Source: Methanohalobium evestigatum Z-7303
GTDB lineage: Archaea; Halobacteriota; Methanosarcinia; Methanosarcinales; Methanosarcinaceae
NCBI RefSeq assembly: GCF_000196655.1
Contig: NC_014253.1
Coordinates: forward strand, 2,125,423-2,189,422
Length of the DNA stretch: 64,000 nt
Direction: 5' to 3'
Position 1 is the first letter of the stretch. The number at the start of each line of letters is the position of its first letter. The position numbers and the translations under genes were made by a program. This document shows positions 1-64,000 of the stretch, piece after piece. The notes beneath the pieces are model-generated. The model was given only the letters and a program-made list of their open reading frames with translations, did not search any database and had not been told where the DNA came from.

Positions 1-2162
1 TCTTCATAGACACTATTAAGGTAATTTTTTTTATTTTCCAGATATTGTAAATCTTTGTGCAGGTTGTTCAGGCGGTTAATTTCGTTTTCCAGTCGACCGG
101 CTTCTTTGAGAACGCTGTCTTTATCCTGGTATAATTTATCAATTTCGTTCGTAATGTTTTGATGGGCGCTTTCATATTGTTTGAGTGTTTTTCTCAAACC
201 ATCTATGTCAACATCACCCATTTTATCCTTTATTTCTTTTAACCGCTCTCTGCGTTCTGTAATTTGGCTGTCAAGTAGAGATGCGTTATCTTGGTTGCTT
301 TTTATCTTGTATTCCAGCTGATTTATATCGCTCTGGATTTTTTCGTATTCGTTGAGGTTGTTTCGGATATTTTTAACAATATCAAGACTATTCAGAACTT
401 TCTGATGTTCTTTTCCTGCAGTCTCTTCTTTTTGTTTCAGGGTCAATATTTCTTTGTTAAGTTCATCGATTAATCCATTGACTTCCTTTTTGCGGTTTTC
501 AAGTTCATTGATATTTGTTTTTTCCTCTTCTATGTTGTTGTTATAATCTTCTATCTGTTTTTTTAGCGATTCGATTTTGTTCTGGATTATCTGTATCTCA
601 TTTTGACTATCGTTGATAGTTTTACTGTATTTTCTGGCGGTTTTTACTTTTTTCAGTCTCTCCTGCACACTTTTTAAATCTTCTCTGGTTTTTGAAAGCT
701 GTTCCTCGAGGGATTTTTTCTGTTTTTCATCCTCTGATGTAGATTCTTCAATGCTGGAGTTTTTCAAATCCTGTCCGCATGTGGGGCATTTACCCTTTTC
801 GAGCAATTTTTTATGTTCGTTTAAACGTTTTTCCACTTCTGATATCGAGGTCTGGAGTTCACGTTCTCTGCCATGAAGGTCTTTTTGCTGGTCGTTTAGA
901 AGCTCCATAGTGTCATCGATGTTGTCCAGTTTATCCTCGGTAAATCCAAGGGATATTGCGTTTTCAAGCGCAGTCTTTTTCTTGTTTTCCCATTCTTTCA
1001 TGGAAATTTCAAAATTTTCGATTTCTTTTTGAACCGATTCTACGGATTCTTTCTTTTTCTGGATATTTTTATTACTTTCAGTAATCTGTTTGTCAATATC
1101 TTTTAAGGTATCATTTTTGAGTTTCAGTTCATTTTCCTTGATAGCCCGGTTACTGGATACAGTATTCAGATTTTCTCTTGCAACCCGTTCTTCTTCTTCC
1201 TTTTTATTTACAGTGTTTTCAATGTCATCAATATTGAAATCGATTTGGTTTTCAAGTTCTGAATTTTTATCTTGGAGTTGTTTTAAATACTGGCGCTTTT
1301 TGCTGATATCTGCTTTTATATCCTCGATATCCTTATACATCTGGGTTTTTTTGGTGTTGAAATCCTGAATTTCTTCGTTTATCGATTTCTTTTTCTCTTC
1401 CAGTTCTGAATAGGTAGTAATACTGTTATTAAGTTCATCGATTTTGGATTTGGCGCTATCTTTTTTCTGATTGAGTTCATCGATTTTGGACTGTATATTT
1501 TTGGATTTTTCTCTGAGTTTGTTCAGGTTTTCATAGGGGTTTTCATTTTTAATCTTTTCAATTTCAGACTCTGTGTTTTTGATTCGATTATCCACATCTC
1601 TTAAATGCCGTTTTACACCTTTTTTAGCATTGCTGGCTCGTTCTCGATAATGTTCCAGTTTTCCGATTTGTAATAGGTCATCGATCATATTCTGGCGTTC
1701 TTTAGGGGTTGCATTAATGAGTATATCAATTTCACCCTGCCTTATGTACACACAATTTCTGTACGCTTCTTCATCCATGTTGAGTAATTTGCAAACAGCA
1801 TCATAAGTCTGGGTAGCTTGGTCTACCACTATATTACCATTGGATTTAAATACGGATTTAGAATTGTAAGCCCTATCATTTTTAGTATCGTATCTGAAAC
1901 CCTGCTCGATTATGTATTCATTTCCATTTTGTTCCAGTTCCAGATATATACTGGCTTTTGAAGCACCCTTGCGTATCATATCTGCCAGAACATATTCTTT
2001 TGAAAGTGTCCTGCTTCCAAAAAGCCCGGTAAAAAAAGCCTCAAGTAGACTGGATTTTCCACTCCCGTTAGCACCGGATACTACTGATACACCATTGTTA
2101 AATGAAAGGTCGAGATATTCATAACTTCTAATGTTTTCGACATATAAACGTTTGAGTTTCAT
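1..2162 (-). CDS. rad50: DNA double-strand break repair ATPase Rad50 (C-terminal end beyond window)
   Basis: SMC-like ATPase that partners Mre11 in break processing. About 720 codons are visible; the frame runs open off the left edge. The N-terminus carries the Walker A motif GANGSGKSS at about residues 30-38. Long heptad-like charged coiled-coil segments follow. The zinc-hook CPTC lies at residues 459-462 (bases 777-788), with further coiled coil returning toward the missing C-terminal ATPase half, so the signature motif and Walker B are not seen. The ATG at 2162 overlaps the mre11 stop by four bases (ATGA), so the two are one operon and translationally coupled. Family assignment is secure. 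Confidence 0.95.
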   Translation of the reverse strand, partial: MKLKRLYVENIRSYEYLDLSFNNGVSVVSGANGSGKSSLLEAFFTGLFGSRTLSKEYVLADMIRKGASKASIYLELEQNGNEYIIEQGFRYDTKNDRAYNSKSVFKSNGNIVVDQATQTYDAVCKLLNMDEEAYRNCVYIRQGEIDILINATPKERQNMIDDLLQIGKLEHYRERASNAKKGVKRHLRDVDNRIKNTESEIEKIKNENPYENLNKLREKSKNIQSKIDELNQKKDSAKSKIDELNNSITTYSELEEKKKSINEEIQDFNTKKTQMYKDIEDIKADISKKRQYLKQLQDKNSELENQIDFNIDDIENTVNKKEEEERVARENLNTVSSNRAIKENELKLKNDTLKDIDKQITESNKNIQKKKESVESVQKEIENFEISMKEWENKKKTALENAISLGFTEDKLDNIDDTMELLNDQQKDLHGRERELQTSISEVEKRLNEHKKLLEKGKCPTCGQDLKNSSIEESTSEDEKQKKSLEEQLSKTREDLKSVQERLKKVKTARKYSKTINDSQNEIQIIQNKIESLKKQIEDYNNNIEEEKTNINELENRKKEVNGLIDELNKEILTLKQKEETAGKEHQKVLNSLDIVKNIRNNLNEYEKIQSDINQLEYKIKSNQDNASLLDSQITERRERLKEIKDKMGDVDIDGLRKTLKQYESAHQNITNEIDKLYQDKDSVLKEAGRLENEINRLNNLHKDLQYLENKKNYLNSVYE

Positions 2163-3652
2163 AGATAATCTCCAAGATTGTGCTGTTTGGGTGCGGATTT
2201 TTTATGTGTTGCTTTTTTCTTTTGATGTTTTTTATTATCTGTTCTATCTTCAACCCAGTTGTAACCAGAATTCTCTAAAACATTGTTAGGTTTGTTTTTT
2301 GTATCATCTTTTATAACGTCTGAAGGTTGTTCTTTATTGTAGTTTTCAGATGATTCGGTTGTTACTGATGTCTGCTCATTTTCAGATTCATTTTTTTTAT
2401 CGGTTATTGTTCCTGTTTCTATAGGATTATCTTTATTATCCTGACTGTCGTTACTGTGATCCTTACAGGGTTCATTTTGATTCTGGGTTTCAGTATTAGA
2501 AGAAGATGGGACAGGGTTTGTGAAATCGATATCTTCAAGTAGTTTTTCCATCTCGTCATCAATTTTTGAATCTATGTTACTTTTAACAATTTTCATATCC
2601 CGTACAATTTCATCTACCAGTAATCCGCCTTTTGTAAGGTTCATATTTTTGAGTTCTTCCCTGACAGCTTCGTCTGGGTCTGAAAATGAAACATCCATTG
2701 ATATCTCGTCCAGTTCATCGCTGCCGGTTCTCAAATCCCTTATTCTTGGGACAAGAGCACCCTGGTTTAACAGATAATCTTCTATTTCACTGTATGATAT
2801 TGTGATGTTTGGATCACCAGAAATTTCTACAATGGTAACACTGTTTTCGATATTGTATTCTTTAACAGTATTGAAAATATCATCATATGCATTATCTTTG
2901 TCTTTTATCGTAACAGGTATAAATTCGAAATCACGAGTTGGGAGATTACGTCTGCTGATATCTATACCTGAATCGTTTATTGTAACAATATTGTAGGAGC
3001 GTGTTTCACGTTCTGATGAACTGGTACGTTCGGTACTCCCGCAGTATGTGACCCATGTATTGTTTACGTCTATCTTTTCATGTTTGTGATAATCTCCAAG
3101 CAGAATGGCATGTACATCAAATGGAGTATATTCAATCACCTCTTCACAATCCCATTCTCCAAAGGCAAATGGTTTCATGAGTTGATGCATTACAAGAAGG
3201 TTGTATTGTGAATTATTAGAATAATTATTAAAAACAGAATAGTCGAAATAGGGGATTTTTGATTTTGGAACACTATCGATTCCAAAGATACTAACCTCGT
3301 CTATTTTATAAGGTTCGTATCCGAGCCTTACAGCAATACCCATCTTTTCAAAAAGGTCAAGCCATTGAGTGTGCTGTTTACTTTCATGGTTGCCTACAAT
3401 AGCCAGAAATGGGATATTCGATGATTTCAAACGTGAAATAATCCTCATAGTTTCCAGTATATCTTCAAGTGTTGGGTTTCTTGAATCAAAAAGGTCTCCA
3501 GCGTGTACAACAGCATCAACCTGCATTTCAATGGCGTCATTTATAACAGTGGAAAAAGCATCAAGAAAATCCTGTCGGCGAGATTCGCTCTGGTATTGGC
3601 GGTAGCCTATATGTGTATCAGCAGTGTGGAGTAATTTTATTTCACGTCCCAT
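2159..3652 (-). CDS. mre11: DNA double-strand break repair nuclease Mre11
   Basis: Mn-dependent nuclease of the Mre11-Rad50 complex, 497 residues. Phosphoesterase motifs are all present: DTHIG (from D12), AGDLFD (about 51-56), GNHE (87-90), H156 and GDYHKH (186-191). A capping domain follows to about residue 350, then a hydrophilic Asn/Asp/Lys/Glu-rich linker of about 110 residues that is probably disordered. The protein ends in QHNLGDYL, which resembles a PCNA-interacting peptide (Q-x-x-L-x-x-aromatic). First gene of the mre11-rad50 operon. The catalytic domain is certain; the PCNA tail is inference. Confidence 0.95.
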   Translation of the reverse strand: MGREIKLLHTADTHIGYRQYQSESRRQDFLDAFSTVINDAIEMQVDAVVHAGDLFDSRNPTLEDILETMRIISRLKSSNIPFLAIVGNHESKQHTQWLDLFEKMGIAVRLGYEPYKIDEVSIFGIDSVPKSKIPYFDYSVFNNYSNNSQYNLLVMHQLMKPFAFGEWDCEEVIEYTPFDVHAILLGDYHKHEKIDVNNTWVTYCGSTERTSSSERETRSYNIVTINDSGIDISRRNLPTRDFEFIPVTIKDKDNAYDDIFNTVKEYNIENSVTIVEISGDPNITISYSEIEDYLLNQGALVPRIRDLRTGSDELDEISMDVSFSDPDEAVREELKNMNLTKGGLLVDEIVRDMKIVKSNIDSKIDDEMEKLLEDIDFTNPVPSSSNTETQNQNEPCKDHSNDSQDNKDNPIETGTITDKKNESENEQTSVTTESSENYNKEQPSDVIKDDTKNKPNNVLENSGYNWVEDRTDNKKHQKKKATHKKSAPKQHNLGDYL

Positions 3653-3739
3653 GTTTGATTCTATAGGAATCTCAACACTTTTAAGGTTGATGTATTTTTT
3701 CCATTAGCTTACAATAAATTTTAAATGATGAGTGTAATT

Positions 3740-3823
3740 TTATCCAGATTTTGATACCAGCAGGCTTTTGTATCTTGGATACCAGTCTTTAAAATCCATG
3801 ACGTAATTGACTCCACAGATTTT
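3740..3823 (-). pseudogene. Possible 3' remnant of the interrupted rubredoxin/MBL gene
   Basis: On the minus strand this short open stretch encodes a peptide containing NYVMDFKDWYPRYKSLL and then a TAA stop. It lies on the far side of the TnpB fragment from the truncated rubredoxin/metallo-beta-lactamase gene, in the same orientation, and looks like the end of such a protein. If so, the TnpB element landed inside one gene and the middle was lost. The assignment rests on resemblance only; it could be chance coding in element DNA. Confidence 0.3.
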
Positions 3824-3841
3824 GTTTATAAAGATGAAGAA

Positions 3842-3866
3842 AACCACGATGTCTTTAGCATCGTGG
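3842..3866 (+). repeat. Perfect hairpin at the left end of the TnpB element
   Basis: ACCACGATG, a seven-base loop, then CATCGTGGT: nine perfect base pairs, 54 bases before the tnpB start. Subterminal hairpins are how IS200/IS605-family ends are recognised by the TnpA transposase, so this most likely marks the left end of the inserted element. Confidence 0.6.
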
Positions 3867-3919
3867 TATGATAAAGAGTCAAAAAAATATAAGTATTTTG
3901 CTAAACGATTGTATAATGT

Positions 3920-4420
3920 ATGTATCTGACCCAGAAGAATCATCTCCGTGCTGATAAACAGACCTATGAAACTTTGAAGAGGTTGACCAAGCTGTCCAAG
4001 AACCTGTACAATTTCACATTGTATACGATTAGACAATACTTTTTCAACCATGGTAAATATCTCAATAAGAATACTGCTTATCATACGGTTAAAGAGAACG
4101 ACAACTACAAGCTTCTGCCTTCTCAGGTTGCCCAGAATACAGTGGAAACTGTAGACGGCAGTATGAAATCGTTCTTCAAGCTTCTGGATAAGAAGAGAAA
4201 AGGAGAATATGAAAAACCTGTTTCTCTTCCAAAGTATCTGGATAAAGACGGTAACTTCATATGTACGTTCAAGAAAGATCAACTGAAGGTTATCGACGAC
4301 AATATCAGGTTATCGTTAGGTTTAGATTATTACAGAACTTATGGGATTAAATACCTATACTTCAAAATACCTGACAACATAATAGGTCAATATGAACAGC
4401 TTCTATCCCATTTTTTATAA
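3920..4420 (+). pseudogene. tnpB: Truncated TnpB (IS200/IS605-family OrfB), N-terminal part only
   Basis: The first 150 or so residues match the N-terminal helix-turn-helix and wedge region of TnpB: LTKLSKNLYNFTLYTIRQYF, then LPSQVAQNTVETVDGSMKSF, then PVSLPKYLDKDG. Similarity stops near IPDNI at about base 4380, after which the frame enters the neighbouring gene's DNA and terminates. The RuvC-like nuclease domain, zinc ribbon and right end are all absent, so it cannot be an active RNA-guided nuclease. No tnpA gene is nearby. Remnant of an insertion that also destroyed the adjacent rubredoxin/MBL gene. Confidence 0.8.
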
Positions 4421-4859
4421 AACTGGTTTGGAATGTATTGTCAAAACTAAATCCTCTGCATAATTTGAAATCAGAATCTGATTGATGAATGGATACTTTT
4501 GATGAAAAATATTTTCTGTATAGATTGGATGCACCAAGAAAATGGAAATGTGTGAATATAATCTCATCCATTGGTTTTATGCTGGTGTCAAAACTTGACG
4601 GGCAGTCTATCTGATGAATTTTGTTGTCTTTATTTATCTGATATGAAGCGTGTTCGATACCCAGTTTTGGAACAGAACTTAACCTGGTAACAGAATCTGT
4701 TACAGGTGTCTCTTGTACATCATAACCTCTTGAACATTTTTCAGCAGTTATGAATTTGTCTTTGGGAGCATTGCAGAAAGGACACCTTTCAGGTAAATAT
4801 CCAACCATGTTGTAACTGCATACAGTACATACATATTGCTCTTTCAGGTTTATTGTCAA
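4362..4859 (-). pseudogene. Rubredoxin-like/metallo-beta-lactamase-fold protein, truncated by TnpB element
   Basis: Starts with TTG at 4859 behind GGAG. The N-terminus is a rubredoxin-type iron site with Cys at 11, 14, 26 and 29 (YVCTVC and RCPFC). A metallo-beta-lactamase-fold segment follows (EIIFTHFHFLGASNLYRKYF, then a KLCRGFSFD block) but breaks off at about IEAVHI, before the remaining metal ligands. The last dozen residues come from junction DNA. Intact relatives are redox enzymes related to flavodiiron proteins. The lost part would have filled the space now occupied by the TnpB fragment; a possible 3' end remains at 3740-3823. Confidence 0.7.
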
Positions 4860-4932
4860 TCATATCTCCTCTGATGGAAAAACAGTTTCTATTAATTGGT
4901 AATGGTTATAAAATGAAAAGGAAAACTGGAAA

Positions 4933-5139
4933 TTAATCCTCTCTTTCCAACTGCTGTATTATATCGTTTACTGTCAGTTCTCCTTTTGCAACTCTTTTTA
5001 TCATTGGATATATAAATGAACAATCTTCCATAGCATTCCAGCGCGCTTCCCCCACTCTTCTAACTACTTCATTAAGAATTTTTTCACATTCCTGACAGTA
5101 TTTACTGTTACTTTCCACTCCGCAAATTTGGCAGTTCAT
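4933..5139 (-). CDS. Small four-cysteine protein of unknown function
   Basis: 68 residues. The N-terminus has CQIC and, ten residues on, CQEC, a zinc-ribbon-like pair (MNCQICG...YCQEC), followed by a helical region ending in a short acidic segment. A strong GGGAGG ribosome binding site precedes the ATG. It is a single gene divergent from the flavoprotein at 5229. I recognise no family. A zinc-binding adaptor or regulator is possible, but the sequence gives no direct evidence of function. Confidence 0.7.
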   Translation of the reverse strand: MNCQICGVESNSKYCQECEKILNEVVRRVGEARWNAMEDCSFIYPMIKRVAKGELTVNDIIQQLERED

Positions 5140-5228
5140 AAGACTCCTCCCTTAATAAATTAAAGTGTACTAATATTTAAATAAATTGTGTTGGGCAGTT
5201 ATTTATAATAAAAATTTGGAGATTGAAT

Positions 5229-5825
5229 ATGGTTAAAGTACTTGGTTTAAGTGGCAGTCCCAGGAAAAAAGGAAACACCGATATATTGCTCGATAATTTT
5301 TTAAAAGGAGTTAAGGAGGAAGGAGTTGATACTGAAACAATTCATCTGCGTGATTATGTAATTCAGCCGTGTATAGGATGTGAGCGGTGCCGCAAAGATA
5401 AAACCTGCACACGTCTCTATGATGGTGATGGTATGAAGCTTTTATATCCAAAGTTTGAAGAGTCAAAAGGTCTTGTGATGGGTTCTCCTTCACATAATTA
5501 CAATGTCACATCCTGGATAAAGGCTTTTATCGACCGTCTCTATCCTTATTATAATTTTACTGAGGACAGACCCAGAAACTATTCATCCCGTTTGGAAGGA
5601 CAGGGTCGAAAAGCGATTGTTTTTGGGATATGCGAACAGCCAGATATGGATGGCATGGGATATACATTGGATGCCATGTCAAAACCACTTGAAACACTGG
5701 GGTACAAAATAGAAACAAAGTTCCCAGTAACCAGTTACTTTGATAGGGGAGCTGTATCCAGAGATGAGAAAATATTACAATCAGCCTATCAGGAAGGTCA
5801 AAACTTGACCAAGAAATTTGTATAA
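5229..5825 (+). CDS. Iron-sulfur flavoprotein (Isf-like), flavodoxin fold
   Basis: NADPH-dependent FMN reductase family. The FMN-phosphate loop GLSGSPRKKGNTD lies at the N-terminus, followed by the compact Cys motif CIGCERCRKDKTC (C-x2-C-x2-C-x5-C) that in Isf proteins binds one 4Fe-4S cluster, and the flavin-contacting stretch MGSPSHNYNVTS. In Methanosarcina, Isf takes electrons from ferredoxin and is linked to oxygen and peroxide reduction. The ATG at 5229 is preferred over TTG 5223 because GGAG at 5218-5221 is spaced seven bases from it. Single gene, tail to tail with hemD. Confidence 0.88.
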   Translation: MVKVLGLSGSPRKKGNTDILLDNFLKGVKEEGVDTETIHLRDYVIQPCIGCERCRKDKTCTRLYDGDGMKLLYPKFEESKGLVMGSPSHNYNVTSWIKAFIDRLYPYYNFTEDRPRNYSSRLEGQGRKAIVFGICEQPDMDGMGYTLDAMSKPLETLGYKIETKFPVTSYFDRGAVSRDEKILQSAYQEGQNLTKKFV

Positions 5826-5827
5826 TT

Positions 5828-6547
5828 TTATTCTATATCTTTAAGCAAAAGAGCACATGAATCAAGGGTACCTGAACCTACAAGAGTGGGTGTTATATCG
5901 TGATTTTCCATACTTTCAGCTGTTTTTGGTCCAATTGCCACTGTAATGATATCTTTGACTTCAGAATTTGTAAGTTTTGAAGCTAGAAAAGATTTTGTGC
6001 TTGTAAAAACAACACCATCGATTTTTTTATCCACTATATAATCTTTCAATTCATTAGGGGTTTCTACGAGTTCATAACAGAACCCTTCAATAACAGTTGC
6101 ACCCATTGACTGCAGAGATTGTTTAAGCCCAGAATCAGGTGTATTTGCTCTGGTGATGCCAACAGTTTTGCCTGATACCTTTTCACCAAGATGTGTTGCA
6201 AAATGTTCAGAATAGTATGAATCCAGAACTTCTGTGTGGTATCCATACTGGTTTATCTTTTCTGCTGTTTTGGGGCCCACACTGATTATTTTGGTTCTAT
6301 CAGGAATTTCAGTAGTCCACTTGAAAAATTTGATAACACCAAGTGTACTTGTAAAAATGAGAAAATCTATACACCGCGATTCCAACTTTTTTAGAAGAGT
6401 TTGCATAGATGATTTATCAGAAGGCTCACGTGATTGTATGGTGGGTATTAGAATTGCATCAAGTCCATACTTTTTGAAAAGATTGTATGTTCCATCATCT
6501 TTTTCATGTAAACGTGTTACGGCAACCTTCATAATTTCATAGGTCAT
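5828..6547 (-). CDS. hemD: Uroporphyrinogen-III synthase
   Basis: Closes and inverts ring D of hydroxymethylbilane to give uroporphyrinogen III, the branch point to cobalamin, F430, sirohaem and haem. At 239 residues it has the two-lobed HemD pattern: an N-terminal KVAVTR strand, then FTSTLGVIKFF, VGPKTAEK, a second-lobe VFTSTKS and AIGPKTAESM. Its ATG overlaps the stop of the upstream small gene by four bases, so the pair is cotranscribed. Corrin genes cbiD and cbiE occur elsewhere in this window. Confidence 0.93.
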   Translation of the reverse strand: MTYEIMKVAVTRLHEKDDGTYNLFKKYGLDAILIPTIQSREPSDKSSMQTLLKKLESRCIDFLIFTSTLGVIKFFKWTTEIPDRTKIISVGPKTAEKINQYGYHTEVLDSYYSEHFATHLGEKVSGKTVGITRANTPDSGLKQSLQSMGATVIEGFCYELVETPNELKDYIVDKKIDGVVFTSTKSFLASKLTNSEVKDIITVAIGPKTAESMENHDITPTLVGSGTLDSCALLLKDIE

Positions 6548-6750
6548 TCTTCATCTTCAATAGGTAGCTTTTCATCAGGTTTAACTCCATAATATTCAGC
6601 TCTTGCTTGACCGAAAGGACACCCATTATCTCCAAAAATTTTTAATTCCAGATTTTGTATGGTCTTACAGATTTTATTTCCTGACCTTGCACCTTTGCAG
6701 ATAATGCAGTACTTTTCACAAAAAACAGGTGGATTTTTTTTATCAGCCAA
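6544..6750 (-). CDS. Small cysteine-rich protein upstream of hemD
   Basis: 68 residues. Five cysteines (FCEKYCIICKG, ICKT, GCPFG) suggest a zinc or iron-sulfur site. It starts with TTG at 6750 after a strong GGAGGG. It overlaps hemD by four bases, so translation is probably coupled. I do not recognise a characterised family; conservation next to hemD would suggest a role in tetrapyrrole metabolism, which here is only inference from position. Confidence 0.7.
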   Translation of the reverse strand: MADKKNPPVFCEKYCIICKGARSGNKICKTIQNLELKIFGDNGCPFGQARAEYYGVKPDEKLPIEDEE

Positions 6751-6873
6751 TATAAACCCTCCTTTTGGTTAGCCCCATTTTTATAAAGATAATGAGTTAC
6801 TATATTTTAATATTTGTCTTAATGTTTCAAAAAATTTTTGGAGCGGTTTTATATAAAAATTTTAATAGTTAAT

Positions 6874-7392
6874 TTAGTCTATGTCGGTTCTTGAAACATT
6901 TTTTAATCGTGTGATACCATCTATTTCATCGATAATGTCTGCTACAGCATCAGGTACAAGGTGTCTCCAGTCATTATCCTCAATCATCTTTTTCCGAATT
7001 CTTGTGCCTGAATATTGTTCTCTCTGGTACATGGGTGACTGTTTTACAGGTATTCCTGCCTCTTCAAACAGTTGTATTACCAGTGGGTTGTTTGAATATA
7101 CCACATCAAATAAAGGAGTCCTTGAAAGTACATGAGATACCCATAATGAGTTCTGCTGGATATCTTCGATAGGAAGAGCATAATTTGGAACTTTTTCCTT
7201 TTCAAGAGCGTTACGAATCATCATCACTCTTTCACCGGCTGTGAAAGGATCAGATGGACTATGACTTTTCTGGGCACTACCTATTCCTATAACTACTTCA
7301 TCGACTTCATCGGCGATTCGGTTGATAATAGAATTATGCCCCAGATGGTAGGGCTGGAATCGTCCGATATAAAATGCTCTTTTCCTGTGCAT
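6874..7392 (-). CDS. nadM: Nicotinamide-nucleotide adenylyltransferase (archaeal NadM type)
   Basis: Converts NMN and ATP to NAD+ and pyrophosphate. The nucleotidyltransferase HxGH motif is in GRFQPYHLGH (residues 10-19), and the second phosphate-binding motif SGTRIRKK lies near residue 130. The length of 172 residues is typical. It is third in a same-strand run after mer and fpoF, 21 bases behind fpoF. The C-terminal residues after about 155 are a short charged tail. Confidence 0.94.
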   Translation of the reverse strand: MHRKRAFYIGRFQPYHLGHNSIINRIADEVDEVVIGIGSAQKSHSPSDPFTAGERVMMIRNALEKEKVPNYALPIEDIQQNSLWVSHVLSRTPLFDVVYSNNPLVIQLFEEAGIPVKQSPMYQREQYSGTRIRKKMIEDNDWRHLVPDAVADIIDEIDGITRLKNVSRTDID

Positions 7393-7413
7393 AGTTGAAA
7401 ATTGTAAAATAAG

Positions 7414-8439
7414 TTATTTTATTCCACCTGCTTCAAACGAGAATTTTTCACAGGCTTCCAGATAATGTGGTTCATTTTTCTCGTGTTTCATATTGAGCAG
7501 TTTTTTGATAAGGTCCATTCCAGGTTCTGGGTTCTCCATTATCTCCAGGTCTTTGCTGGCTTTTTTGAAGTACTTTTCTCCTATATCGGTGCGTATAAGT
7601 ACACTATTCCAGCCATCAGGGGCACCTACTGAACCTATGGATATGTCTGCATGGACTGCGGTATAGTCACAGCAGTTATGACACGGGTTTCTGGCGTATT
7701 CTGCTACAGTAGGGATTTTTACACTGTGTCCTTCACCGTCTTTTGTATATGCCCAGAATTTTCCTTTGGCAAAGTCCATTTTAACGACTTGTTCTATATC
7801 AAGCCCGAGAACCTTTGGTATTATATCATTTAACATGGTTTCATGATGGAAACTTTCCATACAGAACAATCCTATTATGACGGCGATTTTATCGTTTATG
7901 TTTTCAAATATCAGACGAGCACCATGAGCCTGACAGGGTACACCTACAACAGCAATCCTGTCATAGTCTTTAAATGGTTCTCTAAGGGCAGAAATTACTG
8001 AATCATAGGTATATTTTGTACCTGCGGTTTGATCTACCTGTGATGGTTCTGTCATTAACACCAGTTCGGTTTCCCAGTTTTCATTTCTGGTTATGCCTAC
8101 AACACAATCAATTTCACCCTTGTCCAGCAGGGATTTTAATATAGCAGATGTGACTCCACCGTCCTGCCCGGGTATGCTACTTCTGGCTCCGAAGAACTGC
8201 TTGACATTGTACAGTTCATCTTCTACATATCCGTGAATCACCGGGCATACATTACCACAAGCGTAACAATCTTCACATACCGAAGGTGCAGCTCCTTTTT
8301 CATACAGTTCCAGATTATTCGGGTCACGTATCTGTGCTTTTTTATCAATTGTTATAGCCCCGACGGGGCATACGGCAGCGCATGCCCCACAGGCTGTACA
8401 TACATCGTTTTCAATAACATCCAATATTTTTGGGTGCAA
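7414..8439 (-). CDS. fpoF: F420H2 dehydrogenase electron-input subunit FpoF (FrhB family)
   Basis: Oxidises F420H2 and passes electrons through iron-sulfur clusters to the membrane Fpo complex; as a soluble form it can also reduce ferredoxin. 341 residues. Two ferredoxin motifs occur near the N-terminus (CTACGACAAVCP and CEDCYACGNVCP), followed by the FrhB flavin and F420-binding domain with GGVTSAIL, VGVPCQAHG and the CHNCCDYTA cysteine cluster. It begins one base after the mer stop, so the two are coupled. In Methanosarcina mazei fpoF is likewise next to mer and away from the main fpo operon, as I recall. Confidence 0.9.
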   Translation of the reverse strand: MHPKILDVIENDVCTACGACAAVCPVGAITIDKKAQIRDPNNLELYEKGAAPSVCEDCYACGNVCPVIHGYVEDELYNVKQFFGARSSIPGQDGGVTSAILKSLLDKGEIDCVVGITRNENWETELVLMTEPSQVDQTAGTKYTYDSVISALREPFKDYDRIAVVGVPCQAHGARLIFENINDKIAVIIGLFCMESFHHETMLNDIIPKVLGLDIEQVVKMDFAKGKFWAYTKDGEGHSVKIPTVAEYARNPCHNCCDYTAVHADISIGSVGAPDGWNSVLIRTDIGEKYFKKASKDLEIMENPEPGMDLIKKLLNMKHEKNEPHYLEACEKFSFEAGGIK

Positions 8440-9659
<1,220 letters not shown>

Positions 9660-9967
9660 TCAGTTACATTCGTGAGATATACTCACCGGGTGTAACGCTA
9701 CACCCTCTATCCCATCTAAATCAGGGATTGCTTTTTTCATAATATTATAGGCACCATTTTTCTGTGTTGAGGATGTCCTACTTCGGGTATCTGGAAAAAG
9801 TTTTCATAAGATTTTGCTAACCTTATCGCCACGTTTTTCAGAACTGAAGAATAAACAGTTTTCAAAAATGGTTTTTCTTCTTTTAAACGTGGAACCTGGT
9901 TTCTCAAGTTGTATTTATTGGTGAGTTTGTTCCTACTACCATTATACTTATAGTCATATTCGACCAT
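9660..9967 (-). pseudogene. tnpB: Collapsed TnpB gene (N- and C-terminal ends joined, frameshifted)
   Basis: From 9967 the frame encodes a TnpB N-terminus (NKYNLRNQVPRLKEEKPFLK, then SSVLKNVAIRLAKSYENFF). At about 9760 it meets, in another frame, the extreme C-terminus of a TnpB of the same kind: KNGAYNIMKKAIPDL, GIEGVALHPV, then TGA at 9660-9662. Roughly 300 codons, including the RuvC nuclease core and zinc ribbon, are missing. The element therefore keeps its two ends but no working protein, like a miniature derivative of an IS200/IS605-type element. It differs from the fragment at 3920. Confidence 0.75.
9672..9705 (-). repeat. Two adjacent hairpins at the 3' end of the collapsed TnpB element
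   Basis: Bases 9688-9705 form a perfect seven-pair stem (GGGTGTA, loop ACGC, TACACCC), and 9672-9686 a perfect five-pair stem (GTGAG, loop ATATA, CTCAC). They lie within and just after the last TnpB codons. In this family that position holds the right-end recognition hairpin and the 3' part of the guide (omega) RNA, so these are probably its remains. Confidence 0.55.
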
Positions 9968-9996
9968 GTCGTAAAGATAATTATATAACCAGTTAC

Positions 9997-10023
9997 ATAT
10001 CTTCGATTAACCATCGAGGATAT
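9997..10023 (-). repeat. Hairpin at the 5' end of the collapsed TnpB element
   Basis: Eleven-pair stem with one G-T wobble and a five-base loop (stem arms 9997-10007 and 10013-10023). It lies 30 bases upstream of the tnpB N-terminus, the usual place for the left-end hairpin of an IS200/IS605-type element. Confidence 0.5.
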
Positions 10024-10056
10024 TCTCATCTTCACCGGAGAAATAAGTGTCTAATA

Positions 10057-10101
10057 TTATACAAATTTGTTGTATAATTTGGGAACTGTTTTATTCCCAA
10101 A
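10057..10101. repeat. Two back-to-back perfect inverted repeats before the redox island
   Basis: TTATACAA, five bases, TTGTATAA (10057-10077) is followed without a gap by TTTGGGAA, eight bases, TTCCCAAA (10078-10101). Both are perfect eight-base arms. They sit about 90 bases upstream of the desulforedoxin-like gene and 35 bases beyond the TnpB left-end hairpin. They could be operators for the downstream redox genes, a terminator, or part of the old element end. Confidence 0.5.
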
Positions 10102-10192
10102 TCCCAGAGAATTTGAAAGTTAATTAATAATTGACCAATATACATATATGTTGGCAGCAGCAAACTAATTGATAGTTGTAGGAGGTGATTAA

Positions 10193-10315
10193 TTGGCAGT
10201 ATCAAGTGTTGGCGAAAAATATGTGTGTGAAATATGCGGCAATGAAGTAGAAGTCACTGTAGTTGGTGGCGGAGTACTGGTATGTTGCGGAGAAGAAATG
10301 GAACTGGTTGAATAA
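10193..10315 (+). CDS. Desulforedoxin-like small iron protein
   Basis: 40 residues starting at TTG 10193 behind a strong AGGAGGTGA. Four cysteines occur as YVCEICG and VLVCCGEEM, the C-x2-C plus C-C pattern of desulforedoxin, which holds one rubredoxin-like Fe(SCys)4 centre. In desulfoferrodoxin (superoxide reductase) this is the N-terminal domain; here it stands alone and the catalytic domain is absent. It opens a same-strand series of redox genes that continues to about 15.3 kb, so a role as electron donor in oxygen or superoxide defence is likely but inferred. Confidence 0.88.
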
Positions 10316-10377
10316 ATATAAATCATTGGTATACATATACTGTTTAATTGATAAATAAAAAACAAAGGAAGATTCTA

Positions 10378-10617
10378 ATGTTATGTTATGACTGTGCTCA
10401 GCAAGGAAAAGATGTCGATACAATAGGTATCTGTATACTCTGTGGAAGAGGCATCTGTAAAGAACATTCGGTACGGGAAGACCTTCCTGTTATGAAAGGC
10501 GAATATGACGTGGAATTGGAGTGTGGAATGGGTGTTGAATGTAGTACAAAGGATATGCAGCATTTACCTCAGATGCTTTGTCCAACATGTCATAAAGTAG
10601 TCAAGGAGAACTATTAA
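10378..10617 (+). CDS. DUF2180-type cysteine-rich protein
   Basis: 79 residues from ATG 10378. The repeated pattern CYDC, CILCGRGIC and later CPTC indicates a zinc-ribbon-like or treble-clef metal site. It resembles the archaeal DUF2180 family found in methanogens; function unknown. Its downstream neighbour is a paralogue beginning almost identically. Its place within the redox island suggests a role in stress sensing or in delivering metal, without direct evidence. Confidence 0.72.
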   Translation: MLCYDCAQQGKDVDTIGICILCGRGICKEHSVREDLPVMKGEYDVELECGMGVECSTKDMQHLPQMLCPTCHKVVKENY

Positions 10618-10631
10618 CCGGAGTGATTTTT

Positions 10632-10850
10632 ATGATGAAATGTTATGATTGTATGAATGAAGGTGTAGATAAAGAATCTACAGGTACCTGTACTTTCTGT
10701 GGTAAAGGTATTTGTTCTACACATACCAAAAAATTAGAACTTCCCGTATCTGTTGGAACATACCCAAATTTTAAAAGGTTGCCAGAACCGCTTCCAAAAT
10801 TTGTATGCAATGAATGTGCTGATAATATCATAACTGATAGTTTTGATTAA
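10632..10850 (+). CDS. DUF2180-type cysteine-rich protein, paralogue
   Basis: 72 residues. The start at ATG 10632 is set by GGAG at 10620-10623; a GTG at 10623 would overlap that site. MKCYDCMNEG, CTFCGKGIC and CNEC repeat the metal-ligand pattern of the preceding gene, six to fifteen bases upstream, so the pair arose by tandem duplication and is cotranscribed. Function unknown. Confidence 0.72.
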   Translation: MMKCYDCMNEGVDKESTGTCTFCGKGICSTHTKKLELPVSVGTYPNFKRLPEPLPKFVCNECADNIITDSFD

Positions 10851-10876
10851 ATGATTGATAAAGGGGAGGATATAAA

Positions 10877-11257
10877 ATGACAGATGAAAAAGAAGAACAT
10901 CTTGAACCAGATGACTTATTAAAAGAAATGGGCGAAAAGATAGGATATACACCACATATACTGGAGATACTTGGTGAACTTGATCCTGACCATCTCACAA
11001 GATATAACGCCTGCAACAAAAGGATTTTATCAGATGGCGAGATACCATCAAAATATAAAGTCCTTATGGCACTTGCAGTAGTTGCATCCAAACAATGTGA
11101 AAGATGCGCCCAGACACAGATGATAAATGCCATTAATCACGGTGCAACCAAAGAAGAAATCATGGAAACCATGGATGTAATAGGGATAACTTCGGGTGCT
11201 CCTGCTGTAGCTGCCTGTAGGGACGCACTGAAATTACTACAGAAAGAAACAGAATAA
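10877..11257 (+). CDS. Carboxymuconolactone decarboxylase/AhpD-like protein
   Basis: 126 residues with the alpha-helical AhpD-like fold signature: [20 protein letters not shown] (redox CxxC at residues 74-77), then [19 protein letters not shown]. Proteins of this group use the CxxC pair to reduce peroxide-type substrates or a partner peroxiredoxin. The His three residues after the CxxC in classical AhpD is Gln here, so peroxidase activity is uncertain. GGGGAGG precedes the ATG. Cotranscription with the DUF2180 pair is likely (26-base gap). Confidence 0.85.
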
Positions 11258-11370
11258 AATACCGATTTCAGTTAAATCCTTACGGTGTTACAAATAACAA
11301 ATGCCGTTTGTATTTAACCTATCCTTTACTACATTTCTATTTTGTTTTTGTTTATTATGGGGGGAACTAA

Positions 11371-12774
11371 ATTATCAGAACAATATTTGCTCCGATTTTT
11401 TTGGTATTGTTCATTTTATTATTGTCTCCTGTAGTTTTTGCGGCAGAACCAACAGGTCATGGGCAGGTCTCGTCCGACCAGTTTAAAGAATCATCCCGAT
11501 GTTCCACCTGCCATGGAATAACTCACAGTCAATGGGACGGTAGTATGCATTCGAATGCATACATAGACCCCTTCTATCAAAAAGAATACCAGGTTGCAAG
11601 TGAAGATACAAATGGAAAGACAGATAAATACTGTCTGCGCTGTCACACTCCTATAGGAGTTGCCTCTGGGGAAGCGCCGGGTGAAGAACTGAGCGATGTA
11701 TCCAGAGAAGGGGTACAGTGTGATTTCTGTCACAGTGTTTCAGGAAATGCAGGAATAGGTACATCAAGTGCACCGTTCATCCTGTCACCAGGCGAAATCC
11801 AGAGGGGACCTTTAAAAGAATCCGAATCCACATATCATGATACCAAATATTCCATACTTCACACAAAATCTGAATTCTGTGGAATGTGCCATTATGTAAA
11901 AAATTCCAATGGAGTTCTTGTTGATGATACCTACAAGGTATGGAAGAACAGTTCATATTCTTCAGAAGGTACACAGTGTCAGGATTGTCATATGTCTCCC
12001 GGAATAACAAATTTTGAAATCAATCCGGGAAGGTCTGCAACAGGGGCACCTAAAAGAGACCATATTTCACTTCATTATTTTGCTGGTGCCAATGCATTTG
12101 TTACTGACATACTTGATGAGGAAACTCACAGAAAAAGAGCAATAGAACGTTTGGGAAAAGCAACTACTATGGAACTGAAATCCCCTGTAAACGCGAGTAA
12201 AAACGAAACTGTAAATGTAGAAGTAGCAATAACTAATTCAGGTGCGGGTCATAAAATCCCTACAGGGGTTTCTGAAATAAGACAGATGTGGACACGAATC
12301 TCAGTAACCGATGGGAATGGAAACCGAATATACCATACGGGTTTGATGGATAAACAAGGTAATATTGAGTCTGGGACTCATATATTTAACATGGTTCTTG
12401 GTAACAGTAAAGGGAAACAAACCCTGAAATTCTGGAACGCTGAAACTATTTTGTCTGATGACAGGATACCACCAGAAGAAACAGTTGTTCAAAAACATAA
12501 TTTTTCAATCCCTGCAGATGTAGAATATCCAATAACTGTTAATGCAAAACTACAATATCGTTCAGCACCTCAGGATGTGATAGATAGATTGTTTGGTCGG
12601 GGTACACATAAAGTACCAGTAGTAACCATGAACGAAAAAACCAGTCTTATAAGAGACCCAAACGCTTCTCGAGGCTCTTCAGTTACGCCAGGATTTGGAG
12701 TAGATGTTTTGATATTAATTTTTTCAATATTGGTGGTAATACTTTATTATAGAAACCATAAAAAGAGGGAATGA
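11371..12774 (+). CDS. Pentahaem c-type cytochrome, membrane anchored
   Basis: Exported multihaem cytochrome with five CxxCH motifs: CSTCH, CLRCH, CDFCH, CGMCH and CQDCH, all in the first 200 residues, as in the cytochrome c554-related group. A beta-rich domain follows (GHKIPTG, then WTRISVTDGNGN), and a C-terminal membrane helix with a basic tail (YYRNHKKRE). The hydrophobic signal peptide is complete only if translation starts at ATT 11371 (or ATC 11374): this adds an Arg-bearing n-region and lies six bases after GGGGGG, whereas TTG 11401 would leave no positive charge. Four-base overlap with the next flavoprotein gene. Likely function is electron transfer outside the membrane; donor unknown. 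Confidence 0.88.
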   Translation: MIRTIFAPIFLVLFILLLSPVVFAAEPTGHGQVSSDQFKESSRCSTCHGITHSQWDGSMHSNAYIDPFYQKEYQVASEDTNGKTDKYCLRCHTPIGVASGEAPGEELSDVSREGVQCDFCHSVSGNAGIGTSSAPFILSPGEIQRGPLKESESTYHDTKYSILHTKSEFCGMCHYVKNSNGVLVDDTYKVWKNSSYSSEGTQCQDCHMSPGITNFEINPGRSATGAPKRDHISLHYFAGANAFVTDILDEETHRKRAIERLGKATTMELKSPVNASKNETVNVEVAITNSGAGHKIPTGVSEIRQMWTRISVTDGNGNRIYHTGLMDKQGNIESGTHIFNMVLGNSKGKQTLKFWNAETILSDDRIPPEETVVQKHNFSIPADVEYPITVNAKLQYRSAPQDVIDRLFGRGTHKVPVVTMNEKTSLIRDPNASRGSSVTPGFGVDVLILIFSILVVILYYRNHKKRE

Positions 12775-12779
12775 TAAAT

Positions 12780-13412
12780 ATGTCTGATGATAATAATACT
12801 ATAAAACTGCTGGGTATATCAGGCAGTCCCAGAAAAAAAGCTACTGATTATATAATCCGGGAAGCTTTAAAGCATGCTGAAGAAAAATATTCGGCAGAGA
12901 CAGATTATTTTTCTGCCAGTGGAAAGGAATTAAAGTTTTGCATCCATTGTGATTATTGTATAAGGACTCAGAAAGGGTGCATCCATGAAGATGATATAGT
13001 AGACCTCTACGAAAAGATGAAGTGGGCAGATGCATGGATTATAGGAACCCCTGCCTATCAGGGTACACTCAGTGCCCAGACCAAGACTATAATGGACAGA
13101 TGTCGTGCGGTTGTTGCTCAAGACCCTAAAGTTTTTTTAAATAAAGTTGGAGCAGCTGCAGCAGTAGGTGGCGATCGTGTAGGAGGTCAGGAGCCTGCAA
13201 TACAGGCAATTCACAATTTTTATGTAATCAATGAAATGCTGCCTGTGTCTGGAGGGTCGTTTGGGTCAAATCTTGGCGGTACATTCTGGTCAAAAGATAA
13301 AGGTGGAGAAGTAGTGGGCGAAGATGAAGAAGGTCTCAGAGGTCTAAGAAGGACGGTAAAAAAATTGGTTAAAACTGCAATTCTTATGAAACAGGTTGAA
13401 AAGCAGGATTAA
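12780..13412 (+). CDS. Iron-sulfur flavoprotein (Isf-like)
   Basis: Flavodoxin-fold NAD(P)H/ferredoxin-type reductase with GISGSPRKKATDY at the N-terminus and the compact cysteine motif CIHCDYCIRTQKGC (C-x2-C-x2-C-x6-C) for a 4Fe-4S cluster, followed by IIGTPAYQGTLSAQ around the flavin. ATG 12780 fits the GAGGG at 12765-12769; the ATG at 12771 that overlaps the cytochrome stop is too close to it. About 211 residues. Between the cytochrome and an FAD oxidoreductase it is well placed to shuttle electrons in a short chain. Confidence 0.9.
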   Translation: MSDDNNTIKLLGISGSPRKKATDYIIREALKHAEEKYSAETDYFSASGKELKFCIHCDYCIRTQKGCIHEDDIVDLYEKMKWADAWIIGTPAYQGTLSAQTKTIMDRCRAVVAQDPKVFLNKVGAAAAVGGDRVGGQEPAIQAIHNFYVINEMLPVSGGSFGSNLGGTFWSKDKGGEVVGEDEEGLRGLRRTVKKLVKTAILMKQVEKQD

Positions 13413-13424
13413 ACGGAGAACAAC

Positions 13425-14123
13425 ATGGAATTTAGTGAACCGGTAACTAAGGTCATACAGAGAACTCATGATGTAAAAAGTTTCAGGTTCAATAGACCGG
13501 AGGGATTCGATTATAAAGCCGGACAATATGTCTTTATAACAATTCCTGTAAATGGAGAAATGGTACGCAAACCGTTTACCCTCTCCAGCAGTCCTACTGA
13601 AAAGAACCACCTTGAATTTACCAAAAAGCTCACAGGTCATGAATATTCCAATGTACTTGATTCAATGGGTTCAGGCGACCTTTTAAAAATTGATGGACCT
13701 TACGGGAAAATGACATTTGAAGGTGAGTATGAAAAAATAGCCCTTCTTTCCGGTGGAATAGGTATAACACCTATGATAAGTATCTGCAAATACTGTACTG
13801 ATTTAAACCTTGATACCAGTATTACTCTTGTAAGCAGCTATAAAACCGAAGATGACATTGTATTTTATAGTGAACTGGAAAACCTTCAGAAACTGAATGA
13901 GAACCTGAAAGTGGTTATTACTCTGACAAGGGCATCCAGTGAATGGTAGGGTTGCAGAGAACATATTTGTGAAAATTTAATAACAAGAGAAATACCAGAT
14001 TTTAAAGACCATATGTATTATCTATGTGGTCCACCAGGCATGGTGAATTCGGTAGTATCATTGCTGGAAAATCTTGATATCCCTCGTAAAAAAGTTAAAA
14101 AAGAACTATTTACAGGTTATTAA
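13425..14123 (+). CDS. FAD/NAD(P)H oxidoreductase (ferredoxin reductase family) with in-frame TAG codon
   Basis: Ferredoxin-NADP+ reductase-like protein of 232 codons if TAG at 13947-13949 (codon 175) is read through. Before the TAG: FAD-binding RKPFTLSSSP and NAD(P)-binding LLSGGIGITPM. After it, in the same frame, the indispensable C-terminal part follows: MYYLCGPPGMVNSVVSLLEN, then VKKELFTGY and TAA. The TAG replaces a residue between Trp and Gly where relatives probably have Lys. In a pyrrolysine-using methanogen UAG can be decoded, so this may be a pyrrolysine protein. A simple nonsense mutation (AAG to TAG) giving a dead 174-residue product is the alternative. Confidence 0.8.
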
Positions 14124-14180
14124 ATATAAAATTATTCAAATTTATATAGTTTGTCTGGAGTTTAAAAATGGAGTTTGAAA

Positions 14181-14756
14181 ATGAAAAATTTGAAAGGAAC
14201 CCAGACAGAAAAAAATTTGCTGGCAGCATTTGCAGGTGAATCACAGGCACGCAACAGATATGCCTATTTTGCATCACAGGCAAAAAAGGAAGGATATGAA
14301 CAAATAGCAGCGTTGTTCACAGAAACAGCAGAAAATGAAAAAGAGCATGGTAAAAGGCTTTTTAAGTTTTTGGAGGGAGGAGATACAGAAATAACAGCCA
14401 CATATCCTTCAGGTGTAATCGGAAATACGCTACAAAATCTTGAATCTGCAGCAAATGGTGAAAATTATGAAAACACCCAAATGTATCCTGAATTTGCAGA
14501 TATTGCTGAAACAGAGAGATTTCCTGAAATTGCATCAGTGATGAGAAATATAGCAGTTGCAGAGAAGGGACATGAAGACCGATTCCGTGCATTAATGGAT
14601 AACATTAATAATGGACAAGTATTTAAAAAGGATGAAACAGTAATATGGAAATGCAGGAATTGTGGCTATCTTCATGAAGAAATGGCTGCACCAGAGGTAT
14701 GCCCTGCATGTGCGCATCCACAGGCTTATTTTGAACTGTGGACAAAGAATTATTAA
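14181..14756 (+). CDS. rbr: Rubrerythrin
   Basis: NADH/rubredoxin-linked peroxidase of anaerobes. The four-helix ferritin-like domain has the di-iron ligands in [35 protein letters not shown] and [11 protein letters not shown]; the C-terminal rubredoxin domain has CRNCGYLH and [16 protein letters not shown] 14181 is preferred because GGAG at 14170-14173 is spaced seven bases away. 191 residues, full length. Removes hydrogen peroxide formed when flavoproteins of this island meet oxygen. Confidence 0.96.
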
Positions 14757-14776
14757 TTGATTAAGGGAGTGTGATT

Positions 14777-15328
14777 ATGGTAAAGAAAAACCGAATAGCA
14801 TGGGGTATCACAGGTTCAGGTGACCTCATAAAGGAAACATACAATACAATGGTTGATATTAAATCCAAATCCGACATTGAAACAATGGTATTTCTTTCTA
14901 AGGAAGGCGAGACAGTAATGAAATGGTATCAAATGTGGGACAGTATCCAGAAAGATTTTCCCAATTACAAAACTGAAAATGGACCCAACTCGCCTTTTAT
15001 AGTCGGACCGTTGCAGGTAGGTCATTATGATGCACTGGTTATAGCACCTGCTACATCAAATACAGTAGCCAAAATTGTTTATGGTATAGCAGATACACTT
15101 GTAACAAATACAGTGGCACAAACTGCAAAGGGTCAAACCCCTATCTATATGCTACCTGTTGACCAGAAACGTGGGTCTTTGAAATCCTATGCTCCTGGTG
15201 GGAGGGAGCTTGAACTCAAAATGCGGGAAATCGATGTATCCAACACCGAGAAACTTGCACAGATGGAAAACATACATATATTGAAAAGTTCTGAAGAGCT
15301 CTATGACATACTCGGTGTGCAAAAATAA
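14777..15328 (+). CDS. afpA: Archaeoflavoprotein AfpA
   Basis: Flavodoxin/flavoprotein-decarboxylase fold, about 183 residues. AWGITGSGD at the N-terminus, then NSPFIVGPLQVGHYD and VIAPATSNTVAKIVYGIAD match the AfpA family typified by Archaeoglobus, in which FMN is reduced by ferredoxin and electrons pass to partners such as Isf-type proteins. ATG 14777 fits GGGAG at 14765-14769. It ends the plus-strand redox series; an Isf-like gene lies three genes upstream. Confidence 0.88.
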   Translation: MVKKNRIAWGITGSGDLIKETYNTMVDIKSKSDIETMVFLSKEGETVMKWYQMWDSIQKDFPNYKTENGPNSPFIVGPLQVGHYDALVIAPATSNTVAKIVYGIADTLVTNTVAQTAKGQTPIYMLPVDQKRGSLKSYAPGGRELELKMREIDVSNTEKLAQMENIHILKSSEELYDILGVQK

Positions 15329-15354
15329 ATAACAATTCTTTTACCTTATTTTTT

Positions 15355-16179
15355 TCAGGTAAATGTATATCCCTCTTTTTTGTAGATATTAGGGATATTC
15401 TTCATAAAACAAGGATTAGAAATTTTATCAAGCGCGTTATATGTGGCAATTGTCGCGATAACACTGTCCAGTGCATCCCCTTCCTTGTCCTTTATTGCGG
15501 ATTCTTTAACCTTTGGAGACAAATTGAATCTGCTGTTAAAATATTCAACTATCTTCATACGGGATTTTTGTTCTTTTTCTGTTTTGCCTTTGTAGGGTAT
15601 GTAAAGTTGTTTCTGTTTTAATGTGCAGGCAGGACAGATTTCTATCAACCATGACTTTTCATTATTGAGGGATTCCATAGGAGGTATGGATACCTGATTT
15701 TCTCTTATCAGGGGATATATGATATCTCTGATTCCGTAAAAGGTCTGTTTGTATAGTCGCAGATTGTAAACACAGAAAGGGGCTTTTTTATCAATATCTG
15801 TGTTCCTTTTTAATTCTTTAAATCCGGTTTTTCTAAGACATGAATTTCTAAAACCTTCAGGACTATTGAACATATACGCAAAATTTTTGGTGTAGTATTT
15901 CCAGTCATATCCATCCATAATTGTTTCTGGTACACCAAACGGCACATCCAGACCAAAAACAACATTGATGTTTTCAGCAATAAAATCCTTAAGAACAGTG
16001 TGGCATGAATACCTGTCTTTTTTTTGATTATTATCCAGAAAATCAGATATTTGCCAGCAATTATTAATTAAAAGGTTGTTGTCTTGGATAACTCCCTCAC
16101 TAATCCATATTTTTTTACAGGCGTTTTTTGCACCACTAAAATCTACACCGTATACTTTTGTTCTGGGTTTGTTTGACAT
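15355..16179 (-). CDS. DUF429 family protein (predicted RNase H-like fold nuclease)
   Basis: DUF429 signature blocks are visible: KVYGVDFSGAK near the start, FGLDVPFGVPE, LIEICPACTLKQ, and KEGDALDSVIATIATY toward the end. The conserved Asp and Glu residues suggest a metal-dependent RNase H-like site, but no substrate is known. The ATG at 16179, eight bases after the ino1 stop, begins MSNKPRTKVYG and is preferred; ATG 16218 would overlap ino1 by 32 bases. 274 residues. Cotranscribed with ino1. Confidence 0.8.
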   Translation of the reverse strand: MSNKPRTKVYGVDFSGAKNACKKIWISEGVIQDNNLLINNCWQISDFLDNNQKKDRYSCHTVLKDFIAENINVVFGLDVPFGVPETIMDGYDWKYYTKNFAYMFNSPEGFRNSCLRKTGFKELKRNTDIDKKAPFCVYNLRLYKQTFYGIRDIIYPLIRENQVSIPPMESLNNEKSWLIEICPACTLKQKQLYIPYKGKTEKEQKSRMKIVEYFNSRFNLSPKVKESAIKDKEGDALDSVIATIATYNALDKISNPCFMKNIPNIYKKEGYTFT

Positions 16180-16186
16180 TTGTAAC

Positions 16187-17290
16187 TTAATAATTCCGTC
16201 TTCCATCGATGAAGTCATTTGTCATATTATAGGCTTCATCATCTGAATACTGGATTGGTGGATGTTTCATAAAGTATGCAGAGGGTGAATACAGTATTCC
16301 GCCCTGATTTCTATCGATAGCAAGTTTACAGCACCTTATAGCATCAATAACAACGCCACCTGAATTTGGTGAATCTTCTACAGACAACCTCATTTCAAGA
16401 TTCATTGGAACATCTCCAAATAATCGCCCTTCCATTCTCAGGAAACAAACTTTGTTGTCCTTTTGCCATGCTACATAATCACTTGGTCCCACATGTATGT
16501 TGTCATCATCAAGTGGTTCATCAAGAACTGACTGAACTGCTTCTGTTTTGGACTTTTTTTTGGAATTGAGTCTGTCCCTATTAAGCATGTTCAAAAAATC
16601 AGTGTTTCCACCAGTGTTTAATTGATATGTTCTGTCTATTTTAACTCCGCGGTTCTGGAATAGATGGGACAGTGTCCTGTGGACGATTGTAGCACCAATC
16701 TGTGCCTTGATATCATCACCGATTATGGGAATATTTTTCTCATTGAACCTTTCCGACCATTCAGGGTTACTTGCAATAAACACCGGCATACTGTTTATAA
16801 AAGCAACACCTGCTTCAAGTGCACATTCAGCATAGAAACGAGTTGCTTCTTCAGAACCTACAGGCAGGTAATTAACAAGCATTTCAGCGCCTGAGTCCTT
16901 GAGTGCTTTTACAACGCCATCTTTATCCAATTCTTTTTCATTGCTGAGAACAAAAGCATTATTGTCACTATAGTTTTCCATGTGGTCTGAATATCCATCA
17001 AGTATTTTTCCCATTTTTACTCTAACACCAGATTTAGGAACATCATCACAGAAGATGGTAGTACAGTTTGGCGCTTCAAAAATAGCATCAGAAATATCTT
17101 TTCCTACTTTCCTTTCATCAATATCAAAAGCTTCTACAACTTCAATATCAGATGGTTTATATCCTCCAATTTCCCAGTGCATCAGACCAATGGCTTCTTT
17201 ATCATCGTTATTTTTGTAATACTCGATACCCTGAATCAATGAACTCGCACAGTTGCCAATCCCTGCAATTGCGATTTTGATTTTGTCCAT
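16187..17290 (-). CDS. ino1: Inositol-1-phosphate synthase (archaeal type)
   Basis: NAD-dependent conversion of glucose 6-phosphate to myo-inositol 1-phosphate, for archaetidylinositol lipids or inositol-based solutes. Rossmann motif IAIAGIGNCASSLIQGIEYY at the N-terminus; catalytic-domain blocks VNYLPVGSEEATRFYAECAL, IIGDDIKAQIGATIVHR and LNTGGNTDFLNM are typical. ATG 17290 follows GAGGT; the GTG at 17293 is less likely. 367 residues, normal for archaeal enzymes. Confidence 0.94.
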   Translation of the reverse strand: MDKIKIAIAGIGNCASSLIQGIEYYKNNDDKEAIGLMHWEIGGYKPSDIEVVEAFDIDERKVGKDISDAIFEAPNCTTIFCDDVPKSGVRVKMGKILDGYSDHMENYSDNNAFVLSNEKELDKDGVVKALKDSGAEMLVNYLPVGSEEATRFYAECALEAGVAFINSMPVFIASNPEWSERFNEKNIPIIGDDIKAQIGATIVHRTLSHLFQNRGVKIDRTYQLNTGGNTDFLNMLNRDRLNSKKKSKTEAVQSVLDEPLDDDNIHVGPSDYVAWQKDNKVCFLRMEGRLFGDVPMNLEMRLSVEDSPNSGGVVIDAIRCCKLAIDRNQGGILYSPSAYFMKHPPIQYSDDEAYNMTNDFIDGRRNY

Positions 17291-17594
17291 CACATTACCT
17301 CTTAATTACAATAATTATTATACAGAAAAATGTCTCTTTTTATAAATGTTATCCAATCCCTTTAATGTTGACAGTTAAATAAAAAGTTTTCTAAATCGAA
17401 AAATTTATCAAACAATTTTTAACCGCAGATAAAAGAATGATAAATTGCATGTGGAAAGGTATTTAAATTTATAATTCTATCCATAATAACGGGAGATGTG
17501 TGGCTTTTAAATCCACATATAGCGCTTATAATTAACAATATTTTTCTTATAAATTCTGAACCAAGCTTACATGTAAAACTTGAAGGTGAGATAT
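17291..17594. other. Divergent promoter region between ino1 and the rubrerythrin-like gene
   Basis: About 300 bases with no gene. AT-rich, with TATA-like runs for both directions (for example TTATAAATT near 17550 for the rightward gene). TGTGG and CCACA arms about nine bases apart near 17500 could form a small hairpin. No strong operator is evident. Confidence 0.5.
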
Positions 17595-18086
17595 ATGACT
17601 AACATCTTGGATGAAATAAATGAAGACCTTAATAACATAGAATCAATCGAAGAAGCAATTGATATGGCAATAAGCCTTGAACAGCAGGGAAGAGAATTTT
17701 ATCTTGAAAAAGCATCCCAGATTAAAAATCCCGGTGTAAAGGATATGTATGAATATCTGGCAGATGAAGAAAAAAAACATGAGCAATATTTACAGCAATT
17801 CAAAAAGGATAAGCAAGTATCCCCTGTTGTAGAGGAAGAAAAAGCTCCGGATTTCAAGGTGTCATTTTCTTCAGAATTTGATGATAGGCTGGATGAAATA
17901 GGGGTACTTCTCGGTGCTTTGCGGCTTGAGAGAAAGAGTGAAGATTTTTATAAACAACTTGCTGAAATGACCGGTGATATGGAACAAAAGCAGTTTTTTA
18001 AAAATATTGCATCTGTTGAAAGGGGACATTACGAATTAATCGATGGTATTCTGGACAATGCAACTGGTTTTAGAATGCAGACATGA
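17595..18086 (+). CDS. Rubrerythrin-like di-iron protein without rubredoxin domain
   Basis: Ferritin-like four-helix protein of 163 residues. Two di-iron half-sites: LEQQGREFYLEKA with DEEKKHEQYL, and RLERKSEDFYKQL with SVERGHYELID. There is no C-terminal rubredoxin domain, so electrons must come from another protein. ATG 17595 follows AAGGTGAGA by a normal spacing; TTG 17580 is upstream of that site. fprA follows after 24 bases, so the two form an oxygen/peroxide-reducing pair. Confidence 0.9.
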   Translation: MTNILDEINEDLNNIESIEEAIDMAISLEQQGREFYLEKASQIKNPGVKDMYEYLADEEKKHEQYLQQFKKDKQVSPVVEEEKAPDFKVSFSSEFDDRLDEIGVLLGALRLERKSEDFYKQLAEMTGDMEQKQFFKNIASVERGHYELIDGILDNATGFRMQT

Positions 18087-18110
18087 TGTAGAGTTAAAGA
18101 GGTGGTATTA

Positions 18111-19316
18111 GTGGGTTATGAATACAGCCCTGTAAAACTGGCTGACGGTATATATTCGGTAGGTGTAATAGATTGGAATCTTCGTGATTTTCACGGCTAT
18201 GAAACACCAAAAGGTGGAACCTACAACTCCTATCTTATAGTAGATGACAAAATTGCATTGATTGACACGGTAAAATCCCAATTTACTGAAGACTTCGTTA
18301 ATTCAATCAGACAGATAGTAGACCCGTCAGAAATCGACTATGTTGTAGCAAACCATGTGGAAATGGACCATTCAAGTTCATTGTCCAGGATTATGGAACT
18401 TGCTCCTGACGCAAAAATCTATACCAGTAAACGCGGTAAAACCGGTCTCTGCGCATATTATAAAGAAGAAGGATGTGAAAACTGGGATTTTGAAGTTGTT
18501 GGAACAGGTGATGAATTAAGTCTTGGGAACAAAACCCTAATGTTTATCGAGGCAGTGATGCTTCACTGGCCGGACAGCATGCACACTTATCTGAAAGAGA
18601 ATAAAATACTTTTCTCAAACGATGCCTTTGGACAGCATATTGCAACATCCCAGAGGTTTGATTATGAAGTGGATGATGTAATCGATGATGCTGCAGAATA
18701 TTATGCTAACATTTTGATGCCGTTTGGTTCACAGGTGCTCAAATACTTTGACAAGGCAAAAGAATTGGGTCTTGAATTTAACATGATAGCACCTTCCCAT
18801 GGGGTGATTTGGAAAAAATATATTAACGATATATTAAATGCCTATAAGAGCTGGGCATCGGGTGAAACTGTCCCTAAAGTACCGGTGATTTATGATACCA
18901 TGTGGGGCAGTACCGAAATAATGGCAAAGGAAGTCCTTGAAGGTATTAGAAGTGCAGGTGTGGAAACCGAACTTCTACATCTTCGCAAAAACAATCTCAG
19001 TACGATAATAAAAGAAATACTGGATGCACCTGTTATAGCACTTGGTTCAACCACTATAAACAATGGTATGTTCCATTCTGTTGCAGGATTTCTGACTCAT
19101 CTGAAAGGTCTAAAACCCAAAGGCAAAAAGGCAGTAGTCTTTGGATCCTATGGATGGGGAGGTGGAGGTGTCCAGAGAGCAGAAGATGAACTTGATAAAG
19201 GAGGAATTGAACTACTGGAAAAAGGACTTAAAGTCAAGTTCCGACCAGATAGCGAAGATTTAAAATTCTGTAGAGAACTGGGAACCCGGCTTGCTGAAGC
19301 AGCTAAAGAACAATAA
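18111..19316 (+). CDS. fprA: F420H2 oxidase, A-type flavodiiron protein
   Basis: Reduces oxygen to water with F420H2 in methanogens. The N-terminal metallo-beta-lactamase-like di-iron domain has ANHVEMDHSSSL (H-x-E-x-D-H) and LHWPDSMHTYL with later His ligands; the C-terminal flavodoxin domain has YDTMWGSTEIMA and GSYGWGGGGVQ. The GTG at 18111 is the likely start, because AGGTGG is just upstream (an earlier GTG at 18102 lies within it). 401 residues. The F420H2 supplied through Mer and related enzymes links it to central metabolism. Confidence 0.95.
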   Translation: MGYEYSPVKLADGIYSVGVIDWNLRDFHGYETPKGGTYNSYLIVDDKIALIDTVKSQFTEDFVNSIRQIVDPSEIDYVVANHVEMDHSSSLSRIMELAPDAKIYTSKRGKTGLCAYYKEEGCENWDFEVVGTGDELSLGNKTLMFIEAVMLHWPDSMHTYLKENKILFSNDAFGQHIATSQRFDYEVDDVIDDAAEYYANILMPFGSQVLKYFDKAKELGLEFNMIAPSHGVIWKKYINDILNAYKSWASGETVPKVPVIYDTMWGSTEIMAKEVLEGIRSAGVETELLHLRKNNLSTIIKEILDAPVIALGSTTINNGMFHSVAGFLTHLKGLKPKGKKAVVFGSYGWGGGGVQRAEDELDKGGIELLEKGLKVKFRPDSEDLKFCRELGTRLAEAAKEQ

Positions 19317-19375
19317 CTTTTTTTATTTTTACTGAAACATTAAACGGCGGTGTTAGTGTTAACAGTGTTAATGGT

Positions 19376-19717
19376 ATAGATGAGAACAAATCTCAAAAGA
19401 TAGCTGTTGTAAGATGCGAAACAGTATCAGAAGTTTGTTCCGGCATAGGTTGTTTTAAAGCATTTAATAATAGGGATGTATATTTCAGGGACTATGACAG
19501 CAGTGCAGAGATGATAGCGTTTTTCACATGCGGTGGATGTTCGGGACGCCGTGTTTATCGTTTGGTAAAATCCCTCAAAAAACACGGTGTTGATATTGTT
19601 CATCTTAGTTCATGTATGATGAATATGGATAATTGTCCTGAATGCCCTCATGTTGAATCTATAAAAAAGACAATCAAGGATAACGGTATTGACATATTAG
19701 AAGGAACTCATCACTAA
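19376..19717 (+). CDS. CGGC-domain redox/metal protein, start codon unclear
   Basis: The frame is open from 19307 to the TAA at 19717 but contains no ATG, GTG or TTG before ATG 19511. The conserved N-terminal part (KIAVVRCETVSEVC, then GIGCFKAF) lies upstream of that ATG and must be translated in a functional protein; it continues as FFTCGGCSGRRVYRLV, then HLSSCMMNMDNCPECPH. CGGC-domain proteins are cysteine-rich and of unknown function. I give ATA 19376 as a nominal start only. An ATA/ATT start, or a one-base indel joining the GTG/ATG frame at 19356-19376, would both explain it. Follows fprA. Confidence 0.72.
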   Translation: MDENKSQKIAVVRCETVSEVCSGIGCFKAFNNRDVYFRDYDSSAEMIAFFTCGGCSGRRVYRLVKSLKKHGVDIVHLSSCMMNMDNCPECPHVESIKKTIKDNGIDILEGTHH

Positions 19718-19731
19718 AAGGGATATATAAA

Positions 19732-20100
19732 ATGGTCAAAAGGAACATTGTAAAAATCGATGAAGAGAAATGTAACGGCTGTGGCAAATGTGTAACCCCC
19801 TGTGCAGAAGGAGCAATCCAATTTGTTAACGGAAGGGCCAAAGTCGTTTCCGAGGAACTGTGCGATGGCATGGGATTTTGTGTAGGTGTTTGTCCTACTG
19901 GAGCTTTGACCATCGAACAGAGGGAAACAGTAGAGTTCAATCAGGAAAAAGCAGAATCACAGGAAAAAAATACAGATAGTACAATTAGTTGTTTTATATG
20001 CGGACAGGGTGAAACCTCAGGTTACCTGATGCCTCTACGCCATGATATGGAAAGTCTTTGGGTATGTACACGCTGTTTACCAAAACTAATTCATGGTTAA
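19732..20100 (+). CDS. Ferredoxin-like protein with C-terminal zinc-ribbon tail
   Basis: 122 residues. The first cluster motif CNGCGKCVTPC is complete for a 4Fe-4S centre; the second, CDGMGFCVGVCP, has only three of the usual cysteines, a variant seen in a known subgroup with CDGLGxC. After a hydrophilic linker comes a second domain with CFICG and, near the end, CTRC, a probable zinc or iron site. It starts 14 bases after the CGGC gene, so it belongs to the fprA cluster and could be an electron donor there. Confidence 0.87.
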   Translation: MVKRNIVKIDEEKCNGCGKCVTPCAEGAIQFVNGRAKVVSEELCDGMGFCVGVCPTGALTIEQRETVEFNQEKAESQEKNTDSTISCFICGQGETSGYLMPLRHDMESLWVCTRCLPKLIHG

Positions 20101-20120
20101 CTTTTTTTCGTTAAAGCCTC

Positions 20121-20135
20121 AAAATATATAATATT
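20121..20135 (+). promoter_or_regulatory. TATA box for the CBS/antiporter cassette
   Basis: AAAATATATAATATT lies 34-48 bases upstream of ATG 20169, a suitable distance for an archaeal TATA element with a short leader. The GGAG at 20156-20159 serves as ribosome binding site. Confidence 0.45.
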
Positions 20136-20168
20136 TGAAACAGATAGTATATTTTGGAGTCGGGGTTT

Positions 20169-20618
20169 ATGTCTGATAGTGATATATTTTCCAGTACAAA
20201 AGTATATGAAATCATGGTGAAATCACTTGTGACCGTTAATGAAAACGACACCATAAATGATATACTGGAATTGTTTAAAAATTATAATTTTCATACCTAC
20301 CCGGTTGTAAACGACAAATATGAACTTGTAGGTGAGGTCAATCAGGACATAATCTTGGAAATTCTTTTGCTTGACAGGATAAAGAGTTCCAAAAATATTC
20401 ACAGAATAGCCATAAAATCGATAAGTGAAAATATAAAAGGCATAATGGAACATCATACATTAACCCTGTCACCAGATACCAATCTGCACCATGCAGCAGA
20501 TTTAATGGTTAAGCACAAAGTAAATCATGTATATATTGTAGAATACCGTAAACTGATTGGAATACTGTCTAAAAGAGATATTATAAACCATGTTTATAGA
20601 ATAAGGGGTCTTTCTTAA
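20169..20618 (+). CDS. CBS-domain protein, first cassette copy
   Basis: 149 residues forming one pair of CBS domains: VYEIMVKSLVTVNEND with FHTYPVVN in the first, and GIMEHHTLTLSPDTN with VNHVYIVEYRKLIGILSKRD in the second. CBS pairs bind adenosine ligands and gate channels and transporters. It precedes a Kef-type antiporter by two bases, so it is probably a separate regulatory subunit of it. The start at ATG 20169 is set by GGAG nine bases upstream; TTG 20154 is upstream of it. Confidence 0.9.
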   Translation: MSDSDIFSSTKVYEIMVKSLVTVNENDTINDILELFKNYNFHTYPVVNDKYELVGEVNQDIILEILLLDRIKSSKNIHRIAIKSISENIKGIMEHHTLTLSPDTNLHHAADLMVKHKVNHVYIVEYRKLIGILSKRDIINHVYRIRGLS

Positions 20619-20620
20619 AA

Positions 20621-21802
20621 ATGGATACCATCCTGATAATATTTGTAATTCTCTTTCTTGCAAAAGTACTGGGTGAATTTTTTGAAAGAACTGGATTTTC
20701 CAGTATTTTGGGTGAAATATTTGCAGGAATTATTTTAAGTATGTTTTTACTCTCACACGACCCTGAAACATTTTCTTTTCTTGCAGAACTTGGTGCTATT
20801 TTTTTGCTTTTTACAGCAGGATACAAAGAAGTACATTTACAAGAACTCAGGTCTGCATCCAAAAAAGCAATTATACCCACTATAACTCAGATTGTATTGG
20901 CATTTTCATCTGGATTTATACTTGGATTAATTTTTAATTTCCAAATTCTTGAAAGTCTTTTTATGGCTGTAGCCTTCAGTGCTACCAGTATAGGGGTTCT
21001 TGTAAAGATACTTATTGATTACAATTATCTCTCAAGTAAACCCGGTTCATTGATGCTAACTTCAGCAATATTTGATGATATTGCAGGAATTTTTATGTTA
21101 TCAATAGTGGTTACAGTTGCTGAATTACAGCATTTGCCCTCTTTTTCACAGATTTTAACTATTTTTGCCAAACTGGCGTTTTTTATGCTGTCTATGGTTG
21201 TTCTTGGTTTGAAAATATATCCAAAATTATTTGATTACATCCATAAGATGCATATCAAGGAATCTATTTTTTCGTTTGTAATTATCATTGCATTGTTTTC
21301 AGCCTATTTTGCAGAAGCCTTTGAATTGCATGCGGTAATCGGTGCATTTGTTGGTGGAATAATTCTTTCAAGGATACCTATAGCTAAAATAGAGGATGTG
21401 CAGAGCAAGGTGAGTGGTTTAAGTTATGGTATATTCACCCCGATTTTTTTTGCTTATATAGGGTTTACTGTAGACCTTTCGGTTTTAGAAACTACCAGTT
21501 TGTTTACAATCCTTGTTGTAGTAATGGCACTGCTTGGGAAGTTGGTAGGAGGTTTTATCGGTTCAAAAATAGTGGGATTGGATTCTTCTGATAGCTTGAT
21601 TTTTGGTATAGGGGTGATGCCCAGAGCGGGTATAGAACTTGTTGTAATAACAGTTGGTAGAAACAGAGGTATTATCGGAGACGAAATATATTCTGCAATT
21701 GTTTTGATGGTGATTGTATCTATCATTGTGTCGCCGATGTTGTTAAAATTTGCAATCAATGCAAAGGAAAAATCAGCACTTACTTCATCTTCAAATCCGT
21801 GA
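20621..21802 (+). CDS. Kef-type cation:proton antiporter (CPA2), first copy
   Basis: Integral membrane protein of 393 residues with about 12 hydrophobic segments. LGEIFAGIIL and FSATSIGVLVK mark the discontinuous helix region of CPA2 antiporters. Two adjacent acids in LTSAIFDDIAGI (D152, D153) are in the place of the ion-binding Asp pair of electrogenic family members. ESIFSFVIIIALFSAY and IGAFVGGIILSRIPI follow. There is no cytoplasmic TrkA-N domain; the adjacent CBS protein may replace it. Likely exchanges Na+ or K+ for H+. Confidence 0.92.
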   Translation: MDTILIIFVILFLAKVLGEFFERTGFSSILGEIFAGIILSMFLLSHDPETFSFLAELGAIFLLFTAGYKEVHLQELRSASKKAIIPTITQIVLAFSSGFILGLIFNFQILESLFMAVAFSATSIGVLVKILIDYNYLSSKPGSLMLTSAIFDDIAGIFMLSIVVTVAELQHLPSFSQILTIFAKLAFFMLSMVVLGLKIYPKLFDYIHKMHIKESIFSFVIIIALFSAYFAEAFELHAVIGAFVGGIILSRIPIAKIEDVQSKVSGLSYGIFTPIFFAYIGFTVDLSVLETTSLFTILVVVMALLGKLVGGFIGSKIVGLDSSDSLIFGIGVMPRAGIELVVITVGRNRGIIGDEIYSAIVLMVIVSIIVSPMLLKFAINAKEKSALTSSSNP

Positions 21803-21851
21803 TTATTATAAAAAGGGTGACAACATATAATGTTTATAGAGTGGGTTGCTT

Positions 21852-22364
21852 ATGTCAAAAATGAACAAGATAAAAGGTAAATTTTTTACCGGTTCGAATA
21901 ATTCCAAAACCGGTGAAGATAAACCATCAATGTCTAACAGATGCCAGAGAATCGGTATAAACGACATTATCAAAAAAGATATAGTAACCTTGTCAGAAGG
22001 TGATTTGATAGAGGATATAATCAATATATTTACCAAACATCGTTTCCATACCTACCCGGTTATCAATGATAAAGGTAATCTGACAGGGGTAATTACCCAG
22101 AATCTGATTCTTAAAATCATACTGCTTGATATAATGCCCCAGACAGGTCATACAGACCTGGCAGTAAAATCCCTGAGTAATGATGCAAAGGGTATTATGG
22201 ACCCTCACCCTGTAACGGTGAACCTTGATAGTAATCTATGTGATGTTGCAAAACTGATGGTAAAACACAATGTTAACCAGGTGTTTGCAGTGGACAATGG
22301 CAGGTTGGTAGGTATTGTTTCCAAACTGGATGTAATAAATGAAATCTCAAAAATAAGAGGTTAA
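21852..22364 (+). CDS. CBS-domain protein, second cassette copy
   Basis: 170 residues with a pair of CBS domains (DIIKKDIVTLSEGD, FHTYPVIND, GIMDPHPVTVNLDSN, VNQVFAVDNGRLVGIVSK). It is clearly paralogous to the gene at 20169, with an extra basic N-terminal extension of about 30 residues. ATG 21852 is preferred to TTG 21846. The next antiporter gene starts five bases downstream. Confidence 0.9.
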   Translation: MSKMNKIKGKFFTGSNNSKTGEDKPSMSNRCQRIGINDIIKKDIVTLSEGDLIEDIINIFTKHRFHTYPVINDKGNLTGVITQNLILKIILLDIMPQTGHTDLAVKSLSNDAKGIMDPHPVTVNLDSNLCDVAKLMVKHNVNQVFAVDNGRLVGIVSKLDVINEISKIRG

Positions 22365-22369
22365 ATTGG

Positions 22370-23548
22370 ATGGATGTTATACTCCAGATTTTTCTTGTTG
22401 TTTTATTGGCAAAGATATTTGGAGAATTAAGCATTAGACTGGGTCTGCCAAGTATACTTGGTGGAATCCTTGCAGGCATTGTACTTGGTCCGTTTTTTGC
22501 TGATCCAAATGGAGAAATTTTTTTATTTCTTGCAGAACTGGGTGCTATATTACTTTTTTTTACGGCAGCCTATAATGAGGTAAGCATAAGATACATCCAG
22601 GCATTGTCAAAATATACGCTTATACCTACATTCACCCATATATTGGTCGCTTTTGTTTGCGGATATACACTGGGTTATATATTCAACCTCGGATTTCTGG
22701 AAAACATATTCATAGGCATAGCCTTCAGTTCCACAAGTATAGGTTCAGTAGTAAATATGCTAATTAGCTGTAATTACCTGTCCAAAAACCCCGGACCCCT
22801 TGTGTTGTCCTCGGCCATACTGAATAATTTTGTAGGGGTAATCATGTTGGGTCTTATCGTAAGTGTAGCAACCTATCAGCGGTTACCCGGGGGCAAGGAG
22901 ATTTTAACAATAATCTCGGGAGTTGTTGGATTTTTGGTTATAATGATAGTTCTGGGTTACAAGGTATATCCAGTACTTTTTAAGTACATTCACAGGATGC
23001 AGATAAAAGAATCAATATTTGCATTTGTTATTATTATAGCACTGGTGTCTGCATATCTTGCAGAAATACTGGGACTGCATTCTGTGATAGGAGCTTTTAT
23101 AGGCGGTATATTCCTTTCGGAAATACCGCTTGCAAGAATTGAAGATATACAAAGTAAGGTAAGCGGGATTTCATATGGGGTATTTATACCCATGTTCTAT
23201 GCTTTTATTGGTATGTCGATAGATTTCAGTATATTACAGACCAATGGATTGTTTACAATTGCTGTTATTGTTCTGGCTCTGTTGGGCAAGTTATTTGGTG
23301 GTTATATAGGTTCAAGGATATTAAAGGTCAATTCCTATGACAGTCTGATATTTGGAATTGGTTCAATGCCCAAAGCAGATGTTGAGCTTGTGGTCATATC
23401 TATTGGTTTGAGTATGGGTGTGATAGGTAATGCCTCTTATTCCGCTATTGTTTTAATGGTTGCTATATCGGTTGTAGTATCACCTCTGCTGTTAAAATAC
23501 GCAATACAAGCCAAAGAAGGAGCAAATATTGGATGTAGGGGTCTATAA
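22370..23548 (+). CDS. Kef-type cation:proton antiporter (CPA2), second copy with NN in place of DD
   Basis: 392 residues, colinear with the first copy over its whole length, about 12 membrane segments. ESIFAFVIIIALVSAYLAEI and SVIGAFIGGIFLSEIPLARI correspond closely. At the ion-binding position, however, the sequence is LSSAILNNFVGV: N152 and N153 replace the Asp pair of copy one. Loss of both carboxylates should alter or abolish proton-coupled exchange; the protein may have become electroneutral, a channel or a regulatory subunit. This follows from family knowledge and is not proven. Confidence 0.9.
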   Translation: MDVILQIFLVVLLAKIFGELSIRLGLPSILGGILAGIVLGPFFADPNGEIFLFLAELGAILLFFTAAYNEVSIRYIQALSKYTLIPTFTHILVAFVCGYTLGYIFNLGFLENIFIGIAFSSTSIGSVVNMLISCNYLSKNPGPLVLSSAILNNFVGVIMLGLIVSVATYQRLPGGKEILTIISGVVGFLVIMIVLGYKVYPVLFKYIHRMQIKESIFAFVIIIALVSAYLAEILGLHSVIGAFIGGIFLSEIPLARIEDIQSKVSGISYGVFIPMFYAFIGMSIDFSILQTNGLFTIAVIVLALLGKLFGGYIGSRILKVNSYDSLIFGIGSMPKADVELVVISIGLSMGVIGNASYSAIVLMVAISVVVSPLLLKYAIQAKEGANIGCRGL

Positions 23549-23609
23549 CTATAAAACTACTGGCGATTGATTTTTAAATTCTGCTGTTTTTTATAAACTT
23601 GGATAAACA

Positions 23610-23828
23610 ATGGAAAAAAAGCATGTAGAAAGATTTCTTGAATTTCTTATTGTAGGAATCGGGATGGGTGTGGTAGAAGACCTTTTGGCTGTTAAAATAG
23701 CGACAGGTGTTATGATAGACCTTGAAGTTATTTTGATTGTCACTTTAATAGCAATACCATTTGCCGCTTTTTCTGAACTTATTGTTGACAGAGAGGATTT
23801 CAAGTTTTTAAAAAGGAACAACAAATGA
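23610..23828 (+). CDS. Small membrane protein of unknown function
   Basis: 72 residues with two hydrophobic segments (FLIVGIGMGVVEDLLAV and a VILIVTLIAIPFAAF stretch) and charged ends. It lies 61 bases after the second antiporter and may be cotranscribed. I recognise no named family. Confidence 0.65.
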   Translation: MEKKHVERFLEFLIVGIGMGVVEDLLAVKIATGVMIDLEVILIVTLIAIPFAAFSELIVDREDFKFLKRNNK

Positions 23829-23840
23829 TACATTTTAATT

Positions 23841-24155
23841 TTATCTATGGAAGATTATACCTGTGTGATCCAGTAGTTTGCAAAATCTTAGTTTCAGTAA
23901 GTCCGTTATAACAAACGCTACAAAAGCATAAATCCAGATGAAAACGGCAAACTGCCATGCGAGGGGTGTAACAAAGACACCGAAAACAACAATCAATGTT
24001 GCAGCAATTTTTGTAAGTATGGCTGTTGAAAAGAGGAGAGCGCTTGGTCTGATAGACCAGAAAAGTCCGCGCTGGGTCGAGCCAAAAATATGGTCATGTG
24101 ACCGGTAACGGCAAGTTTCAAAAAAAATAAACAATTGTATAGTATCCTTTTTCAT
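23841..24155 (-). pseudogene. C-terminal remnant of a P-type proton ATPase, frameshifted
   Basis: The longest frame encodes RGLFWSIRPSALLFSTAI, then PLAWQFAVFIWIYAFVAF and LLKLRFCKLLDHTG, the last membrane helices of plasma-membrane-type H+-ATPases. Just upstream, the matching KLAVTGHMTIFLAR continues in a different frame, with frame changes near 24080 and again near the T-run at 24120. Everything before (phosphorylation and ATP-binding domains) is missing. Decayed gene; it ends tail to tail with the small membrane protein. Confidence 0.75.
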
Positions 24156-24285
24156 TGAATTTTTGTTATCCCCCACCAGTGAACAAAACATATGAAGTTA
24201 CATTTGCAGCATTATTATTTTTGTAGTTTATATTATAAAAATTGTAGTTACTGCAATGTAAAACAAAGGAGAAATAAAAAGGAAG

Positions 24286-25782
24286 TTACTGGCTTTTGGC
24301 TTTTGCCACTTCATAGGGACGTGAAAACTTCGATTCTACTTCTTCCCGGTGCAGGGTGTTGTAGGTACAGAAGGGAATGGCTCTGCCATCAGGTGTAGCG
24401 TAGTGAACTCCGCATCTCTGAATCCTTTCAATATCAAAGTTGTAGTTATCCTGGAAATGCATACATCCAAGGAACAACGTATTTCTGTGGAATTCCTTTG
24501 TGGCTTCACTGGCACCTCTGACAAGGACATTGACAATCAATTTGGTGACATTGACAGAACTTGGGCTTTTATCCGAATCTATGAAACTTGGAACTCTTCT
24601 AGCTACTTTGGCAAGAGCTCGTACTTTGGCGCTTTTGTTTGCCCCTCTCTCATAAAATTCATCTGTCACTTCATCTAAAAAGTTCATCAATCCTTTTACG
24701 TCTATGAAATTTGTAATTGGTATGAATTTACCATCTTCTACATATACGTAGGTACCTGCTCCACAATGCTGATGACAGGTCAATGCAGGGATATTTTCGT
24801 TACGTATGGCAGCTATGAATCTTGAAACCGGAACTACAAATGGTACGGGATACCATGAATCCTTAGGAATTTCACCATCTGTCTGTTCTTCAGTGAGTTT
24901 AAATAGGTCGGGTATAGTGATTCGTTTCTGTTCTCGTTCTTCCCGGTTAATACGCCCTGTGAATGATATTGGCTGGAAATTGATACCCTTGATAACATCC
25001 AGATTTTGAGATGCAAACCGTATCATATCGCCTATCTGGTGGTCGTTAACACCTTTTGCAAGGGTTGGAACAAGAGTTATGCTTTTGATACCTACTTCAC
25101 GGCAATTTTCTACTACCTGCTGTTTCATAGGGAGTGCGTTAAATCCTCTTACCATTTTATAGGGTTCTTCTGTTACACCATCAAACTGAAGATAAAGGGT
25201 ATGAAGACCTGCTTCTTTGAGTTTTCTGGTAAATTCCACATCCTTTGCCAGCCTTATCCCATTGGTTGCAATCTGTATCTGTATGAATCCCATGTCCCTT
25301 GCCATAGCGATAATATCTGGAAGATCATCGCGTACAGTGGGCTCTCCACCTGAGAACTGAACAGCATAACATGGTGTCGGTTCTTCGTTCCGAAGCATCT
25401 GGAGCATATCGCGGATTTGTTCAAAGGATGGTTCGTAAATATAACCCCTTTCTTTTGCGTTTGCAAAACAGATTGGACAGTTGAGATTACACCGGTTTGT
25501 AAGGTCGATATTCGCCAGTATTGTGTTGGTCTTATGTGTAGAACAGAGTCCACAATCCTGAGGGCATTGATAACCCTCTGTGGTCATCGGATTGGTTACC
25601 CCTTCACCAACCCTGTTAACATTATCAAATTTTTTGTATAATTCCGCATCCGACCAGTAAACATCTTTAAAATATCCATGCTCATCGCATTCTTTATCAA
25701 TCATTATTTTGCCGTCTTCTTCGTATATGGCGGCATCTATTAAATCACAGCATTCTGGACAAAGTGACTTTGTATGCTTCAT
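24286..25782 (-). CDS. Radical SAM enzyme, tetraether synthase (Tes)/MJ0619 family
   Basis: 498 residues. N-terminal zinc-like LCPECC, then CPQDCGLCSTH, and the radical SAM motif CNLNCPIC (C-x3-C-x2-C) after NIDLTNR. FSGGEPTVRDD is the SAM-binding GGE motif. The SPASM-like tail holds further cysteines (CHQHCGAGTYVY, LGCMHFQD, RCGVHYATPDGRAIPFC). Length and layout match the MJ0619/Tes family; Tes couples two archaeol chains to make tetraether lipids, and related members act on pterins. Paralogues are common, so which substrate is used is uncertain. Single gene. Confidence 0.85.
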   Translation of the reverse strand: MKHTKSLCPECCDLIDAAIYEEDGKIMIDKECDEHGYFKDVYWSDAELYKKFDNVNRVGEGVTNPMTTEGYQCPQDCGLCSTHKTNTILANIDLTNRCNLNCPICFANAKERGYIYEPSFEQIRDMLQMLRNEEPTPCYAVQFSGGEPTVRDDLPDIIAMARDMGFIQIQIATNGIRLAKDVEFTRKLKEAGLHTLYLQFDGVTEEPYKMVRGFNALPMKQQVVENCREVGIKSITLVPTLAKGVNDHQIGDMIRFASQNLDVIKGINFQPISFTGRINREEREQKRITIPDLFKLTEEQTDGEIPKDSWYPVPFVVPVSRFIAAIRNENIPALTCHQHCGAGTYVYVEDGKFIPITNFIDVKGLMNFLDEVTDEFYERGANKSAKVRALAKVARRVPSFIDSDKSPSSVNVTKLIVNVLVRGASEATKEFHRNTLFLGCMHFQDNYNFDIERIQRCGVHYATPDGRAIPFCTYNTLHREEVESKFSRPYEVAKAKSQ

Positions 25783-26007
25783 GTAAGTATCTCCTGTAGT
25801 CTAAATATTCTTATTTTATTTGAAGTTTTTTTGTTTTTTATATTACCAAAGGAATAAAATTGTTAATGTGATAATATTAGATAGTCATGTAGGTTTTATA
25901 TAAGTATTTGAAAGTTTTTATGTTAGAATTTTAACAATATAAATACATTGGATAGGATATAGTTGTCCAAAACATATTAATCATTTAGTAACTTCAATAA
26001 AATAATA

Positions 26008-26364
26008 ATGACCGATAAGCAAAACATAGCAGTTTTTGAACCCTATACACTATCACAGGAAAACCTTGACAAAGTACATGCTGTCATGTCCGAAGATGTA
26101 GATGATATGGTTTATCTTTTTAAAGTGCTTTCAGACCCTATAAGGCTTAAAATCCTCAGGGCGCTTGAAACACAGGAGTTGTGTGTATGCGTTCTGGTAG
26201 AACTTACCGATTATAAATATTCGGCACTTTCCTATCATTTAAAATTGTTAAAGGATGAAAACCTTGTGGAGTCAAGGCGTGACAAAAGTTATCAAATATA
26301 CTATCTGACAGGTTTTGGATACAGTTTATTAAAGTCTATAGATAAAGAATTCAAAAGTGTATAA
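26008..26364 (+). CDS. ArsR-family winged-helix regulator
   Basis: 118 residues with LSDPIRLKILRALE, then ELCVCVLVELTDY and the recognition region SALSYHLKLLKDENLV. The CVC motif in the DNA-binding helix region is the classic site for thiophilic metal or metalloid sensing in ArsR-type repressors. A TATA-like AATATAAATAC lies at 25936-25946. The convergent neighbour is nikR. The target genes cannot be seen; the divergent radical SAM gene is a candidate. Confidence 0.88.
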   Translation: MTDKQNIAVFEPYTLSQENLDKVHAVMSEDVDDMVYLFKVLSDPIRLKILRALETQELCVCVLVELTDYKYSALSYHLKLLKDENLVESRRDKSYQIYYLTGFGYSLLKSIDKEFKSV

Positions 26365-26373
26365 ACCTATAGA

Positions 26374-26796
26374 TTATACATCTTCTGAAGGTTTGGCGGT
26401 GTTAAGTTTTGAATATTTAACACCTTTTAAAGCCATCACTTTTTCTCCAAAATCCTTGAAATTGGCACCATCGCCATCCAGTATTATCACTTCAAGACAA
26501 TTGTCTTGGTCAAGGTGGATATGTACCGATGACTGTATAATCTCAGCATGTTCATGCTGTATCTCGGTAAGAGTGTTTGAAAGGCCGCGTTTGGTATGGT
26601 CATACATCAGTGTAAGTGTTCCAACACGTCTGCCTTTAATATCACTCATCCACTCATGTCTAACGATGTAGTTTCTGATAGCATCCCTTATTCCTTCTGA
26701 ACGTGAAGAATAGCCTCTTTTTTCTATGATTTCATCGAATTTTTCCAGCAGGTTTTCAGGCAATGATACTCCGATTCTCATAAGGTCTTGGTCCAT
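26374..26796 (-). CDS. nikR: Nickel-responsive regulator NikR
   Basis: 140 residues. Ribbon-helix-helix N-terminus ([18 protein letters not shown], then [14 protein letters not shown]) and a C-terminal ACT-like domain with the nickel ligands in [20 protein letters not shown] (His, His-x-His and Cys). Represses nickel uptake when nickel is plentiful. Nickel is needed for F430 and hydrogenase or CODH. Possible targets within this window are the cbiMNQO uptake genes and larC, by inference only. Confidence 0.95.
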
Positions 26797-26924
26797 TAAA
26801 TCACCTATGGTTTGATTAAATGATTATATTTGTTTTATTTTTTATGCAACATTTGGTTAATATATTATGAATAAATAACATTAAAACAGTTCAGGTTGGG
26901 TAATGGATGTATTCACTGTGATAC

Positions 26925-26933
26925 TTTTATAAA
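26925..26933 (+). promoter_or_regulatory. TATA box of purC
   Basis: TTTTATAAA, about 50 bases before the purC ATG, fits an archaeal promoter with a leader of roughly 25 bases. Confidence 0.45.
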
Positions 26934-26982
26934 TAGTGATATATATTTGGGTATTAATTAGAATCCAATAAGGTGTCAGAAA

Positions 26983-27699
26983 ATGGATAAGAAAGAATTA
27001 TTGTATTCAGGAAAAGCAAAAAGTATCTACAAAACCGATGATGAAAACAAACTTGTTGTAGAGTTCAGGGACAGCCTTACAGCATTTGATGGAAGTAAGA
27101 AAAGTGAAGCTAAAAACAAGGGTTATTACAACGCTCAAATATCAAGAAAGGTCTTTGAAATGCTTGAATCAAATGACATAAAAACCCATTATATAGATAT
27201 GATTTCTGACACTGAAATGCTTGTAGAATCCGTAGAAATCGTGCCTATAGAAGTTATTGTAAGAAATATAGCGGCAGGTTCAATAACGAAAAAATACCCA
27301 ATGGAAAAAGGAACTCGTTTTAAAAATCCCATTCTTGTACTGGATTACAAGAGCGATGAATATAGTGACCCGATGATTAATGAAGATATTGCAGTAGCAC
27401 TTGGAATCACAGATTATGAAGAAATTGAAAAACTCCGCTCTCTTGCACTCAAGATAAATGAGTTACTGGTTGATTACCTTGATAAAAGCAATCTACTTCT
27501 GCCGGATTTCAAACTTGAATTTGGTAGAAAGGATGGAGAGTTGCTTCTTGCTGATGAAATATCCTGTGATACCTGTAGATTATGGGATAAAGAAACAGAA
27601 GAATCAATGGACAAAGACGTCTTCAGGTATGATAAGGGAGACCTTTCCAAAGTTTATGAAGAGGTGGCAAGACGGATAATCCCTGAAATCTTTAATTAA
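26983..27699 (+). CDS. purC: SAICAR synthetase
   Basis: ATP-dependent joining of CAIR and aspartate in purine synthesis. 238 residues. [17 protein letters not shown] at the N-terminus, [33 protein letters not shown] and a C-terminal [14 protein letters not shown] are typical of PurC. Single gene with its own promoter; purL lies at 30.3 kb but is not in the same operon. Confidence 0.96.
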
Positions 27700-27708
27700 T
27701 TTTATTTT

Positions 27709-28941
27709 TTAAAATAGAAAATCATCAAGGGTTTTTTGGGTACAGACATCTGAAAGTAATTTCATCTGATTTCTCCAATCTGAATATGGTGTCTTTATTC
27801 GGGTTGATATATCCGAAAGGGCAGTTTCTATTGATTCAAATGTTTTAGGAGTATTCTGGAGTGCCTGACGCACACCTTCTCTTACCACCCAGACTCCAAG
27901 AGGTGCCCAGTAGTCAGGTCGGATTTCACGAATAATAAATATCGATGCCTGTCTTTTTATATTTAAAAGATATTCCAGTGCACCCAGACGGGCTGCATAA
28001 TATCCACCTGACAGAGGGGAATATTTACTTTTACCATTAAACCCTTCAAAATCCGCACCTATCCATGTGGAATCACCCGACCATACTGATTTTGGGAGCC
28101 AGATTTCAACCAGTTCAAAAGAATAGTTCTTTGGAACATACAGGATTTCAAAATGGTTTCCAAATATTCCACCACTAAACAGTGTAATTTCATCTATCTG
28201 TGGATAATCGATTATATTGTTGATGATATCTTTACCTGCCATATCATCAACAGCAGTAATCGACCATCTGGTCGGAACCAGACATCTGTCTTTTCCAAGT
28301 AATCCTATGGATAACAGACGTGTTATATGTTCTGTAGATATGTTTTTATTGATAAGTTCTGAAACACTGTCTTTTGCCAGTGCATCAGTATCGTATACAA
28401 GGTAATCCACTTTTTTGGGTACATTAGGGTTTTCGGTGATCTCAAAGTTTTTTAGTGTGGCTGATGGTCCAGTGGGTGTAAGTACACTATCAAACCTGAG
28501 GTTGTTTTCAATTGTTTTGCTGTACCAAGCTTCTGTATCAACAGGATTTGTGGATAAAGCCAGTTCCTGTGATTTTAAAATAAGATTGTTATCAGATAAA
28601 GCATCTTTAATATTTATATTTGTATTCGACCTGACCAGCCGGGAACGCATGGATATAATATCCTGGATATCCATCCCGAGCCATTCATCGGGTAAATCCA
28701 TTACAGCGGATTCATCACCAGTTGTCTCAGGCGGTATCATGGGGCCTGCAGAAACATCTGGATAACCGTGTCTTCCTACAAATACTGCAGGTGGAGATGC
28801 ACCAAACACTGAATCATTTTTGGGTATTTTTGAACTTAATGATTCTATTGATGCAAATCTTTCAAGTATTGGACATCTGGGACGTCCGCATAATTTTTTC
28901 CCTTTACATTCTATACATCTGTTGCTGGATTTCAATGTCAA
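27709..28941 (-). CDS. nreA: Archaeal DNA repair protein NreA
   Basis: 410 residues. The N-terminal zinc motif CIECKGKKLCGRPRCP, then FVGRHGYPDVSAGPM and the C-terminal blocks GADFEGFNGKSKYSPLSGGYY and REIRPDYWAPLGVW define the Nre family. It ends in QKTLDDFLF, a PCNA-interacting (PIP) motif that is characteristic of NreA. Loss of NreA sensitises haloarchaea to mitomycin C. Start overlaps the upstream HTH gene stop by four bases. Confidence 0.93.
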   Translation of the reverse strand: MTLKSSNRCIECKGKKLCGRPRCPILERFASIESLSSKIPKNDSVFGASPPAVFVGRHGYPDVSAGPMIPPETTGDESAVMDLPDEWLGMDIQDIISMRSRLVRSNTNINIKDALSDNNLILKSQELALSTNPVDTEAWYSKTIENNLRFDSVLTPTGPSATLKNFEITENPNVPKKVDYLVYDTDALAKDSVSELINKNISTEHITRLLSIGLLGKDRCLVPTRWSITAVDDMAGKDIINNIIDYPQIDEITLFSGGIFGNHFEILYVPKNYSFELVEIWLPKSVWSGDSTWIGADFEGFNGKSKYSPLSGGYYAARLGALEYLLNIKRQASIFIIREIRPDYWAPLGVWVVREGVRQALQNTPKTFESIETALSDISTRIKTPYSDWRNQMKLLSDVCTQKTLDDFLF

Positions 28942-29306
28942 TCCTGGTCATCTTCAATTTCATCACACAGGATGCAATAACCGGCTTCAGGTGCGTTTTT
29001 GTATAGCCATCCTGATTTTTGCACGAGTCTACATACACGGCACATACCTTTTGATTTTTCCTTAACAGTAAGTCCATCTATAAGTTGGGATGCAAATTTG
29101 CTTATTTCATCGTTAGTAGCTTTTGAAAATCCAACCTCTGCACCGCGTTTAAGACTTACATACTGTGAAACTGCAGCACGTGAAAGTCCCAATATGTCTG
29201 CAATTTCGTTTTGAGTGCATCCATATTCAAACATCATTACACGTACAAGTTCCGCCCTTATAGATGGCAGGACTTTTTGTACCATGATTTCGCATGGAGG
29301 TTTCAT
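28938..29306 (-). CDS. HTH transcriptional regulator with C-terminal cysteine cluster
   Basis: About 122 residues from ATG 29306 (MKPPCEIMVQKVLP). A helix-turn-helix of Xre/sigma-like type, GCTQNEIADILGLSRAAVSQ, is followed by a C-terminal CRVCRLVQ and CILC pair that probably binds zinc or iron-sulfur. It belongs to a group of archaeal predicted regulators with this architecture. TTG 29351 is an alternative start without a ribosome binding site. Cotranscribed with nreA by ATGA overlap, so it may control repair genes. Confidence 0.85.
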   Translation of the reverse strand: MKPPCEIMVQKVLPSIRAELVRVMMFEYGCTQNEIADILGLSRAAVSQYVSLKRGAEVGFSKATNDEISKFASQLIDGLTVKEKSKGMCRVCRLVQKSGWLYKNAPEAGYCILCDEIEDDQD

Positions 29307-29455
29307 TGTCTTATCTATCCTTTTTTCTAATAATATGCTTGAGAAATCCAACTTAAAAATAAATTTTTAAAATCAGGTGTTAACCTTTTAACTCATTTTA
29401 TCAAACAATCAAGTAATTTATTACATTGTTATGAGCTATACCCCTTGAGCCCCAA

Positions 29456-29764
29456 TTAATCTTTTATCTGGTCTGGAGAGAATCCTTTTGCAACCAGTAC
29501 ATCCTTCATTCGAGACCTGTGGTTTCCCTGTAATTCAATAGCATTTCCTCTTACAGTACCACCACATGCAAATTTGGATTTGAGGTACGTAGCAAGTTCG
29601 TTCAGATCTATTTCATTTGCATCTAAGCCTTCTACAATGGTCACTTCTTTACCATATCTTCTTCTATTGACTTTAACTGTAATCCTTTGCTGTTCTTTTG
29701 CTACTTCTTCGCATATGCAAAGTTCTTTAGGTAGTCCACAAACTGAACACATTTCCGAACTCAT
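29456..29764 (-). CDS. Translation initiation factor aIF1 (SUI1 family)
   Basis: 102 residues. N-terminal zinc knuckle [15 protein letters not shown] and the SUI1 domain ([33 protein letters not shown]). Guards start-codon fidelity on the small ribosomal subunit. Single gene, divergent from DUF192. Confidence 0.95.
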
Positions 29765-29840
29765 TTTTCTGGTTTTTCCTCCGCTTTTATATTAAGGTAT
29801 TTGCAAATTTTAATTTACAAAGTTTTATATGAGTTTGTAT

Positions 29841-29853
29841 ATTTATATAAATA
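29841..29853 (+). promoter_or_regulatory. TATA box implying a leaderless DUF192 transcript
   Basis: ATTTATATAAATA is nearly palindromic and centred about 27 bases before ATG 29874, so transcription should begin at or near the start codon. There is no ribosome binding site before the ATG, in agreement with leaderless translation. Confidence 0.5.
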
Positions 29854-29873
29854 GCAAATAAGAGTAAACAAAT

Positions 29874-30227
29874 ATGATATTAAAATCTAATGGTAATACA
29901 GTTGCATCAGATGTGGAATTTGCAACAACATTTTTTTCACAATCAAAAGGCTTAATGTTTAAAAAAAATGTACCTAATGATTATGCTCTTGTTTTTGTAT
30001 TCGACAAACCCATAAAGACATCAGTTCATATGCTTTTTGTAAGATTTCCCATTGATGTACTGTTTCTTGATGATAGTAAAAGAATAATTAAAGCAACAAC
30101 TCTTAAACCATGGCTGGGGACGTCCTCATCTGAAAAGATAGTTAAATATATAATCGAAATGAAACAGCACAAAATATCAGAACATGGTCTTGTCGAGGGT
30201 GAACAGCTCTTTTTTGATGTGCCATGA
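29874..30227 (+). CDS. DUF192 family protein
   Basis: 117 residues. FSQSKGLMFKKNVPNDYAL, then HMLFVRFPIDVLFLDD and VEGEQLFF match DUF192, small beta-barrel proteins of unknown function. No signal peptide here. Single gene. Confidence 0.85.
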   Translation: MILKSNGNTVASDVEFATTFFSQSKGLMFKKNVPNDYALVFVFDKPIKTSVHMLFVRFPIDVLFLDDSKRIIKATTLKPWLGTSSSEKIVKYIIEMKQHKISEHGLVEGEQLFFDVP

Positions 30228-30328
30228 TTGTAATATATGTATATTCATCAATAATTGTTAACTTAAAGTAACCTTTATTTAATTGGATAATATGTCCATG
30301 ATACAAATAACTGGTAAGAGGCTTTTTA

Positions 30329-32476
30329 ATGTTACCTGAAAATGACCTTAAAATAATAACTGAAAAAATGGGAAGGAAACCGAATCTGGTTGAACAGGGT
30401 TGTTTTTTAAATCTCTGGAGTGAGCACTGTTCCTATCGCTCAAGTGCACCTTTGCTAAAGACATTTACATCCACTGGTGAAAAGGTCGTAATTGGACCTG
30501 GAGATGATGCAGCGATTATCCAGTTCGATGATGAATGGGTGCTTGCTCTTGGAATGGAAAGTCACAACCATCCATCATATGTAGATCCTTATAATGGAGC
30601 TGCCACCGGTGTAGGTGGTATAGTACGTGATATTCTTTCGATGGGAGCACGTCCGATTGCTCTTATGGACCCGCTTTATTTCGGTCCGCTAAATAATTCT
30701 AAAAATCTCTATTTATTTGAACATATCATAGAGGGTATAGCAGGCTACGGCAATTGTATCGGTGTGCCGGTTGTAAGAGGTGAGGCATTCTTTGACGATT
30801 CATACAGCGGTAACCCTCTGGTAAACGTAGTCTGTATTGGTCTTGCACATAAAGAAAATCTCATAACTGCAAAAGCAGAAAAAGCCGGCAACAAACTTGT
30901 ATTGATGGGTGCTACAACAGGTCGTGATGGCCTTGGAGGGGCTTCATTTGCATCCAGAGACCTCTCAGAGGAAGCAGAATCTGAAGAACGTCCAAGTATT
31001 CAGATAGGTGATCCTTTTACAGAGAAATTATTAATTGAGGCAACACTTGAAGGAATTGATAAGGGATATGTCAAATCATGCAGAGACCTCGGAGCTGCAG
31101 GTATTGTGGGAGCCAGTTCTGAAATGGCATCAAAAGGTAATCTTGGGGCATATATGTACCTTGATAATGTGGTGCTTCGAGAATCAGGTATGAAACCTTT
31201 TGAAATTCTTATAGCCGAATCTCAGGAACGTATACTTCTGGAAGTAGAACCAGAAAATGTGGATTATATGCTTGATGTAGCGGAAAAATATGAATTAAGC
31301 GCCAGTGTAATTGGTGAGTTGAAAAACGACCAAAAATATACAGCCGAATTTGGTGATGAAATTGTTGCAGATATGCCAGTAAAACTTTTAACAGAAGGCT
31401 GTCCTACTTTTGAAAGACCTGCAACTCCACCATCATCACAAAATATTGGAGCAAAACCTGAATTCCCTTATGACTTAAAAACAACTGTACTTGATGTGGT
31501 TTCTTCTTATAATACAACATCAAAAGACTGGATATACAGCCAATACGACCATGAAGTCCAGATAAGGACGGCTGTAAATCCAGGAGATGATTCAGGAGTT
31601 CTAAGAATTTCAGGAAATAAAGGATTGGTAGTATCCTGTGGATGCAACCCCAGACACACATTGCTTGACCCCTATAAAGGAGGCAGAGGCACAGTTTTTG
31701 AAAACGCTATGAACCTGGCAGTTAAAGGCGGAAAAGCAATTGCAATGGTGGATTGCCTCAATTTTGGAAATCCTGAAAAGAGTGATATATACTGGCAGTT
31801 CAAACAGGCAATTCTTGGTCTTGGTGATTGTGCGCGTGAACTTTCAATACCTGTAGTAGGTGGTAATGTATCCCTTTATAATGAAAGTGAAGAACGTGGA
31901 ACAGCAATAGCACCAACGCCTTCAATCGGTCTTATAGGAATTACCGATGATGTAGCACAGGTACCTCCTTCGTATTTTGTCAATGAAGGTGAGACAATAA
32001 TACTTGTAGGAGAAACCCACGATGAACTTGGTGGTTCAGAATATTACAACCGCATCGGCTACCGTACACATGGCAATACTCCTGATGTTCCTGACAATGC
32101 TGAATCCATACTGGATGGAGTAAGAAAAGCAGTCATTAGCAGCAAAGTAAGTTCTGCTCATGATGTATCACAGGGTGGACTTGTAGTGGCATTATGTGAA
32201 ATGTGTGATAGAATTGGGGCAGATGTAAATCTAAACTCTGTGGGCGCTGGTCTACGAACAGATGAGATACTGTTCTCAGAGTCACATGCAAGAGCCATAA
32301 TTTCCACTTCAGAACCTGTATATGTCAGACAAATGCTTGCGGATATACAGCACGTGATAATTGGCAGTACTGGTGGACAAATGCTGGATATTACCCATAA
32401 TGATCAGGAAATTGTACTGACACTGGATGAAATATCAAATTCAAGAAGCAGTTTGAAAAGGTTGATGACAGAATGA
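30329..32476 (+). CDS. purL: Phosphoribosylformylglycinamidine synthase subunit II
   Basis: 715 residues, small-type PurL that works with PurQ (glutaminase) and Pur[37 protein letters not shown] and [20 protein letters not shown] at the expected places; C-terminal [17 protein letters not shown]. purQ and purS are not in the vicinity. Convergent with the DtxR-type regulator with only 11 bases between. Confidence 0.97.
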
Positions 32477-32487
32477 CTGATATTCAG

Positions 32488-33141
32488 TCATTTATTTTCA
32501 ACTCTTACAAAGATATAATCCGCCATTTCCTTATCCACAGCATACCTTGTCTGGTCAAGGTCAAACACATATGACGGGTATGACTGTACCAGAGTAACTG
32601 GCATCCCGGGAAGGATGCCCATAGACATCAATTTCTGTAATTTTTCATTGTCCTGTATTTCAAAGTATGCGATTTTACCCTTTTGATTGAGTTTCAATTC
32701 AGAAAGCGGTTGGACGATACTGCTAACTTCCTTTTCCCCTTTCTTACAGCATTCACCTTTTGGAATAGGGTTTCCATGAGGACAGGTTCTTGGATGTCCA
32801 AGCAGTACGCAAACCTTGTCATCGACACCGTCATGTAATATATGTTCGAATTCACATGCGGATTTATGGACGCCCTCTTTTTTATCCAGTACATCCACAA
32901 GCAATCTTTCAGCAAGTCGGTGACGCCTCACAACATTTTTCGCATTGAAATAACCCTCATGTTTGAGAGTAATTTTTGAATCCGAATTTAAATCAATGTT
33001 ATCCATATCCAGTAGTTCCAGAACTTCTGGTGATTCTTTGTCAAGGTTCAATGATTCAAGTTCTATAAAATTCTGCCCGCGTTCCTGTGAACATATCCAT
33101 AGTTTTTCCAGTATCTCTTCAGCATTTTCACTTATTTCCAT
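32488..33141 (-). CDS. DtxR-family metal-dependent regulator with FeoA-like domain
   Basis: 217 residues. The N-terminal winged-helix region ends in LKHEGYFNAKNVVRRHRLAE, followed by the metal-binding dimerisation domain (KSACEFEHILHDGVDDKVC, GHPRTCPHGNPIPKGECC) and a C-terminal SH3/FeoA-like domain (MSMGILPGMPVTLV). Represses iron or manganese genes when metal is bound. Last gene of the feoB operon, so it likely regulates its own operon. Confidence 0.93.
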   Translation of the reverse strand: MEISENAEEILEKLWICSQERGQNFIELESLNLDKESPEVLELLDMDNIDLNSDSKITLKHEGYFNAKNVVRRHRLAERLLVDVLDKKEGVHKSACEFEHILHDGVDDKVCVLLGHPRTCPHGNPIPKGECCKKGEKEVSSIVQPLSELKLNQKGKIAYFEIQDNEKLQKLMSMGILPGMPVTLVQSYPSYVFDLDQTRYAVDKEMADYIFVRVENK

Positions 33142-33302
33142 TTAAACATCCCTCGCAATTTCTTAATCAGTTTTGTTTCGGGAACAATTTCATAACCACA
33201 ATTTGGACACCGCTGCATATTGCAGGAATGCAGTTTTCCACAGCCTGAACACTGGTTTTTGTCCGGTTCAGTAAATTCATACCCACATAGAGGACATTTC
33301 AT
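33132..33302 (-). CDS. Small zinc-ribbon protein of the feo operon
   Basis: 56 residues, overlapping both neighbours: its ATG 33302 overlaps the feoB stop by four bases and its end covers the first ten bases of the regulator. MKCPLCGYEF, CSGCGKLHSC and RCPNCGYEI give seven to eight cysteines in three CxxC-like pairs (two zinc ribbons, or an iron-sulfur site), and a basic tail LIKKLRGMFKWK. The position suggests a FeoC-like accessory role for FeoB, or an iron sensor; inferred from context only. Confidence 0.85.
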   Translation of the reverse strand: MKCPLCGYEFTEPDKNQCSGCGKLHSCNMQRCPNCGYEIVPETKLIKKLRGMFKWK

Positions 33303-35344
33303 AGTGTAACTCCGAGAATATTCATTATATAATTGACAACAAATCCTACAAAGAAGGCAAACGGGAATATGAAGGCTGCCATTGAAAGCGCTATCTTTAA
33401 TCCTCTCTCTTTAAGTGTCATCATAAACTGGGCTATACAAGGCATAAACAGGGTAAGTGTAACCGCTGCAACAAGCATGTCCACCCCATTCATCACTCCG
33501 GTTTTGTTTAGTTCATACAATCCGGCTGCTCCAAAATCACGTCTGAAAAATCCCAGTAAAAATACATCGGCAGCTTCAGAAGGGAGCCCTATCCATTGGG
33601 TAGGGTATTTTAACAGTTCGATAAGCAGTCCAAATATTCCGGTGATTTTGCCCAACCATATAAGTATACTTGCAATTATAAATAGTGGCATCACCTCAAG
33701 GAAATACCACTGCATCCGCGAATATGTTTTAATAAGTACGTTGGATAGTTTTGGTACTTTAAGAGAGGGTATTTCCAGAAAGAAACTCGGTTTTTCACCG
33801 GGTAAAACCTTTGCAGCAATGTAGCCTATAAACAAAAATTCCAGAATCATCACTACAACCCATAATAAAAGAGCTGATGGTTTTGCAGACATTATGCCAA
33901 GTATCACACCAAGCTGTGCAGAACAGGGTATGGCGAGTGATAATAGCAGTGTCGTTAATATTTTCTCGCGCGGTTTTTCAAGGGTACGGGTAACCATGGT
34001 AGCCATCGTGCCGCATCCGAATCCCAGTACCAGTGGTATTACGGCTCTGCCACTAAGACCTATCTTTTTAAACACCCGATCTATTAGCATGGCAAGTCTT
34101 GGTAGATATCCTGAATCTTCAATTATTGAAAATACAAAGAAAAATGCTCCAACAATTGGAAGTATCAATGCGATAGCATATGTTAAAGCCAGATTAACAA
34201 TTCCATAATCTCCAACAATAAGGCTCTGTATCAGGGGATATGGAACCAGTGAATTGAAGTTTTGTGTAATCCATGGAATTAGGTGTTCTCCAAACACCAC
34301 TCCTTCAAGGAAATCCACTACAGTCCCTGCTGCAAAAACACCTACAAACTGATAAAATCCGAAATACAGTACCAACAACAATATAGGAATTCCTGTAAGC
34401 GGATTTGAAACCAGATGGTCTAAACGTTTTTTCAGATTTGGGTAGTTGTCTTCGTATTTTTCGGACTCTGTAGCTTTTGAATTGTTATATAGATACGGCT
34501 CTTTTATCTTCGTTACAGAATTTACTATCCTGTTTGTAAGCTGTTGTCGTTCAACAGTCATTACATAATTGGTAGGAGTATTGAATTTGTTTTCTGTATT
34601 TGAAACTATATCTTTGATAGCGTCAACATCTTCGCCTTTTTCCTGTATCCTTTCAAAAGCTACTTGGTCTCTTTGTAAAAGTAACTGGGAGATGGACCTT
34701 TTGGATACTTCGTAGTTTTCTTTAAGGTTAGATTCGATATCTTTGATTGCATTTTCGATATCATCATTGTATTTGATTGTAAAATCCTGTGGATTTGAAC
34801 TGTATTCGGATATTGTTTTTTTGAGTTCTTCAATTCCCTCGCCTTTGTTTGAAACAGCAGGTATAACTGGTATTTTTAGCATCTGCTCAAGTTTTTGTAT
34901 ATCTATTCGAATACCACGTTCTGCGGCTTCATCCATCATGTTAAGTACCAGAATAAGCGGCTTACCCGCTTCAATTAATTGCAATGTGTGAGGAAGCATT
35001 CTCCTCAGGTTCTTGGCATCAATAACATGTAGGTAGATGGAAGCTTTTTCAAAAAACAGTCTCTGGGCTACTCTTTCCTCTTCAGTAATAGGTAGCAAGG
35101 AATAACTTCCAGGAGTATCTATGATTTCATATTTTTTATTGCCTATAACCCCGTCACCTTTGCTTATTTCTACAGTTGTACCGGGATAGTTGGAAGCAAT
35201 TGCATAACTATCAGAAAGAGCATTGAAAATAACACTTTTTCCTACATTCGGGCTGCCAACAAGTACTATTCTGTCAGAACTACAGGATACATTATCAGGT
35301 GTACTGCAACATGTTTGAGATTTTGTATTTAAAAGGGATTTCAT
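33299..35344 (-). CDS. feoB: Ferrous iron transporter FeoB
   Basis: 681 residues. N-terminal G domain: LVGSPNVGKSVIFNAL (G1), NYPGTTVE (G2 region), DTPGSYSL (G3), LNMMD (G4 variant). Then a helical GDI domain, and a membrane domain with the two gate regions (FGCGTMATMVTRTLEKPREK, LGFFRRDFGAAGLYEL). Residues 5-20 carry three cysteines (SQTCCSTPDNVSC). First gene of an operon with the zinc-ribbon and DtxR-type genes; imports Fe2+. Confidence 0.96.
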   Translation of the reverse strand: MKSLLNTKSQTCCSTPDNVSCSSDRIVLVGSPNVGKSVIFNALSDSYAIASNYPGTTVEISKGDGVIGNKKYEIIDTPGSYSLLPITEEERVAQRLFFEKASIYLHVIDAKNLRRMLPHTLQLIEAGKPLILVLNMMDEAAERGIRIDIQKLEQMLKIPVIPAVSNKGEGIEELKKTISEYSSNPQDFTIKYNDDIENAIKDIESNLKENYEVSKRSISQLLLQRDQVAFERIQEKGEDVDAIKDIVSNTENKFNTPTNYVMTVERQQLTNRIVNSVTKIKEPYLYNNSKATESEKYEDNYPNLKKRLDHLVSNPLTGIPILLLVLYFGFYQFVGVFAAGTVVDFLEGVVFGEHLIPWITQNFNSLVPYPLIQSLIVGDYGIVNLALTYAIALILPIVGAFFFVFSIIEDSGYLPRLAMLIDRVFKKIGLSGRAVIPLVLGFGCGTMATMVTRTLEKPREKILTTLLLSLAIPCSAQLGVILGIMSAKPSALLLWVVVMILEFLFIGYIAAKVLPGEKPSFFLEIPSLKVPKLSNVLIKTYSRMQWYFLEVMPLFIIASILIWLGKITGIFGLLIELLKYPTQWIGLPSEAADVFLLGFFRRDFGAAGLYELNKTGVMNGVDMLVAAVTLTLFMPCIAQFMMTLKERGLKIALSMAAFIFPFAFFVGFVVNYIMNILGVTL

Positions 35345-35522
35345 AGATCATCTCTACTTGTTTTTGGCGTGGTTAATTATATTCGTTAATCCTAAAATTA
35401 TATGATGTTACGTAAATACATAATGGTATATAAGTTTTTGGTTTGGTTAATGTTTCAGGTGGCAAAAATAATCCGTTGTTATCAGAAAAAAGGAAGATTA
35501 GAGGAAAGGTAATAAGAGGGAA

Positions 35523-36173
35523 TTATTCGCTTTCTTTTTTTGCATCTTTATAGAGTTCATTCATATTGATGGGGATGGGATTGTTTGCTATCAGTCTGGC
35601 AAAATATACAAGGTTGTAAACCATGAAACGAATTGTTTTGTTGGTGTAAAGGTGCTTTTCGCCTCCTGCTTCTATGTAACTTGGTCCGGGACCTGCAGGA
35701 CCCACCCAGTATGAATCAACATTTGGAGGTACAGTACATCCCAGATGGGTTAAATTGAACAATGTATTGGCAGCGACATTATGTGCACCATCTTCATTAC
35801 CTGTGATAATTACTCCGGCAACTTTTCCGTATAATGGGAACTGACCTGTTTCAGGATCAGTCTCCATATATGTTCCATCCAGTCGTTCTATAACTTTTTG
35901 TAACAATGATGACCTTGTGCCAAACCATATTGGTGAACCCATAATCAGAATATCGGATTCTTTGATTTTTTTTAGTATATCGGGCCATTCATCTCCTTCA
36001 CCTTCATACGAGGTGACTCCGACAGGTATATTGTAATCTGCTATTCTGATTACTTCTGTTTCAACTTCCTGTTCTTCAAACAATTTGACAGCTTTGTCAA
36101 TCAGGGCTCTTGTATTTGAAACTTCAGGAGACTTTTTTAGGGTGCAATTCAAAAATAATGCTTTAAGTGTCAT
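35523..36173 (-). CDS. NADPH-dependent FMN reductase-like flavoprotein
   Basis: Flavodoxin-fold protein of about 216 residues: LKALFLNCTLKKSPEVSNT, DILIMGSPIWFGTRSSLLQK and VIITGNEDGAHNVAAN. It lacks the cysteine motif of Isf proteins, so FMN should be its only cofactor. ATG 36173 lies about 25-30 bases after a TATA-like TATATAA on the minus strand and has no ribosome binding site, so the transcript may be leaderless. TTG 36179 is an alternative start. Confidence 0.86.
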   Translation of the reverse strand: MTLKALFLNCTLKKSPEVSNTRALIDKAVKLFEEQEVETEVIRIADYNIPVGVTSYEGEGDEWPDILKKIKESDILIMGSPIWFGTRSSLLQKVIERLDGTYMETDPETGQFPLYGKVAGVIITGNEDGAHNVAANTLFNLTHLGCTVPPNVDSYWVGPAGPGPSYIEAGGEKHLYTNKTIRFMVYNLVYFARLIANNPIPINMNELYKDAKKESE

Positions 36174-36256
36174 AATCAATACATTGGGTATATTGATTTA
36201 TATAACTTTTTAAAGCCTTTAACCTAATATTCAGGATGATGTAAAAAAGCTAAACG

Positions 36257-36282
36257 GGGCTGGATTTAGATTTAACCAGCCC
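36257..36282 (-). terminator. Hairpin terminator after the TRAM gene
   Basis: A perfect seven-pair GC-rich stem (GGGCTGG with CCAGCCC, 12-base loop) lies 18 bases beyond the TRAM stop and is followed on the minus strand by a run of six T at 36248-36243. Confidence 0.6.
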
Positions 36283-36299
36283 GGAAGTTAATTAAAAAT

Positions 36300-36512
36300 T
36301 TATTGTGATACTTTTTCAGCAAAAGCAAATTTTCTCAAAACTTTTGTAATTTTTATATTTTCGGTATCTCCGACCTGTGTATCAGGAACGAATATGACAA
36401 AACCTTCAACTCTGGCAATGCCATCGCCTTCTCTGGCAATATCTTCAATTGTTACTTCATATTCTTCTCCAGCTTCGACTGGAGCGGTAGATTCAGTCTC
36501 ATTATTATACAA
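36300..36512 (-). CDS. TRAM-domain RNA-binding protein
   Basis: 70 residues, almost wholly a TRAM domain: YEVTIEDIAREGDGIARVEG, then VIFVPDTQVGDTENIKITKV. Small TRAM proteins act as RNA chaperones in methanogens of this order, replacing cold-shock proteins. Starts with TTG 36512. A terminator follows; it is monocistronic. Confidence 0.9.
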   Translation of the reverse strand: MYNNETESTAPVEAGEEYEVTIEDIAREGDGIARVEGFVIFVPDTQVGDTENIKITKVLRKFAFAEKVSQ

Positions 36513-36680
36513 AATAATACACGTCCTTAAGTACTTAGTTCAAAAATTAGGTCTGTAAACTTTCAGGAAAAGAAATAGTTTATTTTTCAACCTAAACAGT
36601 AACTTTAACTAAATTAGTTTCCAAACCTTTTAATGATAAATAATCAAAATGATATATAAAGTTGATGGGTTTGAAATAGT

Positions 36681-37880
36681 TTATATGTCTTTTATATTAG
36701 TTTTTGCAGTTTCTTCTGCGGTGCGGATAACATCTTTTACAGCAATACCTGTATAATCTGCAATTTTTTTGCAGTCATCGTATTCTGCAGATATATTTAA
36801 TAATGAACCATTTGTATCTCTGGCGATTTTTATAGATACATTGTGGTATTCATTATTAATTTTGATTTTTAAATTTTTAATGTAGCGTTTTGCGGTTAAT
36901 CGATGTCTGACAGGAACAACTCTTACACCAAGTGAACCGGTTTCTGTGATAATTTTTCTCGCAAGTTTTGATGTGTCGATGGGTTCTGATACAACATGAA
37001 TCATATTTCCCGGTCTGCCTTTTTTCATAGTGGCGGGCGTGATGGTAACGTCCTTTGCACCTGATGAAAGAAGTTCATCTACAAGATTTCCAAGAACTTG
37101 CCCAGTAACATCATCTACATTCGTTTCAAGCACCTCAACTGAATCCTGTATCAGTGCATCATCGATTTCTGATATGGATGTTCGTAACACATTCGGCTGT
37201 TTATCAATATCCATGTCACCTGATCCATATCCTATTTGTTTTATTTTTGATTGGGGATAAGAGTCAACCGGTTGGGAGAAATGGGAAAGTATTGCAGCAC
37301 CTGTTGGTGTCAATAGTTCATTTGAAATATTTCCTTGCTGGAATACCATACTACCGGTTTTTAATATTTCAAGGGTTGCAGGAACTGGTACAGGCAGTAT
37401 TCCATGTTCTGATTTTACAAAACCTCCTCCTGTTGTGATGGGTGTGCAGTAGATTTTATCAAAATTGAACTCATGTATTGCAGTACACGCACCAACCACA
37501 TCGGCTATTGCATCCATCTGCCCTATTTCATGGAAATGTAAATCTTCAAGGTATTGATTATGAATGCTGGATTCTGCATCAGCCATTATTGAAAATATGT
37601 CCAATGCATCATTTTTAATGTTTTCAGGAAGATGTGAAGATTTTATGATATCAATGATTTCATAGTATGTCTTTGAATGTTCATGCTCCTTTCTGGTAAC
37701 AACATCAACATTTATTGAACTGATACCGTGTTTTTTGGTATGATTCACAGATACTGAGACATCAGCAACTGATTCCATTGTTTCTTTAATTATGGACTGG
37801 TCAGCTCCCAGACCTATAAGGCTTGCTATTATCATATCACCAGAAGCACCAGAAAAAGGCTCAAATACTAATGCTTGCAT
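36681..37880 (-). CDS. larC: Nickel-insertion protein LarC (DUF111)
   Basis: 399 residues. FEPFSGASGDMIIASLIGLG, HFHEIGQMDAIADVVGAC and NVDDVTGQVLGNLVDEL identify the LarC family, which inserts nickel into the pincer cofactor in bacteria. No frameshift splits it here, unlike in some lactobacilli. Partner genes larB and larE are not in this window, so the role in this methanogen is open. Single gene. Confidence 0.9.
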   Translation of the reverse strand: MQALVFEPFSGASGDMIIASLIGLGADQSIIKETMESVADVSVSVNHTKKHGISSINVDVVTRKEHEHSKTYYEIIDIIKSSHLPENIKNDALDIFSIMADAESSIHNQYLEDLHFHEIGQMDAIADVVGACTAIHEFNFDKIYCTPITTGGGFVKSEHGILPVPVPATLEILKTGSMVFQQGNISNELLTPTGAAILSHFSQPVDSYPQSKIKQIGYGSGDMDIDKQPNVLRTSISEIDDALIQDSVEVLETNVDDVTGQVLGNLVDELLSSGAKDVTITPATMKKGRPGNMIHVVSEPIDTSKLARKIITETGSLGVRVVPVRHRLTAKRYIKNLKIKINNEYHNVSIKIARDTNGSLLNISAEYDDCKKIADYTGIAVKDVIRTAEETAKTNIKDI

Positions 37881-37951
37881 CTAAAAATCACTAAAAGTAG
37901 TAAATTTTAAAACCATATAGTTTTTATGCATTGAAATAAAATATCCATGTG

Positions 37952-37960
37952 TTTATATAA
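37952..37960 (+). promoter_or_regulatory. TATA box of the cdc48 gene
   Basis: TTTATATAA lies 32-40 bases before ATG 37992, giving a short leader carrying the AAGGATGA ribosome binding site. Confidence 0.5.
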
Positions 37961-37991
37961 CTATAACTAAATCATTTTAAGGATGACTTTG

Positions 37992-40217
37992 ATGGACGAA
38001 GTACAGAGAAAGGTCGAAAAAGCACACCCAAACGATTTTGGACGAGGAATTATCCGTCTTGATCCAAATACACTTTTGGAACTACAGTTATCACCTGGCG
38101 ATATTGTGGAAATCACTGGGCAAAAAAGAACCGCTGCAAAAGTATGGAGAGCCGACCGTCAGGACTGGGAACAGGGATTTATCAGGATTGATGGTTTCAT
38201 CAGGCAGAATGCAGGTGTAAGTATAGGTGAGCGGGTATCCCTGAAAAAAATAGAAGCAAAACCCGCAGAAAAAGTAGTACTTGCCCCACCTGAAGGCATG
38301 ATGATGGAATTTGGGGATAATACAAGTGACATTATAAAACGCAATATTCTCAAACGACCTATTGTTCAGGATGATGTAATACCTATTATCAGTTCAATGA
38401 ACCAGCCCATGTCTGGACCAGTTGCTGGTGGGCAGGCAATACCACTTATTGTGGTTGAAACCGAACCCGAGGATTCAATTCTTATCATAGATGAAACAAC
38501 AGAAATCGAATTAAGTCAAAAACCTGCAAGAGGTTATGCAAACGCTGCAAAGGGAATCAAATATGAAGACATAGGTGGTCTTGGAAGTGAAATTCAGCGT
38601 GTCCGTGAAATGATAGAGCTTCCTCTTAAAAACAATGAATTGTTCAAGAGATTAAATATTGAGCCTCCAAAAGGAGTCATAATGCATGGTCCTTCTGGTA
38701 CGGGTAAAACTTTGATAGCAAAAGCGGTTGCAAATGAATCCCGTGCAAATTTCCTCTATATCGCTGGACCTGAAATAATGGGTAAATACTACGGTGAAAG
38801 TGAGGAACGTATTCGCAAAATCTTTGAAGAGGCTTCAGAAAATGCTCCATCGATTATATTTATCGATGAAATCGATTCCATTGCACCAAAACGTGAAAAC
38901 GTAACAGGTGAAGTGGAACGCAGAGTGGTTTCTCAGCTTTTGACAATGATGGATGGACTCGAGGAACGTGGTCAGGTAGTAGTAATTGGCGCTACAAACA
39001 GAGTGGATTCTCTTGACCCTGCACTTCGCCGACCCGGAAGATTTGATAGAGAAGTAGAAATAGGTGTTCCGGACACTGATGCCAGACACGAAATACTTCA
39101 AATTCATACCAGAGGTATGCCGATAACCGAAGAAGTACAACTTGATTATCTGGCAAAAAATACACAGGGTTTTGTGGGAGCAGACCTGAAAGCACTTGTC
39201 CAGGAAGCAGCGATGTGTTCTCTCCAAAGATTTTTACCACATCTTAATCTGGATGAAGAGATACCTCAGGAAACACTGGAAGAAATTGTGGTAACAACCG
39301 AGGATTTTGAGAATGCCCTTGTTGAGATTGAACCATCTGCTCTCAGAGAGGTACTGGTAGAAATTCCGTCAGTTAAATGGTCAGACATAGGAGGTCTTGA
39401 AAATGTTAAACAGGAAATTATTGAAGCGGTAGAGTGGCCTCTGAAACGACCAGAAAAATTTGAACAGATGGGAATTAAACCACCAAAAGGATTGTTGCTC
39501 TTTGGTCCGCCCGGGACTGGTAAAACTCTTGTAGCACAGGCGGTTGCAAATGAATCCAACGTGAATTTTATAAGTGTTAAAGGACCACAAATACTGCATA
39601 AATGGGTCGGAGAATCCGAAAAAGCTATCAGAGATACTTTTAAAAAAGCCAAACAAGTAGCACCCTGTGTAATATTCTTTGATGAACTCGATTCTATATC
39701 TTCCACGCGCAGTGGTATGACAGAAGATGGAAGGACATCTGAAAAGGTGTTGAACCAATTACTTACTGAAATGGACGGCCTGGAACCTTTGAATGATGTG
39801 ATTGTGATAGCAGCAACCAATCGTCCTGAAATAATAGACCCTGCACTTCTGCGTTCCGGAAGATTTGACAGGCTTGTACTTGTCAGCCAATCCAGTAAAG
39901 AAGGTAGAGAAAATATCTTCAAAATACATACCAAGAATACACCGCTTGCAGATGATGTCAGCATCAGTGAACTTGCAGAGATGACAGATGGATATATTGG
40001 AGCTGATATAGAATCAGTCTGCAGAGAAGCCGTTATGCTTTCATTAAGGGACAATTTTGAAGCAGACAAAGTGGAATTGAAATACTTCAAAGAAGCAATT
40101 AAAAAGGTCAGACCAACTGTGACCAAAGAAATGGTTGACTATTACGAAAAGATAAAAGAACAATTCAAAGGCGGTATGAAGAAAGCAGAAACCAGTTCTT
40201 ATACCGGATATCTATGA
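37992..40217 (+). CDS. Cdc48/VAT-type AAA+ unfoldase
   Basis: About 741 residues. N-terminal double-psi barrel domain, then two AAA modules. D1: Walker [11 protein letters not shown] with Ser in place of the usual second Pro, Walker [15 protein letters not shown], arginine-finger region [14 protein letters not shown]2: [37 protein letters not shown]. Unfolds substrates for the proteasome or other proteases. ATG 37992 fits AAGGATGA upstream; ATG 37983 overlaps that site. C-terminus ends in a Tyr-containing tail (SYTGYL). Confidence 0.95.
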
Positions 40218-40240
40218 AAAACAATTAACCGGCAGGGATA

Positions 40241-40510
40241 ATGATGGCAAAAGTATTTGCAAAAAATCTGTCCAGCAAACAGGTAATGACAACCGATGGA
40301 ACTGAACTTGGAACACTTTATAATATAACAATGGACCTTGATACCAGTGAACTGGTAGACCTTATGATAAAGCCAGATATGAATGTAGACACGTCAGATT
40401 TCCAAAAAGATGACCAGTACATACTTCTACCCTTTGAATCAGTTCGTGCGATAAAGGACTACATTGTTGTAGACAAAAAGATTGCAAAAGGGATGCAATC
40501 TGCTGAATAA
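40241..40510 (+). CDS. PRC-barrel domain protein
   Basis: 89 residues forming one PRC barrel: KVFAKNLSSKQVMTTDGTE, LGTLYNITMDLDT, ILLPFESVRAIKDYIVVD. Archaeal PRC-barrel proteins of this size are linked to cell division (CdpB type) or RNA metabolism. Follows cdc48 by 23 bases and is probably cotranscribed. Confidence 0.87.
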   Translation: MMAKVFAKNLSSKQVMTTDGTELGTLYNITMDLDTSELVDLMIKPDMNVDTSDFQKDDQYILLPFESVRAIKDYIVVDKKIAKGMQSAE

Positions 40511-40530
40511 ATAATTTTACTGGTTGAGGT

Positions 40531-41235
40531 TTACAAACAGGTATCATTCCAGTCGCAGGAATAAAGACGCTCTATTGCCTCAACCACTCCTTCTCCATAG
40601 GATGCATCTGTGACAATATCAGCAATTGATCTTGTTTTCTGATCACTATTTGCCACAGCAATTCCAATACCTGCGAATTCTATCATTTCAAGATCGTTTT
40701 CTGAGTCTCCGATAGCAACAAATTCTTTAGGGTTTAGACCCATGAGTTCTGCGATTTTGACAAGTCCAGTACCTTTATTCATTGTGTTGCTTTTTATGTG
40801 GACCGCGTATCCTGTGTCAATCAGGTCTACATTATACTTTCCGGATTTAATCACATTTTTTGCGTATTCAAGGTCAAAGTTCCTTCTCAAAGCGATTTCA
40901 GTTTTTCTGTATTCAGGATCAAGTTTTGTAAGTGGTATATATTCAGATAAAAAACTGAAAGCTTTTCTGCATTCTTTAATATCTCCCATAATGTAGGGAT
41001 TGGTATCAAAACCCTCTGAAACCACCCCTCCATTTTCAGCTATTACATAACCACTCAAGCCTATAAGTTTAGATGCTGCATGTGAAAAACAGAGTATGTT
41101 TCCGGTTGCCAACACGACCGGTATCCCTGATTCATCATTTAGCCTATACAGCATTTCTGCAGCTTTCAGGTTAAGCCGTCTGTTTTGATGAGTTATCGTA
41201 CCATCAATATCTGCTACAAGGGCTTTATATTTCAT
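40531..41235 (-). CDS. Phosphoglycolate phosphatase (archaeal HAD type)
   Basis: 234 residues. HAD motif I DIDGT (catalytic Asp 9 and Asp 11), motif II VVLATGN, motif IV FVAIGDSENDLEMI, and a Cof-type cap domain between. Matches the archaeal 2-phosphoglycolate phosphatase subgroup, though related sugar phosphatases look alike. Convergent with the PRC-barrel gene. Confidence 0.87.
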   Translation of the reverse strand: MKYKALVADIDGTITHQNRRLNLKAAEMLYRLNDESGIPVVLATGNILCFSHAASKLIGLSGYVIAENGGVVSEGFDTNPYIMGDIKECRKAFSFLSEYIPLTKLDPEYRKTEIALRRNFDLEYAKNVIKSGKYNVDLIDTGYAVHIKSNTMNKGTGLVKIAELMGLNPKEFVAIGDSENDLEMIEFAGIGIAVANSDQKTRSIADIVTDASYGEGVVEAIERLYSCDWNDTCL

Positions 41236-41268
41236 ATACTATTATCTCACCAAATGAATTAAAAAGTA

Positions 41269-42246
41269 TCATGGGTTGGTAAGACCCAGTGGTGTGACCG
41301 AAATTATGGATTCGCCATCCGGAAGATTTGGAGAATCGACCAGTCTTACAATTCTTTTGTCACCCTTTGATTTTCTTAGATACATTCTGAAAGTGGCAGT
41401 ATGCCCGATAATGTGTCCTCCTATTGGTTTGGTTGGGTCTCCAAAGAATGCGTCTGGTTTTGACATAACCTGATTGGTGACTATAATCACTGCGTTATAC
41501 AGGTCAGAAAATCGTTGCAGTGCATGTAGGTGTTTGTTTAGTTTTTGCTGTCTGTCTGCAAGGGTTCCACGTCCGATGTATTCCGCCCTGAAATGTGCGG
41601 TCAGTGAATCAACAATCAGAAGTCTGACGGGTTGTTCCCAGTTTTTGGATTCTTCTGCAAGTTCCATGGCAGAATCCATCAGAAGAATCTGGTGATTGGA
41701 GTTGTAGGCTCTTGCCACATGGATATTTTTAAGGAACTCTTCCGGGTCATAATCAATATTGTGATGTTCTGAAGCTCCCTGAACCATCTGTTTGATTCTT
41801 TCAGGTCTGAATGTATTTTCTGTATCGATAAAAATCACAGAGCCATTGAGCCCTCCCTGTTCATTCGGAAGCTGTACATTAACAGCAAGTTGATGTGCAA
41901 TCTGGGTTTTCCCTGAACCAAATTCTCCGTATAATTCGGTAATTGATTGGGTATCTATACCACCTTCCATCATCTCATCAAATTCGGAACATCCGGTTGA
42001 TAACTTCCCTACCTGTTTTCTTCTCTCCATTACCAGATCGCCAGTTTCGAAACCCCCTATATTGGCAGACCTGCGGGCAGAGTTGATAATTTTGGATGCT
42101 GCAGATTCACCTATATCTGCACTGAGCGATAGGTCTGTTGGCGATGCGACTGCAATTGCTTCCACTGAATTATATCCTGATTCTCTTAATTTCTGTGCAG
42201 TTGCCGGACCTACATGGTCCAAATCTTCTAACGTAACTTCAGCCAT
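41269..42246 (-). CDS. radA: DNA repair and recombination protein RadA
   Basis: Archaeal RecA/Rad51 recombinase, 325 residues. N-terminal helix-hairpin-helix ([19 protein letters not shown]), Walker [10 protein letters not shown], Walker [16 protein letters not shown], and loops [19 protein letters not shown]. No intein. GGAGTTTTAAA precedes the ATG. Its promoter region holds direct and inverted repeats (42264-42318). Confidence 0.97.
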
Positions 42247-42263
42247 TTTTTAAAACTCCTGTA

Positions 42264-42318
42264 GGTGCACTTGGTTATCATTTTAAGGGTGCACTATTTG
42301 TATAGTAACATTACTATA
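42264..42318. promoter_or_regulatory. Repeats in the radA/coaD divergent promoter region
   Basis: GGTGCACT occurs twice (42264-42271 and 42288-42295, 24 bases apart, on the same face of the helix about two turns apart), followed by a perfect 18-base palindrome TATAGTAA-CA-TTACTATA at 42301-42318. They lie 20 to 70 bases upstream of radA and could bind a regulator of radA. Confidence 0.5.
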
Positions 42319-42459
42319 GTATTCTCCTACTTTATTGATGTGGTGGTATATATAGGTAAAGTAAATATTGTGTAATAATTCCTGTGGATAACCTGATAAA
42401 ATTATTTGTCTGGGTTTTTAACGAAAACTTATTTTAGATAAAACACAATTTCGTGATGG

Positions 42460-42921
42460 ATGGCGAAGGTAGCAGTAGGTGGAACATTTCAATACATTCA
42501 TGATGGACATAAAAAACTTATCAATAAATCATTTGAGCTGGCGAATGATGGTCAGGTTGATATCGGAATAACCTCTGATGAGATGGCTCGAAAGCAGAGA
42601 CTCAAAGTGACTGATTACAACACCCGTAAAAAAAACCTTGTGGACTATATTAAAACATTGACCAACAAAAACAGCAGTTACCAGATTTTTAAATTAACTG
42701 ATCCCTATGGTCCGACACTCACAGATGGCTATGATTATATTGTTGTATCCTCTGAAACATATGAATCTGCACTGGAACTCAACAAATTAAGACAAAAAAG
42801 AGGCTTAAAACCAATCGAAATTGTAAAAATCGAATGTGTTATGGCAGAGGATTCCTTGCCGATATCATCCACCCGTATCATGCGCGGTGAGATTGATATA
42901 CATGGGAATTTAAAATATTAA
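42460..42921 (+). CDS. Phosphopantetheine adenylyltransferase (archaeal CoaD)
   Basis: 153 residues. Cytidylyltransferase-type GGTFQYIHDGHKKL (H-x-G-H) at the N-terminus and ISSTRIMRGEID near the end. Makes dephospho-CoA from phosphopantetheine and ATP. Divergent from radA, followed by a small gene after 43 bases. Confidence 0.93.
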   Translation: MAKVAVGGTFQYIHDGHKKLINKSFELANDGQVDIGITSDEMARKQRLKVTDYNTRKKNLVDYIKTLTNKNSSYQIFKLTDPYGPTLTDGYDYIVVSSETYESALELNKLRQKRGLKPIEIVKIECVMAEDSLPISSTRIMRGEIDIHGNLKY

Positions 42922-42964
42922 TGTGCAAGTAATTTTAATAGCAATTAAAACTAAATGGTTCATT

Positions 42965-43300
42965 ATGGCAGGAAGAGAATTTACACAAAAAGATATTGAC
43001 ATTTTCAACAAACTGGCACCTGAATCAGGAGGAAGTGTCACATCAGAATGGGGACATACTTATCCATTTATATTGAGACCGATTTCTCATAAGTTTGTAG
43101 AGTCATCAGAGGACTTTAAACAACGAATTGATCGCTTAACACCAGATGAACTTGATTATCTGGTGGAACTTGCTCTTGATAACAAGGAAGATATCAGGTC
43201 AATGGAACCGGAAGATATAGAAGTCCTGATGGATATGATATCTGAAAAAATATCTGATGAACGGGCAAAACAACTAAAACAGCATCTTGGAATTGTTTAA
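42965..43300 (+). CDS. Conserved methanogen protein of unknown function
   Basis: 111 residues from ATG 42965 (MAGREFTQKDIDIF); an upstream GTG at 42923 lacks support. The middle HTYPFILRPISHKFV and the helical acidic C-terminal half with LTPDELDYLVELALD have no motif that I can assign. It lies between coaD and a TIM-barrel gene with short gaps, probably one operon. Confidence 0.75.
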   Translation: MAGREFTQKDIDIFNKLAPESGGSVTSEWGHTYPFILRPISHKFVESSEDFKQRIDRLTPDELDYLVELALDNKEDIRSMEPEDIEVLMDMISEKISDERAKQLKQHLGIV

Positions 43301-43316
43301 ACTGGATTTGATTACA

Positions 43317-44153
43317 ATGCAGAACAATTTGTTGTTTGGGACAGCAGGGACACCTCATGGAACCAAAAAGAAGGGAAGTGTCAGAGGTGTGGAGTATGTA
43401 TCTGAAATCGGACTCGACTGTATGGAACTTGAATTTGTTCGCGGAGTCCGTATGAAAGAGGACAAGGCACAATCTGTTAATGTAACAGCCAGAAACTCCA
43501 GTGTGGCTTTAAGTGTACATGCACCCTATTATATCAATCTCAATTCTGCTGAACAGAAAAAAATAGATGACAGTGTTGAGCGGATTTACCAGTCAGCAAG
43601 TATCGGTTCTTTATGCGGAGCGGAATCTATTGTATTCCATCCCGCTTATTATCATAAAGATACCAGTGATAGAGTATATTCCAGAGTCCACAACCTATTA
43701 AATGATTTATCATCAAGACTGGAGGAAGATGATATCCCTGTAGTACTTCGACCCGAGACAACCGGTAAAGGTACTCAATTTGGTAATCTGGATGAAATCT
43801 TAAGCCTTAGCAGTGAAATGGAAAAAGTTCAACCCTGTATCGATTTTTCGCACCTTCATGCAAGAACTAACGGTGGCATGAATTCATTTGATGAGTTTAA
43901 ATCTGTATTGAGCAAAATAGAAGACATACTTGGCAAAGAGGGTTTAAACAATATGCATGCACATGTTTCGGGTATAGAATATAATTCAAAAGGTGAAAGA
44001 AACCATGTAAACCTTGAAGAATCAGATTTTAACTATATGCAACTTCTGCAGGCTTTTAATGAATTTGAAGTTGGTGGACTTGTTATATGTGAGAGCCCGA
44101 ATCTTGAAGAAGACGCATTACTGTTGAAAAATAGTTATTTTTCTCTGGATTGA
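43317..44153 (+). CDS. AP endonuclease family 2 / xylose isomerase-like TIM-barrel protein
   Basis: 278 residues from ATG 43317. LLFGTAGTPHGT, ALSVHAPYYINLNS, ESIVFHPAYYHKD, RPETTGKGTQFG, CIDFSHLHAR, HAHVSGIEY and VICESPNL line up with endonuclease IV metal ligands (His, His, Glu, Asp-x-x-H, His, Glu). It could be a deoxyribonuclease IV-type AP endonuclease; related TIM-barrel sugar enzymes share the ligand set. Confidence 0.87.
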   Translation: MQNNLLFGTAGTPHGTKKKGSVRGVEYVSEIGLDCMELEFVRGVRMKEDKAQSVNVTARNSSVALSVHAPYYINLNSAEQKKIDDSVERIYQSASIGSLCGAESIVFHPAYYHKDTSDRVYSRVHNLLNDLSSRLEEDDIPVVLRPETTGKGTQFGNLDEILSLSSEMEKVQPCIDFSHLHARTNGGMNSFDEFKSVLSKIEDILGKEGLNNMHAHVSGIEYNSKGERNHVNLEESDFNYMQLLQAFNEFEVGGLVICESPNLEEDALLLKNSYFSLD

Positions 44154-44171
44154 AAATCTTAAGACAATGTA

Positions 44172-44579
44172 TCATCTGTTTTTAAGACCCATTTTGTTGT
44201 CTATTCCTTCTGCCACGTATTCCAGTTCTTCAAATATGCGGTCTGTATCTTTTCTCATTTCTTGGATAGCAGTTTTTAAACTGCCTCCTCTAAGATGCAG
44301 TAATTTTTTTTCTCTGTAAACCAGTCCTGAATTAATAAGGTTTCTTATATGATAATTAACACGTGATACTTTGATGTCAAGGTCTTGTGCTATCGCTTCT
44401 GATGAAGTAACACCGTCATTGGATAAATTTTTGAGTAAACTTATAATGACTTTTGTAGATGTATGTTCTATATCTCTTCCTGAAGAAAATCCAAGGCTCT
44501 CACATATCCATTTTGCATCACTTTCAAGACTTTCATTTTTTGGTTTATCCAGTTTATTCAGGATAATCCTCTGACTCAT
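44172..44579 (-). CDS. Winged-helix regulator divergent from groESL
   Basis: About 135 residues. The N-terminal half is helical, with KVIISLLKNLSNDGVTSSEA, then a recognition helix region DIKVSRVNYHIRNLINSGLV. ArsR/MarR-like winged helix. Its promoter faces that of groES-groEL across 180 bases, so it may be a heat-shock regulator controlling both directions; this is inference from position. ATG 44579 used; TTG 44582 is directly before it. Confidence 0.83.
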   Translation of the reverse strand: MSQRIILNKLDKPKNESLESDAKWICESLGFSSGRDIEHTSTKVIISLLKNLSNDGVTSSEAIAQDLDIKVSRVNYHIRNLINSGLVYREKKLLHLRGGSLKTAIQEMRKDTDRIFEELEYVAEGIDNKMGLKNR

Positions 44580-44676
44580 CAATCATGTCTATTTTATAAA
44601 AATATATTTAAGTTTTTTCTTTATTTTGTAGACATCATTTCTATATAATTCGAAAAAAGACTATTAATTTGATAAA

Positions 44677-44685
44677 TTTTATATA
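44677..44685 (+). promoter_or_regulatory. TATA box of groES-groEL
   Basis: TTTTATATA, about 80 bases before the groES ATG, gives a leader of about 50 bases with GGAGGG as ribosome binding site at 44749-44754. Confidence 0.5.
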
Positions 44686-44763
44686 TTTGTATCGCATTAT
44701 ACTGGATATAGCAATAACGAGTAATTATATTTATAAAATTATAATAATGGAGGGTGGTTCCAG

Positions 44764-45036
44764 ATGACCATCAAACCAATAGGTGAAAGGGTATTGATTA
44801 AAGTTAAAAAAGAAGAAAAGACCTCTGGAGGAGTTTATATTCCGGAGAGTGCTCAGTCGGAAAACAAGGAAGGATATGTAGTTGCAGTAGGAACATATGA
44901 AGATGGAAGTGAACTTCCTGTTAATGAAGGTGACAAAATCATCTATGGTGGATATCAGACCGATGAAATAGATATCGACGGAGAAAAGCATATTTTTGTT
45001 GATTTAAAGGATATACTTGCTAAAGTAGAAGAATAA
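44764..45036 (+). CDS. groES: Co-chaperonin GroES
   Basis: 90 residues with IKPIGERVLIKVKKEEKTSG (N-terminus and start of the mobile loop), GVYIPESAQSENKEG and VNEGDKIIYGGYQ. Caps GroEL. Group I chaperonins in archaea are known from Methanosarcina-type methanogens, which acquired them from bacteria and also keep the thermosome. groEL follows after 14 bases. Confidence 0.96.
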   Translation: MTIKPIGERVLIKVKKEEKTSGGVYIPESAQSENKEGYVVAVGTYEDGSELPVNEGDKIIYGGYQTDEIDIDGEKHIFVDLKDILAKVEE

Positions 45037-45044
45037 GGAGGTGA

Positions 45045-46661
<1,617 letters not shown>

Positions 46662-46667
46662 ATAAAA

Positions 46668-46694
46668 GTGCTATACTCTGTATAGCACCCTTTT
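46668..46694 (+). terminator. Terminator hairpin of groES-groEL
   Basis: A perfect nine-pair stem GTGCTATAC-TCT-GTATAGCAC at 46668-46688 is followed by CCTTTT. It separates the convergent groEL and cbiO genes. Confidence 0.65.
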
Positions 46695-46709
46695 AATTTC
46701 TAAAAATCT

Positions 46710-48020
46710 TCAATATCTTCTGTTTAAAATTCCTACATGCAGTTCAATACCACTGTTTTCTGCATAATCATTAATACGTTTAAGAGCATGGTCAACCATT
46801 CCTCCATTTGTAAGTATCAGGCAACGTTTTCCACAAAGAGCAGTTAATATTGACCGGTCTATAACATTGGTGGTGATGGACAGTGGTATTCCCTCGTCTT
46901 CTGCAATTGATTTACTTTTTTTACCCATTGCACCGATAACTTCTATATCTGCGTCTTTTATAAGTTCGCCGAATTCATCAGGTTCGTATTTATCCATGTC
47001 ATAAAGCATAATTCCCCCTGCTCTGAAACCATGTCTGTCAAACTCCACGATAGCCATGTTGTTTTCATGTATATGCAGCACTCTGGCATTGACTGCTTCA
47101 TAGGGTGAATGCTCGGCATATTCTCCATACATCACTCCAAGATTTAAGTAATCCCCTACTTTTGTTTCTGGGGGAACATTAACCCACATAAGGTCAAGAG
47201 GCTTTAAAGTGTCCACCAATTCTGGTATGTCTTTCGGGGCGCGGTGATTATGGGCGAGTCCTCTTATCATGAGTTCATGATAAATTTCCAGATAAGTGGG
47301 CTGGGTTAATGCAGCTTTTTTTAGAGCATTTGAATCACTCAATGCATCATCTGGTGTGCCTTCATTTATTACTTCACTGTTTGACATCAAGTAAACATAA
47401 TCTGCCCATTGATAAGCAAGGTCAACATTATGGGTGGAGATTATGATGGTTTTTCCAAAATGGTTGTACTCGTTTAACAAATCCAGTAATTCATCTGCAC
47501 CGACAGGGTCAAGATTAGAAAGGGGTTCATCCAGGATAACAACTTCTGGGTCCATTGCCACTACACCTGCAATGGCGACCCGTTTCTTTTGACCTCCACT
47601 CAGATGATGGGGCGGTTTGTCTTTAAGATGTTTGAGCCCCATATATTCAAGAGTGTTGTTTACTACTTCATCCACTTCATCTTTTGAGTATCCAAGATTT
47701 GTAGGTCCAAATCCTACGTCCTGATAGATTGTTGGAGCAAATATTTGGTCATCTGGGTTCTGGAATACAATACCTACATTCTTACGGATTTCTCGGAGGG
47801 ATTTGGAATCATATTTTATAGGTTCATTATGGTAGAGTATTTCCCCTTCATCCGGTTCAAGAGTCCCGTTTAGAAGTAAAAAAAGAGTTGATTTGCCGGA
47901 ACCGTTTCTCCCTACAAATGCGATTTTTTTGCCTTTGTTGATTTCTATATCAACATTATTGATAGCAGTGGTTCCGTCCGGATATGTGTATTTGAGATTT
48001 TTTGTTTCCAGAATCGACAT
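46710..48020 (-). CDS. cbiO: Cobalt/nickel ECF transporter ATPase CbiO with extra C-terminal domain
   Basis: 436 residues. ABC ATPase: [18 protein letters not shown] (Walker A), FQNPDDQIF (Q loop), [13 protein letters not shown] (signature), [12 protein letters not shown] (Walker B). After about residue 275 a further domain of about 160 residues follows ([46 protein letters not shown]), which ordinary CbiO proteins lack; it may be a regulatory domain. Energises uptake of Co2+ or Ni2+ with CbiMNQ. Confidence 0.94.
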
Positions 48021-48029
48021 AATTAATCC

Positions 48030-48821
48030 TCAAACAACAGAGATGTTTTTTGTAAAATAGAATACAGTCAGGATGAATATGAAGTATAAAGAGGCGGTGA
48101 TGATTTCTGATAATTCCACAGGTCTTTTTGCATCAAACATCATCATTCTGCCGTTATAACATCTGGAATCCATGGCAAGATACAGTTTTTCACCCTGTTC
48201 CCATGACCGTAAAAAAAGCGTACTTACAAGCATACTGAATGAATATATCGAACTTTTCACATCTTTATATCCAAGCCTGATGGTCTGGGCGTATTTAATG
48301 GACATCGCCACATCCAGAAATACGAATATATAACGGTAAATCAGCATTGATAGCTCTATAAATGATTCAGGAAGCCGGGTTTTTTTTAGTACTGCAAACA
48401 ATTCAACCATGGGGGTGGTGAACGCAAGGAAAAAGAGGCAGCACATACCGCTAAAGGTTCTTGAGACAACAAGGGCGGCCATATTTACACCTTCAGAATT
48501 TGCTATAAATGGATATCCGAATATGTTAAATGATAATATCTCACTACCTGAACCAAAAAAGAAAAAAATAACAACAGCGCCGGCAAATGCAAATCCCAAC
48601 GGAGCTGTTAATATTTTAAGATATAATTTCAAGGGGGTTTTTCCCAGAAATACTGTAGCAATACTCATTGACAGTGCTATAAATAATGGTGTAACAGGAG
48701 AAGTGGATGACACTCCTACAAGTAACCCAAAAGCTACAATAATCAGTTTGAGCCAGTTGTTTCTATATCTTAAAGGGCTTATTAATGCATAGTCATCCAG
48801 CAGTGTTGTCATGTTAGGCAC
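48030..48821 (-). CDS. cbiQ: Cobalt/nickel ECF transporter transmembrane protein CbiQ
   Basis: 263 residues with five to six hydrophobic segments. The coupling region AQTIRLGYKDVKSSIYSF, then RSWEQGEKLYLAMDSRCYNG is the CbiQ signature that contacts the ATPase. nine bases before cbiO. A 130-base gap with a hairpin separates it from cbiN. Confidence 0.93.
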   Translation of the reverse strand: MPNMTTLLDDYALISPLRYRNNWLKLIIVAFGLLVGVSSTSPVTPLFIALSMSIATVFLGKTPLKLYLKILTAPLGFAFAGAVVIFFFFGSGSEILSFNIFGYPFIANSEGVNMAALVVSRTFSGMCCLFFLAFTTPMVELFAVLKKTRLPESFIELSMLIYRYIFVFLDVAMSIKYAQTIRLGYKDVKSSIYSFSMLVSTLFLRSWEQGEKLYLAMDSRCYNGRMMMFDAKRPVELSEIITASLYFIFILTVFYFTKNISVV

Positions 48822-48916
48822 TCAATTAAAAAGTTAAAGCATTGCAATTGATTAGTGGCTAAGTATTAAACAGCTTTATTTAAATATTATTTGTCTGGGT
48901 TTAAAATAAAAAAAGT

Positions 48917-48941
48917 AAAAGTCTTTTAAAAAAAGACTTTT
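48917..48941 (-). terminator. Hairpin between cbiN and cbiQ
   Basis: AAAAGTCTTTT, three A, AAAAGACTTTT: eleven perfect pairs, ten bases after the cbiN stop, followed on the minus strand by a TTTTATTTTAAA stretch. It could end a cbiMN transcript or reduce readthrough into cbiQO. Confidence 0.5.
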
Positions 48942-48951
48942 AAATCAGGTA

Positions 48952-49239
48952 TTAATCATTGGACTGGTTTTTCCCTTTGCCTTTATAATATCCCATAAAG
49001 AATCCAATTATCAAAGCACCAATCGCAGCCTGGAGACCAAAGAGCAAACTTTCAATTTCTCCGGAAGGAGGTTCCCATACCGGATTGGCTATAGGGTCAT
49101 AGTCAGGAGCTATCTCCTGGATGATTCCTTCTGCTTCACCATCTGCACCGCCGAAAGCTGCATCTGTGGCGGATGATACATAGAGGAATTGAGCGGTGAA
49201 AAGAACAACCAGAACAGCTACAATGATTTCCAGTTTCAT
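48952..49239 (-). CDS. cbiN: Cobalt transporter small subunit CbiN
   Basis: 95 residues with two membrane helices (IIVAVLVVLFTAQFLYV and LQAAIGALIIGFFMGYY) around an acidic loop with FGGADGEAEGII. Activates CbiM. ATG overlaps the cbiM stop by four bases. Confidence 0.93.
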   Translation of the reverse strand: MKLEIIVAVLVVLFTAQFLYVSSATDAAFGGADGEAEGIIQEIAPDYDPIANPVWEPPSGEIESLLFGLQAAIGALIIGFFMGYYKGKGKNQSND

Positions 49240-49931
49240 GCTGTCACCCCTTTGAGTTTGCGTACACCTTCTTTACTGATTGCATTGAGTTTGATAAGAG
49301 CCTCACTTTTGAGCTGCACGATGTATTTGAATATCAGTGTTGTAACTGCACCCTCCATTATTGCAAGTGGTACTTGGGTAACAGCAAATATGCCGGCAAA
49401 CGCTTTGAATGACCCTAAAATTCCACCGGCTTCAGCCGGAAATGCCAGCGATAATTGTGAAGCCGTTGCAACATACGTAGCCCAGTCAGCAAAAGTAGCC
49501 GCCAGAAATACAACTGCATAGGCATTAAAATTGAATTTCATACCTGCTTTATAGATAGCATATCCTACAAGCGGTCCTATGATACCCATGGCGAAAACAT
49601 TTGCTCCAAGAGTTGTCAAACCACCGTGAGCAAGGAAAATTGCCTGATAAAGAAGGACAATTGTAGACAAGACAGCTGTAACAGCGGGTCCAAAAAGAAT
49701 GGCTCCAAGCCCGGTTCCTGTAGGATGTGAACAACTACCTGTAACAGATGGTAGTTTTAGGGACGAAAGCACAAATATGAATGCACCAGCTACTGCCAAC
49801 AGTGGCAGAATCTCACGTTTATGTTCCACCATTTTGTTCAGTTTATAAATACCAAACATTATTACCGGTATCGATATGGCAAACCAGAGTTGCCACCAGG
49901 GACTCGGTAAAAAACCTTCCATTATGTGCAT
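49236..49931 (-). CDS. cbiM: Cobalt ECF transporter substrate-binding protein CbiM
   Basis: 231 residues. It begins MHIMEGFLPSP, whose N-terminal amine and His2 are the metal ligands of the Cbi/NikM family; SSLKLPSVTGSCSHPTGTG is the other hallmark. Metal specificity (Co or Ni) cannot be decided from sequence alone; coupling to cbiN and the neighbouring corrin genes favours cobalt. Confidence 0.94.
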   Translation of the reverse strand: MHIMEGFLPSPWWQLWFAISIPVIMFGIYKLNKMVEHKREILPLLAVAGAFIFVLSSLKLPSVTGSCSHPTGTGLGAILFGPAVTAVLSTIVLLYQAIFLAHGGLTTLGANVFAMGIIGPLVGYAIYKAGMKFNFNAYAVVFLAATFADWATYVATASQLSLAFPAEAGGILGSFKAFAGIFAVTQVPLAIMEGAVTTLIFKYIVQLKSEALIKLNAISKEGVRKLKGVTA

Positions 49932-50043
49932 AAATACATCACCTTTTTTAACAACTAAACTTGATTTAAATTAAGTTTTTCTGATTACTTGTATAAATTA
50001 CAGGCTTCAACCTTTATTTAAACACTTTTTTTCTGGTAATAAA

Positions 50044-50063
50044 TATTATCCAAATGGGTAATA
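50044..50063. repeat. Inverted repeat upstream of cbiM
   Basis: TATTATCC, four bases, GGGTAATA (eight pairs with one wobble), preceded at 50035 by another GGTAATA half-site. It lies in the 148 bases between cbiE and cbiM, about 115 bases upstream of cbiM. Could be a metal-regulator operator or an RNA hairpin. Confidence 0.35.
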
Positions 50064-50079
50064 ATAATATAAAAAATAA

Positions 50080-50664
50080 TTATTTTTGTACAATCATTAT
50101 GCAATAGAGTTTGGATTGTACTTCAGGTGGGTTGGTCCTGTTGCCACCAGTTATACGTTCATTCGGATAACCCAGCTCTTCACAGGTATAAATATCTGCA
50201 TTTATATCAAATTCATGAAGAACTTTTGCAACTTCATTTGGTCCAAAAGATGCATCAGGGAGCAAAAGTACATTTTTTCCAAGTTTTAATTCCTGTACAA
50301 GAAGATGTTTTGAATGATTTCCCCCTCTACCATGGGCAGTAATTGCGGCAAGCTCTGTCATATTGACACCAAGCCGTGCGCATGCCAGATGAAGGGACGA
50401 TATACCCGGAATTATCCTATCATTTTTGCTGGCATATTTTCCCAGTCCTGAAAAAAGAGGGTCACCTGTTGAAAGAACAACAGCATCATCTGGAAGAAGA
50501 TGAAGGTTTTTGTAATCTCTAATTTTATTGGCTTTTCCGGTTATGTATTTTTCAGCAGTTTCAATAGCACGCTTTGAACCATATACAACAGGGGCATTTT
50601 TTATAGCTTCAATAGCTTCTTCTGTCAGCATACCGGGACCGACACCTACACCCACTATAATCAT
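50080..50664 (-). CDS. cbiE: Cobalt-precorrin-7 C5-methyltransferase
   Basis: 194 residues, tetrapyrrole methylase fold: [34 protein letters not shown] (SAM loop), [16 protein letters not shown]. Methylates C5 in anaerobic cobalamin synthesis; in archaea the C15 activity is a separate CbiT. The ATG overlaps the cbiD stop by four bases. Confidence 0.92.
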
Positions 50665-51677
50665 TTGTCTCCCTCGCTGTCTTTTATAATTTCACCTTCT
50701 CTGTTAACAATAACTACTCTTGCACCTTCTGCTTTTTTAATAGTTTTTTCAAAGGCTTCCTGCAACCGGGTTCCTTCGGGTTCTTTTTCCACAAGTTCTG
50801 AAACTGTTGAGTATCCACTCCCAGTTAATATATCGGGATCTCCCCATTTAAGGATGAGTCCCGGTAATCCACAGATTATGACGTCACCAGTTGCGACTTC
50901 AAGCCCTTCTGAAATTCTACTTCCAAAAAGTACCACTGTATGATCCGGAAATAGCATAGTGGAATATCTTACCCCTATACGACCGGTTGTAATGACTACT
51001 TTCGAAGCGGTCTTGAGTAAATCTTCCTTCATTTCACCCAGATGGTCACTCCAGGGTTCAACAAATCCGGTGCTACCCAGTATAGATATGCCACCTGTGA
51101 TACCAATCCTATCATTGAGGGTGTTTCTTGCGACATCTGCACCTCTTGGTAGTGATATTTTTACCCTGACACCATTGATTCCCAGTTCTTCAACCGCTTC
51201 ACAAACGGAATCCTGTATCTGCTGCATGGGTCGGGGGTTAATTGCTGGATTCCCTTTTTTAATCTGGAGACCGTCCTGTATAACAGTACCAATCCCTTCT
51301 CCTGCAAATATGGATGTTTCATCGGATTCCATAGCATACGCTTCAAATTCTATACCTCTTGTGATATCGGATTCATGGTCGTTGTTAAGTTTTGAAACAA
51401 CAGAATGACCATGATGGGCATCGACTTCCATCCGGGCTCTAAGTCCTACAGGAGTGGGAACTGTAACTGAATCAATATCTTTTCTTAGTGACAGAACAGC
51501 TGCCTTTGCAGCGATAGCTGCTGTAGTACCTGTTGTATATCCTCTTTTCAGTATTGAACCATCACTTAACACGACAATCATACCGTTTTTTATACTCTCG
51601 ATCAGTTCTTCACGGGGGATACTGGCACGTTCTATCCATTCATCTGGAATTTTTGTGTTGTTTACCGGGTCAATCAT
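50661..51677 (-). CDS. cbiD: Cobalt-precorrin-5B C1-methyltransferase
   Basis: 338 residues. [44 protein letters not shown] and [16 protein letters not shown] fit CbiD, which methylates C1 with SAM in the anaerobic pathway. It begins a run cbiD-cbiE-cbiM-cbiN-cbiQ-cbiO that combines cobalt uptake with corrin synthesis. Confidence 0.94.
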
Positions 51678-51716
51678 TGCTGAACATTCGAAATATTGGA
51701 TTATAAATATAGCGAT

Positions 51717-53597
51717 TTAACTGTTTTCACCTGTTCGTTTAAACATCCTGTACAATTCATCCCTTGTAAATGATAGCATAGTGGGACGTCCATGCGGGCA
51801 GGTATAGGGATTCTGGGTATTTTTAAGCTGTACAATCAGATTTTCCATTTGTTCTGTATTGCAAATATGACCTGCTTTGATAGCACTTCTGCAGGCTATG
51901 GTTTTACACATATAATCATAAATGCCAACATCATTTTTTATCCTGCCGGCAGACAGAATTTCAGAAATCATGTCATGTAAGGTATCGGGTTTTTCTATGT
52001 TGCCGAAAATAACAGGTACAGAAGTGATAATGTAGGTGCTGGGTCCAAACTCGGATATAGCAAATCCGAATTCTTCCAGATAAGGTATATATTCTTCCAT
52101 CAGAACTTTTTCCTTAATACTCAACTCAAGGGTTATGGGTGAAATGAGCTCCTGCCAGTCAGGATTTTTCGAGTTGCGAATGTGCTCATACATTATACGC
52201 TCGTGAGCAGCGTGCTGGTCTATAAGTACCAGTCTAGAATCCATCTCAGCAACAATATATAATTCATCCACCTGCCCCAATACTTTAATGTTACTGGATT
52301 CAGATTGAAGTTGAATACCCGATGATTGCTTGGGTATTTGAGATTCTTTATTTTCGTTTTCTGCAGTAGTCAGTCTTTCAGAGCGTTTCAGCCGTTTTTC
52401 AGTGTCCTTTATTGATGAAACGTTAGTGGCAGATTTTAGATGTTTTTTTTCGCCAGTTTTAGATGTTTTATATTCTGCAGGTTTTTCCCGGATTATATTA
52501 TCCTTGCTGACTTGACTTTTATTACCAACTTCTTTGATATTAAGCTGTACAGAAGTTTCCTGACTTTTATCATTTTCCTTCTTATTGACACTTGGGATAA
52601 GTTCAGCCTGTCCAAGAGCTGTTTTAACGGATTCGGATATAGCATCCATGATGTCCTGTTCATGGCTAAGCCTTACATGGCTTTTTCTTGGGTGCACATT
52701 AATATCCACCTCTTCAGGGTTAATCTGGATGTTTAGGACTGCAGCAGGATATCGACCTTTAGGCAATAGGGTATAATATCCTGTCCTTAATGCGTTGCTG
52801 ATGGCTCTGGATGACACACTGCGGTTGTTTATAAAAAAGGACTGGAAATCAGTACCACTTCTTGTAAATTCGGGTTTTGAAATATATCCTGACACCCTGA
52901 TAAGTTCAGATTCATGGTCGACAGGTATCATCGACCTTGCCACATCACGTCCGTAAACATGAACGATGTTATCAAACAGGTTGCCAGATGATGGAGTATG
53001 TAGTACATTTCTTCCATTGCTTGTAAGTGTAAATGATACGTTGATGTTTCCAAGTGCCTGTTTCGAAACAGTATCTGTAATGTGGGCAAGTTCAGTTCTT
53101 TTGCTTTTGAGATATTTTCTGCGTGCAGGGGTGTTATAGAAAAGGTCATAAACATTCACAGATGTACCGGCTGATGCACCAATTTCTGAAACGTCATTTA
53201 TCCCTTCAGGCTGGACGACTATCATTGTACCTGCAAGGTCGTCCTTTTGTCTGGTTATCATTTCAACTTTTGAGACCGAAGCAATGGATGATAGTGCTTC
53301 ACCCCTAAAACCCAGTGTAGTTGTTGAATACAGGTCTTCAAGTTTCCATATTTTGCTGGTGGCGTGTTTTGTAAAAGCAAGGCGAACATCATCATAGCTC
53401 ATACCAGTACCGTTGTCAGAGACAGTGATTTTTTTAGCTCCCCCTTCTTTGACGTCTATCTTTATTTCTGTAGCACCGGCATCTATTGAGTTTTCTATTA
53501 ATTCTTTAACAACAGATGCGGGACGTTCAATCACTTCTCCCGCCGCAATTTTATTTATTGTACTGTCATCAAGGATATGTATTCTGGAATTATCCAT
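51717..53597 (-). CDS. mutL: DNA mismatch repair protein MutL
   Basis: 626 residues. N-terminal GHKL ATPase (KIAAGEVIERPASVVKELIE, DNGTGMSY, TLGFRGEALSSIASVS), a hydrophilic linker of about 130 residues, and a C-terminal domain with the endonuclease motif DQHAAHERIMYE and the CPHGRPTM block. It therefore nicks DNA itself and needs no MutH. Start lies three bases after mutS, one operon. Bacterial-type, found in a subset of archaea including Methanosarcinales. Confidence 0.96.
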   Translation of the reverse strand: MDNSRIHILDDSTINKIAAGEVIERPASVVKELIENSIDAGATEIKIDVKEGGAKKITVSDNGTGMSYDDVRLAFTKHATSKIWKLEDLYSTTTLGFRGEALSSIASVSKVEMITRQKDDLAGTMIVVQPEGINDVSEIGASAGTSVNVYDLFYNTPARRKYLKSKRTELAHITDTVSKQALGNINVSFTLTSNGRNVLHTPSSGNLFDNIVHVYGRDVARSMIPVDHESELIRVSGYISKPEFTRSGTDFQSFFINNRSVSSRAISNALRTGYYTLLPKGRYPAAVLNIQINPEEVDINVHPRKSHVRLSHEQDIMDAISESVKTALGQAELIPSVNKKENDKSQETSVQLNIKEVGNKSQVSKDNIIREKPAEYKTSKTGEKKHLKSATNVSSIKDTEKRLKRSERLTTAENENKESQIPKQSSGIQLQSESSNIKVLGQVDELYIVAEMDSRLVLIDQHAAHERIMYEHIRNSKNPDWQELISPITLELSIKEKVLMEEYIPYLEEFGFAISEFGPSTYIITSVPVIFGNIEKPDTLHDMISEILSAGRIKNDVGIYDYMCKTIACRSAIKAGHICNTEQMENLIVQLKNTQNPYTCPHGRPTMLSFTRDELYRMFKRTGENS

Positions 53598-53600
53598 TTC

Positions 53601-56282
53601 TTATTTTTCTCCATTGGATTCTATTTTATTTTGGAGCTCGTTTAACTTGTTCAATGCATCTATCGGTGTTAATTCATTGGTGTTTAGGTCTTTAAGTTCA
53701 TTAACAACAGGATGTCGTTCATCTTCTTTATCATTCTGCTTTTGAGACTGGTCGGGGTCGAAAAAAACCAGTTGTGTATATTTTTTCTTCTTATCCTTTT
53801 TGTTGTCTTCATCACCTATAGATGCATTCTTTTCAATATCTTTTAATATTTCTCTGGCTCTACTGGTTACTTTTTTAGGAACGCCTGCATAACGTGCAAC
53901 CTGTATTCCATAACTTTTATCAGTTGCACCGGGTACAATTTTCCTCAGAAATACAAGGTTGTCACCCTCTTCTTTGACTGCGATGTGATAGTTGCTGACT
54001 CTTTTGAGTTTGTTTTCAAGGTCTGTAAGCTGGTGATAATGAGTAGCAAAAAGCGATCTTACGCCAACACCGTCTTTTTTATGGATGTATTCCACAACAG
54101 CTTTTGCGATGCTGTATCCATCAAATGTGCTAGTACCTCTGCCTATTTCATCAAGTAGAACAAGGCTTTTAGGAGTTGCATTATTCAAAATATTGGCAAG
54201 TTCAACCATCTCCACCATAAATGTACTCTGTCCACTTGCAAGGTCATCAAAAGCACCAACTCTTGTAAACACCCTGTCCACAATTCCGATGGATGCATAA
54301 GAGGCAGGAACAAAAGAACCTGCCTGTGCCATTATAGTAATCAGTGAATTCTGGCGCATATAAGTGGATTTACCCGCCATATTGGGACCTGTAATCAATA
54401 AAAATTGATTATCAGTACAGTTCATCTCACAATCATTTGCAACAAACCCACTGTCTACTTTGTTTTCGACCACTGGATGACGACCTTCGCGTATGGTGAT
54501 GTCACAGTCATCTGTAACTTCAGGTCTTACGTAGTTGTTATTAACAGCAATTTCGGCAAGGTTTGCCAGTACATCCAGTTTTCCAATAAGCGTTGCAGTA
54601 CGTTGCAGGTTCTTTGAATGTGATGCCACTTTTGAATTTATATCGGTAAACAGGTTATACTCAAGAGATACGATTTTTTCATCGGCTGATATAATCATAT
54701 TCTCGCGTTCTTTCAATTCCGGTGTATAGAAACGTTCAGCGTTTGCCATTGTCTGCTTCCGGATATAATCATCCGGTACGTATTTTATGTTGGGTTTTGT
54801 AACCTCTATATAGTATCCAAAAACCTTGTTGTATCCAACCTTTAACGAATTTATGCCTGTTCTTTCCCTTTCCTGTTTCTGGAATGAGGCAATCCATTCT
54901 TTGGAGTGTCTGGACATATCCTTGAGTTCGTCCAGTTCTTCACTGTAGCCCGGTTTAATAAGTCCTCCTTCCCTTACAGTTGCGGGAGGTTCATCTGTAA
55001 TTCCCTTTTCAATCAGTTCTGTTATATCTCCCAGTTCCGTAAATGATGAAAGCTCGTTATGTATTTCTTTCAGGATATCTGACTGGTCACATTCCTTAAG
55101 GCATCCAATGATATCGGGTACAACTTCCAGTGACTTTTTAAGAGCAACAAGGTCTCTGGCGTTGGAATTTCCATAAACAATGCGCCCAATCAGGCGTTCT
55201 ACATCCTTTACATAGGACAGGTATGACCTCAGGTCGAAACGTACAAGGGTTTCTTCTTTTAAATTCTGAACCGCATCAAGGCGTCGGTTAATTTTATCTA
55301 TTGAGATCAGGGGTTTTACAAGCCATTTTTGTAGTAATCTGCCCCCCATGGGTGTTTTTGTGTCATCAAGGACTTTGAGAATAGTGGCATCATTACCTTC
55401 ACCGCGTACACTTTTGATGACCTCCAGGTTTCTCAGGGTTATGGAATCCAGAACCATGAAATCCGAATCTGAATAACTCTTTAACGTATGTACATGTCCA
55501 AGTTCCCTCATCTGGGTTTCAAGAGTGTATTGAAGTGTTGCCCCAGATGCTGAAATCGCAAGTGTCAGGTCATCGCACCCCATACCTTTAAGAGTGGACA
55601 CATTAAAATGTTGAAGTAATTGTAACCTTGCTGTATTTGTCTCAAAAGCGCTGGAGTCATATTCATGAAGGGTTATTTTCATGTCCTTCAGAAGCTGTGC
55701 AATTTCTGAATTATTATATAGATAGGGTGGAAGAATACATTCTGCGGGTCTCATCCGGGCAATTTCACTTGCAATTCGGTCATATGGTGGTTCATCGGAT
55801 AATTGTGTGGTGAGGAATTCTCCAGTGGAAACATCTAAAAACGATAACCCAAACTCGTTATTCTTTTCAGAAATAGCCATCAGGTAATTGTTAGCAGCAT
55901 CTGTAAACATAGTAGAATCGATAGCTGTTCCCGGTGTGACAACCCTTACAACTCCCCGTTTAACAACACCCTTGGCTTCTCTTGGATCTTCCAGTTGTTC
56001 ACAGATTGCTACTTTGTATCCTTTTTTAATAAGTCTTGGTAAATAATTATCAACAGCATGGTATGGGATACCTGCAAGAGGTCTTTTTTCACCTTTTTTA
56101 TTTCCGTTACGGTTTGTTAATGTGATTTCAAGTTCTTCAGAAACAGTTTTAGCATCTTCATCAAAACATTCGTAGAAATCGCCCATTCTGAAAAATAATA
56201 ACGCATCACTGTATTTTTTCTTCATTTCATAATATTGTTGCATAGCAGGTGTTTGCTTGCTCATTTTAAACTCCGCAGACAA
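53601..56282 (-). CDS. mutS: DNA mismatch recognition protein MutS
   Basis: 893 residues, full MutS1. Mismatch-binding DALLFFRMGDFYECFDEDA near the N-terminus (Phe-x-Glu), connector and lever domains, then the ATPase with ITGPNMAGKSTYMRQ, LVLLDEIGRGTSTFDG and SLFATHYHQL. The C-terminal tail is charged. Cotranscribed with mutL. A typical bacterial pair in an archaeal chromosome, acquired by old lateral transfer. Confidence 0.97.
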   Translation of the reverse strand: MSAEFKMSKQTPAMQQYYEMKKKYSDALLFFRMGDFYECFDEDAKTVSEELEITLTNRNGNKKGEKRPLAGIPYHAVDNYLPRLIKKGYKVAICEQLEDPREAKGVVKRGVVRVVTPGTAIDSTMFTDAANNYLMAISEKNNEFGLSFLDVSTGEFLTTQLSDEPPYDRIASEIARMRPAECILPPYLYNNSEIAQLLKDMKITLHEYDSSAFETNTARLQLLQHFNVSTLKGMGCDDLTLAISASGATLQYTLETQMRELGHVHTLKSYSDSDFMVLDSITLRNLEVIKSVRGEGNDATILKVLDDTKTPMGGRLLQKWLVKPLISIDKINRRLDAVQNLKEETLVRFDLRSYLSYVKDVERLIGRIVYGNSNARDLVALKKSLEVVPDIIGCLKECDQSDILKEIHNELSSFTELGDITELIEKGITDEPPATVREGGLIKPGYSEELDELKDMSRHSKEWIASFQKQERERTGINSLKVGYNKVFGYYIEVTKPNIKYVPDDYIRKQTMANAERFYTPELKERENMIISADEKIVSLEYNLFTDINSKVASHSKNLQRTATLIGKLDVLANLAEIAVNNNYVRPEVTDDCDITIREGRHPVVENKVDSGFVANDCEMNCTDNQFLLITGPNMAGKSTYMRQNSLITIMAQAGSFVPASYASIGIVDRVFTRVGAFDDLASGQSTFMVEMVELANILNNATPKSLVLLDEIGRGTSTFDGYSIAKAVVEYIHKKDGVGVRSLFATHYHQLTDLENKLKRVSNYHIAVKEEGDNLVFLRKIVPGATDKSYGIQVARYAGVPKKVTSRAREILKDIEKNASIGDEDNKKDKKKKYTQLVFFDPDQSQKQNDKEDERHPVVNELKDLNTNELTPIDALNKLNELQNKIESNGEK

Positions 56283-56459
56283 AATTGGTTTTCAAGTATT
56301 ATCTATAACAAGTAAATATATTTCTTTTCCCAGACATTTATAAAAATTAAGAATCAGGAATGTTGGGTTACAGTAAGGATGGATTGCTCGTTGAAAACAA
56401 ATGTCCGGCTGAAGTTATTTAAAAATACTGGTGAGCTGTTTATTCGAAAACAGGAATAC

Positions 56460-56480
56460 AGACCCCCTATAACGGGGTCT
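56460..56480 (-). terminator. Hairpin after wrbA
   Basis: AGACCCC, seven bases, GGGGTCT: a perfect seven-pair stem eight bases downstream of the wrbA stop on the minus strand. No T-run follows, so it may stabilise the 3' end as much as terminate. The region 56283-56459 toward mutS holds no other gene that I can support. Confidence 0.5.
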
Positions 56481-56488
56481 TAGGTGAA

Positions 56489-57100
56489 TTATTCTACCAG
56501 TTTTTTTGTAATTTCTGCTACATGTTTTCCCTGAAAATGGGCTATATCAAGCTCATTTTTGCTTGGCTGTCGGCTTCCATCAGGTGATGCGATTGTTGAA
56601 GCACCATAAGGACTGCCACCTGTAATTTCATCAAGGGTCATCTGTCTGCTTTCTGAATAAGGCAATCCGACAATGATCATTCCATGATGCAACAGTGTGG
56701 TATGGAAATTGAGGATTGTTGATTCCTGACCGCCATGTTGGGTAGCACTGGATGTAAAAACACTCCCTACTTTGCCTATGAGGTCTCCATTTGCCCATAA
56801 TTTACCGGTGGCATCAAATAATGTCCGCATCTGAGCGGTCATCATACCAAAACGTGTTGGAGTGCCAAATATTAGGCCATCGGCCTCTGTCAGTGTGTCC
56901 AGTGTAGCAGTCGGAATGTGGGAAAAAGTTTCCTTTGATTCAAGAGCTCCTTTCTTTTCCAATACTTCATCTGAAAGCGTTTCTTCAACCTGATAGATAT
57001 TTACATCTGAACCTTCAACTTCTCTGGCACCTTCAGCAACAGCTTCAGCCAACTGGTAGATATGCCCGAATAAACTGTGAAATATAATATTAATCTTCAT
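56489..57100 (-). CDS. wrbA: NAD(P)H:quinone oxidoreductase WrbA
   Basis: 203 residues. [32 protein letters not shown] and [21 protein letters not shown] are characteristic of WrbA, a tetrameric FMN enzyme that gives two-electron reduction of quinone-like compounds under oxidative stress. Single gene. Confidence 0.94.
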
Positions 57101-57226
57101 TGGATTTTACTCCCCCTCCAAAAGCAATACGACTTTTATACGTCTACAATGGTTGATTTGCTTTACACATATAATTTTGGCAATTTGTAGTGTTTTAAAA
57201 TATAAATTAGGTGTTTTGTACCTTAA

Positions 57227-58018
57227 TCATACAATAAGCCTTTTTTTCATGAGATTTACAGACAGCACAAAAAGAATTAGTGAAGCTGCGGCTATCCATA
57301 TAAAATTTCCCAGCATAATGATGTCTAATGAACCGGTAGTCAATGACCTTATAATCATTACAATATGCGTTAAAGGAAGAATTGCATATGCAAGATATTG
57401 AAGAATCTGGGGTAAAAGTGAAAGTGGGAAAAACGTACCGCTGAAAAGGAACATGGGGGTTATAAAAAGTATAGACGGGTAAGTGAGTGTGTTTATATTC
57501 GGAGAAATAGCAGTAAAACACATTCCAAGACATGCAAAAAGGAAACCTGAAATAAATGAAAAAGGTATAATTAACAGTGAATGAGGATACTCAGCCAGAC
57601 CCATTATACTGACAATTATCACTACAAGTGTAGCGTTAATTGTACTTCTGGTAGCACCCCACAACATTTCACCGGTGATCACTTCTTCTATGGTCAATGG
57701 AGTTGCTATAATGGCATCGAAGGTTTTTTGATAGTACATTCTGACATATGAACCGAACGTACATTCAAAAAAAGAAGCATACATCATGGATACCGCTATC
57801 ATTGCCGGTGCAATGAATTCAATATACGAAACCCCTTCTATGTTGTTTATATAGGTTCCAAGTCCAAGACCAATAGCGAATAAATACAGTAGTGGACTAA
57901 GTAGTGGTGGGAGCAGGTTAACTTTTAGAGTAGTCATAAAGACGTCCTTGTTCCGAAGCCAGACTTTAAAAACCCTGTAACTTAAACTCGGTAGTTTAAA
58001 ATAGGACATAATCGACAT
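57227..58018 (-). CDS. ABC-2 type export permease
   Basis: 263 residues with six hydrophobic segments and the ABC-2 family motifs (LLSPLLYLFAIGLGLG, DAIIATPLTIEEVITGEMLW, FLFSGTFFPLSLLPQ). Similar to DrrB/NodJ-type permeases. Four bases after the ATPase gene; together they form an exporter. Substrate unknown. Confidence 0.9.
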   Translation of the reverse strand: MSIMSYFKLPSLSYRVFKVWLRNKDVFMTTLKVNLLPPLLSPLLYLFAIGLGLGTYINNIEGVSYIEFIAPAMIAVSMMYASFFECTFGSYVRMYYQKTFDAIIATPLTIEEVITGEMLWGATRSTINATLVVIIVSIMGLAEYPHSLLIIPFSFISGFLFACLGMCFTAISPNINTLTYPSILFITPMFLFSGTFFPLSLLPQILQYLAYAILPLTHIVMIIRSLTTGSLDIIMLGNFIWIAAASLILFVLSVNLMKKRLIV

Positions 58019-58022
58019 AAGT

Positions 58023-58943
58023 TCACTCTCTCAGTTTCCTGCCTGTAAGTTTTAAAAAAACGTCTTCAAGTGTAGCTGAACGGACTGTTATTTTTTCGAA
58101 TTCACACTCCTTCATTAGTCGGTCTGAGATATCTTTAGGCTCATTTGTATATATTTGTACAGTACTATCAAGGGTTTCATAATTGATATCGGTTTTATTC
58201 AGACAGGATATAACAGGCTTTGTGTTGTCTACTTCAACTACATCAGAACCTATATATTTTTTAACTATATCATCAGGGTCTCCTTCAATCAGAATTTGTC
58301 CGTAATCCATGATAACCAGTCTATCACATAGATACGCTGCTTCTTCCAGATAATGGGTAGTAAGTACAATTGTTACATTTTGCTTTTTTAAACCCCTGAT
58401 TTTTTCCCATAATAGATGCCTTGCCTGAGGGTCAAGACCCACTGTAGGTTCATCCAGTATCAGTAAACTCGGGTTGTTAACAAGAGCTCTTGCCAGTATT
58501 AGACGTCTTTTCATTCCGCCTGATAACATGTAAGTCATTACGTCTTTTTTCTCTTCCAGTTGCACAAATTCAAGTAAACTATTGACACGTTCTTTACTTT
58601 CCTTTTTTGGAATGTCAAAATATCGAGAATAAACAAATAGGTTTTCATATACAGTAAAATCAGGGTCAAGGTTGTTTTCCTGTGGGACAACGCCTATGTT
58701 TTTTTTTATTTCTTTTTGATGTGTGTTTACATCCATCCCGAATACTTCAAGTTTACCATCATCCTTGGGTGAAACACACTGTATCATCCTCATGGCAGTG
58801 GTTTTACCTGCACCGTTTGGTCCCAGAAATCCGAAAACTTCGCTTTTCTCCACTGTAAAATTTATGCCATCAACAGCAACAAGTTCTCCGAATTTCTTTT
58901 GCAGGTTTTGAGCAACAATAACTGGAGCTATGAAATCCACCAC
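58023..58943 (-). CDS. ABC-2 type transporter ATPase
   Basis: 306 residues. GFLGPNGAGKTTAMRMIQ (Walker A), VVPQENNLDPDFT (Q loop), YMLSGGMKRRLILARAL (signature), LLILDEPTVGLDPQAR (Walker B), and a C-terminal domain typical of DrrA-type exporters. First gene of the pair. Confidence 0.92.
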   Translation of the reverse strand: MVDFIAPVIVAQNLQKKFGELVAVDGINFTVEKSEVFGFLGPNGAGKTTAMRMIQCVSPKDDGKLEVFGMDVNTHQKEIKKNIGVVPQENNLDPDFTVYENLFVYSRYFDIPKKESKERVNSLLEFVQLEEKKDVMTYMLSGGMKRRLILARALVNNPSLLILDEPTVGLDPQARHLLWEKIRGLKKQNVTIVLTTHYLEEAAYLCDRLVIMDYGQILIEGDPDDIVKKYIGSDVVEVDNTKPVISCLNKTDINYETLDSTVQIYTNEPKDISDRLMKECEFEKITVRSATLEDVFLKLTGRKLRE

Positions 58944-59007
58944 CTTGGATTCTTAAACATTAACTTTAAGATGCAGATGAAATGAAAAGGGAATATTGAC
59001 ATGCAAG

Positions 59008-59373
59008 TTATTCAGATGTTTCTTTTTCCATTTTTTCCAGTTCTTTTGGAGAAATCTGTTCAAGCTTATCAGGGTCTGTAACATCCTTATGAACAAAAAG
59101 CCCACACCAGCAGCGTTTCATTATATCAAAGTGTTTTCTGTTAAAGGGTATGCAGGGGCATACAAGTTTCATATCCTCTTCACGGTTTCCTGGAAGTGCC
59201 TGACATGGACAATAAGGAGCACCCTTTTCCCTTTCAGTCATAACTTCCTGTTCAAGCAGGAAATCAACAAGTTCTTCATCAGGGCTGAATTTGTATCCCA
59301 GCGGGTCTACTACTCTGGTGAATAATTCTCTCAGTTTATTTTTTCTTCTTTCAGTTCGTGCTTCGGAAGACAT
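59008..59373 (-). CDS. Ferredoxin:thioredoxin reductase catalytic subunit-like protein
   Basis: 121 residues. Cysteine pattern PYCPCQALPG, LVCPCIPFN and RCWCGLFV matches the FTR catalytic chain, where a 4Fe-4S cluster next to a redox disulfide passes electrons from ferredoxin to thiols. Methanosarcina has related ferredoxin:disulfide reductases. No variable subunit is nearby. Twelve bases after the glutaredoxin-like gene, so the substrate may be that protein. Confidence 0.92.
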   Translation of the reverse strand: MSSEARTERRKNKLRELFTRVVDPLGYKFSPDEELVDFLLEQEVMTEREKGAPYCPCQALPGNREEDMKLVCPCIPFNRKHFDIMKRCWCGLFVHKDVTDPDKLEQISPKELEKMEKETSE

Positions 59374-59385
59374 ATTATAACCCTT

Positions 59386-59643
59386 TTATTCTTCAATACC
59401 CAGTAATTCAGCATATTTTTTCGGTTTATATCCGATAATAACCTCGTCCCCGATTATAACAAATGGAGTGGCTGTACTTCCCGCTTCACGTTTCATTTCC
59501 TCAATTATCCTTTCTTTTTCGTTTTCGTCTTTTAATTTGTCGATGTCAACATAATCATAAGGAATTTTTCTTTTTTCAAAAAACTTCTTAGTTTTTTTAC
59601 ACCACGGACATGTGCTGAGCGTATACATGAACACTTTTTCCAT
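59386..59643 (-). CDS. Glutaredoxin-like (NrdH-type) protein
   Basis: 85 residues with the active-site CPWC in MYTLSTCPWCKKTKKFF and TPFVIIGDEVIIGY. As methanogens lack glutathione, it is probably reduced by thioredoxin reductase or by the adjacent FTR-like enzyme. Its ATG overlaps the Rieske stop by one base (TAATG). Confidence 0.92.
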   Translation of the reverse strand: MEKVFMYTLSTCPWCKKTKKFFEKRKIPYDYVDIDKLKDENEKERIIEEMKREAGSTATPFVIIGDEVIIGYKPKKYAELLGIEE

Positions 59644-59963
59644 TATCTCCCCTCTTCAAGATTTACGTATATGCTTCCTTCTGATATTTTTGTCTGGTAA
59701 GTTGGAATTTTTATTTCATTTGCAGTAACAAATTCACCGGTTCTTACATCAAATTTCCAGTCATGACAAGGACATTTTACTGTATACCCTTCAAGAGAAC
59801 CTTTTGACAGCAGGCATTCCATGTGTGCGCATTTATTTGATAGTGCATAGATTTCTCTGTCTATTTTTACAAGAAGTATAAGGTTGCCTTCTAATTTGAT
59901 ACCTTTTAAACTATTATCCTGTAAACTGCTTTCATCAATTGCAAAAACCCAAGATTCAGTTAT
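59643..59963 (-). CDS. Rieske-type [2Fe-2S] protein, probable ATA start
   Basis: 106 residues if it starts at ATA 59963. CAHMECLL and KCPCHDWKFDVRTGEFV give the Rieske ligand pairs (C-x-H normally; here C-A-H, then C-P-C-H). Resembles small Rieske ferredoxins of the NirD/toluene-dioxygenase type. The frame has an in-frame TAG immediately before ATA and no ATG, GTG or TTG before the conserved region; GGGGG lies six bases upstream of the ATA. First of three cotranscribed redox genes with the glutaredoxin-like and FTR-like proteins. Confidence 0.85.
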   Translation of the reverse strand: MTESWVFAIDESSLQDNSLKGIKLEGNLILLVKIDREIYALSNKCAHMECLLSKGSLEGYTVKCPCHDWKFDVRTGEFVTANEIKIPTYQTKISEGSIYVNLEEGR

Positions 59964-60130
59964 CTAATTCCCCCTGAAAAGATTAAAAGCAATATATTTC
60001 TCCCTTTCTTAATAATTAACATCAAATAATATTAACTTTTCCTTCCAACCTGATAACTTAGCACTTCTATTGGGGTTAGTTTTTAGTGACATGAATTAGA
60101 TACATTCATACTTACTAATGGTGGGAGTAT

Positions 60131-61114
60131 ATGCACTTAAACAACGTTAAACTAATTGTATTGCTATCCTTTTTAACGTTTATATTCATATCTGGATGTG
60201 TCAGCAATCCTTCTCAAACAAATAATTTAACAGAAGAGGAAACTGCTCAGGGAATTGAGCTTACAGATGATGGACAAAAATACCTTGTTCATCCTGATAA
60301 ACTGGTTTCTGGAGGACCTGGTAAAGATGGAATCCCATCGATAGACAGTCCAACGTACAACACAGTTGATGAGGCTGACAGATATCTAAGCGATGACGAA
60401 CTTGTGATGGCTCTCAACTATAATGGCAAAAAGCAGGTTTATCCCTTGCAGATTATGGTCTGGCATGAGATAGTCAATGATAATATAAACAATCAACCGG
60501 TTTTGATAACTTATTGTCCATTATGTGGTTCAACTCTTGCTTTTGAAAGAAAGGTACAGGGAGATGAGGTAGAATTTGGAACATCTGGTAAACTTTATAA
60601 CTCCAATCTGGTTATGTATGACAGAAAAACCGATACATACTGGGCACAGCTTACAGGGCAGGCTATAGTAGGGGAATTGACAGGTGAGGAATTAACCCCT
60701 ATATCAATAGATACCGTTTACTGGGGAGACTGGAAGAGATCACACCCGGATTCTCAGGTATTGAGCCGGGATACAGGAGCCAGGCGTCCCTACGGAGAAG
60801 ACCCGTACACAGGTTATTATAATGATAGTTCGCTGTTGTTTCCTGTAGAAAACAGGGATAACAGGATCCATCCAAAGACCGTTGTTTTTGGTATTAAAGT
60901 AAATGACAGTTTCAAAGCGTATCAAGAAGATGATTTAAAGAATCAGGGTACAATCAGTGACAATGTCAGTGGAACTGATATTGAAATTGAACGCAATGAT
61001 ACAGGAATAGTAAGTGTAACCAATCTGGATACGGGTGAGAAAATCATCAAAGTAAGAACATTCTGGTTTGCGTGGTATGCTTTTCATCCAGAAACTGCCC
61101 TATATTCAAAATGA
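60131..61114 (+). CDS. DUF3179 lipoprotein
   Basis: 327 residues. A signal peptide of lipoprotein type ends at the lipobox FISGC (Cys 23). The body has LQIMVWHEIVND, ITYCPLCGSTLAFER and FWFAWYAFHPET, which define DUF3179, an extracytoplasmic domain of unknown function with a conserved C-x2-C that may bind metal. GGTGGGAG precedes the ATG. Divergent from the Rieske operon. Confidence 0.87.
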   Translation: MHLNNVKLIVLLSFLTFIFISGCVSNPSQTNNLTEEETAQGIELTDDGQKYLVHPDKLVSGGPGKDGIPSIDSPTYNTVDEADRYLSDDELVMALNYNGKKQVYPLQIMVWHEIVNDNINNQPVLITYCPLCGSTLAFERKVQGDEVEFGTSGKLYNSNLVMYDRKTDTYWAQLTGQAIVGELTGEELTPISIDTVYWGDWKRSHPDSQVLSRDTGARRPYGEDPYTGYYNDSSLLFPVENRDNRIHPKTVVFGIKVNDSFKAYQEDDLKNQGTISDNVSGTDIEIERNDTGIVSVTNLDTGEKIIKVRTFWFAWYAFHPETALYSK

Positions 61115-61189
61115 TGGGGCCGCGGAGATTTGAACTCCGGTCACAAGACCCCCAGCCTTGAAGGATGGTCCAGGCTACCCTACGGCCCC
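61115..61189 (-). tRNA. tRNA-Pro (anticodon GGG)
   Basis: Seven-pair acceptor stem GGGGCCG with CGGCCCC, anticodon stem CAAGG/TCTTG with loop CTGGGGG (anticodon GGG, codons CCC and CCU), T arm CGGAG-TTCAAAT-CTCCG, discriminator A. No intron, and the CCA tail is not encoded. Confidence 0.95.
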
Positions 61190-61247
61190 TCAGGTATGGG
61201 GTAGCATACAATAGTCGAGGATATTAATATACTTTTCACCATTTTAT

Positions 61248-61979
61248 TTAAAAATTCCATGACCTGTATGCTTCCAGTATATCTTTACCTTCTACAAAAA
61301 CCAGATTGTGCTTTCTGGCGTATTCCATTGCATCGTCTTTGGATAGTGCTTTCCCGTTGTTGTCATCAAGCATTTCGCAGACGACCATTGCAGGGGTTAT
61401 ACCAGACATATTTGCGATGGCTATTGAAAGTTCGGTCTGACCCATTCTTTTATTGACTTCTCCTTCTGCAGCTTTAAGGATTGCAACATGTCCAGGAGAC
61501 CTGAATTCAGCTCCAAAATCAAAATCTTCACCATTAATTGTTTTTTGAACAGCTTCCCCAAGTTTATTAATAGTTAATGAACGGTCGTTGTCAGGTATTC
61601 CTGTACGAGTATCCCTATGATTTACCCACAATGAAAAGGATGACCGTGTATCATATTCAAGATCACCGCTTTGCTCAACAATTGACTTGAGAGAATTGTT
61701 TGTTCTGGATGCTTCTTTGAGGACATCTGCCATAAAAGGGAGCCCAAAATTGTTAGAAGCACGAAAATCGATGGCTGTACAAATAAGCCCTCCTCCATCT
61801 TTTCGCATCCATTTAACATCTGCTGGAGTTATTGATGTAGCAGGTACCGTTAGGTCAGTTTCACCTTCCCGTCCTTCTGAATCATACAGTAGAAACATCT
61901 GCCCGTTTTTTGCGGCATCTATAACTTTTCTGACAGTTTCATTCTGGTTATTGGATGAATTCATTTTTATTACTCTCAT
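61248..61979 (-). CDS. ribB: 3,4-dihydroxy-2-butanone 4-phosphate synthase
   Basis: 243 residues. MFLLYDSEGREGETDLTVPA, then DGGGLICTAID, RTGIPDNDRSLTI and FRSPGHVAILKA are RibB hallmarks. Supplies the four-carbon unit for riboflavin and, in archaea, the F420 relatives. Start at 61979 overlaps the ribK stop by four bases; a second in-frame Met five codons on is possible. Confidence 0.95.
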   Translation of the reverse strand: MRVIKMNSSNNQNETVRKVIDAAKNGQMFLLYDSEGREGETDLTVPATSITPADVKWMRKDGGGLICTAIDFRASNNFGLPFMADVLKEASRTNNSLKSIVEQSGDLEYDTRSSFSLWVNHRDTRTGIPDNDRSLTINKLGEAVQKTINGEDFDFGAEFRSPGHVAILKAAEGEVNKRMGQTELSIAIANMSGITPAMVVCEMLDDNNGKALSKDDAMEYARKHNLVFVEGKDILEAYRSWNF

Positions 61980-62650
61980 GGATATTTGTGATTGTTTTGT
62001 TTTAACAGGATTTTTACATCATCCCCATCGTTCAGGTTGAGTTTTTTACGCAGGTTAACAGATGCAATAATTTCCAGCAGGTCGCTTGGATAATGAGAAC
62101 GTGACGGCAGGATTATGGCACATTCAATATCTTCAATTATGGCTTTGTAACATTTACCACTCCCAAACGTTCTTTCACCATCAGTAAAGCCGTTTATCTG
62201 GGTTGCTGGTAATTCTTCAAGTTTTTCACGTGTATGTTTGCTATAATTTGCCAGACACACATTCAGTGTTCCCGGATATGGCGTAAAGTTTAACTTGTTT
62301 TCAAACTGTTTTTTGTATCCATCAAGGTTGATGTAGTATTTCCCTTCCCCCAGTCCATTGACTACATAACCATATAGTTCTATGTCACCTTCTTTTTCAA
62401 AAATCCTCAGATAATCTGCGTATTCATCACGAAGTTTTTTTAAACCCTGTTCTGTAACTGTTATCAATTGTCCGTCCTGTACAATTTCTCTGTTGATGAG
62501 ATTTTCATCATCCAGTTTTTTAAGTATCCTTGCTGCGGTCTTGGAACTTGAAGATATATGCTCTGTAAATTCACTGGATGATATCTTTATGCATTCATCA
62601 ACAGCACCCAATAGTGCAAGTTTTTTAAGAGATTCAATAGAACAGGGCAT
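61976..62650 (-). CDS. ribK: CTP-dependent riboflavin kinase with N-terminal HTH
   Basis: 224 residues from ATG 62650 (MPCSIESLKKLALLG), following GGTGG; an upstream ATG 62740 lacks support. A winged-helix N-terminal domain, then the RibK domain with GLGEGKYYINLDGYKKQF, NFTPYPGTLNVCL and a C-terminal IILPSRSHYPSDLLEIIA. Uses CTP to make FMN in archaea; the HTH suggests it may also act as regulator of riboflavin genes. Cotranscribed with ribB. Confidence 0.95.
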   Translation of the reverse strand: MPCSIESLKKLALLGAVDECIKISSSEFTEHISSSSKTAARILKKLDDENLINREIVQDGQLITVTEQGLKKLRDEYADYLRIFEKEGDIELYGYVVNGLGEGKYYINLDGYKKQFENKLNFTPYPGTLNVCLANYSKHTREKLEELPATQINGFTDGERTFGSGKCYKAIIEDIECAIILPSRSHYPSDLLEIIASVNLRKKLNLNDGDDVKILLKQNNHKYP

Positions 62651-62747
62651 TAATAAACCACCTGTCGACTCATATTTGAGTTGTAACCGTCTCATATATG
62701 AGGCAGAAGATAATAAATGTTTTGACTGGAATATCTGCATAAAAATG

Positions 62748-63428
62748 TTATTTTAACCGGGCCAGAATTCCTAAATGGTCTTCATGGTTGGGTTCAAGTT
62801 CACTTCTTTTTAAAATTTCAAACTCCACAGCAAAATCCTTGGTAAGTTTTTTTACTTCTTCTTTGAATATTTTTTTCGGATTTGCTACGGTATCAATACT
62901 TCTGGCTTTTATTGCAAGTAAAAGAAAACCATCTTTTTTGAGAAATGCTTCTGCATTTTTTGCAGCAATTTCTGCTTGATTCGGCTGGGAAACATCCTGA
63001 AAAATAACATCCACTTTTTCTACAATATGTGAATAGTGGCTCGGATGTCCAGCATCTGCAAGGACAGGTATTATATTGGGACGCTTTTCACACAACATCA
63101 CTAAGTCTCGCATTGTTCGGGATGAAAATTCCACAGCATATATCAGCCCATTGGTGGCAATATCAGAAATATGACTGACAGTAGTTCCAGAAGCAGCACC
63201 AAGGTACAGTACTTTGGATTCAGGGCTGAGAGGGACGTCAAATTTTTTTAGAACCATCGCCCCGAATTTGCTACGGTGTACATCCCACCTTCGGTACTCT
63301 ACATCATCAACCACTACTAATGGTTCTGAATATACACTATTTCCGGGATTTAGGTTTCTGGTTGCAAGTTGCTTCTTTTTACCTTTTGAGAGTTCAAAAA
63401 TACCCTGTGAAATTTCTTTAATGTCCAT
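62748..63428 (-). CDS. flpA: Fibrillarin-like rRNA/tRNA 2'-O-methyltransferase
   Basis: 226 residues. The SAM-binding VLYLGAASGTTVSHISDI, AVEFSSRTMRDLV and QDVSQPNQAEIA are typical of archaeal fibrillarin, the catalytic subunit of C/D box RNPs with Nop5 and L7Ae. Follows nop5 by about 30 bases. Confidence 0.96.
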   Translation of the reverse strand: MDIKEISQGIFELSKGKKKQLATRNLNPGNSVYSEPLVVVDDVEYRRWDVHRSKFGAMVLKKFDVPLSPESKVLYLGAASGTTVSHISDIATNGLIYAVEFSSRTMRDLVMLCEKRPNIIPVLADAGHPSHYSHIVEKVDVIFQDVSQPNQAEIAAKNAEAFLKKDGFLLLAIKARSIDTVANPKKIFKEEVKKLTKDFAVEFEILKRSELEPNHEDHLGILARLK

Positions 63429-63457
63429 TTTTTGTTCCTGTCCTGTTTAAAACTGGA

Positions 63458-64000
63458 TTACTTTTTTGATTTGTTTTTACCGGGTGGATATGGATAGGTA
63501 TTTTTGATATTATTTATTTTCTCGTCCAGATTAATGGACAATTTATCGTTAACTTCACCAGAATAGTAATCAATTCTTGCAGCAAGGCTTATCTTGGAGG
63601 CAAAAGCTCGTGCAATTTTGCCTCTCTGCCACCATGGAGCGTTTTTTATCAATGGATGGTTGAATATAACACCGTGTTTAGGGGATGTTGCACGGGATCG
63701 GAGATGTTTGAACAGTGCGTTATTTGCACCTATAACCTGTATGGTACTTGATGGCAGGCTTGCAAGTCTTTCCAGACTACCTGTCATACTGATAAGCCGG
63801 GATCCAAGAAGAGCTCCTGCTATATTGGTCAGGTTCGGAGCCGCGTGTTCCACATTTTCCACTATGTAATCCTCGATTTCTTTACGGTTTTTGTAGAAGC
63901 TGCAGAGGTTTATAGCAAAATCTTTGATTATCTTTTCTTCAGAACCTGAAAGTTCAGCTCCCATTGAATCATTTGCTATAGAGTACCATTCATTATCCTG
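63458..64000 (-). CDS. nop5: C/D box RNP scaffold Nop5 (N-terminus beyond window)
   Basis: About 180 codons of the C-terminal part are visible; the frame continues through DNEWYSIAND beyond the right edge, so ATG 63964 is internal. The Nop domain AAPNLTNIAGALLGSRLISM, then LASLPSSTIQVIGANNALFK and GVIFNHPLIKNAPWWQRG match Nop56/58-like proteins that bind kink-turn RNA and fibrillarin. The tail is short and Lys-rich. Confidence 0.94.
   Translation of the reverse strand, partial: QDNEWYSIANDSMGAELSGSEEKIIKDFAINLCSFYKNRKEIEDYIVENVEHAAPNLTNIAGALLGSRLISMTGSLERLASLPSSTIQVIGANNALFKHLRSRATSPKHGVIFNHPLIKNAPWWQRGKIARAFASKISLAARIDYYSGEVNDKLSINLDEKINNIKNTYPYPPGKNKSKK

Follow-up and report, generated by a model that had tools for sequence, protein, structure and literature searches.

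Does the single TAG that interrupts a reading frame in Methanohalobium evestigatum Z-7303 mark a broken gene, or is it read as an amino acid? M. evestigatum is a salt-loving, methane-making archaeon, and pyrrolysine is the 22nd amino acid. An earlier note on a 64,000-nt stretch of this genome (hereafter, the window) had proposed that one TAG splits an otherwise intact, ferredoxin-reductase-like gene of 232 codons and could be decoded as pyrrolysine. The gene model was upheld: start, TAG and stop lie where the note placed them, the TAG is the sole in-frame interruption, and the read-through translation (232 residues) carries the CGPPGM nucleotide-binding end after the TAG (Table 1). Pfam models FAD_binding_6 and NAD_binding_1 both matched the read-through product, the latter over residues 107-210 (E = 1.4e-18), i.e., across the TAG, and 28 other Methanosarcinaceae sequences aligned across codon 175 without gaps there or nearby. 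The 57 open codons that follow the TAG would count for little by themselves, since the genome is AT-rich and 56 of 378 TAA- or TGA-ended genes in a 464-kb sample of it have at least 50 open codons past their stops. Because homology continues across the TAG, however, we accept that a real gene is interrupted. The frame was described as undamaged and we agree; the codon usage score is 0.41 5' of the TAG and 0.34 3' of it, and no sign of decay was seen in the 3' portion. Termination at the TAG would yield 174 residues and, as judged from the alignment, cost the protein a section of its NAD(P)H domain, CGPP included.

Table 1. Coordinates (window numbering) of the interrupted oxidoreductase gene and its neighbors.
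Feature	Position	Strand	Remarks
Isf-like (iron-sulphur flavoprotein-like, FMN_red) gene	12771-13412	+	Compact CX2CX2CX6C motif; directly upstream of the oxidoreductase gene, in a conserved cluster
FAD/NAD(P)H oxidoreductase gene (FNR / cytochrome b5 reductase-like)	13425-14123	+	ATG at 13425, TAA at 14121-14123; 232 codons through the TAG; assigned by Pfam, alignment and predicted fold
In-frame TAG, codon 175	13947-13949	+	CAG (Gln) in sister Methanohalobium
NAD(P)H-binding domain portion 3' of the TAG	13950-14120	+	Contains CGPPGM
Rubrerythrin	14175-14756	+	Frame open from TTG; ATG at 14181
Archaeoflavoprotein AfpA	14771-15328	+	TIGR02699 above cut-off; conserved cluster position

FAD_binding_6, NAD_binding_1 and the fold together place the gene product in the ferredoxin/cytochrome b5 reductase superfamily, as a two-domain FAD/NAD(P)H oxidoreductase. 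An AlphaFold model built with 35 aligned sequences was confident (mean pLDDT 95.5) and showed two domains, with NADH-cytochrome b5 reductases as the best fold match. Residue 175 falls in a mostly loop stretch of this model, between strand 161-167 and helix 183-189. Fold and domains are shared with members of the NADH-cytochrome b5 reductase / FNR superfamily (PDB 2eix and 7tnv; P. furiosus SHI gamma, 9nez), although identity to these proteins is just ~23-29% and the window protein does not have the added [2Fe-2S] tail. We also considered PyrK, the electron-transfer subunit of dihydroorotate dehydrogenase, and rejected it: the score of 84.8 bits fell short of the family cut-off (224), and the C-terminus (KKELFTGY) lacks the cysteine cluster of PyrK's C-terminal [2Fe-2S] site.

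Pyrrolysine could be inserted only if the host can decode UAG, and the earlier note had supposed a Methanosarcinaceae origin and had called for a search for pylTSBCD. The origin was correct, with 97% nucleotide identity over 6.7 kb between this genome and a Methanohalobium metagenome-assembled genome (MAG), and the pyl set is complete: tRNA-Pyl(CUA) was found, PylS, PylB, PylC and PylD all scored above curated cut-offs, and each of the two mtmB genes contains a single TAG. The adjoining pylT and pylS (L058) and the separate run of pylB, pylC and pylD (L161) lie ~0.6 Mb apart, rather than in a single pylTSBCD operon. M. evestigatum was also among 13 genomes surveyed previously and is named there as a pyrrolysine organism (PMC3639795). 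To gauge the use of TAG as a stop, we sampled the window and 20 spaced stretches of 20 kb each, in total 464 kb or 19% of the genome, and took long, non-overlapping ORFs of at least 120 codons as genes. TAG ended only 4 of 382 such genes, compared with the 17.5% share of TAA/TAG/TGA triplets that composition would give it (P ~5e-26), and two of these four are themselves read-through genes. In the flanks of other Methanosarcinaceae loci, TAG ended 28 of 155 genes. Thus, within the sample, UAG has largely been vacated as a stop codon. Since the pyl set is complete and UAG is nearly vacated, reading as pyrrolysine is the likeliest fate of the codon.

Comparison with relatives indicates how the TAG arose. 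The sister Methanohalobium MAG protein is 96% identical to the window copy, and where the earlier note had looked for Lys or TAG in sister species, codon 175 of the sister is CAG (Gln). Among 27 further Methanosarcinaceae orthologues, the residue at this position is T in 13, K in 6, Q in 4, E in 2, I in 1 and N in 1, and it is flanked in the protein alignment by near-invariant W174 and G176. By sequence comparison, then, the TAG is a single C-to-T change (CAG to TAG) in the window lineage at a variable site. The two genes differ at 13 other codons (5 synonymous, 8 replacement). At the 8 replaced residues the sister is the more divergent copy, with about five departures from the family consensus against about one (E9K) in the window copy; the lineage with the TAG thus shows no decay. 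After the TAG, dN/dS is 0.19, a value from 5 changes, which are too few to be statistically meaningful; since the sister comparison holds so few substitutions, a very recent knock-out could look alike.

The oxidoreductase gene occurs in 70 of 112 genomes of the family, and just one other orthologue carries a TAG (genome G089, L155:3001-3690). That TAG is at codon 34, in the GQY motif of the flavin domain, where it replaces a Gln invariant in the alignment. Two TAGs at two positions, both Gln in relatives, look like drift, unlike a conserved site. A dedicated pyrrolysine function, as in mtmB, was therefore rejected: the UAG is not conserved across orthologues, and a dedicated site is at odds with the sister's Gln and the variable residue elsewhere. 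Absence of the TAG from other strains had been named as a refutation of the pyrrolysine proposal. The TAG is indeed absent from sister Methanohalobium, but this points to a recent, incidental codon and is no argument against its being decoded.

Similar codons occur elsewhere in the sample. A sensor histidine kinase with a PAS domain (1063 residues; L062:7849-11040) has a TAG at codon 200 as its only interruption and is likely a second gene with incidental pyrrolysine; the codon is GAA in a homologue from a different genome. A gene for a TnpB family RNA-guided nuclease (L061:5976-7292) also carries a TAG, where two paralogues have CAG: a full-length copy, 95% identical, and a shortened copy in the window (9737-9967, minus strand). 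The frames of these other TAG-bearing genes are intact 3' of the TAG. Three incidental TAGs per 382 sampled genes would extrapolate to an order of 15-20 genome-wide. UAG might even be an ordinary pyrrolysine sense codon, gained and lost by genes through drift, leaving the reductase, the PAS histidine kinase and TnpB dependent on pyl, although we regard this broader reading as unlikely. If it were true, pyl dependence would couple redox, sensing and transposition to methylamine metabolism. A 2025 report is said to propose archaea in which every TAG codon is pyrrolysine; if such a code holds for this genome, the oxidoreductase gene is an instance of it. Our searches of the literature available to us gave nothing further on a genome-wide pyrrolysine code.

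Taken together, we consider it probable that the UAG is read as pyrrolysine, giving a full-length oxidoreductase in which the residue is incidental. A Gln codon mutated once, from CAG to TAG, in the window lineage; ribosomes would most likely insert pyrrolysine at codon 175 and complete the protein; and the pyrrolysine, in a predicted loop of the NAD(P)H domain where the residue varies, would probably be neutral and without a special role. The lineage-specific TAG, the tolerant site and the frame intact on both sides are the features of an incidental (neutral) pyrrolysine. No special mRNA element was apparent when the 120 nt from the TAG were folded (z = -1.2, unremarkable), and for mtmB the downstream mRNA element is reported as not essential (PMC2933860). 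The UAG could nevertheless also give a substantial truncated product.

The most serious alternative is a nonsense mutation, in which UAG mostly terminates, the 174-residue product is dead and the gene is a fresh pseudogene. The sister and all family orthologues but one do without the TAG, truncation would take away CGPP along with other NAD(P)H-domain sequence, and two cases with short extensions in the sample suggest that a few UAGs may still be stops. We nonetheless consider a pseudogene unlikely, given the full pyl apparatus, the extreme scarcity of TAG stops, the lack of any other lesion, the conserved operon position and the intact sequence that other TAG-bearing genes keep past their TAGs. 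That pyrrolysine 175 is functional, or that the UAG is a regulatory switch giving full-length reductase only when pyl is expressed (e.g., on methylamines), would accord with the regulated pyl expression documented in Acetohalobium (PMC11467909), with the gene's place inside a redox cluster and with the TAG in the G089 orthologue. Yet residue 175 varies among relatives, Gln occupies it in the sister, the G089 TAG falls at a different codon, and we saw nothing conserved that selection could have kept, all of which make this reading very improbable. A sequencing error, with C as the true base and CAG as the codon, would need just one base to restore the sister codon, but the assembly is near-complete (two contigs), CAG-to-TAG changes of this sort are also seen in genes unrelated to this one, and with 13 more codons of the gene differing between window and sister, real substitutions far outnumber expected errors. 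We hold it to be extremely unlikely.

As incidental pyrrolysine, the codon has a precedent in Thg1 (tRNA-His guanylyltransferase) of Methanosarcina, where pyrrolysine arose by neutral evolution (Heinemann 2009, as cited in PMC3639795 and PMC8211752). Thg1, as described there, likewise has an in-frame UAG outside methylamine metabolism that is not conserved in relatives and is thought to reflect incidental read-through; it is a different protein, and in the window gene decoding is predicted from sequence. The window gene is likely a new case of this Thg1-like kind. The methylamine methyltransferase genes mtmB, mtbB and mttB share with it the codon and the proposed decoding machinery, but their UAG is conserved and their pyrrolysine catalytic, whereas here the codon is lineage-specific and the site variable. 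Read-through candidates reported in PMC1242214 (97 ORFs with read-through similarity in M. acetivorans and 87 in M. mazei) and PMC3639795 are the same class of finding. Oxidoreductase, ferredoxin and FAD are not among the words used in the main text of PMC3639795, and its supplementary ranked list may already include the window gene. If translated, the gene would add one more natural pyrrolysine protein outside methylamine metabolism, and the clean CAG/TAG pair of sister species lends itself to studying how a near-empty stop codon fills with pyrrolysine by drift. It is also a warning that annotation pipelines will label such genes as truncated or as pseudogenes.

The gene was placed by the earlier note between Isf and rubrerythrin, and its neighbors are indeed an Isf-like FMN_red protein and rubrerythrin. 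They belong to a Methanosarcinaceae-wide redox cluster of a cytochrome c-like protein, the Isf-like flavoprotein, the oxidoreductase, rubrerythrin (in some genomes) and AfpA. The TAG-bearing G089 orthologue lies outside the Isf/AfpA cluster. One contig labelled as a Candidatus Dojkabacteria MAG (L031) is identical to Methanosalsum natronophilum (L030) in match scores and in the residues of the codon-175 region and is probably mis-binned.
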